Positions 1 to 64,000 of a stretch of DNA of 64,000 nucleotides are shown one piece after another. The position numbers were made by a program, and so were the translations under genes. Under the pieces are notes generated by a model that had not been told where the DNA came from, did not search any database, and saw only the letters and a program-made list of their open reading frames with translations. The DNA is from Aldrovandia affinis (taxonomy: Eukaryota; Chordata; Actinopteri; Notacanthiformes; Halosauridae), in NCBI GenBank assembly GCA_029706075.1, contig JAINUG010000052.1, positions 1,693,998 to 1,757,997 of the forward strand, given 5' to 3'. The first letter of the stretch is position 1, and every line of letters starts with the position of its first letter.

Positions 1-1462
1 GATCTTCGCAAAGAAAAGTGACGCGTTGATATTTCAGCTGGGTTCAAAACTGCAAAAAAATAAATTGGATCTGGCCATACAGACACTGGCCGCATGCTAG
101 CAGTAGCGGATAAGTGACACATACGAATGTGGCATTTGACAGAATTGAAAACATTTGCTTCCATTCCAGACTTTTTGCTGTTTAGACACTGAGCAGTTGA
201 TGTGCATTGGATATGTAAAAGGAAAAAAAGATTTGCGTCACATCACACGTGCAGCATAAACGCAGCCATAGTCTCCCTCTTGAGTAATCGAGTGACTTTT
301 CAGTACTGTATCTAGCATGGCTGTGCCACTGCAAAGACAGACTTTACCGTTGTGCACAGCCAGTCAGTGTTAATATAATTTGCTATGGAGATGTAGGAAT
401 GGTTCGCACTCACAAACGGGTTCCGTAGATTCAAAAATTAGTTAATAAACTGATAATTTCATTTCTCACAGGATATGAAAAGACAGACATGTTGGCTCTT
501 GGCCTTCATCATATGCAAGGCCTATAGCCTTCTGAGTCTGTCTTTTCCTCCCCTTGTGCGAAAAATACTTATCCCTTTATTAACTATTTTCAATCTAAGG
601 AACCCAGTTTGTGAGCACGAATCATTCCTACGTCTCTGTGCCACTGCAGGTAAAATGGCCGCTTTGTGTCGTTGAGGTGTCAACCCTTTCTTTCTATCAT
701 GGCAGGGCTCCTAAACAAACTACTTTATTTGTCTGTACCTGACTTTCGTAATACAATGTTGGAGTGTGTCCATGTTCACACCGATTAGATTTCTCCTGTA
801 GGAGGAGTTAAAAAGCAACAGGTTGCACACCTTGCCAGGTGATTGCGCAGGGAGGGAGAAAAGTCACATGGTGTCAGTGGAGAAGGTGTGCAAAACAACA
901 TTGTTTCATCATGGGAGTGCAGGTTTATTTTTTTATGTAAACCCAGAGAAAGGTTTGTTTGTACTTGTTGGTGTGAAAGCCCTATGACAAACGTTTCAAC
1001 AGTGTCAGTTTTTGTAATGGATTTGTTCTTGGGCAGGCTTGTTTACTGTCCCCAGTGCTATGTTTACTTGTCCTCCTTTTGTGATCTGGGATGGCATATC
1101 AGTTTACTTGTTCAGCAAGATGCATACTGTAAGAAATGGCATTCTGAAAAATGCAAGGCTAGTGAATCGGGAGCATTGTTCAGAATTGGCACACTTATTG
1201 CTTCTAGTCCGTGAATGGATGGTTTGCCGTAGGGGTCATGTGGTTGCAGTCAAGTATCACTACCTTAATTTGTGACTTGATGGTGTGGATTTTCATTTGG
1301 CTGCATCGCATGTCGTGGTGGCCATATTGTGTATGACAAATACATTGTTTGTTGGTATATTTAAGGTGTATTTGGTGTAGTTTCGGTTGATTTTAAGGTT
1401 GGGAGTTGTGCTCTGTCGAGAACACAGAAGCTGGAATTAGATTAAACTTTTAGATGATCACC

Positions 1463-1833
1463 CCTTTTTTTCTGTTTATGCTTTTATTCCCCATTTTTCT
1501 CCCTATTTTTAGTTGCCAATCATACCCTCTCTTTTTCATGTCAATTATCCCCACCCTCGTATAAGAGGTTGGGGCCATAGTCCTGAGACTGGTAGTCGAT
1601 GCTGTACCGCCTCCTCCGAGCCGGCACCCGGCGTGGTCACCTGAACACACAGGACCACTCGTATGCAGCGAGCTCATATCGGCTTCCCTCCAGCCTCCCT
1701 GGGGCGGACAGACAATTTGCGCCCCTTAGTGGCACTCCCTGCCAGAACCGAACTGGCGCGACCTAGGTGGAATAGAACCCCGGTTGCAGTAGGCAGCAGC
1801 GGATGTTTTACCGCTACACCACCCGGGAGGCCC
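1463..1833 (-). mobile_element. tRNA-derived SINE, family A, copy 1
   Basis: Read on the minus strand it starts with a tRNA-like head (GGGTGGTGTAGCGG, then a box-B-like GGGGTTCTATTCC), has a body rich in CCGCCCCAGGGAG-type sequence, and ends in the tail that reads AATTGGCAACTAAAAATAGG followed by an A-rich run. Three further copies of the same family lie at 26692, 29570 and 34386. The tail resembles that of family B, so the two families probably share a LINE partner (inference). Confidence 0.75.
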
Positions 1834-2044
1834 TGTTCCAACCAATCTTAATCAAGAATGTTGAAATTGTGTTTAGGCTCCATAGTTTTGTGCTGAAACC
1901 GATTTGAACACAATGCAGGTTTGACCCATTACCATTTGCTTTGTCTTTGAACTCTTCATGTTTTGACGAACGGTGTAGTTTAAATTACCGGGTGTGTCCA
2001 CACTTCAGAACCACCGAACTAGCGCATTTGATGTTGCCGTACAT

Positions 2045-2228
2045 CAGGGTTCCTCAAATCTGGCCCATGATTCCAAGTCCGGTCCTGGTTTTTCCTTTCT
2101 CTCAGTTCGTTAATTGAACAATTAGTGCAAGTCATTGGCCAGAGTGTCTTCACACCTGACTCCCAGGTAAAAGAAAGGTGGAAAAGCAGCAGTGCTCAGC
2201 CCACGAGGACCGCGATTTGAGGAACCTG
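2045..2228. mobile_element. hAT-like MITE with inverted ends
   Basis: The element begins CAGGGTTCCTCAAATC and ends GATTTGAGGAACCTG, an inverted pair, and its interior also pairs partly with itself (GGTCCTGG against the reverse complement near CGAGGACCG). A related copy sits at 60066-60222. No clean 8-bp target duplication is visible, so the hAT call rests on the CAGGG terminus. Confidence 0.6.
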
Positions 2229-2263
2229 TTATAATCACATTTGCGGTTATAGGTGTATAAAAC

Positions 2264-2826
2264 TGTTGTAATGTGTTCAATACGATTATTTTATTATTAA
2301 CATTAATGGTGATCCCTGACCCTTGTCTCACGTCACGGGTAGGTCACGGGGGATGGTTCTTCCTCAAGATTACTCACGGCGCCACAGTTGGTTTTGGAAC
2401 GTGAACGGTATGGTGTTACGGGCTAGCCTTCGCTCCCCACGTGCATCAATGAGCCTTGGGCGCCCATGACCCTGTCGCCGGTTCACCGGTTGTCCTTCTT
2501 TGAACCACTTTTGGTAGGTACTAACCACTGCATACCGGGAACACCCCACAAGACCTGCTGTTTTGGAGATGCTCTGACCCAGACGTCTAGTCATCACAAT
2601 TTGGCCCTTGTCAAAGTAGCTCAGATCCTTGCGCTTGCTCATTTTTCCTGCTTCCAACACATCAACTTCAAGAACTGACTGTTCACTTGCTGCCTAATAT
2701 ATCCCACCCCTTGATAGGTGCCATTGTAACGAGATGATCAATGTTATTTTACCTGTCAGTGGTTTTAATGTTGTGACTGATCGGTGTATATCAAATATGT
2801 GTGTCTTATTTGTTCAAGTTACCACA
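2264..2826 (+). repeat. 5' LTR of the gypsy element, split by a Tc1 fragment
   Basis: This is the same sequence as the 154-bp right LTR, but enlarged to 563 bp. A Tc1 scrap (2418-2790) and a short extra stretch near 2365-2395 interrupt it. The match resumes at TGTCTTATTTGTTCAAGTT. Confidence 0.75.
2418..2790 (-). mobile_element. Tc1-like transposon fragment (5' part)
   Basis: On the minus strand a terminal repeat ending ACAACATTAAAACCACTGAC leads into a transposase N-terminus with a helix-turn-helix (KGQIVMTRRLGQSISKTAGL) and the GRPR hook motif. Homology stops after RLAR, where the host LTR resumes. The catalytic domain is gone. Confidence 0.8.
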
Positions 2827-3043
2827 TTTCTGGCGACAAGGATGGGATCCGGAGATGGAAGATGAAAGTTTTGGTGAACATATAAGTGTTTGTTAGCTAG
2901 CTGGTTGTGAGTTAGCAAGCTGGTCGAGTTACATACAGAGAGCGAGCGAGGACAGCTCAAGTGACGAGTGGGGAGATTCAAACTCCAGCACAGCGGAGGT
3001 TCTACCGGAGGACATTGCCGACAGAGAGGACAGCGGCAGCACC

Positions 3044-3994
3044 ATGGCTACATTTGGGACTATCAGTGAGTTTATGGAGGAGCACGGGGACTGGACGGAA
3101 TATGTGGAAAGGTTGGAACACTTTTTCTTGGCAAATGGAATTACAGATGAAGCTAAACAGCACCTAAATGTGTGGAGCTGAGACGTACAAGTTAATGAGG
3201 AATTTAGTGACACCACGAAAGCTGGAAGACTTAATTTGCTGAGCTAGTCAAGCTCGTTCAGGATCACCACAATCCCAGGCCATCGGTGATTGTACAGAGG
3301 TTTAAATTCAATGCTCTGTTCAGGAAACCAGGTCAGACCATAGCCCAGTTTGTAGCAGAGTTGCGTCAGTTTTCAGGACATTGTGAGTATGGGCTGTGGT
3401 TGGACGATATGCTCCATGACAGATTTGTAGTTAGCATTAATGACGACAAGGCACAGCGTTGTTTACTGAGGGAAGCCACACTACCTGGAATTGGCTAAAG
3501 GAATGGAAATAGCTGATAACATTGCAAAAGGCATTCAGAGAGCATGCACAGGTGCACAGGCGGGGGAAGTGCACCAGGTTAGAAGGGAGGCAGATGGGTC
3601 AAAGGCAGTGGAATGTTTCAGGTGTGGAGGACAACATTATGCAAACACCTGCAAGTTTGAGGAGGCAGTGTGTCACAATTGCAATTTAAAGGGGCTTTTA
3701 GCTAAAAAGTACAGGGGTGCTAAGGGCATAACAAAGACTGGGCATGGCAATGCTAACTTTAGGAAGCCACAGCCAGCTGCACACTACCTGGAAGACACAG
3801 AGCAGGAGGAGGGATGCTCCTATACCATGCCACGTGCAGAGCCTATCTATGCCACAGTGGAAGTTAACGGTAAAGAGATGAGGATGGAGGTTGACACAGG
3901 GGCCTCTGCATCTATTATCAGTGAGGAAACCTACAGGCAGACATGGGGAGCTACCAAAGCGCCAATCATCACTCCGGAAAGTATTAATCTATGA
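3044..3994 (+). pseudogene. Gypsy gag and protease remnants
   Basis: The likely start is ATG 3044. Capsid sequence follows (a WTEYVERLEHFF stretch, then RKPGQTIAQFVAELRQ near 3320-3365). Two zinc knuckles come next: CFRCGGQHYANTC is nearly complete, while the second (CHNCNLKG, near 3680) has lost its later ligands. The protease active site VDTGAS lies at about 3889-3906. A stop near 3180 and shifts between 3180 and 3500 break the frame. Confidence 0.85.
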
Positions 3995-6303
3995 ATGTAC
4001 ACAGGGGAGACCATACCATTGCTCGAGGCTCTAGAAGTGTGCATTCTTTGTAACAGCCAGGAAACAAGAGCACGGCTTCTGGTGGTAAAAGGGAAGGGGT
4101 CTAGCCTACTAGAATGGGACTGGCTCCGGAAAATACAGTTGAACTGGGGTGAGATTAAACACACTCGGGTGACAGAGGATGTCATTCAAAAGTACTCTGA
4201 GGTTTTAAAAGATGAACTGCGTACACTGCAGGGAACTACAGTTAAGCTCCATGTAGATCCTCAGCCTACCCCTCCCTGTTTCAAGCCCAGAGGAGTGGTC
4301 TATGCTATGAAAGGCAAAGTGGAGGACGAGTTGGACCGGCTGCAGAGGCGTCATGTATCCTGTCCAGTTCTCAGCATGGGCTGCCCCCATTGTTTCAGTT
4401 CTTAAGAGTGACCACTCGGTACGTATTTGCGGAGACTACAAACTCAGTCTACCAGGTCTCCAAGCTGGACGAGTAGCCGTTGGCGAGGGTGGAGGACCTG
4501 TTTGCAACCCTTGCTGACGGTAAGGGATTTTCAGAACTGGACATGAACTATGCCTACCAACAGCTGGTGTTGGTTGAGGACTCAACACAGTATACCACAA
4601 TCAACACTCGCAAGGGTTTATTTAGGTACAACCGTCTGGTGTTTGGGGTGTCCTCCAGCCTGGTCATTTTCCAAAGGACAATGGACAGTCTGTTGGGGGG
4701 TATTCCCCATGTAGCAGTTTACCTGGATGATATCCTGGTCACAGGGGAGACCGAGGAGGAGCACCGCTGCAACATTTTACATTGACATTTTAAGCATTTA
4801 GCAGACGCTCTTATCCAGAGTGACTTACAAGCTGTGCATTAATACATGGTAAGAACAATCATAGTTCACGCAAGAGATCAGTGCAGTAATACAGTGATTG
4901 ACATCATTGTAGGCAGCTGCATACCAACCTCGGTCAGGTGCTAAAGAGACTTTCAGAGGCAGGGCTGCACTTGAAGCATAGCAAGTGCATCTTCCAAGCG
5001 CCAAGTGTGACATACCTGGGCCACGCCATCACAGCCTAGGGTCTGCGTCCCTATATTAGGCAGCAAGACAAAGTCAGAGCCATCAAGGAAGCTCCAAGCT
5101 CCAAGTATGGGTCTGAAAAGCCCATTGGGTTTGCATCACGGCCGTTGACAAAAGCTGAGAAGGGATACTCACAGCTAGACAAGGAAGGTCTGGCTATGGT
5201 GTTCGCAGTTAAGCGTTTTCATCAGTACCTCTACAGTCGTGCATTCACGATATGTACTGACCACAAACCACTGGTGATCCTTTTCAGTGAGCTTAAGTGC
5301 ATTCCTCCCATGTTGTCAGCAAGAGTACAGCGCTGGGCCCTCACATTGTCAGCCTACCAGTACAGTATCGTCTACAGAGCAGGGAAGGACAACGCAAACG
5401 CGGACGCACTGAATCACCTCCCTTTGCCTGACACACCTGCCCAGACAGTGGTGCCTCCAGAGACAATTATCTTACTTGAGAGACTGTCAGATTCTCCTGT
5501 GAATGCTAAACAGATCAAACAGTGGACAAAGAGGGACCCAGTCCTGTCTCCTGTCTGGTGAAAAGATCCCTCATGCAGGGTTGGCCTCCTCTTGTCGAGG
5601 ATGAGGGACTGAGACCCACCCAGGGGCCTCCCGTATGAAAAGCTTAGCCAAGGCTTATGCATGGTGGCCTAACATGGACCAGGATATGGAAAACAAGGTG
5701 AAATCCTGTTCACAGTGTCAGACAAGCCAAAAGATGGCTCCACCCGCCCCACTCCATCCATGGGAGTGGTCTGACCACCCGTGGTCCAGGCTACATGTGG
5801 ACTTTGCTGGGCCATTTATGAGGCAAATGTTTTTAGTTATTGTAGACGCACATTCTAAGTGACTAGATGTACACCTAATGTGCAACATCACAGCCCCAGC
5901 AACTATTGAAAAGCTACATCAGGTATTTGGAACTTTTGGACTTCCTGACACATTGGTGAGTGACATTGGTGCAACATTTACCAGTGAGTTGTTTAGGGAG
6001 TTAATGGAGAAGAATGGTATTTGCCACATCTGCACGGCACCGTTCCATCCTGCCGCGAATGGACTGGCTGAGAAACCCCTGCAGACATTTAAGGAAGGAC
6101 TGAAGCGTATAACAGGAGGAGAAATTATGGCAACAAAGCTCTCACGTTTTCTGTTTCAGTACCGCATCACACCACAAACAACGACAGGGCTCATACCTGC
6201 CGAAATGCTGATGGGCAGGAAGCCGAAGTCACACCTAGATTTAATGCATCCAGATGTTAAAGCAATGGTGGAGAGGAAACCAGAGAAACAAAAGGAGGGA
6301 TGA
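3995..6303 (+). pseudogene. Gypsy pol remnants (RT, RNase H, integrase)
   Basis: The reverse transcriptase shows SELDMNYAYQQL and the catalytic YLDDILV (about 4717-4738). The reading breaks at 4771, where a SINE is inserted, and resumes at 4924 (NLGQVLKRLSEAGLHLK). At about 5100 the RT thumb jumps straight to RNase H (GFASRPLTKAEKGYSQLDKE), so roughly 100 residues are deleted. The integrase keeps the zinc-binding CSQCQ, VDFAGPF, LVIVDAHSK and a core with SDIGATFTS and NGLAEK. A stop near 5860 separates zinc and core parts. Confidence 0.88.
4771..4923 (-). mobile_element. SINE fragment (V-SINE-type tail) inserted in gypsy pol
   Basis: It contains GCAGACGCTCTTATCCAGA, the reverse complement of the widespread fish SINE tail, followed by GATCAGTGCAGTAATACA as in the copies at 19666 and 30464. 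The gypsy coding sequence continues on both sides, so this is a later insertion. Confidence 0.7.
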
Positions 6304-6907
6304 GCATGCCAGAGAGAGACATCTCAATGAAAAGGACTCTGTGTAATGAGAAACTTTGGCAGTGGTCAACACTGGCTTCCAGGTGTCATTCTAAAGCAGA
6401 GTGGTCCTGTCTCATTCGTGGTGACACTGTCAGATGGCAGAGTGTTCCGCAGGCACCAGGACACTTGGGGGGAACATGCACTAGTGACACAGCAGCGCCC
6501 AATACAGGCGGAACAGGGGCCTCCAGTGGCCATCGCTACTACAGGAGAGGGTGATGGACACGAAAGCACACAAACCCACTCCTGTACGTGATGGACATGA
6601 AAGCACACAATCCACTCCTGTACCGACAAACTCATCCCCATTGGGAAACACACCTCACCTGTGTTTTCTGAGAAACCAGGGATTCTGCATCGGTCTCAGC
6701 ATAGTCACAAATCACCTGGCAGACTTTTTAGAACAGAGCCTGAAGTCATGGTGCTCGTGTAATGCATAGGGGGCTTACCTAGTTCAGACGGTTAAATGGG
6801 AAAAATAAATGTGTCATGTTTTGTTTATGTTTACAGGCCTAAAGTAACGTTGAGGGTGTTACAAGAATACTGTTAAAGGTTTTTCTGTCCTACAGGGGTG
6901 ATTGAAA

Positions 6908-7061
6908 TGTTGTAATGTGTTCAATATGATTATTTTATTATTAACATTAATGGTGACCCCTGACTCTTACGTCACGTCACGGGTAGGTCACGGGGTGGTT
7001 CTTGAACGTGAACGTTATGGTGTTACTCTTTCTTTTTGTCTTATTTGTTCAAGTTGCCACA
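6908..7061 (+). repeat. 3' LTR of the gypsy element
   Basis: 154 bp, starting TGTTGTAATG and ending GTTGCCACA. It carries a tandem CACGTCACGGGTAGGTCACG motif also present in the left LTR. Confidence 0.75.
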
Positions 7062-7260
7062 AATACGTTCACCGGGGGTGAGGATGCATCCCTGAAGCGA
7101 GGCAGTGGTTTTCTCATCAGCAAACAGTCCTGCAGATGTAGAGCCCGTGTCGCTACCCCGTCGTTCGGTGTTAAGCGTACATATCACCAGAGGTCATGCG
7201 TTATCCGGTTATCGGCTTCTAGGTCTGTACCGATGTCGATCTTAAATAAATTATGTTTCA

Positions 7261-7446
7261 GATTTTTTTGCAGTGTTCTCCCAATTTGGAAGCAAATTAT
7301 ACACTCTTTCAATTCACCCTCCCCCCACGAGCCCACCGCTCATCCTTGGAGGCAAGCCAGTTTTTCCCAATACAGGGATGCTTTTCCTGCTTCTCGGCGA
7401 GCCTGTGCCGGCTCACCCTCCCCCCTCTGTCTGGGGCGGACAGCCA
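7261..7446 (-). mobile_element. SINE family B, copy 1 (truncated, no head)
   Basis: Minus-strand SINE tail and body only: TTCTCCCAATTTGGAAGC, CTTTCAATTCACCCTCCCCC and GGCGAGCCTGTGCCGGCTCA match the full copy at 14737 in reverse. The tRNA-like head is missing. Confidence 0.75.
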
Positions 7447-7511
7447 AAAAATTTTTGACCTGATCGTCGTCAGCCAACGGCACGGCGGCAGGTGGAGAAG
7501 TACAGAGCTGC

Positions 7512-9145
7512 TTCGTATAATAACAATGCATTGTATTTAATTGGCACCTTTCTGGACACCCAAGGTCACCTTAGATAAAAGTAAATAAAAGCAAAGGAAT
7601 TACAATCAAGGTACGAACTGAATGCTCGCGCACCCATTGTGCTGAGTCGGGTTGGTGGGAAGGAGAGGAGGTCAGCTGAGGATGAGCGCAGAGTGTGGGT
7701 TGGGGTGTATTCCTGTAGGAGATCGGAGAGGTAGGGGGTGCAAGGCTGTTTAGGGCTTTATATGTGAGCAGAAGAATCTTGAAATCAATGCGGTATTGGA
7801 CCCATAACCAGTGTAGCTGAATGAGAGTGGGTGTGATGTGGTCATTGGATTTGGTGCATGTGAGGATTCGTGCAGCTGGATAATTTGCAGTTTATTGATG
7901 AGTTTTGAGGGTAGTCCTGAGAGTATGCTGTTACAGTAGTCCAAACGGAAGGTGACGCCAAGGCTTTTGGCTACTGTTGACGGGGACAATGTAGCCATCA
8001 ATGGGTGTGGAGAAATTGGGTGCTTTGGGGGTGGATTTTGAACCAATGAGCATGGCTTCCGTTTTATTGCCGTTTAGTTTATCCAGGTCTTGACATCATG
8101 GAGGCAGCTGATGACGGAGGTCAGGGGCAGAGGGGTGGGTGGGTGGGGTTGGATGAGATGTATAGCTGAGTATCGTCAGTGTAACGGTGGAAGCTGATGT
8201 GTTGTCGACGCATGATTCGGCCAAGGGGGAGGAGATCGATGATGAAAGAAGTGAACCAAGCACACTGTGTAACTGCAGCCAACCTGGACTGGTGATGTTT
8301 AAGTTGGACATAACATCTCCCAGTGAGGTAGGATTTCAGCCAGGCTAGCTCAGACCCAGTGACCCCCAGGTAGGTCAGGCAGTCGAGGAGCAGCGGGTGG
8401 GAAACCGTATCGAAGGCGGCACTGAGGTCGAGGAGGATGACGATGGTTATTCTTGATGAATATTGTCAATTTTGGTCTGGAAAAAACTCAGAAAGTTTTT
8501 GCACAGGTGTTTAACGGTGGAAAAAAGGGTCTTTGAGTTGAATCTCTCACTATTGATGATGTTTGAGTAGTGGGAGCTTCTGGCCGCTGAGAGGGCATTT
8601 TTATAGAGAATTTGGGAGTGGACCGTTAAGCCAGTTGGCTCATCGCTAACCCAGAGAGGTTTTTAATAGGTGAAGTTCAGGGGTGTACCAGGGGGCAGAC
8701 TGGGAGAATTAAACAGTGCATGACTTGAGAGGTGCTAGGGCTTCCAGGGAGGTGGAGAGACAGGGGTTGTAGTGTGTGACCAGGTTGTCAGTAGATGCGT
8801 GAGTGTTGGGGGAGGGGCATGTATTGATCAGGTTGATGAGGTCAGCGTTATTTATGTTTTTTATGTTTTGGAATGTAATGGTGCGTTGGCTTTTTCCTTG
8901 AAAGATTGAGCAGGAACCTCAAACAAGACAGCTTTGTGATCGGAGATGGGGAGTAGTAAGTCAGTGAGATTGAGGCGAGTCAGGCCAGTGGAGCAAACTA
9001 AGTCCGAGTGTGTGTCCTTTGTTATGGGTGGGGAAGGTGACATGTTGATTAATATCCAGGCAGTCCAGATGTGAGAGGAAGTCGTTAGCAAGAGTGCATT
9101 GGGGGGAATCTATATGAATGCTAAAATCACCCAGAATGGACACAG
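7512..9145 (-). mobile_element. L2-clade LINE, 5'-truncated and decayed
   Basis: Minus-strand reading gives endonuclease sequence (LGDFSIHID near 9130, GHTLGLSLLHW near 9010), RT sequence (LDLSAAFDTVSH near 8410, then YTDDTQLYIS near 8160-8195 at the YADD position) and a C-terminal LDYCNSILSGLPSKLINKL near 7870-7940. The 3' end near 7515 has the fish L2 pattern of a short AT-rich repeat (AATGCATTGTTATTA). Many frameshifts and stops are present. Confidence 0.85.
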
Positions 9146-9349
9146 TCGGAAGGAAGTGGGAGGCGGTTTTGTAACGTCGTTCTGTTTCCGTCTGGCACTA
9201 CAACGCTTTCGGTGCTCTTGGTGGTAGCCTGAAACGAAGGGCTGGGCCTATAATAAATTATTGTAACATTCTTGTAACAAATTCTTCTGCGCATGGCCCA
9301 AAGGTTCTCTCCGTGTCCCCTTTCATTAACAAGTGTTGCATATCCCCGC

Positions 9350-9672
9350 CGGCAGTGCAAGCTTCCTACTGTAGTCGCGGTTCGAAACCCGACTGCGTCA
9401 GTCCGACTCTGGCCAGGAGGCCCGATCGGGCAGCTTTTGGTTGTCAGTTCCAGGGGGAGACAGGAGGGGAAGTCGGCACGAGCTCACCGAGGAGCACTAG
9501 GGCATTCCTAAAGAGTCAAGTTCCGTCTCGGAGGAGGTGGATTATTACCGGCCTCGGGGATATTAGCTTGACCCGGAGGACGGGCGGCGGGCTCGTGAGG
9601 GGAGAGCGAATCAAAACAAATAGAGGGTTGATTTGGCTACTAAATTGGGATAAAAACTGGGAAAAATTAGAA
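9350..9672 (+). mobile_element. SINE family B, copy 2
   Basis: A partial tRNA-like head with box B (GCGGTTCGAAACCC) is followed by the family body (CCGTCTCGGAGGAGGTGGAT) and the tail AATTGGGATAAAAACTGGG. The 5' end of the head is degraded. Confidence 0.75.
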
Positions 9673-11551
9673 ATACATTTTAAAAAGTGTTGCATATGTT
9701 TTTCTCCAACTTTTGGAGACCGTGGCTTTTTGCTTTACCACAGAAATAGCATGTTTTGACATGTTGCACATAATTGTAAGAAATGATGGAACTCTTTGCA
9801 AAGTTCCGTCGTTTCTCAGAAATGGCTGTTTTGACAGGAGCGTCCATGCAGTTGAGTGTTTTGATTTGAAATGCAGCTAGAGTTGCTCTAATCTGTGAGA
9901 AAATAAAACCCAAGGATAATGTTTGGTTGGATGTAGCCTTGCGTTTGTAAATCTGCCATGAAGGAACATTTTCTGGGTGCTTTCTACTCCCAACTTAGCA
10001 CAGTTCCATTAATGTAATTAACATTTACAGAGGCTTATTTATTGACGACTTCTTTATCGAAGCCTTTCTGGCACCAAAAAGCTGCATGTCAAGTGGTAAT
10101 TGTAAGGAAAATTGCTTCTAGTTCTCCAGACAATAAGCCTAAGTACTCTTTAATTGTGGTAGCCGTGACCACAGTAACTATAGCTATATGTGGTGTGAAC
10201 TGTATCGCTTGTCGACTGTTGTGTGACAAGCCCCCGTTCTTTGTCACACCCAAAGCAAACTGACTTGTTATGTGACAGTGTATGCGAAAATAAGCTGTTT
10301 TGTAATCATTTACTAACCTTTCATGCCGAGCATTTAAATGCTCCTATTGTGCATGCCACTATGCCCTGATGGTAACTGGGGCGACTGTATTTGGATGTCA
10401 AGTTTTTGAGTGCAAAAAAATATACATACAACCGTCAAAACAAGTTTAATTAAAACGCTGCCTGCTTTGTCAGTTGTTGACAGTGACATGTGGCTGCGCC
10501 TTCCACAGTTGTGATGTGATAAAAGATAGTCACAGTGATATTTACCCTTTAATGAAAAGATTTTGGAAGCTTATGGTTTTTAAGGACTGTTTTAAAATAT
10601 AGGCTTTGTCCCTACCTTTTAAAACCACCAAATGTATGCAAGTGTGGTGGTGGGGGGGGGGTGTATCTTGCATGACATTGAGTTTGTTGAATGCTGGAAG
10701 GAGCAAAGCTTAGAAAAGTAATGGAAGCTCAAGCACTAATTTCATGGGAAAATATAACCATAATGTTTTATGGGGGAGTAAAAACTGTGCAGCAGTTATA
10801 CCCCAGTGTACTCTTCATAGTGGCAATCAAACCCTTTTCAGATATTCAGATGTTTACAGGATCCAGGTGAATTGGTCAAATATTTCAAATTTTACACACT
10901 CACTTACCTTGTGTTCTGTGGATGTGGTTACTCAGAAAGCCCTGTAAACTTTGAGTGTAAACTCTGAAAGTGTGGAACTTAAGATGTGTGATGTCCCTAA
11001 TAAACGAGGTGAAAAAAACAAATATACTTGGGGTTGGGACAATATGACATTTTCATGTTATGATAATCGTGCAACCCAATATCATTTTCGGTATATCTTG
11101 AAGCAACCGTTGAATGAAAACTAAAGCTAGGAGCATTGCACTGCACATTAACATATGGTTACAAGAAAATGTGTTCAAGAGAAGATAAATATCAGCCCTT
11201 CATAGCAGCGAGCCGTATAGCAATAGCATGTCGGTGATAAATTGAGGTATTTAGGACATTGCATAGGAATACAGAATGAAACACTGGCACATTCAAAGGT
11301 TTATGTTCAGTTTTATTACCTGCACATAGAACACATTCATGACATGCCGTGCACAAGATTAAAAAACTAATATGGCAACTAGATCTCCATGTCTGCATGT
11401 CTCAATGCACGTTGCTCTCTTCCGCCTTCCTGTCCCCAACACTTTAAACATCCCTGTGTACTGCATTGAACTTGGCTAATAATAACCACCGCCTGGGTGA
11501 ACCGCCACCTTCCACCACCAGACTTCATCGAAAAGGAAGTTGATGTTAAAT
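9673..11551. other. Intronic stretch without recognisable features
   Basis: AT-rich DNA with short chance ORFs. No protein homology, RNA gene or named repeat is recognisable. A short G-run lies near 10650. Confidence 0.5.
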
Positions 11552-11678
11552 CAGGGCGGGATCTCCGCATAGGTCGACGAGGCCTGGGCCTAAGGCCCAA
11601 ACGTTGCATGGGGCCCGGAATTTGGGCGAAAATATTAATATTTATGTAATTTTTAAATATATATATATATATATACAT

Positions 11679-12953
11679 TACCGGTCAAAAGTTTTAGAAC
11701 ACCCCTATTTTTCTAGTTTTTACTGACATTTAAGCAGTGAATAACCTGAGTTAAGTCCAGTGAATAACCTGAAATGGTACAAAGGTAAGCGGTAAACTGC
11801 CAAAGGTTAAAAAAAAAAAAAAATTGTTACCAAAAACTGAAAAAATACTGTACATTTCAGAGTTATAAAAAAGGCTGTTTTCAGGGAACAGGTAATGGGT
11901 TAACAACTTACAGCTGTTCTGCAGCAATGGAAGTAAATTAAACCTTGAAAGTTGATTTCTACAATTCCTACAGGTGTCCCAACTTTTATTACTTACAAAC
12001 CCTCTGTCTGTATAAAAGAAGTGTTGGAACAGACTGTGTTACTACACCCTCTGAAGCATTATTTGGACAATATTGCACTGCAGGAAGTACTATATTGCTA
12101 TCATAATGGCGAGAAAAAGGCAATTAACAAAGGAAAACAGACAGACCATTATAATCCTTAAAAGTGTAGGTCTTTCCTTTAGAGAAATTGCAAAGGCTAA
12201 GGTGTCAGTGAGTACAGTTTCCTACACCATCAAAAGGCACTTGGAAACTGACAGGAAGAGGTCTGGCAGACCAAGCGACAACAAAATCAGAAGACAAGTT
12301 TCCGAGAGTCAATGTGATAGGTGGCACAGCTTAACACTAGTTGAAGTAAGGAAGTCTCAGTTTCAACTGTGAAGAGAAGACTTCAAGCTGCAGGTTTGAC
12401 AGGTCGAGTGGCAGTAAGAAAGCCATTGCTAAGATGGCAAAATACGAAAAAGGCTTGCCTGGGCCATGCAGCACCGCCAGTGGACTACTGAAGACTGGAA
12501 GAAGGTCTTACGGACCGATGAATACAAATTTGAAATCTTCGGTTCATCACACAGGGTTTTTGTACGCCGAAATCATGGAATGGCCAGCACAGTCTCCAGA
12601 CTTAAACCCCATCGAGCTGGTTTGGGATGAACTAGACAGAAGGGTGAAAGCAAATCAACCTACAAGTGCAATACATTTGTGGGAACTTCTGCAACAGTGT
12701 TGGGAAGAACTTTCCGAACAATATTTGATTTCCGTTGTAGAAAGAATGCCACGAGTGTGTTCGGCTGTTATATCTGCACTTTGAGTCAAAAATTTCGATT
12801 ACATTTTCTTAAACTAAACAATTCCATGATTTATTTTTTATCGCCAATCGTTTATTTGTTATATGCTTTAATTTCAGAGTACATTGAAACATTAAACTGT
12901 GTACATTTCAATAAAATTTGAAAAATGGAGGTGTTCTAAAACTTTTGACTGGT
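11679..12953 (+). mobile_element. Tc1-like transposon, internally deleted, inside hAT X
   Basis: Terminal repeats ACCGGTCAAAAGTTTTAGAAC and GTTCTAAAACTTTTGACTGG bound a transposase pseudogene that starts at 12106 ([20 protein letters not shown], a paired-like DNA-binding domain with GRPSDNK hook). The first catalytic Asp is kept (RTDEYKFEIFGSS), and so is the last block (SPDLNPIELVWDEL). Near 12565 the reading jumps between them, so the segment with the second catalytic Asp is deleted. Confidence 0.88.
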
Positions 12954-12993
<40 letters not shown>

Positions 12994-13018
12994 ATATATA
13001 TATATATATATATATATT
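12954..13018. repeat. (GT)n/(TA)n microsatellite
   Basis: A GT run of about 35 bp passes into TA repeats immediately after the Tc1 end. Confidence 0.9.
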
Positions 13019-13278
13019 GACATAATTCATATTACACTTACACGCCTAATAAATATATGTTCATCACACAGGATCCTTATTATTAGAAGTAGTAGTAGTA
13101 GTCGTCCTAAAAAATATGCAAATTAAATAATTTTTCCAATCTAACGTTAAATCTAAGAACTCCATCTCCCAGAATGCCATGCCAGAGACATTGAACTCAG
13201 GGGAAGGAGAGGGGTTGGGGGCCCAAAACAGGCAGGGCCTACGGCCCATGAACGTCAAGACCCGGCCCTGTGTTAAAT

Positions 13279-14367
13279 GACAGAGTGTGTCAGCTCACGT
13301 GTTATTGTTTAGTTAACGTTATTTAGTTTGCCTAATGGCTGGGATATTTTTGACGCATGCATTAACCTTTTTTTTTTTTGGTGACGTGATCAACTACCGT
13401 GGTATACCGTTTAGTTTATGACGGACGGTACTATTTCATATTTCAATATTACGGTGTATTGTCATACCATCACACCCCTATTGCACACATATGTAATGTA
13501 TGTATGAGATATGAGATGAACTAGTATAGTTCTAGATTTTTCTAAATTAATTTTGAGAAAGGCATTGGTAGGCTTACCAATTTGGAGAAATCAGTTTGTT
13601 AGTTTGGTTTTTAAATTGGATGCTGGCTACTGTAATGTGGAAATACAGCTGTATCCAAAGTATTTAATAATTGAATAAATATTTAATAATTACATTATCT
13701 TTTGAGACGTGTGACGGTTCGGACAGAGAAAAGCGGAGCCGCCTCACCTATAGTCCCTTTTCTTTGATTGGTTGCTGTTGTTAAGAAGTTGTAAAGTGAG
13801 AGGTCGAGCTGGTGGAAGCTCCACAGAGCTGTGTGGTTGTGTGGGAGGAAAACAGCCTTCCTTGTGTGAGGGGTTCGTTCTCCTGGCGTGCACGGTGCTG
13901 TGCTGGAGCAGGGTGATGCAGTCAGGGCCTGATAATCCACTCGTGGCCTTGGCTGGGCCCATGTTATGTCTGAACAACGGTTTCTGTCTTCAGTGTCATT
14001 TAGCTGGCTCTTTTTCCAAGGACACTGAAAGAACATGTTTTGCCAGTTTCGTTTTATGTTGAGCTAAACGTAGGCTCTTGTGACCTTGCCTGACCTCAAG
14101 TGGATTTGAATTTATTTGCACAAGTGTTCGACTGTGAGAGATGTCTACATTTAGAGAGCTCAATCTGAATGACTGTTCGTGGAGCTTTGTTGGATGTCCT
14201 CGGGTGAAAAATATGACTGCTTTCCTCTCATTCAGTCCATTTGTTGCTCATGGTACAGGTTGTGAACAAACACTTCTGTTTTTAGCCATGTATTATTATC
14301 TTGTAATTTCTTGGTCTTTATCTTGTTAGTGTACTATTGTTTATATTGTGTGTTCCAATGTCACCAC
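13279..14367. other. Intronic stretch without recognisable features
   Basis: Mixed AT-rich and GC-moderate DNA. Short ORFs on both strands near 13700-14060 overlap each other and resemble nothing I know. Confidence 0.5.
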
Positions 14368-14436
14368 ACACTCTGTACAGCACTTTGAGATACTTGTTTA
14401 TAAATATAAATAAAATGTATTATTATTATTATTATT

Positions 14437-14473
<37 letters not shown>
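14368..14473 (+). repeat. LINE 3'-end fragment and palindromic (ATT)n/(AAT)n tract
   Basis: GTACAGCACTTTGAGATACT followed by TATAAATAAAATGT is the usual 3' end of fish L2-type LINEs. It passes into about 54 bp of ATT repeats that switch to AAT repeats near 14440, making a self-complementary tract. Confidence 0.6.
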
Positions 14474-14475
<2 letters not shown>

Positions 14476-14736
14476 CCCAAATGGAAACGCCAATGTAAGG
14501 TCTCCCAATACTGTATATGAACTCATTTCTGAACCCGTTTGTGAGTGTGAACCATCCCTACTTCTCTATAGCATATTGCATTTGATTTTACACATCTAAA
14601 GAAACCATTGAAAACATTGACCGGCTGAAACAGTTAAAGACTCTGTCTTAACTTCCCAATATGGGACCACCCCCATTCAAATATTCAGGCCCATCCCAGC
14701 GCTGCGTTGTCCTCTGTAAATTTAGAAGAGATTATC

Positions 14737-15093
14737 GGGGCCTCGGGTAGCGTAACGGTATAAGCATTCGCTTGGAATGCAAGTTGACTACTGCAGCCGC
14801 TGTTCGAAACCCAACCGCACCAGACCAGCCCTGGCCGGGAGCCGCGATCAAGGGCGACGTTTGGCTGTCCACCCCAGGGGGAAGGGGAGCTGGAATGAGC
14901 TCGCCGAGAAGCATGAAGGGTGTCTCTAGAAACTAGGTGAGTGAGTTCCATCTCGGAGGAGGTGGATCATTACCGGTCTCGGGGAATTGGCTTGCCCCGT
15001 AGTGACGGGCAGTGAGTTCTTGGGGGAGGGTAAATCGATAGAAATAGAGCGTATAATTGGCTACCAAATTGGGAGAAAAACAGAAAAAAATTG
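14737..15093 (+). mobile_element. SINE family B, copy 3 (most complete)
   Basis: Head with A-box-like GGGTAGCGTAACGGTATAAGC and B-box-like CGCTGTTCGAAACCC, then body (CCATCTCGGAGGAGGTGGAT, GACGGGCAGTGAGTTC) and tail ATAATTGGCTACCAAATTGG plus GAGAAAAA. This copy serves as the reference for family B in this window. It is a SINE, not a tRNA gene: there is no intact cloverleaf and the body is attached. Confidence 0.85.
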
Positions 15094-16921
15094 GAAACAA
15101 AGAGAGAAGAGACCATCACGTGTGCTTGAAAACATACACGGCAATCCCCTGCTTCTTTTCAATCTACAGTCCGCCAGCTGAGTTGCACACACACATTGCT
15201 CTTGCAGACTCCTGGCTCAATTGTGCATTCCCCTGTGGGAGAGCTGGCCACGGTAGGCCTTGGCACAGGCACGATTTAATTCGGAGAAGTGTCTTTTTAA
15301 TGATCCTGACCTCGGTGTAGCTGTACGTTTGTAAAAAATAGAATGGAACAGAATCCATCTGTAACAATCCATGGCCTAGATTAATATATATATTTTTTTT
15401 TACGAACTAAGTACATTTAACTGGCCAAAATGAGCACTTTGTAGAAGTGTGCATTAATCTGATTATATTTACTGAGGGTTGATTATGAGAGCAAGTATGT
15501 TTTTTCGCAGTTTCTGGAGTGCTTGCCTGTCACTGATCGCAACTCAAATTTGCTGGTAAAACCTGGGACGTGAGCCAGGAGTCGGTTATAAACAACTGAC
15601 CGCGCCCTCGCTGGTACTTGTGCAAGTCAGTCCTTTGTGTGTCTCTCTGAGAGGGCCTGGAGAGGGCTGCTTTTTTTGCTCTGTTGTGGAAGTTTTCCAT
15701 TCATTTGCATTGGGGGTCAAGAAAGGATTCTGTGTGTAGTGAGAAAACTCACTGTTGTGGGTTAGAGTAAAGTTTGATCAAAGCTCCTTATAACTTACCA
15801 TGTGCATTGCGGTTGCCAGGTTGACCTTTCATTCCATACTGGTCCTGAAAACCTAGAGCAGTATGGACCGACCTTAAGTTATATGTGCCTTTGCTCTTTA
15901 GAGTGAACAGAAAGAACACACACAAACTCTGGGGGGGGTTGGGGGAGAAATGAAACCAGCTTTTTCAATGGATATCTATCGGATCACTTAAAGAAGCCAA
16001 GAATCGTTTAGGAAAAGGTCTGACCGTGTGCACGGTGGTGATTATCATGTCAAATTAGCTAGCAAGTTAGCAAATTGGCAAACTACCTACTTTGTTGATT
16101 CATCCACTTTCATTTGTTTGATCTTATATTATGCAGGTATTCATTATAATAAGTAATGCTGAACTATTATCATCACCATTATTATTATTATTATTAGTAG
16201 TAGTATTAATAATATTAATATTAATAATAGAATGAAGTATTTATGTCCCTTCTATTAACAAATTCAATATTTTGCCAACTAAACTGATTATTATGCTGTG
16301 AATGAATGTTTTTTCAATTGAACAAGAACGTGTTTGTTCAGCAAACAGCCCACAGTTCTTATTGAGGTTATACATATAGACTAGTGTGTACATTGTGGAG
16401 CGCTGTGTATTCCCCCCCGTTTCCAGTGGTACTATGAAAAACGAATCCATTTGACCTTGACTTGCAAGGTCTCTCTCCCTGTCTCTCTCTGTGTCTCTCT
16501 GTCTCTGTCTCTCTCTCTCTTTTAAAAGGGGCTCATGTTCAGTCACCATGATGGCCCCCTTGTGTTGTCTGTGTGATTTAGGCTGCGCGTGGATGCATCG
16601 ATTGGGTTGTTTTTCACACGGGGGCCCTGTCTGTAATGTCTGTACAGTCTGTAAATGTGTCCAGGACGAGCTGATGGATTACCTTCACATCTTGCCGTTC
16701 GGGTGTGACGAGCCCAACTGACACAGTTGGATTTACAGCTTTTAGGGCGTATGATTCTGGGTTTTCTCCAGCAATGTGCCGATTTCTTATGAAAGTGATG
16801 TAATCATTGCAGTGGAATGAAAGTGGCCCCCCTTGAACGGGAGAAAGCACCCCCCCCCCCCGCCTCCTTTTGTGTTTCTCGTTGAGCTCACTGATGTGTT
16901 TTTTAATGTTTTTTTTGTTGT
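15094..16921. other. Intronic stretch with simple repeats only
   Basis: Contains ATT-type repeats at about 16180-16230, a CT-rich run at about 16470-16520 and a short C run near 16850. No genes or named elements are recognisable. Confidence 0.5.
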
Positions 16922-16929
16922 TGTTTTTT

Positions 16930-17118
16930 TTAAATTTTCTTTCCGATTTTTCTCCCTTTTTTCTCCCAGTTTGGTAGCCAATTACACCCCCATTTCTTTC
17001 AATTTACCCTCCCCCACAGGCCCGCCCCTCATCCTCGTAGGCAAGCCAGTTTTTCCCGTACAGGGAAGCCTTTCGCGCTGCTTGGCGAGCTCGTACCGGC
17101 TAACCCCCCCGGGCGGGG
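16930..17118 (-). mobile_element. SINE family B, copy 4 (truncated)
   Basis: Minus-strand tail and body: CTCCCAGTTTGGTAGCCAAT, CTTTCAATTTACCCTCCCCC and GGCGAGCTCGTACCGGC. It breaks off before the head. Confidence 0.75.
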
Positions 17119-17352
17119 CTCTCAGCCTGATGGCGCAGACGCCATTTTTTTGCTTAGCGCACTGAGACTTGTGTGTCCTCACCCCCAGGTTCGAGATGAG
17201 AACGTGCGGGCATCCTCATTCTCGGAGGTCATCTTACAGGAAACGAGGAAGTCAAGCCCTTTTGGAACCAGATGTTCCAGTGTCTCTTGAGAAAGGGCCT
17301 ACTGCAAAATCAGTGTGCATGTCATGAAAAAAATCTACATTCATTATGAAGA

Positions 17353-17497
17353 TTATCTTTCATATGTAACTTGTATGGAAGTTTGCCTTAGTGTCCATGG
17401 TATGGGTGTATGTCATGATAATCTTCATAACAACTATAGCATTTATCTTTCATGTATAACTTGTGTGGAAGGTTGCCTTAGCATTCACGGTATGGGT
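17353..17497. repeat. Two-copy tandem duplication, 90-bp period
   Basis: TTATCTTTCATATGTAACTT at 17353 recurs as TTATCTTTCATGTATAACTT at 17443. Each copy continues through GGAAGKTTGCCTTAG to GGTATGGGT. Confidence 0.8.
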
Positions 17498-17739
17498 CAG
17501 TGGTGGACACTAACAAAGTGTAGTTTACTTTGACTTATTACTGTACTTAAGTCGTTTTCAAGTATCTGTGCTTGCCTAAGTATTTCCATTTTTACTTTTA
17601 TTTTTTACCTTCACTCCCCTACATTTTAAAAGCAAATGGGCTTAAATATAGGACATTTTACTTTTACTGGAGTAATATTTTATCAGGGTATCTGTACTTT
17701 TACTCAAGTAAAGGGTTTGTGTACTTCGTCCACCACTTA
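17498..17739. mobile_element. hAT-like MITE (CAGTGGTGGAC ends), copy 1
   Basis: Begins CAGTGGTGGACACTAACAAA and ends CTTCGTCCACCACT. The same sequence is found inverted at 18521-18767. The interior is AT-rich with GTACTTAAGT and ACTCAAGTAAAG motifs. Confidence 0.75.
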
Positions 17740-18520
17740 CTGGTCCCATCGTCCCACATACTGTACATGTATATGGTATGGATATGTTCCTTGGCGGGGG
17801 AGTTGGTGTTACTCTCCAGGAGCAGGTGGCTGGCAGCCTACAAACAGCATGAATGACTTGTTTGGAAGTAACAACAGTGGCACTTGAGGAAAGTGCTTCC
17901 TTGATAAGAGCTTAAACCAGTTTCTTCACACAGAGAGAGGCCTCTTGCACCATTGTATCTCTTCTGTCTCCGCCACAAGACAGAAATGCGTTCACAAGTG
18001 GGCGGTTTGGTTACATTCGGCCTCGCCTTTGAGCACAGAGAACTGAGTGTTTTTATTGGTTGAGCGTTTGACGGATGTGAGAGAGGTCAATCGTCTGTAT
18101 GTTAATTGAAACAGTGGGATTCCTGCTTCAAGAATTCTTGAAGACTTTCACTTAAGTTTTCTGATCAGTCCAAAAAAAAACAACCTACCTTTTAGAATGA
18201 GCATGTTATTGACTTCTTTTTATTGTAGATGTTGTTGTAGTTTGACTTATTTTATATTATTAGAGCCCACATGTTTTACTCTGCGTTTGTTTTGACTTGC
18301 ACTTTGTCTACTAAACTTATTTTGTTGTTTTCCTTTTGTTTTGAATTTTTTTGTTTGTTCATTCTGTAACATTGGGCCCACAATCCCGCCGTATGAATTA
18401 AGTAAATAAATAAATAAATAAATGCCTCGAATTTATAATTAACGGAAAGGGTCGGACTGCTGGAACAAGAAGTCAAATTGCGTGTTGTGTGTAGCTTTTT
18501 ACCTGCAATAAACTTGGGAT

Positions 18521-18767
18521 CAGTGATGGACAAAGTACACAAACCCTTTACTTGAGTAAAAGTACAGATACCCTGATAAAATATTACTCCAGTAAAAGTA
18601 AAAAATCCCACATTTAACCCCATCTATCTTTGAAATGTAGGGGAGTGAAAGTAAAAATAAAAGTAAAAAATTGAAATACTTAAGTAAACACAGATACTTG
18701 AATAATGTACTTAAGTACAGTAATAACTAAAAGTAAAGTAAATGTACTTTGTTAGTGTCCACCACTG
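18521..18767. mobile_element. hAT-like MITE (CAGTGGTGGAC ends), copy 2, inverted
   Basis: Begins CAGTGATGGACAAAGTACAC and ends TTAGTGTCCACCACTG. The flanks CTTGGGAT and GTTGGGAG agree at 6 of 8 positions, a plausible aged hAT duplication. Confidence 0.75.
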
Positions 18768-18775
18768 GTTGGGAG

Positions 18776-19261
18776 TTTAACTTCCAGGAGGAGCACAGCT
18801 CCAGCTATCAGCGTTGTGTAGTGCCTAGAGCTCCCCTCTCCAGCCTTTGTTTTAAAACCGTTTCCCACTTCGTTCCTCAGCCCCCTTTTCCACTCTTCAC
18901 AGCCCTGTGTATCAGCTTGCCTTCCCGACAGTACACCTGAGCCGCCTCCTGGCTCTCGGCCCAATTCTGTCACGAGGAGCAGCAGCGTTATTTTCTCTGT
19001 CCTGGCAAGATGTGTCTTGTCGTTTTCCCAATCGGTTTAGTATTGCGTCATATGCTTTTTCTCAATGTTCTCAAAGAAACGGAAACCGTTTGCGGTTCAA
19101 ACCGTTGTGGCCTAACCCAGTTTAGAACGCAGCTCCGCCCACAGGGTAGAAGACCACGTGATGTGAATGAAGCGTCGTGGGGGCAAGATAGACTTTCCGT
19201 CCTCTACCTGGCAGGTTAGCCAGTGTTCCAGTGGCCTTAAACCTAATAATTCCTAATAATT
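18776..19261. other. Intronic stretch without recognisable features
   Basis: Moderately GC-rich, with overlapping chance ORFs on both strands and no homology that I recognise. Confidence 0.45.
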
Positions 19262-20075
19262 GACATACCCCTTTCCACTGTTGTCTTATCTTTTTATTTA
19301 TTTTGATAAACCATCTCCTGATCTGTAGAGGTCAATAACCTTTTGTCTGATGCTTTCAGGGAGTTATTTGCCTTTCACCATGATGATGGCTGACCACAGT
19401 ATTTCAACGTGTGTTCCCCCCTTTTTATACCCATGGGAAACCGGAAACCATTGTAGGCCACTGTGTAGTTCCATAACCTTCCAATGAACTTCATATAAGT
19501 TGTATTTATGAAGATTTGTTTTTGTTGGATTAAATTGAAAAGAATAGTTAAGGGTATGAATAATTATATTATAAAATATTATTAGTAAAACCAAATATGT
19601 TTTTCTGAACAATTGTGTTAGTAATGTAGGTTTGGAGTTTCAGCATAAAATATACCTCATTACTTGCATTTACATTTACATTTTAAGCATTTAGCAGACG
19701 CTCTTATCCAGAGCGACTTACAAAATGTACATTAATACATTGTTCGCGCAAGAGATCAGTGCAGTAATACAGCGATACACATCATTGTTGGCAGCTGCAT
19801 ACTATACCTGTAACACTGGGAAGGAAAAGGTTAGTAATTCTTTTTTTCCTTTGTTTTTGAGGAGTAAACAAGTATACATATACAAAAAGTATTAAACGTA
19901 GGCATTGGTGATGACAATTGGCTAGATATACAGAATTCAGTGGTAGTGGAGTCTGAAAAGGTGGGTTTTGAGTCTCTTGCGGAAGATCGCAAGACTTATA
20001 TATTTCATTTGATACAATCTCTTTTGTTCATCTTTATCAAGGGTATGAATAAAAACGGAGCCTACTGTAACATTT
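19262..20075. mobile_element. Decayed DNA-transposon remnant, interrupted by a SINE
   Basis: The text around 19325 (GTCAATAACCTTTTGTCTGA, ...TTATACCCATGGGAAACC) and around 20030 (GTTCATCTTTATCAAGGGTA) matches the arrangement at 26020-26400. The two are relics of one AT-rich non-coding element family. The superfamily is not certain. Confidence 0.4.
19666..19985 (-). mobile_element. SINE with V-SINE-type tail, copy 2
   Basis: Starts with ACATTTTAAGCATTTAGCAG and CTCTTATCCAGAGCGACTTA (reverse complement of the tail), continues through GCAGTAATACAGCGATACAC and TGTAACACTGGGAAGG, and ends near the GAGTCTCTTGCGGAAGATCG block. It matches the copy at 30464 over its length. Confidence 0.7.
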
Positions 20076-20204
20076 ATTTTCCACGTTTGTTAATAACTAA
20101 TGTGCAGTTACCATTACCATTTGACTTGTATGGTGTTTTCTTAAAAATACTTTCTTTTATGTATTTTCTCTTCATGCCTTATGAATGTAGCTAGCTGTAG
20201 AGCA

Positions 20205-20404
20205 CAGGTGTCAAACTCATTCCATCGAGGGCCGAGTGTATGCAGGTTTTTGTTGCAACCAATGCACTACACCAGGTGATTTCACTAATTAGCTCACTTC
20301 TTCAACTAAGGAGGGAACCTAATTGAAATCACCTGGTGTAATACGTGGTTACAACAGAAACCTGGACACACTCGGCCCTCGATGGAATGAGTTTGACACC
20401 CCTG
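20205..20404. mobile_element. Palindromic hAT-like MITE (TCAAACTCATTCC ends)
   Basis: Begins CAGGTGTCAAACTCATTCCA and ends GGAATGAGTTTGACACCCCTG. Almost the whole 200 bp folds back on itself (CACCAGGTGATTTCACTAAT against AATTGAAATCACCTGGTG). GTAGAGCA flanks it, with two extra bases on the right. A truncated relative is at 37531. Confidence 0.75.
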
Positions 20405-20870
20405 CGTGTAGAGCATGGTGGATACTGTGCTGTTTAAGTGGCCTAGCTAGCTGTAGAGCAGGGGTGGGCAATTCCGGTCCTGGAGGGGCATGCAGGTTTT
20501 TGTTTCTACCAATTACACTGGCTCAATTAGTTAATTCGTTGGATACACCGATGTTGGTTCACTTGTAGATTATACCATAGTAACATGTTTCATATGGGAA
20601 CACAAGAACAGTCTTCAACTGTCATTCATGGGCCTATCAAGAAATGTAGCTAAAATGTCAGATCATGTAAACGATTGGGCTAATTAAATAATTAAGAGCA
20701 GAAGTTGGCATAAAATCCAGAAACGGATACGGCCCTCCTTGCCCATCCCTGCTGTAGAGCCTGGTGGTAGAAACTGTGCTGTTTTAGTGTATTTAAATGG
20801 CCTAGCTAGCTGTAGAGCGTGGTAGACACTCTGCTTTTTCAATGTGTTTAAATGGCCTTTTGCCTTTTAC
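20405..20870. repeat. Local repeat of about 60 bp, split by a hAT MITE
   Basis: Three copies of a unit starting TGTAGAGC-TGGTRGA and running to AAATGGCCTAGCTAG lie at about 20405-20450, 20752-20810 and 20811-20860. The MITE at 20459-20751 duplicated 8 bases of one unit when it inserted. Confidence 0.7.
20459..20751. mobile_element. hAT-like MITE with perfect 8-bp target duplication
   Basis: Begins CAGGGGTGGGCAATTCCGG and ends CCTCCTTGCCCATCCCTG. The flanks CTGTAGAG at 20451-20458 and 20752-20759 are identical, which confirms both boundaries and the hAT class. No coding capacity. Confidence 0.85.
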
Positions 20871-20878
20871 CCCTGCAG

Positions 20879-21496
20879 GTACCAGAGGTCATCAGCAGCA
20901 TCAGGCAGGTGTCGAAAGCCGCCCTCAAAGAAGACTCCAAGCCCAAGCAGGAGGCCGACGAGGCCTTCTACAACTCCCAAAAGTTTGAGGTCCTGTACTG
21001 CGGCAAGGTGACCGTGGCACAGAAGAGGGCGCCTTCTACCCTGATCGATGACTGCATCGACCAGTTCCGGCAGCACGAGGCGGAGCGCAGGCGCCCACGC
21101 CCGCTCAATGGCGGGGGGCAGCGGGGCGCTGCCGAGCCACCCGTCGAGTTCATCATGGGGGAGGAGGAGCCCCTGACCTCCCCCCGCGCTCTGTCCGCCA
21201 CCGGGCCAGACCAGGATGTCGCGGAGACTGAGGATGGGGTCGGGGAAGCTGGGGCGGGCCTCACTGGCAGCCTCAGCCTGGGGAGCTTCCGTGCAGCCTT
21301 CCCTGAATGCATCCTGGAGGACTCCGGGTTCGACGAGCAGCAGGAGTTCCGCACCCGGTGCAACAGCCTGGCTGCCGGGCCGCAGCGAAGGCCGCGGGAG
21401 GGGGCTCTGAAGGCCCCGACACGCAGGAGACACGCCAGTGCCCCGAGCCACGTGCAGCCCACCGATGCCGACAAGAACCGCACCATGCTCTTCCAG
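20879..21496 (+). CDS. tbc1d4: tbc1d4 exon 2 (206 codons)
   Basis: The acceptor CCCCTGCAG precedes 20879 and the donor CAG|GTACAT follows 21496; both borders are phase 0. It encodes the end of PTB1 ([16 protein letters not shown]), [20 protein letters not shown], and the linker with two Akt-type sites: RTRCNS (human S318-like, Ser codon 21365-21367) and RRRHAS (human S341-like, Ser codon 21437-21439). It ends RTMLFQ, where PTB2 starts. The exon is GC-rich compared with the introns. Confidence 0.96.
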
Positions 21497-24400
21497 GTAC
21501 ATGCGTCGCACGCCTTCGTTCCATCCCCCTGTCCGCAGGGCCGGATCTTGACGTTCATGGGCCCTCTAGGCCCCACCTCCATTTTGGGCCCGCCCAAATC
21601 CCCCTCCGGGGGGATTGGCATTCTGGGAGATGGAGTTCTTAGATTTAACGTTAGATTGGAGATATGATTTAATTTGCGTTATTTATTTTTTATGACTACT
21701 ACTACTAATAATAATAATAATAAGGTTAATAATAATAATAATTATAATAATAATAATAAAAGATGAACATACGCTACCGGTCAAAAGTTTTAGAACACCC
21801 ACATTTTTCCAGTTTTTACTGAAATTTAAGCAGTACAATGAATAATCTGAAATGGTACAAAGGTAAGCAGTAAACTGCCAGAGGTTAAAAAAAAAAATAC
21901 AAAATTAAAAGTTTAGGTTACCAAAAACTGAAAAATAATGTAAATTTCGGAGTTATAAAAAAGGCCCTTTTCAGGGAACAAGTAATGGGTTAACAACTTA
22001 CAGCTGTTCTGCAGCAATGGAAGTAAATTAAGCCTTGAAAGTTGATGCAAACAATTCCTACAGGTGTCCCAACTTTTGTTGATGCCCTCTACCCCTCTGT
22101 CTGTATAAAAGCAGTGTTGGAACAGACTGTGTTACTACACCCTCTGAAGCATTATTTGGACAATATTGCACTGGAGGAAGTACTATATTGCTATCATAAT
22201 GGTGAGAAAAAGGCAATTAACAAAGGAAAACAGACAGACCATTATAATCCTTAAAAGTGTAGATCTTTCCTTTAGAGAAATTGCAAAGGCTAAGGTGTCA
22301 GTGAGTACAGTTTCCTACATCATCAAAAGACACTTGAAAACTGGAGGAAACTCTGACAGGAAGAGGTCTGGCAGACCCAAAGCCACAACAAAATCAACAA
22401 AAAGTTTCTGAGAGTCAACAGCTTGTGTGATAGGCGGCACAGCTTAACACTGGTCGAAGTAAGGAAGTCTCAGTTTCAACTGTGAAGAGAAGACTTCGAG
22501 CTGCAGGTTTGACAGGTCGAATGGCAGTAAGAAAGCCATTGCTAAGATGCTAAATAAGAAAAAGAGGCTTGCCTGGGACATGAAGCACCGCCAGTGGACT
22601 ACTGAAGACTGGAAGGAGGTCTTATGGACCGATTCATCAAAATCTGAAATCTTCGGTTCATCACGCAGGGTTTTTGTATGCCGTCGAGTAGGTGAAAGGA
22701 TGGTTCCTCAGTGTGTGACACCAACTGTCAAACATGGAGGAGGAAGCGTGATGGTCTGGGGCTCTTTTGCTAGATCCAGAGTCAGCGACTTGCACAGAGT
22801 GACTGGCACCCTGAAGCAAAAGGGCTATCACAGCATTTTGCAGCGCCATGCAATACCCTCTGGTCTACGCTTAGTTGGTCAGGGGTTCATCCTACAGCAA
22901 GATAATGACCCAAAACATACCTCCAGGCTATGTCAGAACTACCTTAGAAGAAAAGAACAAGCCGGTAGGCTATATATACTGTATATATATATATATAAAA
23001 AATAATATCAATATGAATATTTTCCATATAATTCCGGCCCCATGCAACGTTTGGGCCCAAGGCCCAGGCCTTGTCGGCCTATGCGGAGATCCGACCCTGC
23101 CTGTCCGCCCTTCGTTGCCTGCTTGACACCAGGAAACTAGCTGGACTTGCACAATTTTTAGAAATGCTCAAGTTACTTTTGTGAAGGTATCGACTATAAA
23201 TAGTCATACACTGCTATTCAGACACTGTTTCCTACTGGAAAAGAATGCATTCCACACCTGTAGTTGCTGGCCCTTTACGAGTGCGAGCTACCTATCACGG
23301 TCGCGGTTTGAAACCCAACTGTACCAGACCGGGTTTGATGGAGAGCCCCAATCGGGGGCGGCATTTGGCTGTCCGCCCCAGGGGGGAGGGTGCAGGGAGA
23401 GCCGGCACGAGCTCGCCGAGGAGTGGTAGAGTGTCCTCGTAAACACCGTTGGGCGAGTTCCGTCTCGGAGGAAGCAAACAGTGCCTCGAGGTATTAGCTC
23501 GTCCCGCGGATGTGGGCGGCGGGTTTGTGGGGGAGGATAAAATCAAAAAGAAATGGAGGGTATAATTGGCTACCAAATTGGGAGAAAAACGGAAAAAAAA
23601 ATAATGTTGAACACCCTCTTTGTGTTGAATCCCATTTTTCAGTAATAAAGTGTAGCCTTTTCCAAAGGACACTGAAGAGCTTGTTAACCGAGTTCCGGCT
23701 GCAGCACTGTTTACATTGCCTTGTATCCTCATGAATTTAATTAGGTAAGGCTGTCACTGTCAGATTTCACTGCCCTTTATTCTCAATGGAAGTCAACTAC
23801 CGGAGAAATCTTTTGTGACCTTGATTGCGTGCGTATGTGCGTGCGTGCGTGGACTGAAAGGGGCTCTGGAGAAGAAAGCCATGAGCTGTGTTAAGAGACG
23901 CTCATCATAGGATGTTTTTGCTTTGGCATGTTTTCCCTGCTCGCTCTCTCTCTCCCTTGTGATCAGCGCTGTGCTAGCGGAGAGCTACTAATGAGTGCTG
24001 GATTTTGTTCCACAGGTTGGGCGCTTTGAAGTCAACCTCATTAGCCCCGATAGCAAGACGGTGGTGCTGGAGAAGAACTTCAAGGACATTTCTTCCTGTT
24101 CTCAGGTGTGTACTGGGACCTTTTGTGCTAGTATCTTATTTTCTTCCTTCACAAGTGTAAAATGAATCGGCCCACTTCCACGGTCTATCACCTTCCACTG
24201 ATTTAACGATTCCAGAGCGAATTCTTTTGACAAATTTGACTTCGACCCAAGGAGCAGTGTTCTGGGCCTTTTGTCAAATATCGGTTGTGCAACCTCCAAA
24301 CAGGTGTTTCACTGTTTATCTTGGAGCCGAATCATGGGAAAGGGTAGATGTAACAATGCAAACCAACGCAAACATGGAAATAAAATAAAACACGTTTTAA

Positions 24401-26194
24401 TTTCAGGTGTATTTATGAATCTGTAATCCCAGCTAGTTATTACTCATGGCTATCTCATAGTTCACTAGTTATCTTAACTTTCCTTTTTTTGAAACCCTGA
24501 ATGAATATTGTGTACTTTTTGGACTGGAATAGTTGTTTTTTTGTGTGTAGCCTCTGCTGTTTCTATGCTGTTTCTGCTAATGCTGGTAGTATAAATAGAC
24601 TCATCCTGTCCGTATAGCATTGCAGTTTCGACCGTATCCTCCAGAGGCTCACAGCAGGGCTCTTCTTTCCTCCTTCTCCCCTTGTTCATTTGACGCACAG
24701 GGTATTAAGCAGACCGACCATTTCGGGTTTATCTGCCGTGACCCTGACCAGTCGGGCTCCAGCCAGTACGTGTGCTTCGTGTTCCAGTGTGCGAGCGAAT
24801 CTCTGGTGAGTGCCCGTCCTCAGAAGATCACTCCCACTGTAGTGTTGGCCTACCCCTACCCCCCAACCCCCTACCCCTATCTCTACCCCCTACCCCCAAT
24901 CTGGCTCACGTTTGGGCACTTGTTCCAGGAAGGAAAAAAAAGAATTTGCCAACCTGTCTTTACTGAACTGTACTGAATTGCCAACCTGTCCTCTGAAGAT
25001 TTACTGAAATGGTTACGTCACTGAAGTGAATTTGTATTTGAATACTGTCGGGGGGATAACTTGATTTGATTCCCAATACATATTTTGTTTAGAGCAGTGT
25101 TCTGTGAGCATATTTTATTAGGGAGATGTTTTAGTGATGTTTTGGTTTGGACAAAATACTTCTTCCCAATGATTTATTTAGGTAAATATGTCAAAAGGTG
25201 ACAGATCTTTACTGTCAATCTGAAGAAAAGAAAAATGTTATGAAGTAGTCTCTTCAAATAGTCAGGGTAACGGAAGTTATCTCTTCTCTCTTATGAAGTT
25301 CAAATAGTAAATGGTCATGTATGTCCCATCACAACACTACTTAGAACTTTCCACACAGTCACATAGTGACATACTTCTAAAACAGTGGTTCTTAATCCTC
25401 TCCTCGGGAACCCCAGCCAGTCCATGTATTTGTTCAGTTCCACCACCAGCACACCTGATTCAACTAATTTCTACTTAACGAGCGTTGATTAGTTGAATCA
25501 GGTGTGCTGGTGGTGAATTTAACAAATACATGGACTGGCTGGGGTTCCCGAGGAGAGGATTAAGAACCACTGTTCTAAAAACCAGTACTCTGTCCATCAA
25601 GCGATGTGATTTTCCGATCTGATCTCATCTAGATGGAAATCCCAGGTTACGTTAAGCAGTCTGATTATGCGCACGTGTCACGTGTTGAATTTTAGCTGAA
25701 GTCAAGAGGGCACCTGGCAGTTTATTGTTAGCCATGCATGTAGATGTTTTGAGAGCGGCATTGATTCTAAGCCATACTCGGGCGCAGGTTGAATGCCATC
25801 TCAGCCACCTCAGCAAGCATTGACCCTGGCATTGAGGGCTGTCTCTGTAACGAGCCGTTTTAACCTTGACGTGTCTGAATCGCTTACTGTCGGCAGGCTT
25901 GTGAAAGGGCTGGTTTGTTCGGTGTCTAATTAGCAGTCATTTTTCTTAGCCCTGCCATTCTGGAAATCAGTAGATCGTGTGGCAGGCATGTAGCTATTCT
26001 TTTATAGCCATTGCCTAATTTATGATTTATGAAGGTCAACAACCTTTTGTCTCATTTCATTAGTGTATTCTCTGATCTTCCCCATGTTGATGGATGACTA
26101 AGGGAGTTTGGCCTGTGTGTCACCTCATATTTATACCCCAGTGAAACAGGAAGTCAAGGATGACCACTTTAGAGTTCCTAAAGACTCAGGTGAA

Positions 26195-26226
<32 letters not shown>

Positions 26227-29200
26227 TGTATATATATAAATGGGATTATTTTTTTCTTTGAATAATTTTACTTCAATTGAAGGTTAGATTTCTCTCATAT
26301 TTTGAGTTTAAGGTCAAGCTGATGAACAACAAAGACATTTTTTCCATAGCCTTTTTTGCTCATCTTTAGCAAGGGTGCCAATAATTCTGTATTGTGGAGA
26401 ACAGGAGTATAAATTGCGTCATTTTGTGAACAGTTGTATATTTGGAGTTATTTGGAGAGCAGGAGCTGTTTGAATGGACCAGTTTGCTGAATGTGGAATA
26501 TTTAAACGGTTTTATTTTATGAATGGGGGGAGGGGGTAGCGGTGACATGGTACGGCGAAAGGGTTTTGGGGGAATTGTTTGTATGAAGTGGATTTGGGAA
26601 ATGGGGGGTTCAGCAGGCACGGCTTGGTGAAGAGGAGATGTTCACACACTGCGGCTTGGGTATCGGGAGACGATTTTTAAGATAAAAAAAGAAAAAATCC
26701 CCATTTTCTCCCAATTTTGTAGTCAATTGTACCCTCTTTTCATGTAAACTATCCCTCCTCATATTGTGAGCTCACTGCCGTAGTCCTGAGACCAGCAGTT
26801 AAAAAGGTGATGTACCGCCTTCTCCAAGCAATCAACTGTAACTCCAGAACACAGAGCCACTCTTATACGCAGCAAGCTCATATCGGCTTCCCTCCCCTCT
26901 CCAATTACCGGCCCCTAACTGCACTCCCGGCCAGAGCTGAGCTGGTGTGACCTAGGTGGAATTGAACCACAATTGAACCCCGGTTGAAGTGGGCAGCGTC
27001 AAACATTCTTACCACTACACCACCAGGGAGGCCCCTACTGCATAAGCCATTTTAATGTACATGAACTCATCCACCACTATTATTTTCTACTTATAAAGCT
27101 ACTTACTTGTACTTATATTTTATTTTGTAATTATATTTTGTATTTTGTATTGAATATGGCGGGAAGGAGCCGGAGTAAGAATTCCAGTGTACTAGTACTT
27201 GTTGCAGATGGCAAACACAATTCTTGAATCTCTTAGAATCTCTCTGGAAGGCGTCTGAGCACGTGTTTGTCTGTCGTTGAGCAGGTGGACGAGGTGATGC
27301 TCACCCTGAAGCAAGCGTTCAGCACGGCGGCGGCGTTGCAGAGCGCCAAGACCCAGGTGAAGCTTTGCGAGACCTGCCCCATGCACAGCCTGCACAAGCT
27401 TTGCGAGCGAATCGAAGGTAACGGCGGGAATCGCAGTCGAGAGCCAAAAACCGCTCGTCTCATCCAAGTTATTTCAGCGCAGTCACTGGGAAATTCATGA
27501 AGGTAGAGGCTAGATGCCCCTCTTCCAGAGGACAGTCATCTGCGCTTTGCGTCGAGATGCGAGCTACGCGTGACATTAGGGTTAGGGTTAGGGTTAGGGT
27601 TAGAGTTGGGGTTAGGTTGAGGGTGCAGTAAGCTTCGGATGAAGCTATGCCTGAAAACACAATTGAAAGGCCCTGAAGAGTCACGTCACGCACACCGTAA
27701 AATTGAAACAAACCTACAGGCCAATCGCATCTCACATCTTGACGCAAAGCGCAGATGACTGTCCTCTGGAAGAGGGGCATCTAGCCTCTACCTTCATAAA
27801 AGGGGGCCACCCTGATTCAATTTGAACTTTTTTGTTTGTTTGTTTTGTTTTGTTTTGTTTGTTCAGGTCTTTACCCACCCAGGGCAAAACTCTCGATCCA
27901 GCGACACCTCTCTCAGCTGACTGATAACGAACAAGCGGACATTTTTGAGCGGGTTCAGGTAAGGTTATGTGCTGATCAATGCTCACCCGAAAATGAAACG
28001 AAAACAGTGAAAGTGACTGAACAGTGTTTCTCAGTGGCTGTCCAAAGCTACTGGAGAGTGACCTCAGTGGAATAGCATGTGGGGGTTTTATATGCTATTT
28101 AGCAGACGCTTTTATCCAAACCGACTTACAGTAGTGGATGCATACATTTTTCAGTATATGTTGCCCCAATGGGAATCGAACCCACAACCTAAGCGTTGTC
28201 AGTGCCGTGCTCTACCTACTGAGCCACACAGAACCATATCTTCTACCGCAAAAAACAGCTCCACTGACAGGTGCGTTTCTCCCTGACTGTCTGCAGAAGA
28301 TGAAGCCGGCCACGGATCAGGAGGAAAATGAGTTGGTCATCCTCCAGCTGAGGCAGCTGTGCGAGACCAAGCAGAAGGCCCACCTCCACATCGGAGAGAC
28401 TCCCCAGGTACCGCCACCCCCCGCGCCAGGTCGACTCGACCGTGCCCTCCTCGTGGGGTGTTTTTTTTTGCTCTGTCATTTCCCAATTCGCCGAAGCAGA
28501 ATAACCCCTCTGGGTGCCTTGGGTGGCGTAATGGTCAAAGCATTCGCCTGGAATGCAGATTGCCCACTGCGGCTACGGTTCGAAACCTGGCTCCGCCAGC
28601 CCGGCTCTGGCCGAGAGCCCCAATCGGGGGGTGGCAATTGGCTGTCCGCCCCTGGGGGAGAGGGGGAGGGATAGCCGGCACAAGCTCACTGAGAAGCGCG
28701 AAGGGCGTCCCTGTAGATTCTGTCTTAAGGCCCTTGCTAGCTGCCATCTGGCTGACTGGTCAACTCAGAGTGTCTTTCAGGCGTGCCACGGCAGTTAAAG
28801 GTCAAGTGCCATTAACCCAGTTGTACATGTCGAATGTTGGTTGGCTGTCAGCAAAGTCCCTTTTAGCCAATCAGAGAAAAGGAGGGCGAAAAGTTGCATT
28901 TAAATGTTTACCAGACGGTCTTATGCAGACTTATTTACATACAATCCATTTATATCCATTTAAGCTGGATATTTTACTGAAGAAATTCAGGTTGAGGACC
29001 TTGCTCAAGGGTACAACGGCATTGCTCCACCTGGGAACTGAACCAGTAACCTCTGAGTTTCAAGTCCAGTTCCCTAACCATTACACTACACTGCTGCCTA
29101 CATTACTACTACATTACCACCTACATTACATTTAAAGATTTAACAGACGCTCTTATCCAGAGAGACTTACAAGGCTTACATTCATTTATATACAATCTAG

Positions 29201-32200
29201 TGCTGTATGAGCCTGTGGCTTTGTCACCAGAGCGCATACCCACACACGCACCTCTTTCCAGGGACAGCATGACGGCACTTTTTTTATTACTGCCTTTGTT
29301 TTCATAGCTGCTGGAAAAGAGTGCCTTTTAAAAGGGGGAAAAAGTTCAAATAAAAGGTACCAAGTTTTATTTAGTGTGCTGCTATACAGACACTGCAAAA
29401 GTCACTGCAGGTTAAGCCCCCCCCCACCCTTTCAGTTTTTAAATAAATAAAGCATTTCCAAACTCTTTCATACTCTCATATCTTAACAGATAACATTGAC
29501 ATTGGGGAAAAAAACCTGAATAGCTTATTATACTACAGGAAATGAAACATAGTAAAAATGTGATGATGTGCCCCCATGTGGTGTAACATGAAAGGCACTC
29601 GCCCAGAGTGCAGGTTGCCCACTGTGGCCAGGGTTTGATTCCCCGGCTGCGCCAGTCCGGTTCTGGCCGGGAGTCCCGTTCGGGGACGGGGGATTGGCTG
29701 TCTGCCCCAGGGGAAGGGGAGCCAGCAGGAGCTCGCTGCGTATAAGAGTGGCTCTGTGTGTATTGGAGCGTTATGGTTGACGGCTTGGTGGGGTTCCGTC
29801 TCGGAGGAGGTGGTACATCACCTTTGTCACTGCCGGTCCCCGAGCTACGGCAGAGAGTTCACAGTACGAGGGGGGGGGCTGGTAGTTGAAGGGTACAATT
29901 GGCTACTAAATTGGGAGAAATGATGGTCTGTGTATAAGTCACATGTTCTAAGCCCAATGTCTACCCATGGCCACCCCCTCCCCAGGCACAGAGCGCCCCA
30001 AACAACACTACATCGGAGAGCTCCACGACTGGCGGCCGCTTTAAACTGGACGTTCTGAAGAACAAAGCCCGCAGCTCCCTCACCAGCTCCCTGGAAAACA
30101 TATTCTCGAGGGTAATGTGTGACTATCTGCTCTTTTTCAAGTTATTGTCTTATATAATTTACATTATTGTGTTTCCTAGAGTTACGGAAAACCCATCCTA
30201 ACATTGAAAATGTAACGATATATTAATTCCCCGTGTAGATGGATGGCTCTTTGAGTAATGTCTGACAACCTCCCGATAATCTCATCCGTCCTTTTCCCAA
30301 GAACACATGAATGCGTCCTGTAGCAGGAAGTGATATCGCCTAAGTAGGAAGTGATGTCACCTAATAGTGAGTATCTTCTTCACAGGGAGCTAACCGAATG
30401 CGTGGCCGTTTGGGAAGCATCGGAAGCGTTGGAAGCTTTGAGCGTGTGAGTATACCTTTGATTCACATTTACATTTTACATTTACATTTAGCAGACGCTC
30501 TTATCCAGAGCAACTTACAACAAGTGCATTTATACATGGTAAGATTAATCATGGTTAGTGCAAGAGATCAGTGAAGTAACACTGCAATAGACATCATTGT
30601 TGGCAGCTGCACATCGTACCTGTAACACAGGGAAAGAAAAGTTAGTGGTGGTTTTTTTCTTTCTTTTTTTCTTACATTTTTAAACATGTAAACAGTGGTG
30701 ATGGCAGTTAATTAATGTACAGAATCAGTGGTAGTGGAGTCTGAAGAGCTGGCTTTCTAGTCTCTTGTGGAAGATGGCCAGTGATTTATTTGTTCTTTTG
30801 GGGACCGCAAACAATTTCCTCTTTTTTTTTTTTAAACCTTTTAACCAGGAAGTCCCATTGAGATACGGAATCTTTTTTACAAGGGAGACCTGGCAAAGAC
30901 AACAGCAGCAATAAAACATACAGTATATCATTAAATATACATAAAGCTTATACCAACCCGCACCGAGTTGTGGAGGTAGGCCAAACCAAAGCCCCCTCTG
31001 GCTGGGGCCCGTTCAGGCAGATCAGCTCAGTAGAGTTTGCGATTCAATTTTAAAGTTCCACTTACACCGCCAACTGTGAAGTGTAAACCGTGGGAGGTTA
31101 GAGAGCGAGAGAGGTAGTAAATCTTCTAAAAGAGCTAGGAATTCTGCGAAGTCGCTTTTAGTATGTACGGTATTGGTGCGTTGCTATGCTACGATCGTAC
31201 GTTTCTATGAAATCGCACCGCGCGTGGAATCACCCGGAATGGCACTGTTATGTGGACCCGCGCGCTTTTTGGCGTCACGCGTCCAGGTTTTCTCCTGTCC
31301 TTGCCGGACAAACACTGCAGTGTTTTGGTTTTTTTGTTTGCCGACCTGTCAGTGCTGCTGCTGTGCGGTCTATCTGGGGCTCCGATTTGAAATGTAGAGA
31401 GGCCCCCGTCACCTTCACTGGAGTGCAGAATGTGTGGCGGCCGTGCGATGGTGACCCCCGACCTTGGCCGCCGCACAGACGTGGTCGTGGGGGGGTACAC
31501 AAATCATCCGTGCTAGGGCCTTCCCGTGAGCGTCTCGCTTGTCCCTGGTACACTCCCCCAGCGCATGTCTGTTTTCCTTTTTAAGAAAAACATTTCAAAA
31601 CCTATTCATTTAAATTTGAGACCACTGTTGTCATTGCTTGTAGAATTCAGTGCAGCATAACCGTGATTAATGCTTTACAACAGTTTATAACCTTTGTCTG
31701 TGAATGATTATGAATGGCAACATGTTGTCCTGTGTAAGACATGGGAAGGCATTAATGGTGGTGCAAGTTGATTCATTGATTAATTTGATTGATTAATTGA
31801 TGAAAGTTCATTTAATAATCGTTAGTTGATTGAGATCACCCAGAGGATCACAGCTCCAGGTTCAAGATCAAATTCAAGGCTGTTTTGTAAGCAGTGAGGG
31901 AATTCTGATCAGTTGTCCACCATTGATGATGTCAACAGGCAATATCTTAGTCCTGTGTGGAGTATTTAATTGATGGATGGATGGATAGATGCTAGACTTT
32001 GTGGGTTGACTGTTGTGGGTTCAAATCCCAGATGCTGCTGTACCCTAGAGTAGAGTTATTTTACTTCAGCTACAATTCAGTTACCCAAATTGATCACAGC
32101 ATTTATAAGATATAAATAGAATATAAATATAAATATAATAATAAATAGAAACTATTAGAGCGCTCAATAATAATCATGTGCCGTGCCAATCAATAATGTG

Positions 32201-33877
32201 ACTGCTCATGAAGCCTCCTTAAGTGAATCGTCAGTCTTTATTCTGAATAATCATAGTGCCTTGCGTTGGTGGTTCTCTGTGGCTCAGTAGGTAGAGCATG
32301 GTGTTGGCAACGCTTAGGTTGTGCGTTCAATTCCCATTGGGAACACACATACTGAAAAATGTATGCATTCACTACTGTAAGTCACTTTGGATAAGCGTCT
32401 GCTAAATGGCATATATTATATTATCATTATGTTACAGAGACCACTCGTGAAGCCTCCTTAAGTGAATCGTTAGCCTTTCTTCTGTAAAATCAGTCCCGTC
32501 TTGATTTGAGCAACCGGGAAATGCTGACTGTGTTTGTGGAACACGTTCAGTTCAGCGAGTGTCACAAAGGCTCTTCTAGCGTCGTCTCCCTCCTTTTGGT
32601 AATTTCAGCTGAGTAATGGAAATGTTGCTCCAGGATGTTGTCCACACGACAGGAAACGGCCCGCTGGAGAGCGAGAGGAAACGTGGCAGAGAAACGGGGC
32701 CTTCCTGTCCGCGGCTCAGTAAACAGGGCTCGGCTGTAGGAATGGCCGTTGCCCACGGCTCATGCTTTTCTGGAGTCATGCGATGCAGGTCATTTGCATA
32801 CAATGGACTCTGGAGCCTGCATGTTGACTCGGGGCTCGCAGTTGGGCTGGATTTGGTGCAGGAGCTGTTCTAGATCGAATTTAGACACGCAGTGAGTAGA
32901 GTTTAAATCTGGATTTGGTGTGCAGCTAGATCTGGATTGAGTGTGAAGTTTGAACAAGATCGAGTGTGGAGCCAGATCTGGGTTGAGTGTGGAGCTACAT
33001 TTGGATTGAGTGTGGATATAGATTTGGATTGAGTGTGGAGATAGATTTGGATTGAGTGTGGATATAGATTTGGATTGAGTATGGAGATAGATTTAAATTG
33101 AGTGTGAAGTTTGAACGAGATTGAGTGCAGAGCTAGATTGAATATGAATGCATAGCGGTCTAACGCACCCATATTTTGGCTGATCAGATGTGACTGTGAG
33201 CTGCCTATCACGGACGCGGTTCGAAACCAGACCGGCCCTGGCCGTTAGCCCTGATCAGGGGCAGCATTTGGCTGGGGGGAGGGTGAACCGGCACGAGTTC
33301 GTCAAGGAGCAGAAGGGCGTCCCTGTACAAAAATTGTATGTACGTGGTCGGGTTCTGTCTCAGAGGAGGCGGATCTGCCGGTCCAGGGTAATTGGCTCGA
33401 CCCGGAGAATGGGCGCCGGGCTCGTGGGGGAGGGCGAATCGAAAGAAATAGAGGGTATAATTGGCTACCAAATGTGAAACTATTTTATTTATTTTTTTAA
33501 AGCCGCTTGTCCTCAAAAATCACGTTCCCTGTTTCCCAGCAGGACGACTCTCCCGGCGACTCCCCGCCCGGCACCCCTCCGTGCTCCTTTGCCGAGGAAG
33601 GCCCGGATGCGCCGCAGTTCCGTCGCCGCGCGCACACCATCAGCCACCCACCGATGAAGAAGAGGATCTCCTTCAGCGAGCCTTCGACGTCCCAGATCAC
33701 CAGAGCCCCCCTGCGCAGACAGCAGTCCGTGGCTGTAGAGCTGCTTCAGAGCAGGTACTGCCTCATGACATCACTTCCCGTCACACGACCCTGTGTCACA
33801 CTGTGTCTCTATTTCTAAGAACATAAGAATACATCATGACGAGAACAGGCTGTTCAGCCCATCTAGGCTCGTCATGT

Positions 33878-33917
<40 letters not shown>

Positions 33918-34258
33918 TACACACACAAGAACATAAGAATACATAATGACGATAACGGGCCGTTCAGCCCATCTAGGCTCGTCATGTCCTAATCTAAAGA
34001 GTATCCAGTACTGCATTTAGCCTGGACTTGGCACCTGGCAAGCTGACCTGGCAAGCTGTTCCAGGCATTGACCTATTTATACTGTACGCAGTTCACAGTC
34101 AGTCAGTCATAAAGTCAGTGGCTATTTTGTTTCTTGAGGAAGATTCGTTTTTTTTGTTGTTAATGTCGTCAGACGTTTGCATTTGCAGATTTGAGTTTTT
34201 TACCTCAGCCGGCTGCAGCTGCTTCCTGATTTTGCGTTGCGACAGCACCCCGAATATT

Positions 34259-34320
<62 letters not shown>

Positions 34321-35306
34321 TAATCGTTTGTTGAATTGCGCCTTCTGGTTTAAAAAATAAATACAAATTTAACGTTTTTGTTTCAGATTCTTTTCTCCCA
34401 ATTTAGTACCCAATTACACCCTCTCTTTTCATGTCAATCCCCCCCTCATATTGTGAGACCCTGAGACCGGCAGTGACACAGGCGACGTACCCCCTCCTCC
34501 GAGCCGGAACTCGCCAAGCCGTCAACTGTAACTCCGGTACACATAGAGCCACTCTTATATGCAGAGAGCTCATATCGGCTTGGCTCCCCTCTCCCTGGGG
34601 CGGACAGCCAATTGCCGCCCCCTAGTGGCACTCCTGCCCTGAGCCGATACTGGTGCGGCCGGTGGAATGGAACCCAAGTCACAGTGGTCATTGTGGAACC
34701 TTGTAACTGCTAGACCACCCGGGAGGCTCTGCCTTATTTTTTTTTATGTTACATCTGTTGTATGAGAATGGATAGAAAAATATTTAGAGAAAGGTGAAAA
34801 GTGAAGGTTCTGATCATTTGTATGCATGTTGACTAATAACGATACTGGATATAAACTGTGGCATGTGTGGCTCTGATTTTACTAGGTTTGACACTAATTG
34901 AGAAGAAATTGCGTAAAATGATCTAATCCATGTCTTCCGACGATGTATGCTGACATTGTTATGGCAGAAATGTGTTGTTGTGCACTATAGACTAGACGAC
35001 CTGAAAATCATACTTCATACTAAGTCAACATGCTTGCATCTGAATGATTAAAAAGGTAGCTAAGTGTTTATTAAGAGCTATTTTACGTTACACATTTATT
35101 TATTTATTTCAGCATTTAGTTTGGTGTTATTTTATTGTCCCAAAATGCACTTTGGCTTCAAGGTGACCCTGACACTTCCTGTGCACCGTCGCCTCACCCC
35201 ATGCACAGAACACCCGACTGCTATCCTTACCTGAATGTTGCGGGCCTTGTTGTTTTCCACCCCTTTTATTTTTCTTCCCTAATCTGTGTTTGTTTGTTGT
35301 GGGACC

Positions 35307-35337
<31 letters not shown>

Positions 35338-38300
35338 TGTGCTTGTGCGTGTGTGTGCTTGTGTGTTTATTTTTTGTTCGTTTTTGGGTCACCTTCAACC
35401 CAGCCCCATCGTCGCTGCCGTCGTCTCGAGAAAGCGCAGCGTTTCGGAGAGCGAGTCCTCCTTCGGCCTCCCCTCCTCCTTCACAGCTCCCAATTTCCTG
35501 AAAAGCATTTACCAGGGTTCAGTGGGCTCTCTGAGCTCACTGGCCGACGGCGGAACCCTCAAGAGGTGAGAGGAGGGGGGCGTGGGGGCGGGGGGGGTTC
35601 CAGCCCTAGCCCCTTGCCCCCTGCTTTGCCGTCTCAAAAAGTTCAAAGATCACGCCGATTGGAAAGCCGGCAGCGTTCTGTGCATCTGTGCCCAGCTTCT
35701 AATTCCAGATTCCTTCTCGATTCCTCTTAATTTGCTGTGTTTGTAGGCTTTCATAGTGGAAAAACTAAACCTACCTTTTTATTTATTTATTTTTCCCTCC
35801 TTGACGCTAAGGAAAGAGTAGAGATGGTGTAAAATGCTGCTCCACACTCCTCCTCTTCATTAGCACGGGATATTCCACTATGAAAAGGCACTGCGCTTTG
35901 CTTTTTTGTCCTAATTTTATAGGGTGTTTTGGACTAACTTTCATCAAACGGCTTCTAAAAAACCTTGACATGTCATGTTCATTTGTTCATAACAATGTAG
36001 ATCCGCTTGGGCAGTGAAGCCTTATCGCTCATCTGACATTATTGTGTTATTAATCCGCATATTAATAATGTAAGTGAGATGTCATTAAGTTGCAAACCGC
36101 AAATGCTGCATAATTGCTGGCAAAGTTACCATACTTGCTCCATGAAGCGATCCAGGATTTGTTCTGATGGCTAACACACAGTGTGCCAAATATTTGACTA
36201 AACGTGGACCCAACCAAGTGGTCCAGGATTTTTCTTCTGTTCCTGTCAAAGAGAGCGCTATGCAGCATCTAGCACTGCGCTCAGTGCCACGTAACGGATG
36301 GAAATAATCCCAGCGAAGCACGGCTCCCCCAGAGCTGTGGAAAAGGGCAAGCGGGACGAATGCAGGGCTACCCCCCCCCCCCTCCCAGCCAAAATAGCCA
36401 CTTAAAGGGGTCGAGGAGTGCCCTTTCCCACATCCCGGGACACTTGCAATCGTTGCGAGGTTGCCAGGGGGGCTGTTGGGGTGGAGAATCGAGGGAGGGG
36501 GGGCCAAAAAAACCAAAAAAAACAAACACAGTATGGGAACTTAGGTACAGGCTTCGAAGAATGGGCCCGAAATGTGTCATCAGAGCTTGTGATTTATTCC
36601 AACCAATTATCCAGTGAAAGGGGGAAGCGTCATCAGAGAAGAACGCAAAGTGTGTGCACACTGGTGTCACACAGAGAGAGAGCTTCAGCAGTAATCCATT
36701 CCACCTTAACAGTCAACGGTGGTGAAATAACACCTCGGGGCTGTTTTATAGGAAAGCATGCACAATGACAAAGGAATGGGGAGAAGTCCCATGCTTACAG
36801 TAAACTTTGACTGAAGCGCTAATATCATTTCTCTCACAAACCACCTCCAGAACAGAAGGCCATCGGTGTTCCCCCCTATCTCCCCCCTCTGCCCCATCTT
36901 TTTTTTTCTTTTCTTTTTTTTTTAACTTATCAAAAACGTATTTTGTATTTCTGTACGTATTCACTCCCCGAAATTAAGCATTGTGTTTCCTGTAAAGGTT
37001 CCCACCAGAAGTAGGCCCATGTGTCAAGACACTCCGATGATATTGATGTCTGACATCTCTGATGCATCACTTGCAGTCTCACTTGCAGGCATTACACAGA
37101 AATACAACGAATGGTGCTCGTTTTGGAGTGGGGTTTGTCCGGGGGAGGAAAAGGCTTGCGTTATTTGGGGAAAGTTATCAGTTCCTGTCCCTGTATTCCA
37201 TGCTCCTCTCCGTGGATGGACAGAGGAGCGCTTTGTGAAGCTTTAGCGCCATCTTTAAATCAGCCTTTGCACAAATTGCACGTCAGTAGGATTTGCAATT
37301 TGTTTATATTGAATCGTTATAAACAACCCAAGGTGCCCTTGTATGTCAGAGGTTAATGTCGTGTGGTTATCTTGCGATTTCTATTTTACCTTTACCATTT
37401 AAATAAATAGACCGCTCTCTGCCAGCCTCGGGTCAGCCGAGTTGTGACACTTCTGCTACTAATTAGTCTCAACCGGAGCCTTTTAGACGCAAGCGGTGCA
37501 TATTGTCGACGCGGCGGAGTTGCTGTAGTGCAGGGGTGTCAAACTCATTCCATTGAGGGCCAAGTGTGTGCAGGTTTCTGTTGTAGCCAATGCATTACAC
37601 CAGGTGATTTCAATTAGGTTCCCTCCTTAGTTGAAGAAGTGAGCTAATTAGTGAAATCACCTGGTGTAGTGCATTGGTTGCAACAAAAACCTGCATTACA
37701 CTTGAAGGTCATTCATGAATTTTCCCCATAATTCCGGGCTCCATACAACGTTTGCGATCTAGGCCCAGGCCCACATTTTTATCCCAATTTAGTTGCCAAT
37801 TATACCCTCCATTTATTTCTATTGGCCCTCCCCACACAAATTCGCCACTTGTCTCTACGGGGCAAGCTAATTCCCAGAGGGCAGCGAACTCCACTTCCTT
37901 CGAGACAGAATTTCCTCAACCACATTTTGGAGTCACCCTTATGCACTTCTCAGTGAACTCATGCTGGCTCCCCCTCCCCCTGGGGCAGACAACCAAATGC
38001 AGTCCCTGATCGGGGTTCCCCACCAGGGCTGGTCTGGTACAGTCTGGTTTCAAACAGCGACTGTGAGAGGCAGCTCACACTCGTAAAGGACCAGCCAATA
38101 CGGGTTTATTAGACCGCTGCACTATCGGTGTATTTTATTGACTTTAACGGCTGCATATCGTTTTAGGTCAAGTCAGATCTCACTGGCAGAGATATTTCTC
38201 CAGGCACCCTTTGTTTTTCCACATAAAATGGAATACAATATGTGTCACTAAGCCGAAGTACCACTTTTTCAGGAATTTAGTATGCTTAACATTTCTGCTT

Positions 38301-41300
38301 CTTTCATGTTATTTTGGTATTTAATTGAAATGATGCATGCGTGTTGTTGAACCTTGCGATGTGAGCTTTAAGCGTGCTGAATGCCACTAAACCAAATGCC
38401 CTTTGACGTAGCTCTGATGGTAGTAAAAATGCTTTCTAATGCACACCACTTTCCTCTCAAGCTCAAAACCTCTTCTTTTCTTCCAGGCATTGAGCATATG
38501 GAATAACATCCATTTTATTATGTGTAATGTATGTTTTCGCTAATGATTGAATGACTAATTCTACTTCATTAATTGGTCTCAGTGTTGCTTTTTTTTAATT
38601 TGCGAAGATTTGCTCGTGTTTGAATTTGAAATGCTACTCATTTTGATTAATTAATTGATTAATTAACCATTCGTTAGATTGTAGCAATGTTGTGGTAATG
38701 TAGATTATGTTGTCATAGCCCAGATTAAGAGTCATTTTCACAAAGGATTTTTCATTTTGTTTCATTCATATATATATATATATATAAGTTTGTGCGTGTG
38801 GAGTGTGCTGTCCTCTCTGACTTTTCTGGACCCCTTGCTGCAGTAATGGAGAAAGCAGGAAGAGGACTCCATCAGGGTGCAGCAGCGATTCAGTGATCAC
38901 CGGGGCACCCCCCCTCACCCCTCGCCGGGTCTCCTGGCGTCAGAAGATCTTCCTGCGGGTGGCCTCACCCATGAACAAGCCCTCAGACTCGATGCAAAAC
39001 CCAGGTCTGTGCACCTACGGACACAACCAAACGGTCTGATCACAAACTCACTGAGTACCCACACACAAAATCAGAGTACCACCACAGAAACTCACTGAGC
39101 ACCCACACACAAGCCCAGTCCTGGAGTTTAGCCATTCACACAATAATCCGTGCAGTCCACGTGTGTCTGACACTTTCCTCTCTCTTTGGGGGGGTGTGGT
39201 GGTGGAGTACAGATGGCCTGGATGGGAGGGAGTTGCTGCCCCTCTCCCCAAAAGCCTCCTTCCAGCAGGACCCCCTGGCCGGCCTGCTCCCCGCAGATCA
39301 GCCGACCTTGGGGGAGCGACCCCGCCGCTCCCCAGCTGACTACCGGGCCTTGTGGAAGAAGGCCATCCACCAGCAGATCCTGCTGCTCCGCATGGACAAG
39401 GAGAACCAGCGTCTCGAGGGTCAGTCTCACTCTGCCGCCAACCTTTAATCTCGCTCACTTAAGTCTAATCTCACTCTAATGAGTTTGTAGAGCAACTTAG
39501 ACCTGGGTCTGGTGTGCCACAGAGACTTTATACCAACTTAGACCTGGGTCTGGTGAGCCACAGAGACTTTAGAGCAACTTAGACCTGAACAGGACAACAA
39601 TATCTGCAGGCTTTCATTCCAGTCAGGCTCAAAACCAGCTGATTGCTGCTCATTGTTTGTTTCAACACTGTCTGTGTTGAGAGATTTATGCTTGCCTCTC
39701 CCAGCTCTGAGCATGCTCGTGCTTTAAAGAGAGCTGGAGACTGCAGTATTACAGGCCTCCTCCAGGGGGCAGCATATCACTTTAACAACACGGTGGATTT
39801 AATCAAGCTTTCGCTGTTGCTTCTTAGGTGTTTATTTTTTAATGAAAATGTCCCCACCTGTTTAATAGGGAAATATCCCCACCTGCTTTCGAGGTTCTCA
39901 ATATTTTATTTCTGTCTGAATGCAGCATCATCTCTGCTTGAAATTAAGCTAAGGATTTTGTGGCAGCATAGCTATGCTGGTAAATTTAGGGTAAATGATT
40001 TCGCTTCAAATTCCCCAATTTTGTTTTCTCTCATTTTTTCCTGCTGCTGTTCTCTGCTGCCACGAGGAGTTTGATATTGTGAATATTCACTTTGTAGAAG
40101 GTAAGAGAAGCACACACCCTCTCACCGTGGTTTGGGGCCAAAGGTCACGGTGGCATGTTAGAGGGGGTCAACTAAGGGGCCAAAACCTGCTTCACATTGA
40201 AAGGCTGATTGGCGTAGGTGATGCGTAATGCTGCAAAGTAAAGCATGCTTGGCCTGTTGCAGCTGCTTATAAAATAAAGCTGCGTGCGAGATGAAGAAGT
40301 GTTGATGCGTCGATTGCGTAGTGAGGAGGCACTGCTAAGGGGTGTGAGGGGAGAGGTGGCGGTTCTTCGCTCGTCAAGCATTTGGGCTTGGGTTGGCATG
40401 GAGACGGTTGTGAAAGGTGCTTGACTACAGTGTCCTTGGGGTGAACAGCAGACGGTGACTCACCCTGTCCCCCCCCTTCCCCTGGCAGCCAGCAGAGACG
40501 AGCTGCACATCCGGAAGATGAAGTTGGACTACCAGGAGGTGGGGCAGTGTCCTGTGGATGTTCTGGCCCTGTGGGAGAAAAAGCTGAGCGTTCCGGGTCG
40601 GGCCAAGGCCCAGTGGGACAAGGAGGAACTTCGCAGCACTCTGTACCAGGGTGAGAGCCCCGGAGCATCTCGCAGCTATCCCAGCACCCGTTACGGCACT
40701 GTTCTGAGACGTGCACTACCGTGTGTGTGGTGCGCTTAACTTTCAGTGCTGTGCGCTTTCTCTCTCTCTCTCCGTTCTCTCACTGTCTGCTCTCTCCTCT
40801 CCTCTCGCCCCTTTGACCCCCTTCTCTGTAAACCTCTCCTGTCCCTCTCTCTGCTCTGTGTCATCCTTTCCTGTCGTCCTCCCTCTCTCTTTCTCTCACT
40901 CCTTTCTCTGTGTACACTCTCTCCTCTGCCCCTTTGACCCCATTCTCTGTAAACCTTTCCTGTCATCGACTCTCTCTCTCCCCCCCCCTCTCTCTCTTTC
41001 TCTTTCTCTCTCCCTTTCACTCCCTCCCCCTCTCTCTCTCCCTCTCTATCTCTCTCTCTCTGTAGGCGTGCCTAAGAGTCGTCGTGGGGAGGTGTGGCAG
41101 CTCCTGTCCCAGCAGCACCGGCTCTGTCACCGTCTCCCCAGCCGACAGCAGCCGGCAGACACGTCCTACCAGGATCTGCTCAAACAGCTGACCGCTCAGC
41201 AACACGCCATCCTGGTGGACCTGGGTGTGTACCCGAGGGGCAGGGCGGGGCAGGACAGGACAGGGTGGGGAGGGGCAGTGCAGGGAATGCATGTACCCCT

Positions 41301-44300
41301 GGTGATTTGTCGACCTATCCTTGTGGTCAGTTCAACCCAACAATGCAAGACACATTTCTCAGTTCAGATGGGACTTTAGGGAAGTCTACTGCTGGACGTT
41401 TTGCTCCACAACCTCTTGCCCTGTGCTGCTGCTCTCTTTAAGAACATAAGAACATAAGAATACATAATGATGAGAACGGGCCGTTCGGCCCATCTAGGCT
41501 CATCATGTCCTAATCTAAAGAGTATCTAGTACTACATCTAGCCTGGACTTGAATAGCCCAAGCGTTTCTGCCTCTACTACCCGACCTGGCAAGCTGTTCC
41601 AGGCATTGACAACTCTCTGTGTAAAGAAAAATTTCCTAATATCTGTGCAGAATTTGCCTTTAACTAATTTGTTTTGCTGACCCCACTTATCTTTAAAAAT
41701 CTTTGGTATTTCACTTTGTTAATCCCTTTTAGGAATTTAAAAACCTCAATAAAATCCCCCCTAAGTCTCCGTTTGCTAAGTTTAAATAGATTGAGTGCCT
41801 TAAGTCTATCATCATAACTTTTACCTTTCATACCAGGTATCAGTTTAGTTGCCCTTCTTTGGACTTTTTCAAGAGCTTCTATATCTTTCTTGTAGTGCGG
41901 TGCCCAGAACTGCACACAGTATTCTGTGGGTGGGGTCTGACAAAGGCATTATATAACATTAATATAACCTCCTTTGATTTATACTCAATACTTTTGCTAT
42001 GTATCCCAGCATCCTGTTGGCTTTTTTCACTGCTGTAGCACACTGCTTTGATGCAGATAGGCTTTGATCAACTACAATTCCTAAGTCCTTTTCAAATTGA
42101 ACACCTACTAACTTTTCTCCTCCCATAAAATACTCCTGTCTAATGTTTTTATTTCCCACATGCATAACTTTACATTTAGCAATATTGAATGTCATCTGCT
42201 ATGTATCTGCCCATTTTTGGATTTTGTTTGTCATCTTGGATTACTTTAGTCGATTCCAAACTGTTTGCCAAACCCCCAAGTTTAGTATCATCTGCAAATT
42301 TAACTATTTTGCTACTAACGTCCATGTCAAGATCATTTATGTAAATAAGGAAGGGCAGAGGTCCCAGCACCGATCCCTGCGGGACACCACTGCCACAGCA
42401 CCGAGGTCAGATACGGCCCCACCTACTGTTACTCTTCGCCCTTGCAGCCAATTATGAACCCACTCTGAAACTACTCCTGCAATTCCTACTGAATTCATTT
42501 TCGCAATGAGCCTCTCATGTGGTACCTTGTCACATGCTTTCTGAAAGTCCAAATATATAATATCATAAGCCTGGTTCAGGTCAACACACTTTGTAGCCTC
42601 TTCGAAAAAGTCCAGGAGGTTTGTTAGGCATGACCTCCCTTTGAGAAATCCATGTTGGCTCTCCCTTAAAATACTATTATTTTTCAAGAATGATTCCAAC
42701 TTATCCCTAATAATACATTCCAGCATTTTACATGCAAGTTAAACTGACAGGCCTATAGTTCCCTGGGTCAGTACGGTCCCCCTTCTTATATATTGGAATT
42801 ATACTACCCTGCTTCCAGTCATCTGGTATTTCTCCAGTGATTATGGATTGAATGAAAATATCTGTCAATGGTTTATATATCATTTCCCCAAGTTCTTTGA
42901 GTACTCTGGGATATATGCCATCCGGGCGTGCTGCCTTATTTGTCTTAAGTTTTTGTAGTTTTTGTAGTACTTCTACGTCCCTTATCTCAAAGTCCTCCAA
43001 AACATTCTGTACCTTGTCTATACATTTAGGCATATTTATAACCTCTTCTCTAGTAAAGCTCTCAACAAAGTAACTGTTTAGTGTGTTAGCAATATCCTTA
43101 TTATTATAAACCAAAGTTCCTTCCTTATTCTTAATGCACTTAACCTCATCCTTTCCTTTTTCTACTACAATATTGAAAAAACGTCTTAGGATTACTTTTT
43201 GCATCTTGGGAAATTTTAATTTCAAACCACCTTTTAGCTGATCTTATTTCCTTTTTAGCCTTAGCCCGCATATTACAATAATCTAACTTGTTTCTCTCTG
43301 AGTTATCCTTTTTATATACTCTGTACAGTCGTTTCTTTTGCCTCAAAATCTCCCGTAAAGATTTAGTCATCCACTGCGGAGACTATTTTTTCATCCTATT
43401 TTTCCTTACTTTGGGGATGAATTTACACTGTACATCTACAATAACCCTTTTAAATATAGTCAATTTTTCATTCACAGTTCTGCAATCTAGAAGTTTTACC
43501 CAATCTATATTACTTAAATTCTCTCTCATTTTATTGAAGTCAGCTCGTCTAAAATAAAAAATTAGAGAGTTAGAGAAGGCTGTCTTAACTTGACAAAAAA
43601 TATCAAAAATAACTGCACTGTGGTCACTTGCCCCTATTGGTTCTCCTACCTCTGTGCTGCAAATTCTATCAGGATTGTTACACAAAACCAGATCCAGTAT
43701 TGATTTCCCTGAGTAATAGACTGTACCAAAAAGCAGTCATTGACCATATCTAAAAACTCCTCTTCACATTTACCCTGACCTGTCACTATCTCCCAATTAA
43801 TAGAGGGGTAATTGAAGTCGCCCATTATTATCGTCTCTCCTTCAGCACAGATTTGTTTTATGTTACCAAAGAGCATACTATTTACACCTTAGCCTCACTG
43901 TAAATCATTATATTTCCCATTTGGGATTGTCCCTGGTGGGTGCCCCTCTTTCTGGAGAACAAGAAAGGCCTGTGTGAAAACGGAGGGGGGGGGGGGCTAG
44001 TCTCTCTGTGTGGTCCGTGCTGAAGGCCCGGGGGGTGTGTTGGCCATGGGGATCTTTCGGCATTCTGGAGGTGGTATATCGATACTGTGGAAGACGTTAA
44101 GCTAGGACTTGTATTTGCCTCCAGCGGAGGGGACTGGGCATTGCACCTACATGCCATCAGGTCGATCATCCCTTGCTGTTTTGCCAGCAACAAAATGAAT
44201 TATGCCCGATATCTTCCAGCCTTCAAGGCTCAAATGACCAATCTACCAGAGGAGCATCTGGATGTGTTTGAAGCCTTCAAAAATTGAGCTTTTTCTGTCC

Positions 44301-47300
44301 AGATGTCAGGGAACAAACAGTCAATATGGAGGCATCCCTGTTGGATCAGACCACTGAAGTCAGACTCCAGGGGGTGCCACACCATTCAGCCTGAAGTCCG
44401 GTGTTGTAAAGAGCAGGGATGTGATTTTTCCTGATTAGTCAGGAAATACTGATATTCTGCTGCTAAATGTTTCTGACTATTTGGCTTTATTTGCTGAACC
44501 TTCTCTCCAGCTATTAGCTGTCAAACGGTGCAACATTTCTTAATGTGTATGCTTATGATGTACACACGTCCACAAGATATCTATGGTCTGAAAATATTTA
44601 CATTTCCTGATTTAACCAGGAAAAGAAATCACATGCCTGAAAGAGGTATTATATTAAGGTAGAGGCTAGATGCCACCCATGCAGAGGACGAGATGCGATT
44701 CAAGATGTGATTGGCCTGTTGTTTTTTGTCGATTTTACAGTGCGCGTGAGCGAACCCTAACTGTAACCCAAACCTAAACCCCTAAATCTAACAATAACCC
44801 GAACCGTCAGTTACGATGGTCAATTTCGCGCATTTGACGTCACGCGTACTTTGCATCTCTGTCCTCTGCATGGGGGGGCATCTAGCCTCTACCATTATAT
44901 AACATAACATACGCCATTTAGCAGACGTTTTTATCCAAAGCGACTTACAGTAGTGAATGCATACATTTTTCAGTATATGTGGTCCCAGTGGAAATTGAAC
45001 CCACAACCTAAGCGTTGTCGGCACCATGTTCCTACTGAGCCACACAGAACCACAGCAGCGAAGCGGTATATTACAGCCCGTCATATTATATTCCCCCCTC
45101 TGTGTTTCCCCCCCCCCCCCGCCCCCTCCCGTTGCAGGACGGACATTCCCCACGCACCAGTACTTCACGACTCAGCTGGGCGCGGGGCAGCTGTCCCTGT
45201 ACAACCTTCTGAAGGCATACTCGCTGCTGGATACGGAGGTGGGGTACTGCCAGGGCATCAGCTTCGTGGCGGCTGTGCTGCTGCTCCACATGGCCGAGGA
45301 GCAGGCCTTCGACACGCTCAAGTTCCTCATGTACGACCTGGGCTTCCGCCGGCGCTACCGGCCCGACATGACCTCCCTGCAGGTGGGTCCCAACCATCGA
45401 CTGTAGACCGTCGTGGTCCGTGGTTCACCTTGAAGGGCACGTGAAGGGTGGTCTGCCCCTAATTTTGTGGGCAAGGTAATCTAGAACAAAAAACATATGC
45501 AAATCACAAAATGTGATTATCCTGAATAACTTCCAGTGGGGAGGGAGTCTCTCATCTTGGGGAGGATTGGCTGTCCGCCCCAGGGGGAGGGGGGAGGGTG
45601 AGCCGGCACAAGCTCGCTGAGAAGTGTGAAGGGGGGCGAGTAGGGGGGCGAGTTAATGGGGGAGGGCATATCGAAAGAAATAGAGGGTATAATTAGCCAC
45701 CAAATTGGTAAACAAATAAAAACTAAAAAACAACTGGTGTGGGGGGGTAGTCTATCATAAACTCCACATCTCATCACAATGTTAGATTCTTGAAGCGCGT
45801 GACTGATCATAGAGACCCGTTGCGGCTGATGTGAATCCACCAGCGTGCACGGCGATGGTTTAAGTCTCCCCATACGGCGTGGCGTGACCCAAAGGTTGCC
45901 CCTCGTCCCACGCACTGAGGTCCAAACCAGGGGCGTGGCTAGGGATTAGCTATAGCCCCGGACCTTTTTTGGCAAATTAATTTTTTTTTTTTTATATTAT
46001 TGACTGTTGTTTGACGTTGAGCATTACTGATACAACCACAAACACTGCATTGCAAGTGTTAAATGTAGCCCACCCCCCTTCCCCTGACAGGATGACGATA
46101 ACTCGCTGCGTGATGCGATTATTATCTAGACTACACTACTGGTCAACATTTTTTGAACACCCCATTTTCCAGTTTTTACTGAAATTTAAGTCCAGTGAAT
46201 AACCTGAAATGGTACAATGGTAAGCGGTAAACTGCCAGAGGTAAAAAATAAAAAATAAATAAAAAAAAGTTTACATTTCATTATTACAAATAATGTACAT
46301 TTCAGAGTTATAAAAAAAGGCCCTTTTCAGGGAACAAGTAATGGGTTAACGTGGGTTAACAGTCACTCTGTGCAAGTCGCCGACTCTGGATCCAGCAAAA
46401 GAGCCTCAGACCATTACGCTTCCTTTCGCCTACTCGACAGCCTACAAAAACCTTTCAAAATGTCAAGATTTCAATGGCCCAGGCAAGCCTCTTTTTCTTA
46501 TTTTGCCATCTTAGCAATGGCTGTCTTACTGCCACTTGACCTGTCAAACCTGCAGCTCGAAGTCTTCTCTTCACAATTGAAACTGATACTTCCTTACTTC
46601 GACCAGTGTTAAGCTGTGCTTGAAGCTGTTGTCCTGTGAGCCGCCTATCACGCAAGCTGTTGACTCTCAGAAACTTGTCTTCTGATTTTGTTGTGGCTTT
46701 GGGTAACCTAAACTTTTTTTTTTTTTATAACCTCTGGCAGTTTACTGCTTACTTTTGTACCATTTCAGGTTATTCACTGGACTTGAAATGCTTAAATTTA
46801 ATTAAAAACTGGAAAATGGGGGTGTTCTAAAACTTTTGACCCGTAGTGTAGGTCGTGGACTCAGACGTTTGCAATGTCTAGTCACATGCTTGGTCCCGGC
46901 TCATCCTCCTCCTCTTCTTCCTCTTCCTCTTCCTCTAGATCCAGATGTACCAGTTGTCCAGGTTGCTGCACGACTACCACCGCAGCTTGTACAGCCACCT
47001 GGAGGAGCACGAGATCGGCCCCAGCCTGTACGCCGCCCCCTGGTTCCTCACACTCTTCGCCTCGCAGTTCCCTTTAGGGTTCGTGGCCCGCGTCTTTGGT
47101 ACGTGCCACACCCCACCCCACCCGCGCAGTCCTGCTGAGTCCTGAGTCCGTTAACAGCTGAGTCCTGTTAACGCGTACAGCGGCAACCTTGCACTACTTC
47201 CTACGTATGCCATTTAGCAGACGCTTTTTATCCAAAGCAATTTACAGTAGTGACATTTTTGAGTGTACAGTATATGTGATCCCAGTTGGAATCGAACCCA

Positions 47301-49118
47301 CAACCTAACCGCTGTCAGCGCCATGCTCCACCTTCTGAGCCGCACAGAACCAGTACAGATGGGAGAGTCAGGCTTCATGAACCCCATAATGGGAAGAGCT
47401 ACCATGTGACTGGCTGTGACATCGGACTGTTTTGAACCAATCAGTGATTTTTTGTGCTAAAAACCCTTGATTGGTTCATACAAGTTGGTGGTTGACAGCA
47501 CATGGTAGAACACCCTTTAAGGGTCTCATGAAGCTGGACTACTGCCTCACACTGAAGTGACCACCATTTTGAGATAAAACACTATCTTCCCAAGAACTCA
47601 AAGGCATAGTAACACCTTTTATCCATATTGAAACGTACAGAACCATAGAATTTAGTTAGGTTGTTTTTATATATTTTTTAAATGAAGGACATCTGTATGT
47701 TGTATCACTGTGTAATATTCAGTTAACACAGAGGAAAAGTTTAGATAACGGGTGCATTGGTCTCCTGTCGTGACAACGTGCTCCGATCAAACCGTTTCCC
47801 CCTCGATTCAAGACGTTCCCACCCCCCTCCGGGTTTCCCCTACAGATATCCTGTTTGTCCAGGGAAGCGAGGTCGTCTTTAAGGTAGCCCTCTGTCTGCT
47901 GAGCAGTCATGAGCGGGAGATCGTGGAGTGCGACAGCTTCGAAGCCGTGGTGGACTACATGAAAACCAGCATCCCCGCACTCACACACACCCAGATGGAG
48001 CACATCATGGCTCAGGTATGAAAATCAGTCGGGTAAGGGGCACCGGATAGCGTAGCGGTCTAACGCACTTGCTTTGACTCGTGCCTTGCGAGTGTGAGCT
48101 GAAACCTGGCTGTGGCGGACCGGCCTTGACCGGGAGCCCCGATTGGGGGCGACATTTGGCTGTCTGCCCCAGGGGAGGGGGGAAGGGGGAGGTGGGAGGG
48201 TGAGCCAGCACAAACCCACCGAGAAGTGCAAAGCGTCTCTCCAGAGTTCTGTCTCGGAAGAGGCGGATCATCGCTGGCCTCGGAGAATTAGCTTGACCTG
48301 GAGGATGGGTGGCGAGTTTATGGGGGAGGGCGAATTGAAATAGAAGGTATAATTGGCCACTAAATTGGGAGAAAAACTGGAAAAAATCTGAAGTAAAGAT
48401 TAAAAAATCAGGTAGTAACGGTGTCCAACTGAATACGAAGCTCACTTTTTATTTATCTTTGTATGTAGATGTGTTGAGAACTCTTCCCACTTTACTTGGT
48501 TTATCTCACCATGTACCCTGAAGACAGGGGCCTTGTGGATTCACCTGTCCTGAATGAACGCTTAGCCCGAATGCACGTGAATGTATTTGGATAAGAATGC
48601 AAGCCAGGAATCCTTGTAGGCCCATGCTAATAGATTATGTTGGCAGCAATAAGTTAATCCACAAAGGGCATCAGCCAAGACATAGGACCGCTTGCAAGCC
48701 ATATCAGATGGCACTCAACATGGTCCACAGAATATATGACCGCACAGAAGACAACTGCATCCAACAGCACATCAGTCCACATCATGTATCGAAAAATGTA
48801 TTATTGCTGGACAGTGTTCCTTTAAAAACCCTCCTGTGTCATTCGGGGTCAGATTGACCCATTTCAAAGTTGAAAATCAAGGAAAAAATACTTTAAAAAA
48901 AACATTTTTGTATGAAACTTCTTCTGCTTACCTTAATTAGTGCAATAAACATGTAGAATGAAAATGGTTCATGTAATGTATTTGCAACCCCCCCCTGCAT
49001 GTTTATATCACAGAGAAGTGTAACCGGGTCAATCGGACCCGGCAGTGAAAGTGGAGGCTAAAAGGGGGTCAGAAGTGCAAATGTGATACATATTGGTCTT
49101 GCCTACTCCCTCCCATAT

Positions 49119-49155
<37 letters not shown>

Positions 49156-50975
49156 CCTTGTGGGCAGCAGTGGAGCATGAGCAGTCATGCTCAGTAGTGT
49201 CCAGCAGGGGGCCCTCACTCTTGTAGTGGCTGACCAGCTCATATTGAAAGGAGGCAGCACATGTCTAAAATTGTCAAAATCAGTTTTGTAGTGTTTATAT
49301 AGCTGTTGTGGAGGATATCATGAAGCCTTGTTCAAAAAAAATAAACTAGATGGTAGTTATTATATAATTTGTAACTTGAACAGAAGAGGTCATCTTTATT
49401 TATCAACATCACCTGATGGAGAAAAAAAAGTGGAAAATGCAAAACATAATTTAAAAAATTGTATGTTATGCAAAACTAATGTATTTTATATCTAGGTTTT
49501 TCCAATGTACAGAAAAATGTGTTTGAATGTGTATTTTTGTGAAAAACAAGTGAATGATCCTAATGGAACCATGATCTGTGAGAGGTGAATAACACAATTC
49601 CACTAAATATTGATTGAATTGATAGTAATAAGAGGTACAAACAATGTTTATCAGGATTTTGGGGTTTCTGACAATTTTTGGATAATTAAACATGCCAATG
49701 ATATTCCTGGGTCAAATTGACCCAGGAATATCTTGGCTGTTACAGGAAAGCGAATATGCCACCAGGGTTAAGATGATGGGCCCTTAAGACTATTTAAGCA
49801 CTGCAACCACGGTTCAAATCCCTGGTCGGGAGCCCCGATAGGGGGCGGCGATTGGCTGCTCGCCCTAGGGGGAGGGGGGAGGGAGAGCTGGAACGGGCTC
49901 GCCGAGAAGCGCAAAGGATGTCCCTGTAAATTAGGTGGAGTTCCGTCTCGGAGGAGGCGGATCATCACCGGCCTCGGGGTATTAACTGGACCCGTAGTGA
50001 TGGGCGGTGGGCTCGTGGGGGAAGGGGAATCGAAAGAAATAGAGGGTGTAATTGGCCACCAACAGGGAAAAAATCAGTAACAAATTAAAAATGTAATTTA
50101 AAAATGTACAAATCCCAGATATCTAGAATTTAGATGTGCCGTAGCTGCTCCAGTAGCCAGAACGGCCGTTTTGCACCAAACCCTGCCTACGTAGTTCAGA
50201 TCAGGAAGTCATGCCTGCTCCTAGTGAATGTGTGGGCTATTCTCACGTCCCTGAGAATTGTTGTAACACGATTGAGAAAAATTATTATAATAATTGGCAC
50301 CTTGATGGTCTATATCTTCTGACACTCTTATCGGTTGTGAATCAGGAACTATATACATTATCCGTGAAAATACTATTTCAGAAACCGTGTTTGTTTCAGA
50401 CAACTGTTGGAAGCAGAGGTAGTCTCAACATTGTTTTGCTCATACGAGCAGCATTATTTTACAGGCAGCTGCAACAGGCCAATTAACTTATTTCTGAAAT
50501 ATCTATAGTATTTTCACTGAAAAATGTGTACAATGTAGTGTGTTTGTGTGTGCTTGTTGCAAATTGCCAGCAAAAAACAAGCAAAACAACTATCCAAGTA
50601 CTGTACGGCTTTGTTTTGTATGTAACTTTCACAGGGTAAACGGACTGATTAATCAAGTGTACGATTTGTTTGAAAGCTGTGACAAGTTCCTGCACTAACT
50701 GTGGTCTCGGGTGAAGAATGAAAATGTGCATATGTGAATGTCACTGCTTTTCCAGGTGTTGGAGATGGACATCTCTAAGCAGCTCCATGCCTACGAGGTG
50801 GAGTACCACGTTCTGCAGGACGAGATGCTGGAGACCGCACCCCTGCTCGACGACTCGGACCGTCTGGAGAAGCTGGAGAGGACCAACGCCCAGCTAAAGA
50901 AGCAGAACATGGACCTGCTGGAGAAGCTCCAGGTGTGTGTGTGTGTCTGCGTGTGTCTGCGTGTGTGTGCCCCTG

Positions 50976-51014
<39 letters not shown>

Positions 51015-51043
51015 TATGTGTGTATGTGTGTATGTGTGTATGT

Positions 51044-51107
<64 letters not shown>

Positions 51108-51764
51108 TGTCTCTGTGTTGTGTGTCTGTTGTTACGACCCACAAAAACCATCCGCACTATATTAGCCGGGTAGCTAACCAAAAGGGACGCGACAACAGAT
51201 ATTCCTCAGAGTCAACCGAATTCTATAAAAATACAGGATTTTATTTACTACATACAACATATAATGGACATACATACAAAGACTATGAATAATTCAACCA
51301 AATAAACAGACTGTCTAAACCTATCACTCGAAAGACAAAGAATTCTATCCCCTCTCCCGGTGCAAACAAGATAGGTGAGTCTTCTGCAGTCTATCTATTC
51401 CTACTCTACGCTTTCCTAACTAACCAAAAGTGCTCAAAAGGATAATGAAAGAAAACTGACGAACAAGCAGGGTCAAAAAAGCATTTACAAAAAGTTTTCA
51501 AGAAGTCAAAATTGTAGCTGGTCATGAAGTCAGAAAAAGAAAGACACCAAAATTGTAGCTCCGCTCACTTTTATTCTCTAGACAGGGGCGTGGCCAAACG
51601 AGGTCAAGGGGAAGCCAACTGAAAAACTAATTTTTGCAATCAGCCACCTGCTGTTGACGAGGTCAAGTTTTGGCCAACTGTACTGTGTTTTGTGTCTGTG
51701 TTGTGTTTTGGGTGGTGTCTGTGTGGTGTCTGTGTGGTGTCTGTGTGGTTTGTGCGTGTGTGTA

Positions 51765-51811
<47 letters not shown>

Positions 51812-51862
51812 TCTGTGTTGTCTCTGTGTTGTGTCTGTGTGGTGGTCTGTGTTGTGTGTGTG

Positions 51863-51930
<68 letters not shown>

Positions 51931-54900
51931 ATATATATATGCATGTACAGTAAGCACCATAATTCATAGGACAGTGACCCATTTTTTGTTATTTTGGTTC
52001 TGTACTCTAGCACTTTGAGTTTGAATGGATACAAGTTGAAGGGTTGAAGTTGAAGTGCAGAATGTGAGCTTTAATTTGAGGGTATTTTCATCCATATTGG
52101 ATGAACCGTTTAGAAATGACAGCACCTTTTGTACATGGTTCCCCCATTTTAAGGTACTACAAGTATTTGTTGAATTGGTTTCATGGATGTTTCATTAGGC
52201 AGGTGTATTCATTTGTGTCGTTAGTGAATGCAGAAGAGAGCTGTTGATGTCTAGTCTTTATTCTAGACTTTGCAATTGCCTATGGAGATTGTTGTTGGGG
52301 GGTGACAACATGAGGAAGACAGCAGTGTCAATGCAAATTAAGCTGGCCGTCATAAGGCTCAGAAAGGAAAATCAATCAATCAGGAACATTGCAAAAACCC
52401 TGGACATGCCCAAGTCAACAGTTTGGTTCATCATTAACAAGAAAAAAACAACTGGTGAACTCAATTATGTTAAAAGACCCAGTAGACCGAGGAAGACCAC
52501 TGTAGTGGATGACCGGAGAATACTCTCTATTGTGAAGAAAACCCCCCTGACAGCGGCCCAACAGATCAAAAACACTCTCCTGGATGCAGGTGTAGATGTG
52601 TCAAAGTCTCTCATACGTAGAAGACTACACCAGCAGGACTACAGAGGGTACACTACAAGATGCAAACCACTGATAAGCCTGAAGAACAGAAAGGCGAGAT
52701 TACAATTTGCTAAAAAGCACCTAAAAGATCCCCAAGAGTTCTGGAACAAAGTCTTGTGGACAAATGAGACAAAGATGAACATGTACCAGAGTGATGGAAA
52801 GAGGAAAGTGTGGTCCAAAGCATACCACCTCATCTGTGAAACATGGTGGAGGGGGTGTTATGGCTTCGGCCTGTATGGCTGCCAGTGGAACGGGCTCACT
52901 TGTCTTCATCGATGATGTGACTGCAGACAGAAGTAGAACAATGAATTCTGAACTCTACAGAAATATTTTATCTGATCAGATTAGGGCCATGCACAGACAT
53001 TTTGGGGGACAGGGGCTCAAGCAAAAAAAAAAAAAAAGGCCACTCACCCCACTGACACGCACTATTCCCACCCCGATGTTGCCACACCGCCGCCATCCAT
53101 AATCGCACACTATGTTCATAACATGGGACCTGTTTAAATTCTACTGAAACACATTATTCCATGAAGAAACCACAGATTTGATGTAGTAATGCAAGTCAGT
53201 CAGTGTAAGTAATGCGGTCAGTCAGTGTTCAGTTGTTTAGACCAATTCAGTCACATTAGATCAGTGGTTTCTTTGAGAAAGAACCTGGGACCTGTTTTAC
53301 CTTTCATTATAAGTAATGATAAGATTATAGATCAGCAGTCCTACTCTTACATGCTTGATACATAAGCCCCCTGAATTTGGGGTTTCAAAACTTCCTTCTG
53401 TTTTCATGTTCTGTATCATTTTGTTACACTGCATATATTTTATAAATGAGACTTATGGTACAACTACTGAACTAGAGTTTGATTTTAGTAACATGTTTTT
53501 GAGCATCACACTGAGAGAAAAATAAACCACAGTATTATATTATATTCAAAAACGCACGCACGCACACACATACACACTACTTAAACACACTCATATATTT
53601 GTTACATATGCATATGGCTGAAAAACTGATCCAGGGTCAGGGAGGTGAGAAGTGTTTTGCCTTTCATTGGAGACAGGTGTATTTGCCTCTTCTAGCAGTG
53701 TTTATGCTGCTGCTCATTTCCCAATAAAAATGGATTGATTGAAAGTTTTATTTTAACAGGGAAACACACTGCTACATGCCCAAACACATTACACTTTTAA
53801 ACATAACGTTTTTAGAAAACTGGCTATAAAGAAAAGGGGGTGACTACACTAAACTAGCAAAACTTTGCAAAATGTAACTACCTGCTTCAGAAATTAATTG
53901 CATATTTGTAAGTTTTCCTGCATGACGGAGATAACATAGTTTTAATGATAATTAGACTAGCTTACTTGCTCGCGAGTACCGAGGCTAGTAATGACGAAAT
54001 TACAGCGTAAAGTCCTACTGACCTACTTCATAGTTTTTTTTAACGGATATATAACATAAAAATTAAGTACGTATTGTTTAATTGTGGTTTCATAATTAAA
54101 ACAGTGCCTACCTGAGTGATATCATTCACCGTAACCGAACTGGGGCTGGGAATGCGGTGCTTTTCATGGCAAGTTGTATTCGGAATGTCGGAAGATGCGA
54201 CGTTGATTGATTGATTGAGACAAAACCATTTGGAAGGGGGGGGGTTGGAGAGCGGAGTACTTTTTAAATTGATAAGGTGTATTTTTTTGTGGATACTACT
54301 ATACATTTCCCTCTTTATATTTCATAGAATTTCAATAACAAATAAAGAAAAAATTAAATACAATTAACACCAGCCAAAAAAGGGTACTTTTTGACTACGA
54401 GGGCAAAAGGGCAGGGGCTCAAGCCCCCCTTGGGCCCTATCTGTGCACGTGCCTGGCTCAGATAAAACCAAATGCCTCCAAACTCATTGGGCGGCACTTC
54501 ATCATGCAACAAGACAATGACCCGAAACATACTGCAAGAGCAACGAAGGGGTTTTTCACGGTCAAAAAGTGGAAAATCCTTGACTGGCCGAGTCAATCAC
54601 CAGATCTGAATCCAATTCAACATGCATTTTACATGCTGAAGAGGAGACTGAAGGCAAAAAGTCCCCGAAACAAGCAGGAACTGAAGATGGCTGCAGTAAA
54701 GGCCTGACAGAGCATCACCAGGGAAGATACCCAGCGTCTGGTGATGTCTATGCGTCCCAGACTTCAAGCAGTCATTGCATGCAAAGGATATGCGACCAAA
54801 TATTAAAAATGATTACTTTATTCTACATTATGTTAAACAGTCCAATGAATTATGGTGCCTGAAAATGGGGGGGACTTTTGTACAAAAGGTTCTATAATTT

Positions 54901-55743
54901 CTAAACGGTATCCTTGTATCCTTTCAATCTCAAACTGCTAGTACAGAACCAAAATAACAAAAAATGTGTCACTGTCCAATTAATTATGGTGCTCACTGTA
55001 TGTGTGTGTGTCTTAATTGGTTTCTGTGCCCTTTAAGTGAGTATGTCTTTGTATATGGGTGCACATGTGTGAGTTTTCTTTAACATGAATGCAAAATTAG
55101 TGGGCATAAGTTTTTAATTGATATTATTCATAAAATCCATGTTATGTAGTGATGTAGTATCTAGTAGATTTTTTTTAAGCTTGTATTGATTCAAGAAAAC
55201 TAATTCACAAAACAAAGCACTGAAAGGCATTAAAACATATTTCTCTGTCATTCAGCCCTGATGTTTTCGCGTATGGTAGCTCTTCACCAGCAGGTGGCAC
55301 CAGAGCACAGTTTCAGATTTATTAACAAACAGACAAAGAAACAAAATACTTTGGTCATTTTTTTTCTGCAAACAAATACATCCTGCCTCTTCGTCAAGAG
55401 CCATATTAATATACAGTCCAGTATAGCTGATCAGAGCCTGTCATGTGTTGAAAATTACAAAGGGAATAAGAAAATATTATTGTGGAGCTTTAGACCCTCT
55501 GAAAAACAATGTTGAGGATGGTCCCTCGAGGCTAGCATTGTTTTCAGCCACCGATGGTGGTTGCGCTTGATAAAGGATTACCCACAACGACTCTGTTGGG
55601 GGCTGAATTGTGTGGTGATGTAATGGTGTATTAAGCAGGCTACAGAGCTCTTGAGTGTATTAGCAGTGTGAGGGGTGAGCATGGACACACATGTCTGTAA
55701 ATACTGATGGAAGATTTCAGTCGCCTTTGTAGGAACTGAGGTA

Positions 55744-55808
<65 letters not shown>

Positions 55809-56138
55809 CATGCATGTGTGCTTGTGTGCGCTTGTGTGTGTGTCTACGTGTGCGTGCGTGCGTGCGTGCGTGTGTGTGTCTGTGCGCGCGTGTGTGTGTG
55901 TTCCTCCCACAGGCTGCCCGGGTTAAGATCCAGAGCCTGGAGGTGAATGTGGAGAGCCTCCTGTCGCAGGAGAGCAAGATGAAACATGTGATCCGCTCGC
56001 TGGAGCAGGAGAAGGCCTCGCACCAGAAGACCATCGAACGCATGCGCGGCTGCCTGCCCTCGGACGCCCTGTCCGACGTTGAGCTGACCCAAATCAAGTC
56101 CGGCTCGAACAGCAAACCCAAGGGAACCAAAAAGCCAT

Positions 56139-56140
<2 letters not shown>
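20879..56140 (+). CDS. tbc1d4: tbc1d4 (AS160) Rab-GAP, coding exons 2-20 (exon 1 outside window)
   Basis: TBC1D4 is a Rab GTPase-activating protein that holds GLUT4 storage vesicles inside the cell until Akt phosphorylates it and 14-3-3 binds. Nineteen exons with GT-AG borders and matching phases join into 1125 codons plus TAA. Order in the joined protein (numbering starts at exon 2): end of PTB1 and phospho-linker (1-206), PTB2 (to about 316), serine-rich regulatory region (about 380-570), calmodulin-binding segment with [14 protein letters not shown] (about 600), TBC domain (about 745-960), coiled coil (992-1125). Catalytic ILVDLGRT and YCQG motifs are both present. Phospho-motifs like human S318, S341, S588 and T642 are recognisable. 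Length from exon 2 is close to the human long form as I remember it. The paralogue TBC1D1 is less likely because the linker motif [13 protein letters not shown] and the C-terminus fit TBC1D4. The exon with the start codon, coding most of PTB1, is not in the window. No promoter is visible. Confidence 0.95.
21536..23099. mobile_element. hAT element X, copy 2, with Tc1 nested inside
   Basis: Begins CAGGGCCGGATCTTGACGTT and ends GCGGAGATCCGACCCTG. The flanks CCTGTCCG at 21528-21535 and 23100-23107 are identical, a perfect hAT-type duplication. It is inverted relative to copy 1 at 11552. The left end lies 39 bp past the exon 2 donor. Confidence 0.87.
21775..22960 (+). mobile_element. Tc1-like transposon inside hAT X, 3'-truncated
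   Basis: Left terminal repeat TACCGGTCAAAAGTTTTAG, then a transposase pseudogene from 22199 (same subfamily as the copy at 11679). The first catalytic Asp ([13 protein letters not shown]) and second ([10 protein letters not shown]) are kept. Frame breaks occur between 22411 and 22547. The sequence stops after YLRRKE and the host element resumes, so the last catalytic residue and the right terminal repeat are missing. Confidence 0.87.
23269..23600 (+). mobile_element. SINE family B, copy 5
   Basis: Head remnant with CTATCACGGTCGCGGTTTGA, body CCGTCTCGGAGGAAGCA and tail ATAATTGGCTACCAAATTGG plus GAGAAAAA. Confidence 0.8.
23601..24015. other. 3' part of intron 2
   Basis: Unique-looking sequence with a short GTGCGTGC run near 23840 and a CT-rich stretch near 23945. 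Confidence 0.5.
24016..24105 (+). CDS. tbc1d4: tbc1d4 exon 3 (30 codons)
   Basis: Acceptor TTCCACAG, donor CAG|GTGTGT, phase 0 at both ends. Encodes [20 protein letters not shown] and on to DISSCSQ, early strands of PTB2, nearly identical to mammalian TBC1D4. Confidence 0.97.
24106..24700 (+). other. Intron 3, no recognisable features
   Basis: 595 bp between exons 3 and 4 with no repeat or gene that I recognise. Confidence 0.6.
24701..24805 (+). CDS. tbc1d4: tbc1d4 exon 4 (35 codons)
   Basis: Acceptor TTGACGCACAG, donor CTG|GTGAGT, phase 0 at both ends. Encodes PTB2 sequence from [14 protein letters not shown] to [11 protein letters not shown]. Confidence 0.97.
24850..24899 (+). repeat. C-rich CCCCTAC tract just past the exon 4 donor
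   Basis: At least six C4-5 runs are separated by TA or short spacers. The minus strand therefore has spaced G-runs that could form a G-quadruplex, and the plus strand an i-motif. It starts about 45 nt after the splice donor. Confidence 0.7.
25383..25572. mobile_element. Near-perfect palindromic hAT MITE with 8-bp duplication
   Basis: 190 bp starting CAGTGGTTCTTAATCCTCTC and ending GAGAGGATTAAGAACCACTG. The two halves pair over nearly their full length. The duplication TTCTAAAA at 25375-25382 and 25573-25580 is perfect. No coding capacity. As intronic RNA it would form one long hairpin. Confidence 0.88.
26020..26400. mobile_element. Decayed DNA-transposon remnant
   Basis: GTCAACAACCTTTTGTCTCA at the left and AGCAAGGGTGCCAATAATTC at the right match the layout of the relic at 19262. 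The interior has a 27-base poly(A) tract at about 26199-26225. Non-coding. Confidence 0.4.
26692..27034 (-). mobile_element. SINE family A, copy 2
   Basis: The minus-strand copy runs from the tail (TTCTCCCAATTTTGTAGTC) through GCAAGCTCATATCGGCTTCC to the head CTACACCACCAGGGAGGC. Confidence 0.75.
27285..27417 (+). CDS. tbc1d4: tbc1d4 exon 5 (44 codons + 1 nt)
   Basis: Acceptor GTTGAGCAG, donor GAAG|GTAACG, entering phase 0 and leaving phase 1. Encodes the C-terminal helix of PTB2 ([19 protein letters not shown]) and [15 protein letters not shown]. Confidence 0.97.
27497..27796. mobile_element. MITE with long inverted ends and telomere-like core, copy 1
   Basis: ATGAAGGTAGAGGCTAGATG at the left is mirrored by CATCTAGCCTCTACCTTCAT at the right; pairing extends about 60 bp into GCAGATGACTGTCC/GCGCTTTGCGTC. 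The core at 27576-27605 is a TTAGGG tandem array (four units plus degenerate ones). A second member is at 44658. Confidence 0.8.
27867..27958 (+). CDS. tbc1d4: tbc1d4 exon 6 (31 residues)
   Basis: Acceptor TTTGTTCAG, donor CAG|GTAAGG, phase 1 in and phase 0 out. Encodes [20 protein letters not shown] and [17 protein letters not shown] repeat sits right in front of the acceptor and serves as its pyrimidine tract. Confidence 0.97.
28089..28236 (-). mobile_element. SINE family C (tRNA head), copy 1
   Basis: Minus strand: A-box-like GTGGCTCAGTAGGTAGAGCA, B-box-like GGTTGTGGGTTCGATTCCC, then a short body (ACTGAAAAATGTATGCATCC) and the tail TGTAAGTCGGTTTGGATAAA. Similar copies are at 32269 (+), 44900 (-) and 47206 (-). 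The tail is the one shared by many fish SINEs. Confidence 0.82.
28297..28407 (+). CDS. tbc1d4: tbc1d4 exon 7 (37 codons)
   Basis: Acceptor TGTCTGCAG, donor CAG|GTACCG, phase 0 at both ends. Encodes [20 protein letters not shown] and [17 protein letters not shown], the helical segment after PTB2. Confidence 0.96.
28516..28726 (+). mobile_element. SINE family B, copy 6 (3'-truncated)
   Basis: Well-kept head (GGGTGGCGTAATGGTCAAAG, box B GCTACGGTTCGAAACC) and body to GGGCGTCCCTGTAGA. The 3' half is missing. Confidence 0.8.
28890..29103 (-). mobile_element. V-SINE-like element with tRNA-like head
   Basis: Minus strand: GTGTAGTGTAATGGTTAGGG and box-B-like GGTTACTGGTTCAGTTCCC form the head. CCCTTGAGCAAGGTCCTCAA follows, the central motif I associate with V-SINEs, then an AT-rich tail. 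The next bases (29104-29205) start another copy of the GCTCTTATCCAGA-type tail. Confidence 0.7.
29570..29920 (+). mobile_element. SINE family A, copy 3
   Basis: Plus-strand head (CATGTGGTGTAACATGAAAG, GGCCAGGGTTTGATTCC), body with GTATAAGAGTGGCTCTGTGT and GGAGGAGGTGGTACATCACC, and tail ACAATTGGCTACTAAATTGG plus GAGAAA. Confidence 0.78.
29986..30111 (+). CDS. tbc1d4: tbc1d4 exon 8 (42 codons)
   Basis: Acceptor CTCCCCAG, donor AGG|GTAATG, phase 0 at both ends. Encodes [20 protein letters not shown] and ENIFSR. The site matching human S570 reads RSSLTS here; the human form, as I recall it, is KRSLTS, so the basic residue has moved one position away. Confidence 0.95.
30386..30445 (+). CDS. tbc1d4: tbc1d4 exon 9 (20 codons)
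   Basis: Acceptor TCTTCACAG, donor CGT|GTGAGT, phase 0 at both ends. Encodes [26 protein letters not shown] is the Akt site equivalent to human S588 (Ser codon 30416-30418), and the GS pair is repeated. Confidence 0.95.
30464..30775 (-). mobile_element. SINE with V-SINE-type tail, copy 3
   Basis: Reverse-complement tail CTCTTATCCAGAGCAACTTA, then GATCAGTGAAGTAACACTGC, ACCTGTAACACAGGGAAAGA and GAGTCTGAAGAGCTGGC, matching the copy at 19666. It begins only about 20 nt after the exon 9 donor. Confidence 0.7.
30826..30950. repeat. Probable interspersed-repeat fragment
   Basis: CCAGGAAGTCCCATTGAGAT with ACAAGGGAGACCTGGCAAAG resembles a fish repeat I have seen often. No boundaries or coding capacity are visible. 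Confidence 0.35.
31185..31510 (+). other. CpG-rich patch in intron 9
   Basis: CG dinucleotides cluster here (ACGATCGTACG, CACCGCGCGTGG, CCCGCGCGC, GTCACGCGTCC, GGCGGCCGTGCGATGG, GCCGCCGCACAGACG) while flanking intron DNA has few. It could be an unmethylated island or promoter, or a young repeat. I see no TATA box or exon attached. Confidence 0.4.
31511..32268. other. Intron 9 stretch without recognisable features
   Basis: AT-rich unique-looking sequence with a TGATTAAT-rich run near 31780 and no recognised repeats. Confidence 0.45.
32269..32416 (+). mobile_element. SINE family C, copy 2
   Basis: Plus-strand copy: GTGGCTCAGTAGGTAGAGCA, GGTTGTGCGTTCAATTCCC, body ACTGAAAAATGTATGCATTC, tail CTGTAAGTCACTTTGGATAA and GCGTCTGCTAAATGGC. 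Confidence 0.82.
32903..33135 (+). repeat. Minisatellite, about 23-bp unit
   Basis: Repeats of GGATTGAGTGTGGAGATAGATTT and variants, about ten copies, the most regular at 33000-33090. Confidence 0.85.
33147..33476 (+). mobile_element. SINE family B, copy 7
   Basis: Head ATAGCGGTCTAACGCAC and box B GACGCGGTTCGAAACC, short body, tail ATAATTGGCTACCAAATG. It ends about 65 nt before the exon 10 acceptor. Confidence 0.8.
33540..33754 (+). CDS. tbc1d4: tbc1d4 exon 10 (70-71 codons + 2 nt), NAGNAG acceptor
   Basis: The acceptor reads CCCAGCAG, so the exon can start at 33540 (adds Gln) or 33543; both keep the frame. Donor GCAG|GTACTG, leaving phase 2. Encodes [16 protein letters not shown], then FRRRAHTIS, the main Akt site equal to human T642 (Thr codon 33636-33638), and LRRQQS near the human S666 position. 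The pattern RRRAHT is intact. Confidence 0.94.
33816..34075 (-). mobile_element. CR1-type LINE 3'-end fragments, two, split by (CA)n
   Basis: AAGAACATAAGAATACAT followed by GGCTGTTCAGCCCATCTAGG occurs at 33816, and again at 33926 after a CA/TA microsatellite (33880-33925). The same sequence is the 3' end of the CR1 LINE at 41441. Confidence 0.75.
34264..34314. repeat. (TA)n microsatellite
   Basis: About 25 uninterrupted TA units. Confidence 0.95.
34386..34728 (-). mobile_element. SINE family A, copy 4
   Basis: Minus strand from the tail (TTCTCCCAATTTAGTACCC) through GAGCTCATATCGGCTTGGC to the head CTAGACCACCCGGGAGGC. Confidence 0.78.
34729..35306. other. 3' part of intron 10
   Basis: AT-rich, no recognised repeats or genes. 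Confidence 0.45.
35307..35368 (+). repeat. (TG)n tract upstream of exon 11
   Basis: GTGTGT run with GC and TT interruptions, ending about 35 nt before the acceptor. Confidence 0.9.
35404..35565 (+). CDS. tbc1d4: tbc1d4 exon 11 (53 codons plus split codons)
   Basis: Acceptor TCAACCCAG, donor AAGAG|GTGAGA; phase 2 at both ends, so skipping it keeps the frame. Encodes [20 protein letters not shown] and [11 protein letters not shown], matching the part of mammalian TBC1D4 that, as I recall, differs between long and short isoforms. RKRSVS is a candidate basophilic kinase site. Confidence 0.93.
35571..35599 (+). repeat. G-rich run after exon 11 donor
   Basis: Four or more runs of G4-8 within 30 bp, starting 6 nt past the splice donor; potential G-quadruplex in DNA and pre-mRNA. 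Confidence 0.7.
35600..37530. other. Intron 11, first part, no recognisable features
   Basis: Unique-looking sequence. Overlapping ORFs around 36085-36770 on both strands look like chance products of the C- and G-rich stretch near 36370-36500. Confidence 0.45.
37531..37708. mobile_element. Palindromic hAT MITE, right end truncated
   Basis: Begins CAGGGGTGTCAAACTCATTC and folds back (ACACCAGGTGATTTCAATTA against GTGAAATCACCTGGTGT). Same family as 20205. The right terminus is cut off where element X sequence starts. Confidence 0.75.
37712..37772. mobile_element. Fragment of hAT element X
   Basis: CCATAATTCCGGGCTCCATA and CAACGTTTGCGATCTAGGCCC match the right part of X copy 2 at about 23020-23075. 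It is wedged between a MITE and a SINE. Confidence 0.65.
37773..38130 (-). mobile_element. SINE family B, copy 8
   Basis: Minus strand from tail (ATCCCAATTTAGTTGCCAAT) through CGAGACAGAATTTCC to the head, whose reverse complement ends ATTAGACCGCTGCACTATC. Confidence 0.78.
38131..38843. other. 3' part of intron 11
   Basis: AT-rich with a short (TA)n run near 38770. No other features. Confidence 0.5.
38844..39004 (+). CDS. tbc1d4: tbc1d4 exon 12 (calmodulin-binding segment)
   Basis: Acceptor CTTGCTGCAG, donor CCAG|GTCTGT; phase 2 in, phase 1 out. Encodes RKRTPS (human S751-like) and the basic amphipathic segment [19 protein letters not shown], which in mammalian TBC1D4 binds calmodulin. This segment is almost unchanged from mammals. 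Confidence 0.96.
39213..39419 (+). CDS. tbc1d4: tbc1d4 exon 13 (68 codons plus split codons)
   Basis: Acceptor GGAGTACAG, donor GAGG|GTCAGT; phase 1 at both ends. Encodes [13 protein letters not shown], a variable part, then [20 protein letters not shown] before the TBC domain. Between the pyrimidine tract (CTTTCCTCTCTCTTT) and the AG lies a G-rich stretch, an unusual acceptor. Confidence 0.95.
39493..39590 (+). repeat. 41-bp tandem repeat, 2.3 copies
   Basis: CAACTTAGACCTGGGTCTGG starts at 39493 and again at 39534, and CAACTTAGACCTG at 39575, an exact 41-bp period in intron 13. Confidence 0.92.
39591..40488. other. Rest of intron 13, no recognisable features
   Basis: Unique-looking sequence with no known repeat. 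ORFs on the minus strand near 40267-40716 run across exon 14 and are shadows. Confidence 0.5.
40489..40650 (+). CDS. tbc1d4: tbc1d4 exon 14 (53 codons plus split codons)
   Basis: Acceptor CCCTGGCAG, donor CAGG|GTGAGA; phase 1 at both ends. Encodes [20 protein letters not shown] and the lead into the TBC domain. Confidence 0.96.
40745..41063 (+). repeat. Long polypyrimidine (CT-rich) tract before exon 15
   Basis: About 320 bp of nearly pure pyrimidine on the + strand, ending in the exon 15 acceptor. It contains a duplicated block: GCCCCTTTGACCCCCTTCTC at 40807 and GCCCCTTTGACCCCATTCTC at 40928, each followed by TGTAAACC. Confidence 0.88.
41066..41224 (+). CDS. tbc1d4: tbc1d4 exon 15 (start of TBC domain)
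   Basis: Acceptor CTCTGTAG, donor CTGG|GTGTGT; phase 1 at both ends. Encodes [18 protein letters not shown] and [17 protein letters not shown], the N-terminal TBC motif and the first half of the IxxDxxR box. The motif's Arg is on exon 16. Confidence 0.97.
41441..43889 (-). mobile_element. CR1-clade LINE, 5'-truncated
   Basis: Minus-strand reading shows endonuclease remnants ([14 protein letters not shown], then [10 protein letters not shown]), a conserved RT ([52 protein letters not shown], active site [10 protein letters not shown] near 42290) and the C-terminal CR1 block ([16 protein letters not shown] near 41740). The 3' end carries short TTCTTATG repeats, as in CR1. Several frameshifts and stops separate long open pieces, so this copy is dead but not very old. 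It lies in intron 15, antisense to tbc1d4. Confidence 0.9.
44055..44400 (+). pseudogene. Fragment of an uncharacterised fish gene family
   Basis: Open from 44055 to the stop at 44285: [65 protein letters not shown]. After a frameshift near 44285, [10 protein letters not shown] and GGIPVDQTTEV follow. The order (GDWxLHL, NYARYLPxxxAQM, FSVQ, IPVDQT) matches a widespread uncharacterised metazoan protein that I recall from many fish genomes. The match is from memory. No start codon, and broken at the 3' end. Confidence 0.5.
44658..44892. mobile_element. MITE with telomere-like core, copy 2
   Basis: GGTAGAGGCTAGATGCC at the left and GGCATCTAGCCTCTACC at the right are exact inverted repeats. The core (44755-44805) is a degenerate CCCTAA-type array (GAACCCTAACTGTAACCCAA and so on), opposite in orientation to copy 1 at 27497. 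Confidence 0.78.
44900..45053 (-). mobile_element. SINE family C, copy 3
   Basis: Minus-strand copy from the tail (GCCATTTAGCAGACG) to the head (GAGCCACACAGAACC). The head has lost a few bases in the A box. It lies directly beside the MITE at 44658. Confidence 0.8.
45138..45382 (+). CDS. tbc1d4: tbc1d4 exon 16 (TBC catalytic core)
   Basis: Acceptor CCGTTGCAG, donor CAG|GTGGGT; phase 1 in, phase 0 out. The first full codon (45140-45142) is the catalytic Arg of the ILVDLGRT motif. The Gln finger is in [10 protein letters not shown] (Gln codon 45251-45253). The rest, [19 protein letters not shown], is nearly identical to mammals. Both catalytic residues being present suggests an active Rab-GAP. 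Confidence 0.97.
45557..45715 (+). mobile_element. SINE family B, copy 9 (fragment)
   Basis: Body (GGATTGGCTGTCCGCCCCAG) and tail (ATAATTAGCCACCAAATTGG) only; the head and the middle are lost. Confidence 0.75.
46131..46851. mobile_element. Foldback derivative of the Tc1-like element
   Basis: Left arm (CACTACTGGTCAACATTTTT to about 46358) and right arm (reverse complement, ending AACTTTTGACCCGTAGTGTA) both carry the 5' end of the Tc1 subfamily seen at 11679 and 21775, as an inverted pair (both have AATAACCTGAAATGGTACAA). Between them lies a minus-strand piece of the transposase gene with a deletion. TA dinucleotides flank it. Confidence 0.82.
46939..47098 (+). CDS. tbc1d4: tbc1d4 exon 17 (TBC domain)
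   Basis: Acceptor TTCCTCTAG, donor TTTG|GTACGT; phase 0 in, phase 1 out. Encodes [20 protein letters not shown] and [20 protein letters not shown], the TBC C-lobe block. Confidence 0.97.
47206..47352 (-). mobile_element. SINE family C, copy 4
   Basis: Minus strand: tail GCCATTTAGCAGACGC, body ATTTTTGAGTGTACAG, head box B GGAATCGAACCCACAACC and A box TCTGAGCCGCACAGAACC. Confidence 0.8.
47846..48015 (+). CDS. tbc1d4: tbc1d4 exon 18 (end of TBC domain)
   Basis: Acceptor CCCCTACAG, donor CAG|GTATGA; phase 1 in, phase 0 out. Encodes [20 protein letters not shown] and the helices after it, ending EHIMAQ. Confidence 0.97.
48037..48384 (+). mobile_element. SINE family B, copy 10
   Basis: Head GGCACCGGATAGCGTAGCGG with CTAACGCAC, full body (GTCTCGGAAGAGGCGGATCA), tail ATAATTGGCCACTAAATTGG plus GAGAAAAA. 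It starts 21 nt after the exon 18 donor. Confidence 0.82.
48827..49767. mobile_element. piggyBac-like non-autonomous element, TTAA-flanked
   Basis: TTAA at 48823-48826 and 49768-49771 flanks a 941-bp unit whose ends are CCCTCCTGTGTCATT and, inverted, CCCTGGTGGCATATT. Near each end lie GGGTCAGATTGACCC and GGTCAAATTGACCC palindromes, typical of piggyBac termini as I remember them. No transposase frame. A (CA)n run sits at about 49123-49152. Confidence 0.65.
49790..50078 (+). mobile_element. SINE family B, copy 11
   Basis: Box B ACCACGGTTCAAATCC, body CCGTCTCGGAGGAGGCGGAT and tail GTAATTGGCCACCAACAGG. The 5' part of the head is missing. Confidence 0.78.
50079..50755. other. 3' part of intron 18
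   Basis: Unique-looking, AT-rich, ending in the TGCTTTTCCAG acceptor. Confidence 0.5.
50756..50932 (+). CDS. tbc1d4: tbc1d4 exon 19 (59 codons)
   Basis: Acceptor GCTTTTCCAG, donor CAG|GTGTGTGTGTG; phase 0 at both ends. Encodes [20 protein letters not shown] and the coiled coil [20 protein letters not shown]. The donor is the first GT of a TG array, so many GT dinucleotides follow at once. Confidence 0.95.
50933..51107 (+). repeat. (TG)n array starting at the exon 19 donor
   Basis: About 175 bp of TG repeat with TATG and TCTG interruptions. ORFs across it are repeat translations. Confidence 0.97.
51129..51655 (-). mobile_element. Possible solo LTR or other insertion between TG arrays
   Basis: This unique block interrupts a TG/TTG array. 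It begins TGTTACGACCCACAAAAACC. Its minus strand has AATAAA (reverse of 51239-51244) in a setting like that of the LTR at 62422. The boundaries are uncertain and no target duplication is clear. Confidence 0.35.
51766..51930 (+). repeat. (TG)n array in intron 19
   Basis: Long TG runs with TCTCTGTGTTG interruptions, ending in TATATATA. Confidence 0.95.
51946..55000 (+). mobile_element. Tc1/mariner element split by a hAT insertion
   Basis: Ends TACAGTAAGCACCATAATTC and TTAATTATGGTGCTCACTGTA are inverted repeats with TA at the borders. The transposase pseudogene starts near 52310 ([20 protein letters not shown], then a [16 protein letters not shown] hook). The first catalytic Asp is Asn here (WTNETKMN), the second is kept ([10 protein letters not shown]), and the third position reads SPDLNPIQH, with Gln where the acid normally is. 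A frameshift lies near 52830. The copy is dead. Confidence 0.88.
52984..54456. mobile_element. Non-autonomous hAT-like insertion inside the Tc1
   Basis: Left end AGGGCCATGCACAGACATTT and right end, inverted, AGGCACGTGCACAGATAGGG. Just inside each is a GGGGCTCAAGC motif. The flanks ATCAGATT and CTCAGATA share TCAGAT. Removing the block restores the Tc1 reading SDQIKPNAS. The interior (1.4 kb) has poly(A) and no protein that I recognise. Confidence 0.68.
55001..55746. other. 3' part of intron 19 before the TG array
   Basis: No recognised feature; short chance ORFs only. Confidence 0.5.
55747..55899 (+). repeat. (TG)n array up to the exon 20 acceptor
   Basis: TG and TGCG repeats run to within about 13 nt of the acceptor AG, leaving only TTCCTCCCAC as a pyrimidine tract. 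Confidence 0.96.
55913..56140 (+). CDS. tbc1d4: tbc1d4 exon 20, last coding exon (75 codons + TAA)
   Basis: Acceptor TTCCTCCCACAG, phase 0, stop TAA at 56138-56140. Encodes the end of the coiled coil ([36 protein letters not shown]) and a basic tail ending KPKGTKKP, matching the C-terminus of TBC1D4. Confidence 0.96.
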
Positions 56141-56212
<72 letters not shown>

Positions 56213-57660
56213 GGAGCGCTTGTCCTCATGGGACAGATTTTTTTGTCTTTTTTTTTGTCTTTTTCTTTCATTCTGAAAAAAAACTGCCTTGTATTTAGTG
56301 GCCTTAACATTGTGGACCCAGGACACTGTGAAAGTGCCCTTGGCTTCGAAAAGCTTGCAGCCTCTGTTTCGTAGGTGTGTGAGAGCAGAGCTATAGGGCT
56401 GCTTGTGCGGCCATGCTCCTGGGACAGAGGTGGAGGACGGGCTCTCTATTGTTGGAGGTTTGCTCCGTGATGGATGAGCAGTCGCCACCGAGGTGGCCTT
56501 TCTTCCCGCATCCTCGGCTACGCTTTGCTTTTGAGTCGAGGGTCAAGGTCCCTCAGCAATTCACCTGCGTGTGCAAATGATTCAATCAAAACGTTTTGCG
56601 TGTCTTTACTGTGTGCTTTGCCCTTTATGTAGCCAAGGGAAAAAAAAAAAAACTAAGCTAAAAACAAAAAAAAAAAAAAAGTGTGTATTGAAAAAATACT
56701 TGAAATTATGATGAATGTATTCTCCTTCCAAAGAAACGGCGTGGTTCGATTTCGACACGTCGTGGGGCAAAAATTACGTAATCAACGTTGCGTTTGAACA
56801 TTCGAACGCACGTCGAAGGCTTTACTCCGGACACTGAGCACTCCCTCCGTCGGCGGGGCGCCGCAAGTTGCGCCAAAGGCATAGCCCCCCCGCCGCGGCT
56901 CGGCTCGGCAAGAGAGAGAGAGAGAGAGAGAGACAACCAAACACGCCAGCCGTGCTATTCACAGGAAGCGCTTCACCAAAGGTTTGAGCAGGATGCGAGA
57001 CTTGTTTGCCAGCGGGTTTCCTGTGTGGCTGACCGCAGTGTCTGATCGATAAACTGCTCTCCTTACTTTCTAACCAGCTTGAGTCGCGGCCCTTTTACGT
57101 GTGAGCACCTTGTAGCCCCTACTCAGGGGATATCGCCGTGGGCCGGGGGGGATGGGCACAGGGGTTTCATGGGCAGGGGGCTTTGTTGGTAACATTTCTC
57201 AACGTCTTACCCCAACGGCCCTGTGGCGTGATTAAATGTTTTGGAGCGGGTCTGTGAGGAAAAAGCAGACATAGGGAAGTGGCTGACGGGGCGAACGCGG
57301 TGCCCGCTGTCACTCAATCAGAGACCAATCACAGTTCTGTGGGCCGCCACTCGGCACGCGTTTATCATGTTGCAAATCACCTTTCTTTCTTCCCCCACCC
57401 CTGGATTTTATTGTGTACATACTTTACAATATTCTTGTTTTAAGCACTCCATATACATTTCCAGGGCCTTTTATTGTGAGCTTTTTGTTTGTTTGTTTGT
57501 TACGGAGCTGTTTGTTACTGAAAATGTGGCTAAAAGCCAGTGCAGGTTTTGACTAAATCTTTAGCTGAAATATGAGTCAAAGTACAGTCGTAATATGTGT
57601 ATATAAAAGAGAGTTGTTTCTTTGATGTACGCTTTAAACCTTTAAACTGATCGCACCTAC

Positions 57661-57666
57661 ATTAAA
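57661..57666 (+). promoter_or_regulatory. Candidate proximal poly(A) signal ATTAAA
   Basis: ATTAAA about 1.5 kb past the stop codon. Confidence 0.3.
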
Positions 57667-59225
57667 GTTGGCTCAGAACATTAATCCGTAAAATTCTTGA
57701 ATATTTCATTGTGATTTGCAAAGCACAGTCTGTGACGTGATCATAAAGTTTTTATATTGGTCACTTTTCAGGTCAGCGCCGTTAAATTCAGATTTGTGCT
57801 TTTCCAATCACATTTTATGAGAAATGTCATGTGACACACAATGTAGCCCAGTTCCAAGATTCTACAAAACAGAAAAGAGTGCCACTTGGGTAGGGTGCTT
57901 GCCTCTCTTAAAAAAAATATTGTTATATATAACTAATAAAAAAAGAAATAATAAACATAAAATAAAAATATAACTAATTAAATTGTTATTTCTTGTCCCA
58001 TAGGCACTCGTTTCTCCAAGTTCCATCCAAATCCATCCATAGCTTTTCTAGTCGTCTTCGACGGTCACAAAGTAGGGACATCCCGTAACCTCTGCTTCAC
58101 CTACCGCTGGTGTGGATGTAACAATAGATTTATGCATCAATAGTTTGGTTAGACTAACAATGGTGGATAATTGTCTTGTGTAAAAAGCTTACATACACAG
58201 GGCTGTGTGGTGAACCTCTTGACTTCTGAATGTATCCCCCCCCCCCCCCACCAATTTAACTAGTAACAAGTGTTATTAAGAATATAAGAATACATAGTGG
58301 CAAGAACGGGTCTGGTCATTTTGTTAAAAGGCCACACCATCAATGTGACCGTTACAGAAATTTACTAATTTAGTATTTTTTCAATTTTTATTTTAGTTTT
58401 GAGTTCAGAGGGCACCTGGGAGTCGAGTGCCACTTTTTCCGCACAACGATTGCTATTTGTGGAAAGAGACAGATCAAGTTGGTGGATGATTATGTACAGG
58501 TTTGCTCTGGACTCTCGCCAGACTGCTGCCACCATTGCTTCACTGTGACTGTGTATCACAGGCCTTACACGAAAGGTTGTTTTCGTTTTTTTCTTCCAAA
58601 AAGACCAAAAAATGCAGCGTAGTGATGTGGAAGTGATGCCTGCCTCAGTCACTGGAAAAACTCACCCTCTTTCAAGCTCCCCCCCCCTTCCTGTGTCCTT
58701 GTGACTCATACACAATCGTACAAATATGTGCATATCTGAAAGCGTGTGTGTGTCCTGTAAATATCGCATGGCGTTCTACACTGTTAATCACAAAAATAGA
58801 AAGAAACAAAAACGCTCACTATTGGAAGTGTGGCTCCTTCGTATATGCGTTTTTTTTCTCCCGTCGTGTTTAATGTTTTTTTTTTTTTCGCTGACAAAAG
58901 TGCCAAAACCAGCCAGACTGTGTGTTTCTTCTGCTCGGACTGAAAGGTTAAGATGCCACTCGCCCCTGTTTCTAGAAAGGAGAGCGAGCACACCAAAGTT
59001 GAGCAATAGCCTTGTTATACTCCCGTTCTGAGCTCTGAGTGTCGGTTCTGCTGTATCTTTCTGTTCCTGTGTTGTGTCTTGCACATTGCATATAGCAACA
59101 ATATATGGAATATGGCCTACAATAACTGTTGGCTTGACTGTACAGGTTCTACATTTGACTTTGTGGCATGTAATGGACAGGAAACATTGGCAGACGTCTC
59201 TTACACGCACAAAAAAAAAAAAGGA

Positions 59226-59231
59226 AATAAA
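59226..59231 (+). promoter_or_regulatory. Candidate distal poly(A) signal AATAAA
   Basis: AATAAA preceded by a stretch of UTR-like sequence (TGTACAGGTTCTACATTTGA) and followed by T-rich DNA. Confidence 0.45.
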
Positions 59232-59250
59232 ACTGAAATTCACTGCCTTT

Positions 59251-60011
59251 TTGTAATTCACAGGTATCCCACTTTCTTATTTCTCATGATTAAAATTTTA
59301 AGATTGTTTTTCCTGGTCTTTCAACTCTTCAAGGTAGTGAATGAAGCGAACTGGGTTCTGTCCCAAGGAAGGGAACAATGGCGTTTGGGGGGTTGGGGAG
59401 GCCGCTGGCCTGCATTCCCGCCAGCGTATTACCGCGTAAGGACCCATCCCACGGAAGGGGGGAAATGCCTGGGTACAGGGAGGCCCACTGGGGGATTGCC
59501 GTTCGAGACATTTCCTGTGCTGGTCCTTATCAGTGGAGCTTATGTTATACTTTGAGTTTTCCCTCTAAACACCCCCTCCCCAGCGCTGTAAGGACCCAGA
59601 ACCCCCCCTCCCCAGCACTATGATGGTCCCGGCTCTTGTATAACATTTCATTGGGTTGGTGTATCAGTAGGGAGGCAGGCGTGGAGCAGCCTAACTGGAG
59701 GGAGGCAGTGGGGGCCCGGGACGGGGTGGAAGATAGCGGCCGAGAAAAGATGGCTGGAAGGTGGTGCTGTTGTGGGGGAGGGGAGGGGAGGGGGCAGGGG
59801 GGAGGTGGAAGAGTCGCCCTGCCTTATAAGGGGATTGTAAAGGCATGGTTTGTGTCAGAGTGCGTCAGGAAGTGCAGAAAACAAAGACGGTGGAAAAATA
59901 ACCACTGTGCGTCTGAACTGCCACACTGAGTGGTTTCAGGAAGTAGAGAAACCGCGGGAGACCGAAAGACATCCACATTCAGCTATTGTGAGGTATACAG
60001 GTAAAATGTAC
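59251..60011. other. Intergenic stretch, no recognisable gene
   Basis: G-rich blocks near 59760-59810 and overlapping ORFs, none like a known protein. Confidence 0.45.
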
Positions 60012-60065
60012 AGGGGGTAGACATATAAATGGAAACGCCAAACAACGTAATTATTTAATAAGGTA

Positions 60066-60222
60066 GGGTTCCTCAAATCTGGGCCACGAATCTAAATTCG
60101 GTCCTGGTTTTCCTTTCTCTCGGGTAGTTAATGTAATTGATTAGCCAGAGTGTCTTTACACCTGACTTCCAGGAAGGGTGGAAAACGGCAGCACTCGGCC
60201 CACGAGGACCATGATTTGAGGC
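60066..60222. mobile_element. hAT-like MITE, relative of 2045-2228
   Basis: TAGGGTTCCTCAAATCTGGG at the left and GAGGACCATGATTTGAGGCGC at the right, nested at the edge of a Tc1 remnant. Confidence 0.6.
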
Positions 60223-60863
60223 GCCCTTTGCCTTCAGTACAGCTTCAATCCTTCATTGAATGCTGTTATACAAGTTTTGAACTGTTTCTAGTGGGATATT
60301 GGACCATTCTTCAAGAAGGAAACCCACAAGTTCTACGCTGCGCTCTACACTCCAGAACTTCCCATAATGGTTCAATGATGTTTAGATATGGTGGTTGTGG
60401 AGGACATGGAAGGTGTTCGACGTCATCCTGGTGTTCATGAAACAACTCTTGAATCTGTTTAGCAGTACGTATGGGGGTGTTTTCATTTTGTAATATGGGA
60501 ACATTTTGAGGAAACGATGTTTGCACCATAAGGTGCACCTGGTCACCTAAAATGGCTTTGTATGCCATAATTCTACCATGCAGAGGAATAATTGGACACA
60601 TTGACTTCCACGACATGGCTGCCCATACCATAACAGATCCACCACCATGTTTAAACGTTGGGAACAGGCAATGTGGATTCCTTTGGTTTTCTCCAATCAT
60701 ACACCCATCCAGATGTAGGAAAAAGAGAAAAAGACAGCTCATCAGACCATATTACCTTCTTCAGCTCCTCAGAAGTCCAGGTTTTGTGCTTATTACACCA
60801 GGTTTTGCATTGCTACACGTTGGCCTTGGTTACAAGTGGACTCCCAAATGCAATTCAGTACTC
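60223..60863 (-). pseudogene. Tc1-like transposase remnant
   Basis: Minus-strand reading: CNKHKTWTSEELKKVIWSDE (first Asp kept), [28 protein letters not shown], then QNENTPIRTA, where the second catalytic Asp has become Asn, and PPYLNIIEPLWEVLE, where the SPDLN Asp has become Tyr. N-terminal sequence probably continued past 62029 before the SWIM element inserted. Confidence 0.8.
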
Positions 60864-62028
60864 CAATTGACCCTTCGCTAAACCACGCCCCCCTTAGTTA
60901 TTGTTGCTAAGTACGTCAAGCTTTCAGAGCCAGTATGGCGCTACCGCTGTCGATAATGGCTCTCCCTGGAGAAATATCAAATTTTTGGAAAATAGACGAA
61001 GACATTAGCGATAGAACCAGACAGAAGGGCCTACAGTATGCGTTCGAAGGGTATCACCATTACTCATCCAAAAAATTACGCCAAAAAAATTAGGATAGAA
61101 GGGATAGCCTACAGATCACAAAGTAAAAGTGAATCACCTGGCGATTGAGACAAGAGGACAACGACATTAAGGAGCAACACAGTTCCTGTAAAGCTGGGTA
61201 CGTCTTTATTCACTTTATTCACTATTACAATCATTAAAAAGCAAATGCAGTAGGCCTATATAACGTTACATTCAGTAGTAAGTTAGCTAGCATTAGCTAA
61301 CTAACGTAACATTAGTAGCCTGTGCTGTAACGACATTACTCTGGTTAGCTCCACAGGTTTCTGCGCCCATTGACAACGTGGTGAAATAGTAATGATAGTA
61401 ACATCTTAACGTTAGCAAGCTGTCTGGATCACGAATAACAAAGCTAACATTTAGTCTAACTTTACCAACGTTGCAACCCGGAGCTGTATATCCAGACCGT
61501 AGCCACGTTAGCGTCGCTGGCTAAGCTTGCTAGCGCCATGGATAGCGCCATGGATAGCTACGAACCTTACGATAATTTAGGTTAACCAGCTAACATCTGA
61601 TAACAACAGCATAACATTATTTTACGGTTGATAAGAGTAATTACTTAGCTTGGAGCAGACAAAGCTGTGCTTGTTGATCTTGGAGGTGTTCAACTGGGCA
61701 TGAGGACATCCACACATAGCTTTATCCACAGTCTACACTTTTCAGGATTTGATTTCGGTTTTGTAAAGGGAAAAAAACGTATATCTCCTTCAAACCTCTC
61801 TGGGTAACGAGTGTCACTGTTACACGTGCCCCAGGCACAACGTTTAACCATAATTTGCTAAAAATATGCAAAACCAGCTCGAAAATGAAGAAAAATTCTA
61901 ATTTTTGCGTGAAAGTCAATGGAGGGCACGTCGGATCATCTGTCAGAGTATCTGTCGGAGTATGTAAAACACGGCGCTGTGATTGGCCAGTTTGCGTTTT
62001 GGGGCGTGGTTTAGCGAAGGGTCAATTG
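60864..62028 (+). mobile_element. Terminal-inverted-repeat element carrying a SWIM-gene exon remnant
   Basis: 28 bp starting CAATTGACCCTTCGCTAAAC (60864-60891) recur exactly inverted at 62001-62028. Inside, ATG 60935 opens MALPLSIMALPGEISNFWKI and continues EDISDRTRQKGLQYAFEGYH to a stop at about 61091. Further frames give IRIEGIAYRSQSKSE, HLAIET, and EDNDIKEQHSSCKAG, followed by a GT splice-donor-like GG|GTACGT. That order and the CKAG at the end match the start of the SWIM-zinc-finger/YqaJ-type proteins I recall from fish. The remaining 800 bp are non-coding. It lies inside a Tc1 remnant. The superfamily is not known to me, and the length of the target duplication is ambiguous because CAATTG is palindromic. 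Confidence 0.65.
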
Positions 62029-62189
62029 CCAATAGATGTTATGATATTGAACAAGAGGAGAACTACAGGCAGATATGGTGCTAGTGAGAATACCGGGATA
62101 TAGTTATGGTGTGCAGAGATTAAGTTTAATATATTCGTGAAATAAAAGCCACATGCATTCATAGGTTGATAGAGGTTATTGCTTAACTA
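62029..62189. other. Right flank of the Tc1 remnant and short spacer
   Basis: CCAATAGATGTTATGATATT probably continues the Tc1 remnant interrupted at 60863. The right terminal repeat was not found. Confidence 0.35.
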
Positions 62190-62421
62190 TAATACAGCTA
62201 ACAGTGTGTGAGTTGACTACATGGGTGTGAGTGTGTCATGCTCTTACAATGTGAGTGAAATTAGGTCATGATTCTGCATGAGATTGACAACTGGTTACAG
62301 TTTGAGTAAGATTGAAATGTAGCTCCAGTGTGAGTGAGATTGACATTTAGTTTGAGCTGAGACCATCACATATATTTACAGTGTGAGTCAGACTCATTTA
62401 CAGTGTGAGACTGAGACATAG
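62190..62421 (+). repeat. Minisatellite, about 28-bp unit, left part
   Basis: Degenerate repeats of TTACAGTGTGAGTGAGACTG. The array continues at 62966 after an inserted LTR. Confidence 0.85.
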
Positions 62422-62965
62422 TGTAGTGTCCGTTGGGGTGGGGTGTCACTCAAGGACCTTTTCAGAGGGCATAGGCAGTTGAATAATCCAGAGGAGACAG
62501 TATTCAAAACAATAATTTTATTAAACTAAATACAAAACATAAAAAGGATGGGGAATTAGGGAAACCAAACACATATAGTCCACTATCCTTCTCTTTGTCT
62601 TTGTCTGTAATCCAAGTCACAAATACAATTCAGTTCCTCAAACAATCCAATACTCGGTACACAAAACGGGGTCCTCAAAACAATCCAAGTCAAACACAAA
62701 CCGCAATCTAAAACAATTTTATTTTACTCTCACCACTCTCCAATACACCAACCTACTCCCTCCCCATGTGACACAAAACAGTCCTTTAAATAGCTCCCCA
62801 AATTACCTCAGCTGCCAGCAGTCCCAATTGCTTCATACGCTTCAGCTGGTACTCAGATGTGGGACTGCAGGCTGCTGGGAACTGTAGTACTTTTTTCGTC
62901 CTGTTGCTCCCAAGAGTTAAATAGGCAGGCATCCATTTCTTAATATTGCCCCTTAAGATGCCACA
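62422..62965 (-). mobile_element. Solo LTR inserted in the minisatellite
   Basis: 544 bp with TGTAGTGTCC at one end and GATGCCACA at the other, so TG...CA on both strands. On the minus strand there is a TATA-like GCTATTTAAAGG and a poly(A) signal AATAAA, in LTR order. ATAG flanks both sides (62418-62421 and 62966-62969). Superfamily not determined. Confidence 0.65.
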
Positions 62966-63337
62966 ATAGTTACAGTGTGAGTGAGACTGATACACATTTA
63001 CAGTGCGAGTGAGACTGTCACATATATTTACGGTGTGAGTGATACTGACATATTTACAGTGTTAGACTGACACACATTTACAGTGTGAGACTGATACATA
63101 TTTACAGTGCGAATGAGACACGCATAGTTACAGTGTGAGTGAGACTGACACATTTACAGTGAGACATATTTACAGTGTGAGTGAGCCTGACACGTAGTTA
63201 CAGTGAGTGAGACTGACACATTTACAGTGAGACATATTTACAGTGTGAGTGAGACTGCCATATTTACAATGTGAAACTCACATATATTTACAGTGTGAGT
63301 GAGACTGACATATTTACAATGCGAGTGAGACTGACAT
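62966..63337 (+). repeat. Minisatellite, about 28-bp unit, right part
   Basis: Units such as ATTTACAGTGTGAGTGAGAC with TGACACAT spacers, about 13 copies with missing parts. Confidence 0.88.
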
Positions 63338-64000
63338 ATACACTATATGGCCAAAAGTCAGTGGACACCTGACCATCACACCTATATGAGCTTGTTGGAT
63401 ATCCCATTCTAAAACCATGGGCATTAATATGGAGTTGGACCGCCCTTTGTGGCTATGACAGCTGCCACTCTTGTGGGAAAGGCTTTCCACAAGATTTTGG
63501 AGTGTGTCTGTGGGAATTTGTTCCCATTCAGCCAAAACAGCATCTGTGAGGTCAGGCACTGATGTTTGACAAGAAGGCCTGGCTCACAATTGGCGTTCTA
63601 ATTCTTCCCAAAGGTGTTCAATGGGGTTGAGGTCAGGGCTCTGTGCAGGCCAATCGAGTTCCTCCACACCAAACTCGTCTAACCATGTCTTTATGGACCT
63701 CGCTTTGTGCACGGCCACAGTCATGCTGGAACAGCAAAGGGCCTTCCCCAAACTATTGCCACAAAGTGGCATTTTGGACTTTTACGCGCTATGCGCTTCA
63801 GCCCTCGTCTGCCCCGCTCTGTGAGTTTGCGTGGTCTACCACTTCGTGGCCGAGCTGTTGTTGCTCCTAGGCTTCGACTTCACAATAATAGCACTTACAG
63901 TTGACCAGGGCACATCTAGTAGGGCAGAAATTTCACGGACTGACTTCTGGCAAAGGTGGTTCCTATGACAGTGCCGCATTTAAAGTCACTGAGCTCTTTA
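63338..64000 (-). mobile_element. Tc1-like transposon, runs off the window
   Basis: The terminal repeat CACTATATGGCCAAAAGTCA with GTGGACACCTGACCATCAC begins the element. The minus strand encodes a transposase C-terminus with [20 protein letters not shown] (third catalytic Glu kept) near 63600-63660. The 5' half lies past 64000. Frames are broken. Confidence 0.85.

Follow-up and report, generated by a model that had tools for sequence, protein, structure and literature searches.

A short inverted-repeat element with two broken gene starts in Aldrovandia affinis: a probable internally deleted relic of an ISL2EU transposon

Introduction

In the genome of the fish Aldrovandia affinis, a 1165-bp stretch with perfectly complementary ends raises the question of which kind of mobile element it derives from and what is left of its genes. 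It lies within a window of 64,000 nt (contig JAINUG010000052.1, positions 1,693,998 to 1,757,997 of the forward strand), to which all coordinates below refer. A first-pass annotation, made from the sequence alone, considered the stretch a deleted relic of a DNA transposon and proposed that SWIM/YqaJ-type genes travel on such transposons.

In animals, a candidate group is described in which both kinds of protein-coding capacity occur together: ISL2EU elements encode a transposase with DDE, HTH and THAP parts and a YqaJ exonuclease protein, and duplicate AT upon insertion in A-AT-T (PMC4482050). In a survey of teleosts, ISL2EU was reported from five of eight species (PMC9179366).

Element Ends and Target Site

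The two exact 28-bp inverted repeats of the first-pass annotation were recovered. The arms at 60864-60891 and 62001-62028 are complementary in 28 of 28 positions, enclose 1109 nt and give an overall length of 1165 bp; past 28 bp the ends diverge. With up to 3 mismatches allowed, the 22-bp core of the repeat occurs at two sites in the window and at none in 100 shuffles. Exact searches with the core in prokaryote and virus collections yielded no stretch, neither in genome_contigs (22 bases) nor in viral_contigs (18 bases).

At both ends the outermost six bases are CAATTG, a palindrome, and the ends read CA-AT-TGACCC...GGGTCA-AT-TG. Probably CAATTG represents the target site rather than part of the repeat, and the true inverted repeat (TGACCC...) probably comprises 24 bp with the palindromic target supplying the remainder, because insertion into A-AT-T with doubling of AT leaves exactly CA-AT-[element]-AT-TG. 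The following features are proposed:

60866..60867, no strand: proposed AT target-site duplication, left copy, as read from the sequence within CA-AT-TG
60868..60891, plus strand: left terminal inverted repeat, 24 bp (28 bp counting the palindromic target)
62001..62024, minus strand: right terminal inverted repeat, 24 bp
62025..62026, no strand: proposed AT target-site duplication, right copy, as read from the sequence

Due to the palindromic nature of CAATTG, the duplication length is ambiguous in a single copy, so that 0, 4 or 6 bp fit equally well as the 2-bp AT duplication presumed here. A 3-bp TWA duplication fits neither element end. Under the AT reading, the perfect 24-bp repeat begins with TG, whereas ISL2EU termini are described as usually starting with GG (PMC4482050). 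This TG start, together with the fact that the palindrome allows a duplication of zero length, as given for Spy, which inserts in AAATTT without duplication (PMC4482050), would also suit a SWIM/YqaJ-bearing terminal inverted repeat (TIR) element of another kind, for example from another PHIS group such as PIF/Harbinger or Spy, or from an unnamed one. This alternative is taken up below with the coding remains.

Left Gene Fragment

Next to the left end, remains of a SWIM/YqaJ-type gene are located on the plus strand:

60935..61197, plus strand: broken first exon of a SWIM/YqaJ-type gene, from ATG to ..SSCKAG, not in a single frame (phmmer, tblastn)
61198..61348, plus strand: presumed intron 1, 151 bp, GTACGT..GGTTAG (sequence and spliced reading)
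61349..61370, plus strand: start of exon 2, (G)STGFCAH, the C..H end of the SWIM-type motif (match to P0001)

As noticed in the first-pass annotation, the ATG at 60935 opens a frame of 52 codons that is continued in other frames to ..SSCKAG, directly followed by GTACGT with a donor-like GT at 61198-61199. When the pieces of this gene were searched by phmmer against 5.8 billion proteins, two matches among four candidates were obtained, namely P0001 of Alosa alosa (E 4.2e-16, 53% identity) and P0002 of Merluccius polli (E 7.7e-4). In tblastn, the first exon was matched by P0001, P0002, P0008, P0009, P0011, and P0052. Pfam reported no family for the pieces alone in any of the four sequences. The protein match proposed in the first-pass annotation proved real; P0001 carries YqaJ (PF09588, E 1.7e-9) as well as Viral_alk_exo (E 1e-8). 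SWIM is below the Pfam cut-off in P0001 (E 0.12); nonetheless, C-S-C..C-A-H can be read clearly in this protein.

A search with P0001 found 48 proteins, P0001 counted, of which seven more were scanned with Pfam (P0008, P0009, P0014, P0019, P0025, P0037, and P0051). YqaJ was above the cut-off in all seven. SWIM exceeded the cut-off in P0051, was below it in P0008, P0009, and P0019, and was unlisted in the other three. Except for P0002, P0007, and P0052, the pattern C-x-C..C-x-H is present in all of 11 further relatives inspected (8 out of 11). SWIM/YqaJ proteins were found in several fish and invertebrates, where they are labelled, for instance, "uncharacterized protein".

The first-pass annotation let the frame end in CKAG at the GT. 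The donor-like GT is present, but the gene resumes at 61349-61370: the spliced reading gives CKAG-STGFCAH, as in residues 87-97 of P0001. The seven residues of the second exon are identical to residues 91-97 of P0001 (7/7) and occur in the frame left by the donor, with a stop codon immediately after. Against the element alone, this match reaches a tblastn E of 0.11, and STGFCAH was found in none of 20000 shuffles of 61198-61646. The tblastn alignment of P0001 extends past the donor to 61285 at low identity, which we take for a chance extension. Beyond STGFCAH, no more of P0001 or P0008 was detected above shuffles, and tblastn finds none of the YqaJ part in the window. The gene with the YqaJ exonuclease domain is represented by its start, matched to the YqaJ-bearing P0001.

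Right Gene Fragment

A second gene fragment, overlooked in the first-pass annotation, is located on the minus strand from 61851 to 61649 and contains a THAP-type sequence:

61649..61851, minus strand: broken first exon of a THAP-domain DDE transposase gene with one frame change (Pfam, phmmer, tblastn)
61381..61648, minus strand: presumed intron 1 of the transposase gene, 268 bp, splice sites broken (sequence)
61366..61380, minus strand: probable first codons of transposase exon 2, HVVNG (compared to HFVNG of P0003 and P0004)

On the minus strand, translation from the ATG at 61851 gives MVKRCAWGTCNSD... and, after one frame change, ends in ..FVCSK at 61649; correspondingly, tblastn covers this exon in two segments, 61851-61714 and 61717-61649. 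In Pfam the pieces hit THAP with E 4e-4 and 21.5 bits, a little short of the threshold (23.9). The protein search resulted in four matches among six candidates (P0003, P0004, P0005, and P0006). The best one, P0003 of Coilia grayii, shows 79% identity (E 2.2e-30); the others have E values of 2.8e-27 (Siganus canaliculatus), 7.8e-22 (Merluccius polli, named HARBI1), and 3.8e-12. According to precomputed Pfam assignments, HTH_Tnp_4 is present in all four, DDE_Tnp_4 in all except for P0004, and THAP in all except for P0005; in P0003, all three families are above the cut-off.

The presumed first intron begins with CT and ends with AC, compared to the expected GT and AG. The gene model of P0005 also departs from the common sequence right after CSK. 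In P0003 and P0004 the sequence reads CSK-HFVNG, and in the element HVVNG, directly continuing CSK, shares 4 of 5 residues with HFVNG. A match of at least 4 of 5 residues was reached by 122 of 20000 shuffles of 61361-61648. A 12-residue score at this position is not in excess over shuffles, which is expected if a deletion joint cuts the match. As judged from this short alignment, HVVNG at 61380-61366 is probably the start of the second transposase exon. Neither the HTH nor the DDE part of the transposase was found in the element by tblastn, and the search of the whole window likewise gave no DDE part. Like its partner, the THAP/HTH/DDE transposase gene is represented by its start, with a THAP hit under the cut-off and the phmmer match to P0003.

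The presence of a transposase exon next to the SWIM/YqaJ exon supports the earlier proposal that SWIM/YqaJ genes travel on a DNA transposon. This idea is not new, however, as the link between a YqaJ gene and a TIR transposon is already in print for ISL2EU (PMC4482050, PMC9179366).

Gene Arrangement and Deletion Joint

The two genes face each other. Their ATGs lie 67 bp (left) and 173 bp (right) from the element ends, and each first exon is interrupted by frameshifting. The left match stops at 61370 (..GCC CAT) and the right one at 61366 (..AAT GGG, on the other strand), so that the five bases CCCAT are common to both:

61366..61370, no strand: probable deletion joint, 5-base CCCAT overlap, placed from the two match ends

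From these match ends, a deletion joint probably lies at 61366-61370, between the two second exons at the shared CCCAT. Given such a joint, the whole middle of the element is accounted for as two first introns back to back. Later parts of both genes were searched for in this middle by 12-residue scores on both strands, and none exceeded shuffles. When 52 fetched proteins were compared to the whole window by tblastn, 10 of them matched at E <=0.05, all those matches being inside the element; for the element alone, every match with E <0.1 falls in the two first exons. In 100 shuffled copies of the element, no tblastn match at E 1e-3 occurred. Among related loci in viral_contigs (11 stretches for P0003 and 8 for P0001) and among 36 stretches for alignment A1 in genome_contigs, none was confirmed. 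The gene starts, the seven-residue match of left exon 2, and the cut-off genes all agree with the view of the first-pass annotation that a deleted relic is present.

Frame changes might in principle be assembly errors, with intact first exons in the short copy, and some of them are indeed located near runs of A. Yet they number more than one, both genes end in their second exons regardless, and the right intron deviates from GT..AG at both splice sites, which makes this explanation unlikely. A Pack-type capture, by which a TIR element took up pieces of two unrelated host genes, is compatible with fragments that are broken gene starts with introns. The pieces are, however, the starts of exactly the two genes of one known transposon, and capture would hardly pick two inward-pointing fragments with ATGs so close to the ends; we consider it highly improbable. 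An internally deleted transposon with its own two genes is the preferred reading.

Classification of the Element

With a probability of roughly 0.93, the element is a non-autonomous, internally deleted DNA transposon copy of the ISL2EU group (PHIS superfamily). The assignment is based on the pair of YqaJ and THAP-DDE transposase genes, which is the published gene set of ISL2EU, and on ends compatible with its target site. Because tblastn of the window detected no DDE part and no YqaJ part, the assignment to the group depends on the gene starts.

For ISL2EU, TIR lengths of 6-259 bp and an average of about 4840 bp for autonomous copies are given (Han et al. 2015, PMC4482050; PMC9179366). The present element resembles the group in both gene types, in ends compatible with A-AT-T, in a TIR within the range of 6-259 bp, and in its occurrence in a teleost. 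It differs from autonomous members by its length of 1165 bp compared to about 4840 bp and by having only broken gene starts left, from the usual members by the repeat start TG instead of GG, and from ISL2EU as published by the SWIM-type motif upstream of YqaJ in its intact relatives.

The possibility of another kind of TIR element, suggested by the TG start and the palindrome, is quite unlikely in view of the coding remains. The transposase exon is of the THAP type, with its closest match to a protein that combines THAP, HTH and DDE parts, and it is accompanied by a YqaJ partner, which is attributed to ISL2EU, while for other PHIS groups a Myb/SANT partner or none is described (PMC4482050, PMC9179366). 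The lack of a 3-bp TWA duplication at either end points in the same direction. PIF/Harbinger was ruled out for want of this duplication and for a partner fragment of the SWIM/YqaJ instead of the Myb/SANT type. Spy, with its AAATTT target and mostly a single gene, was ruled out by the two gene starts and the CAATTG flanks, the zero-length duplication alone being compatible.

Neighbouring Features

On both sides of the element, parts of a degraded Tc1-like transposase occur on the same (minus) strand, at 60449-60839 and 63775-63949; the C-terminal part was matched with E 7e-12 and the N-terminal part with E 0.047. Between the element and the distal Tc1-like part, a loose tandem array is situated at 62290-63340, with units like TTACAGTGTGAGTGAGA and many self-matches at 71-88% identity. 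The ISL2EU relic and this minisatellite-like stretch may have landed in or beside an older Tc1 copy.

Further away, 17502-18763 is occupied by a long inverted repeat in which several perfect stretches lie in near register, perhaps a fold-back or MITE-like element. At 11686-12947, inverted repeat ends (CAAAAGTTTTAGAACACC..) enclose a Tc1-like transposase piece at 12445-12579. Exons at 20852-21667 and 45026-45406, both on the plus strand, may belong to a TBC1D1/TBC1D4-type gene, which their translations resemble.

Proposed History

The parent element would have carried two convergent genes, one starting near the left end and coding for a SWIM/YqaJ exonuclease, the other starting near the right end and coding for a transposase with THAP, helix-turn-helix and DDE parts. 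It would have been cut and pasted by its own transposase. A deletion from the second exon of one gene to that of the other, probably at CCCAT, would have removed all between, sparing the two ends together with exon 1, intron 1 and a few exon 2 codons of each gene. Internally deleted, non-autonomous DNA transposons that retain their ends and a gene start are familiar from maize Ds and the Drosophila P-element derivative KP. The element resembles Ds and KP in having kept its ends and gene starts with the middle gone. Different from these, two convergent genes are involved; each retains its first exon, its first intron and the opening codons of the second exon, and each has lost its reading frame in the present copy.

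Owing to the frameshifts in its two first exons, the present copy cannot make either protein. The short copy would be mobile only in trans, presumably through an intact relative whose transposase recognises the 24-bp ends. As in THAP transposases in general, the THAP domain of the parental transposase probably binds the ends. The deletion may have preceded or followed insertion at the present site. Identical ends beside frameshifted exons may point to a move of the short form at a time when its genes had already decayed, although the ends are too short to be conclusive.

Truncated products of the P-element repress or titrate the full transposase. By analogy, one might speculate that the deleted form represents a multi-copy family that keeps the transposase start in order to provide a bare THAP domain, which would bind the ends and repress or titrate the full transposase. 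We regard this as very doubtful; if it held, the frameshifted present copy would be a dead member of that family.

Implications for SWIM/YqaJ Proteins

The role of the second ISL2EU protein in transposition is given as unknown (PMC4482050). In scallop, THAP, YqaJ and HTH_Tnp_4 genes are reported among the shrunken gene families (PMC10225492). The word SWIM does not occur in the main text of PMC4482050 and PMC9179366, and in the literature searched, judged from titles and abstracts, no work that joins SWIM, YqaJ and a transposon is apparent. A SWIM-type motif preceding YqaJ adds a little to what is known of ISL2EU. The present element suggests a reason for the occurrence of SWIM/YqaJ proteins in several fish and invertebrates: they are probably encoded by transposon genes, neither host nor viral, and such an origin is useful for their annotation.
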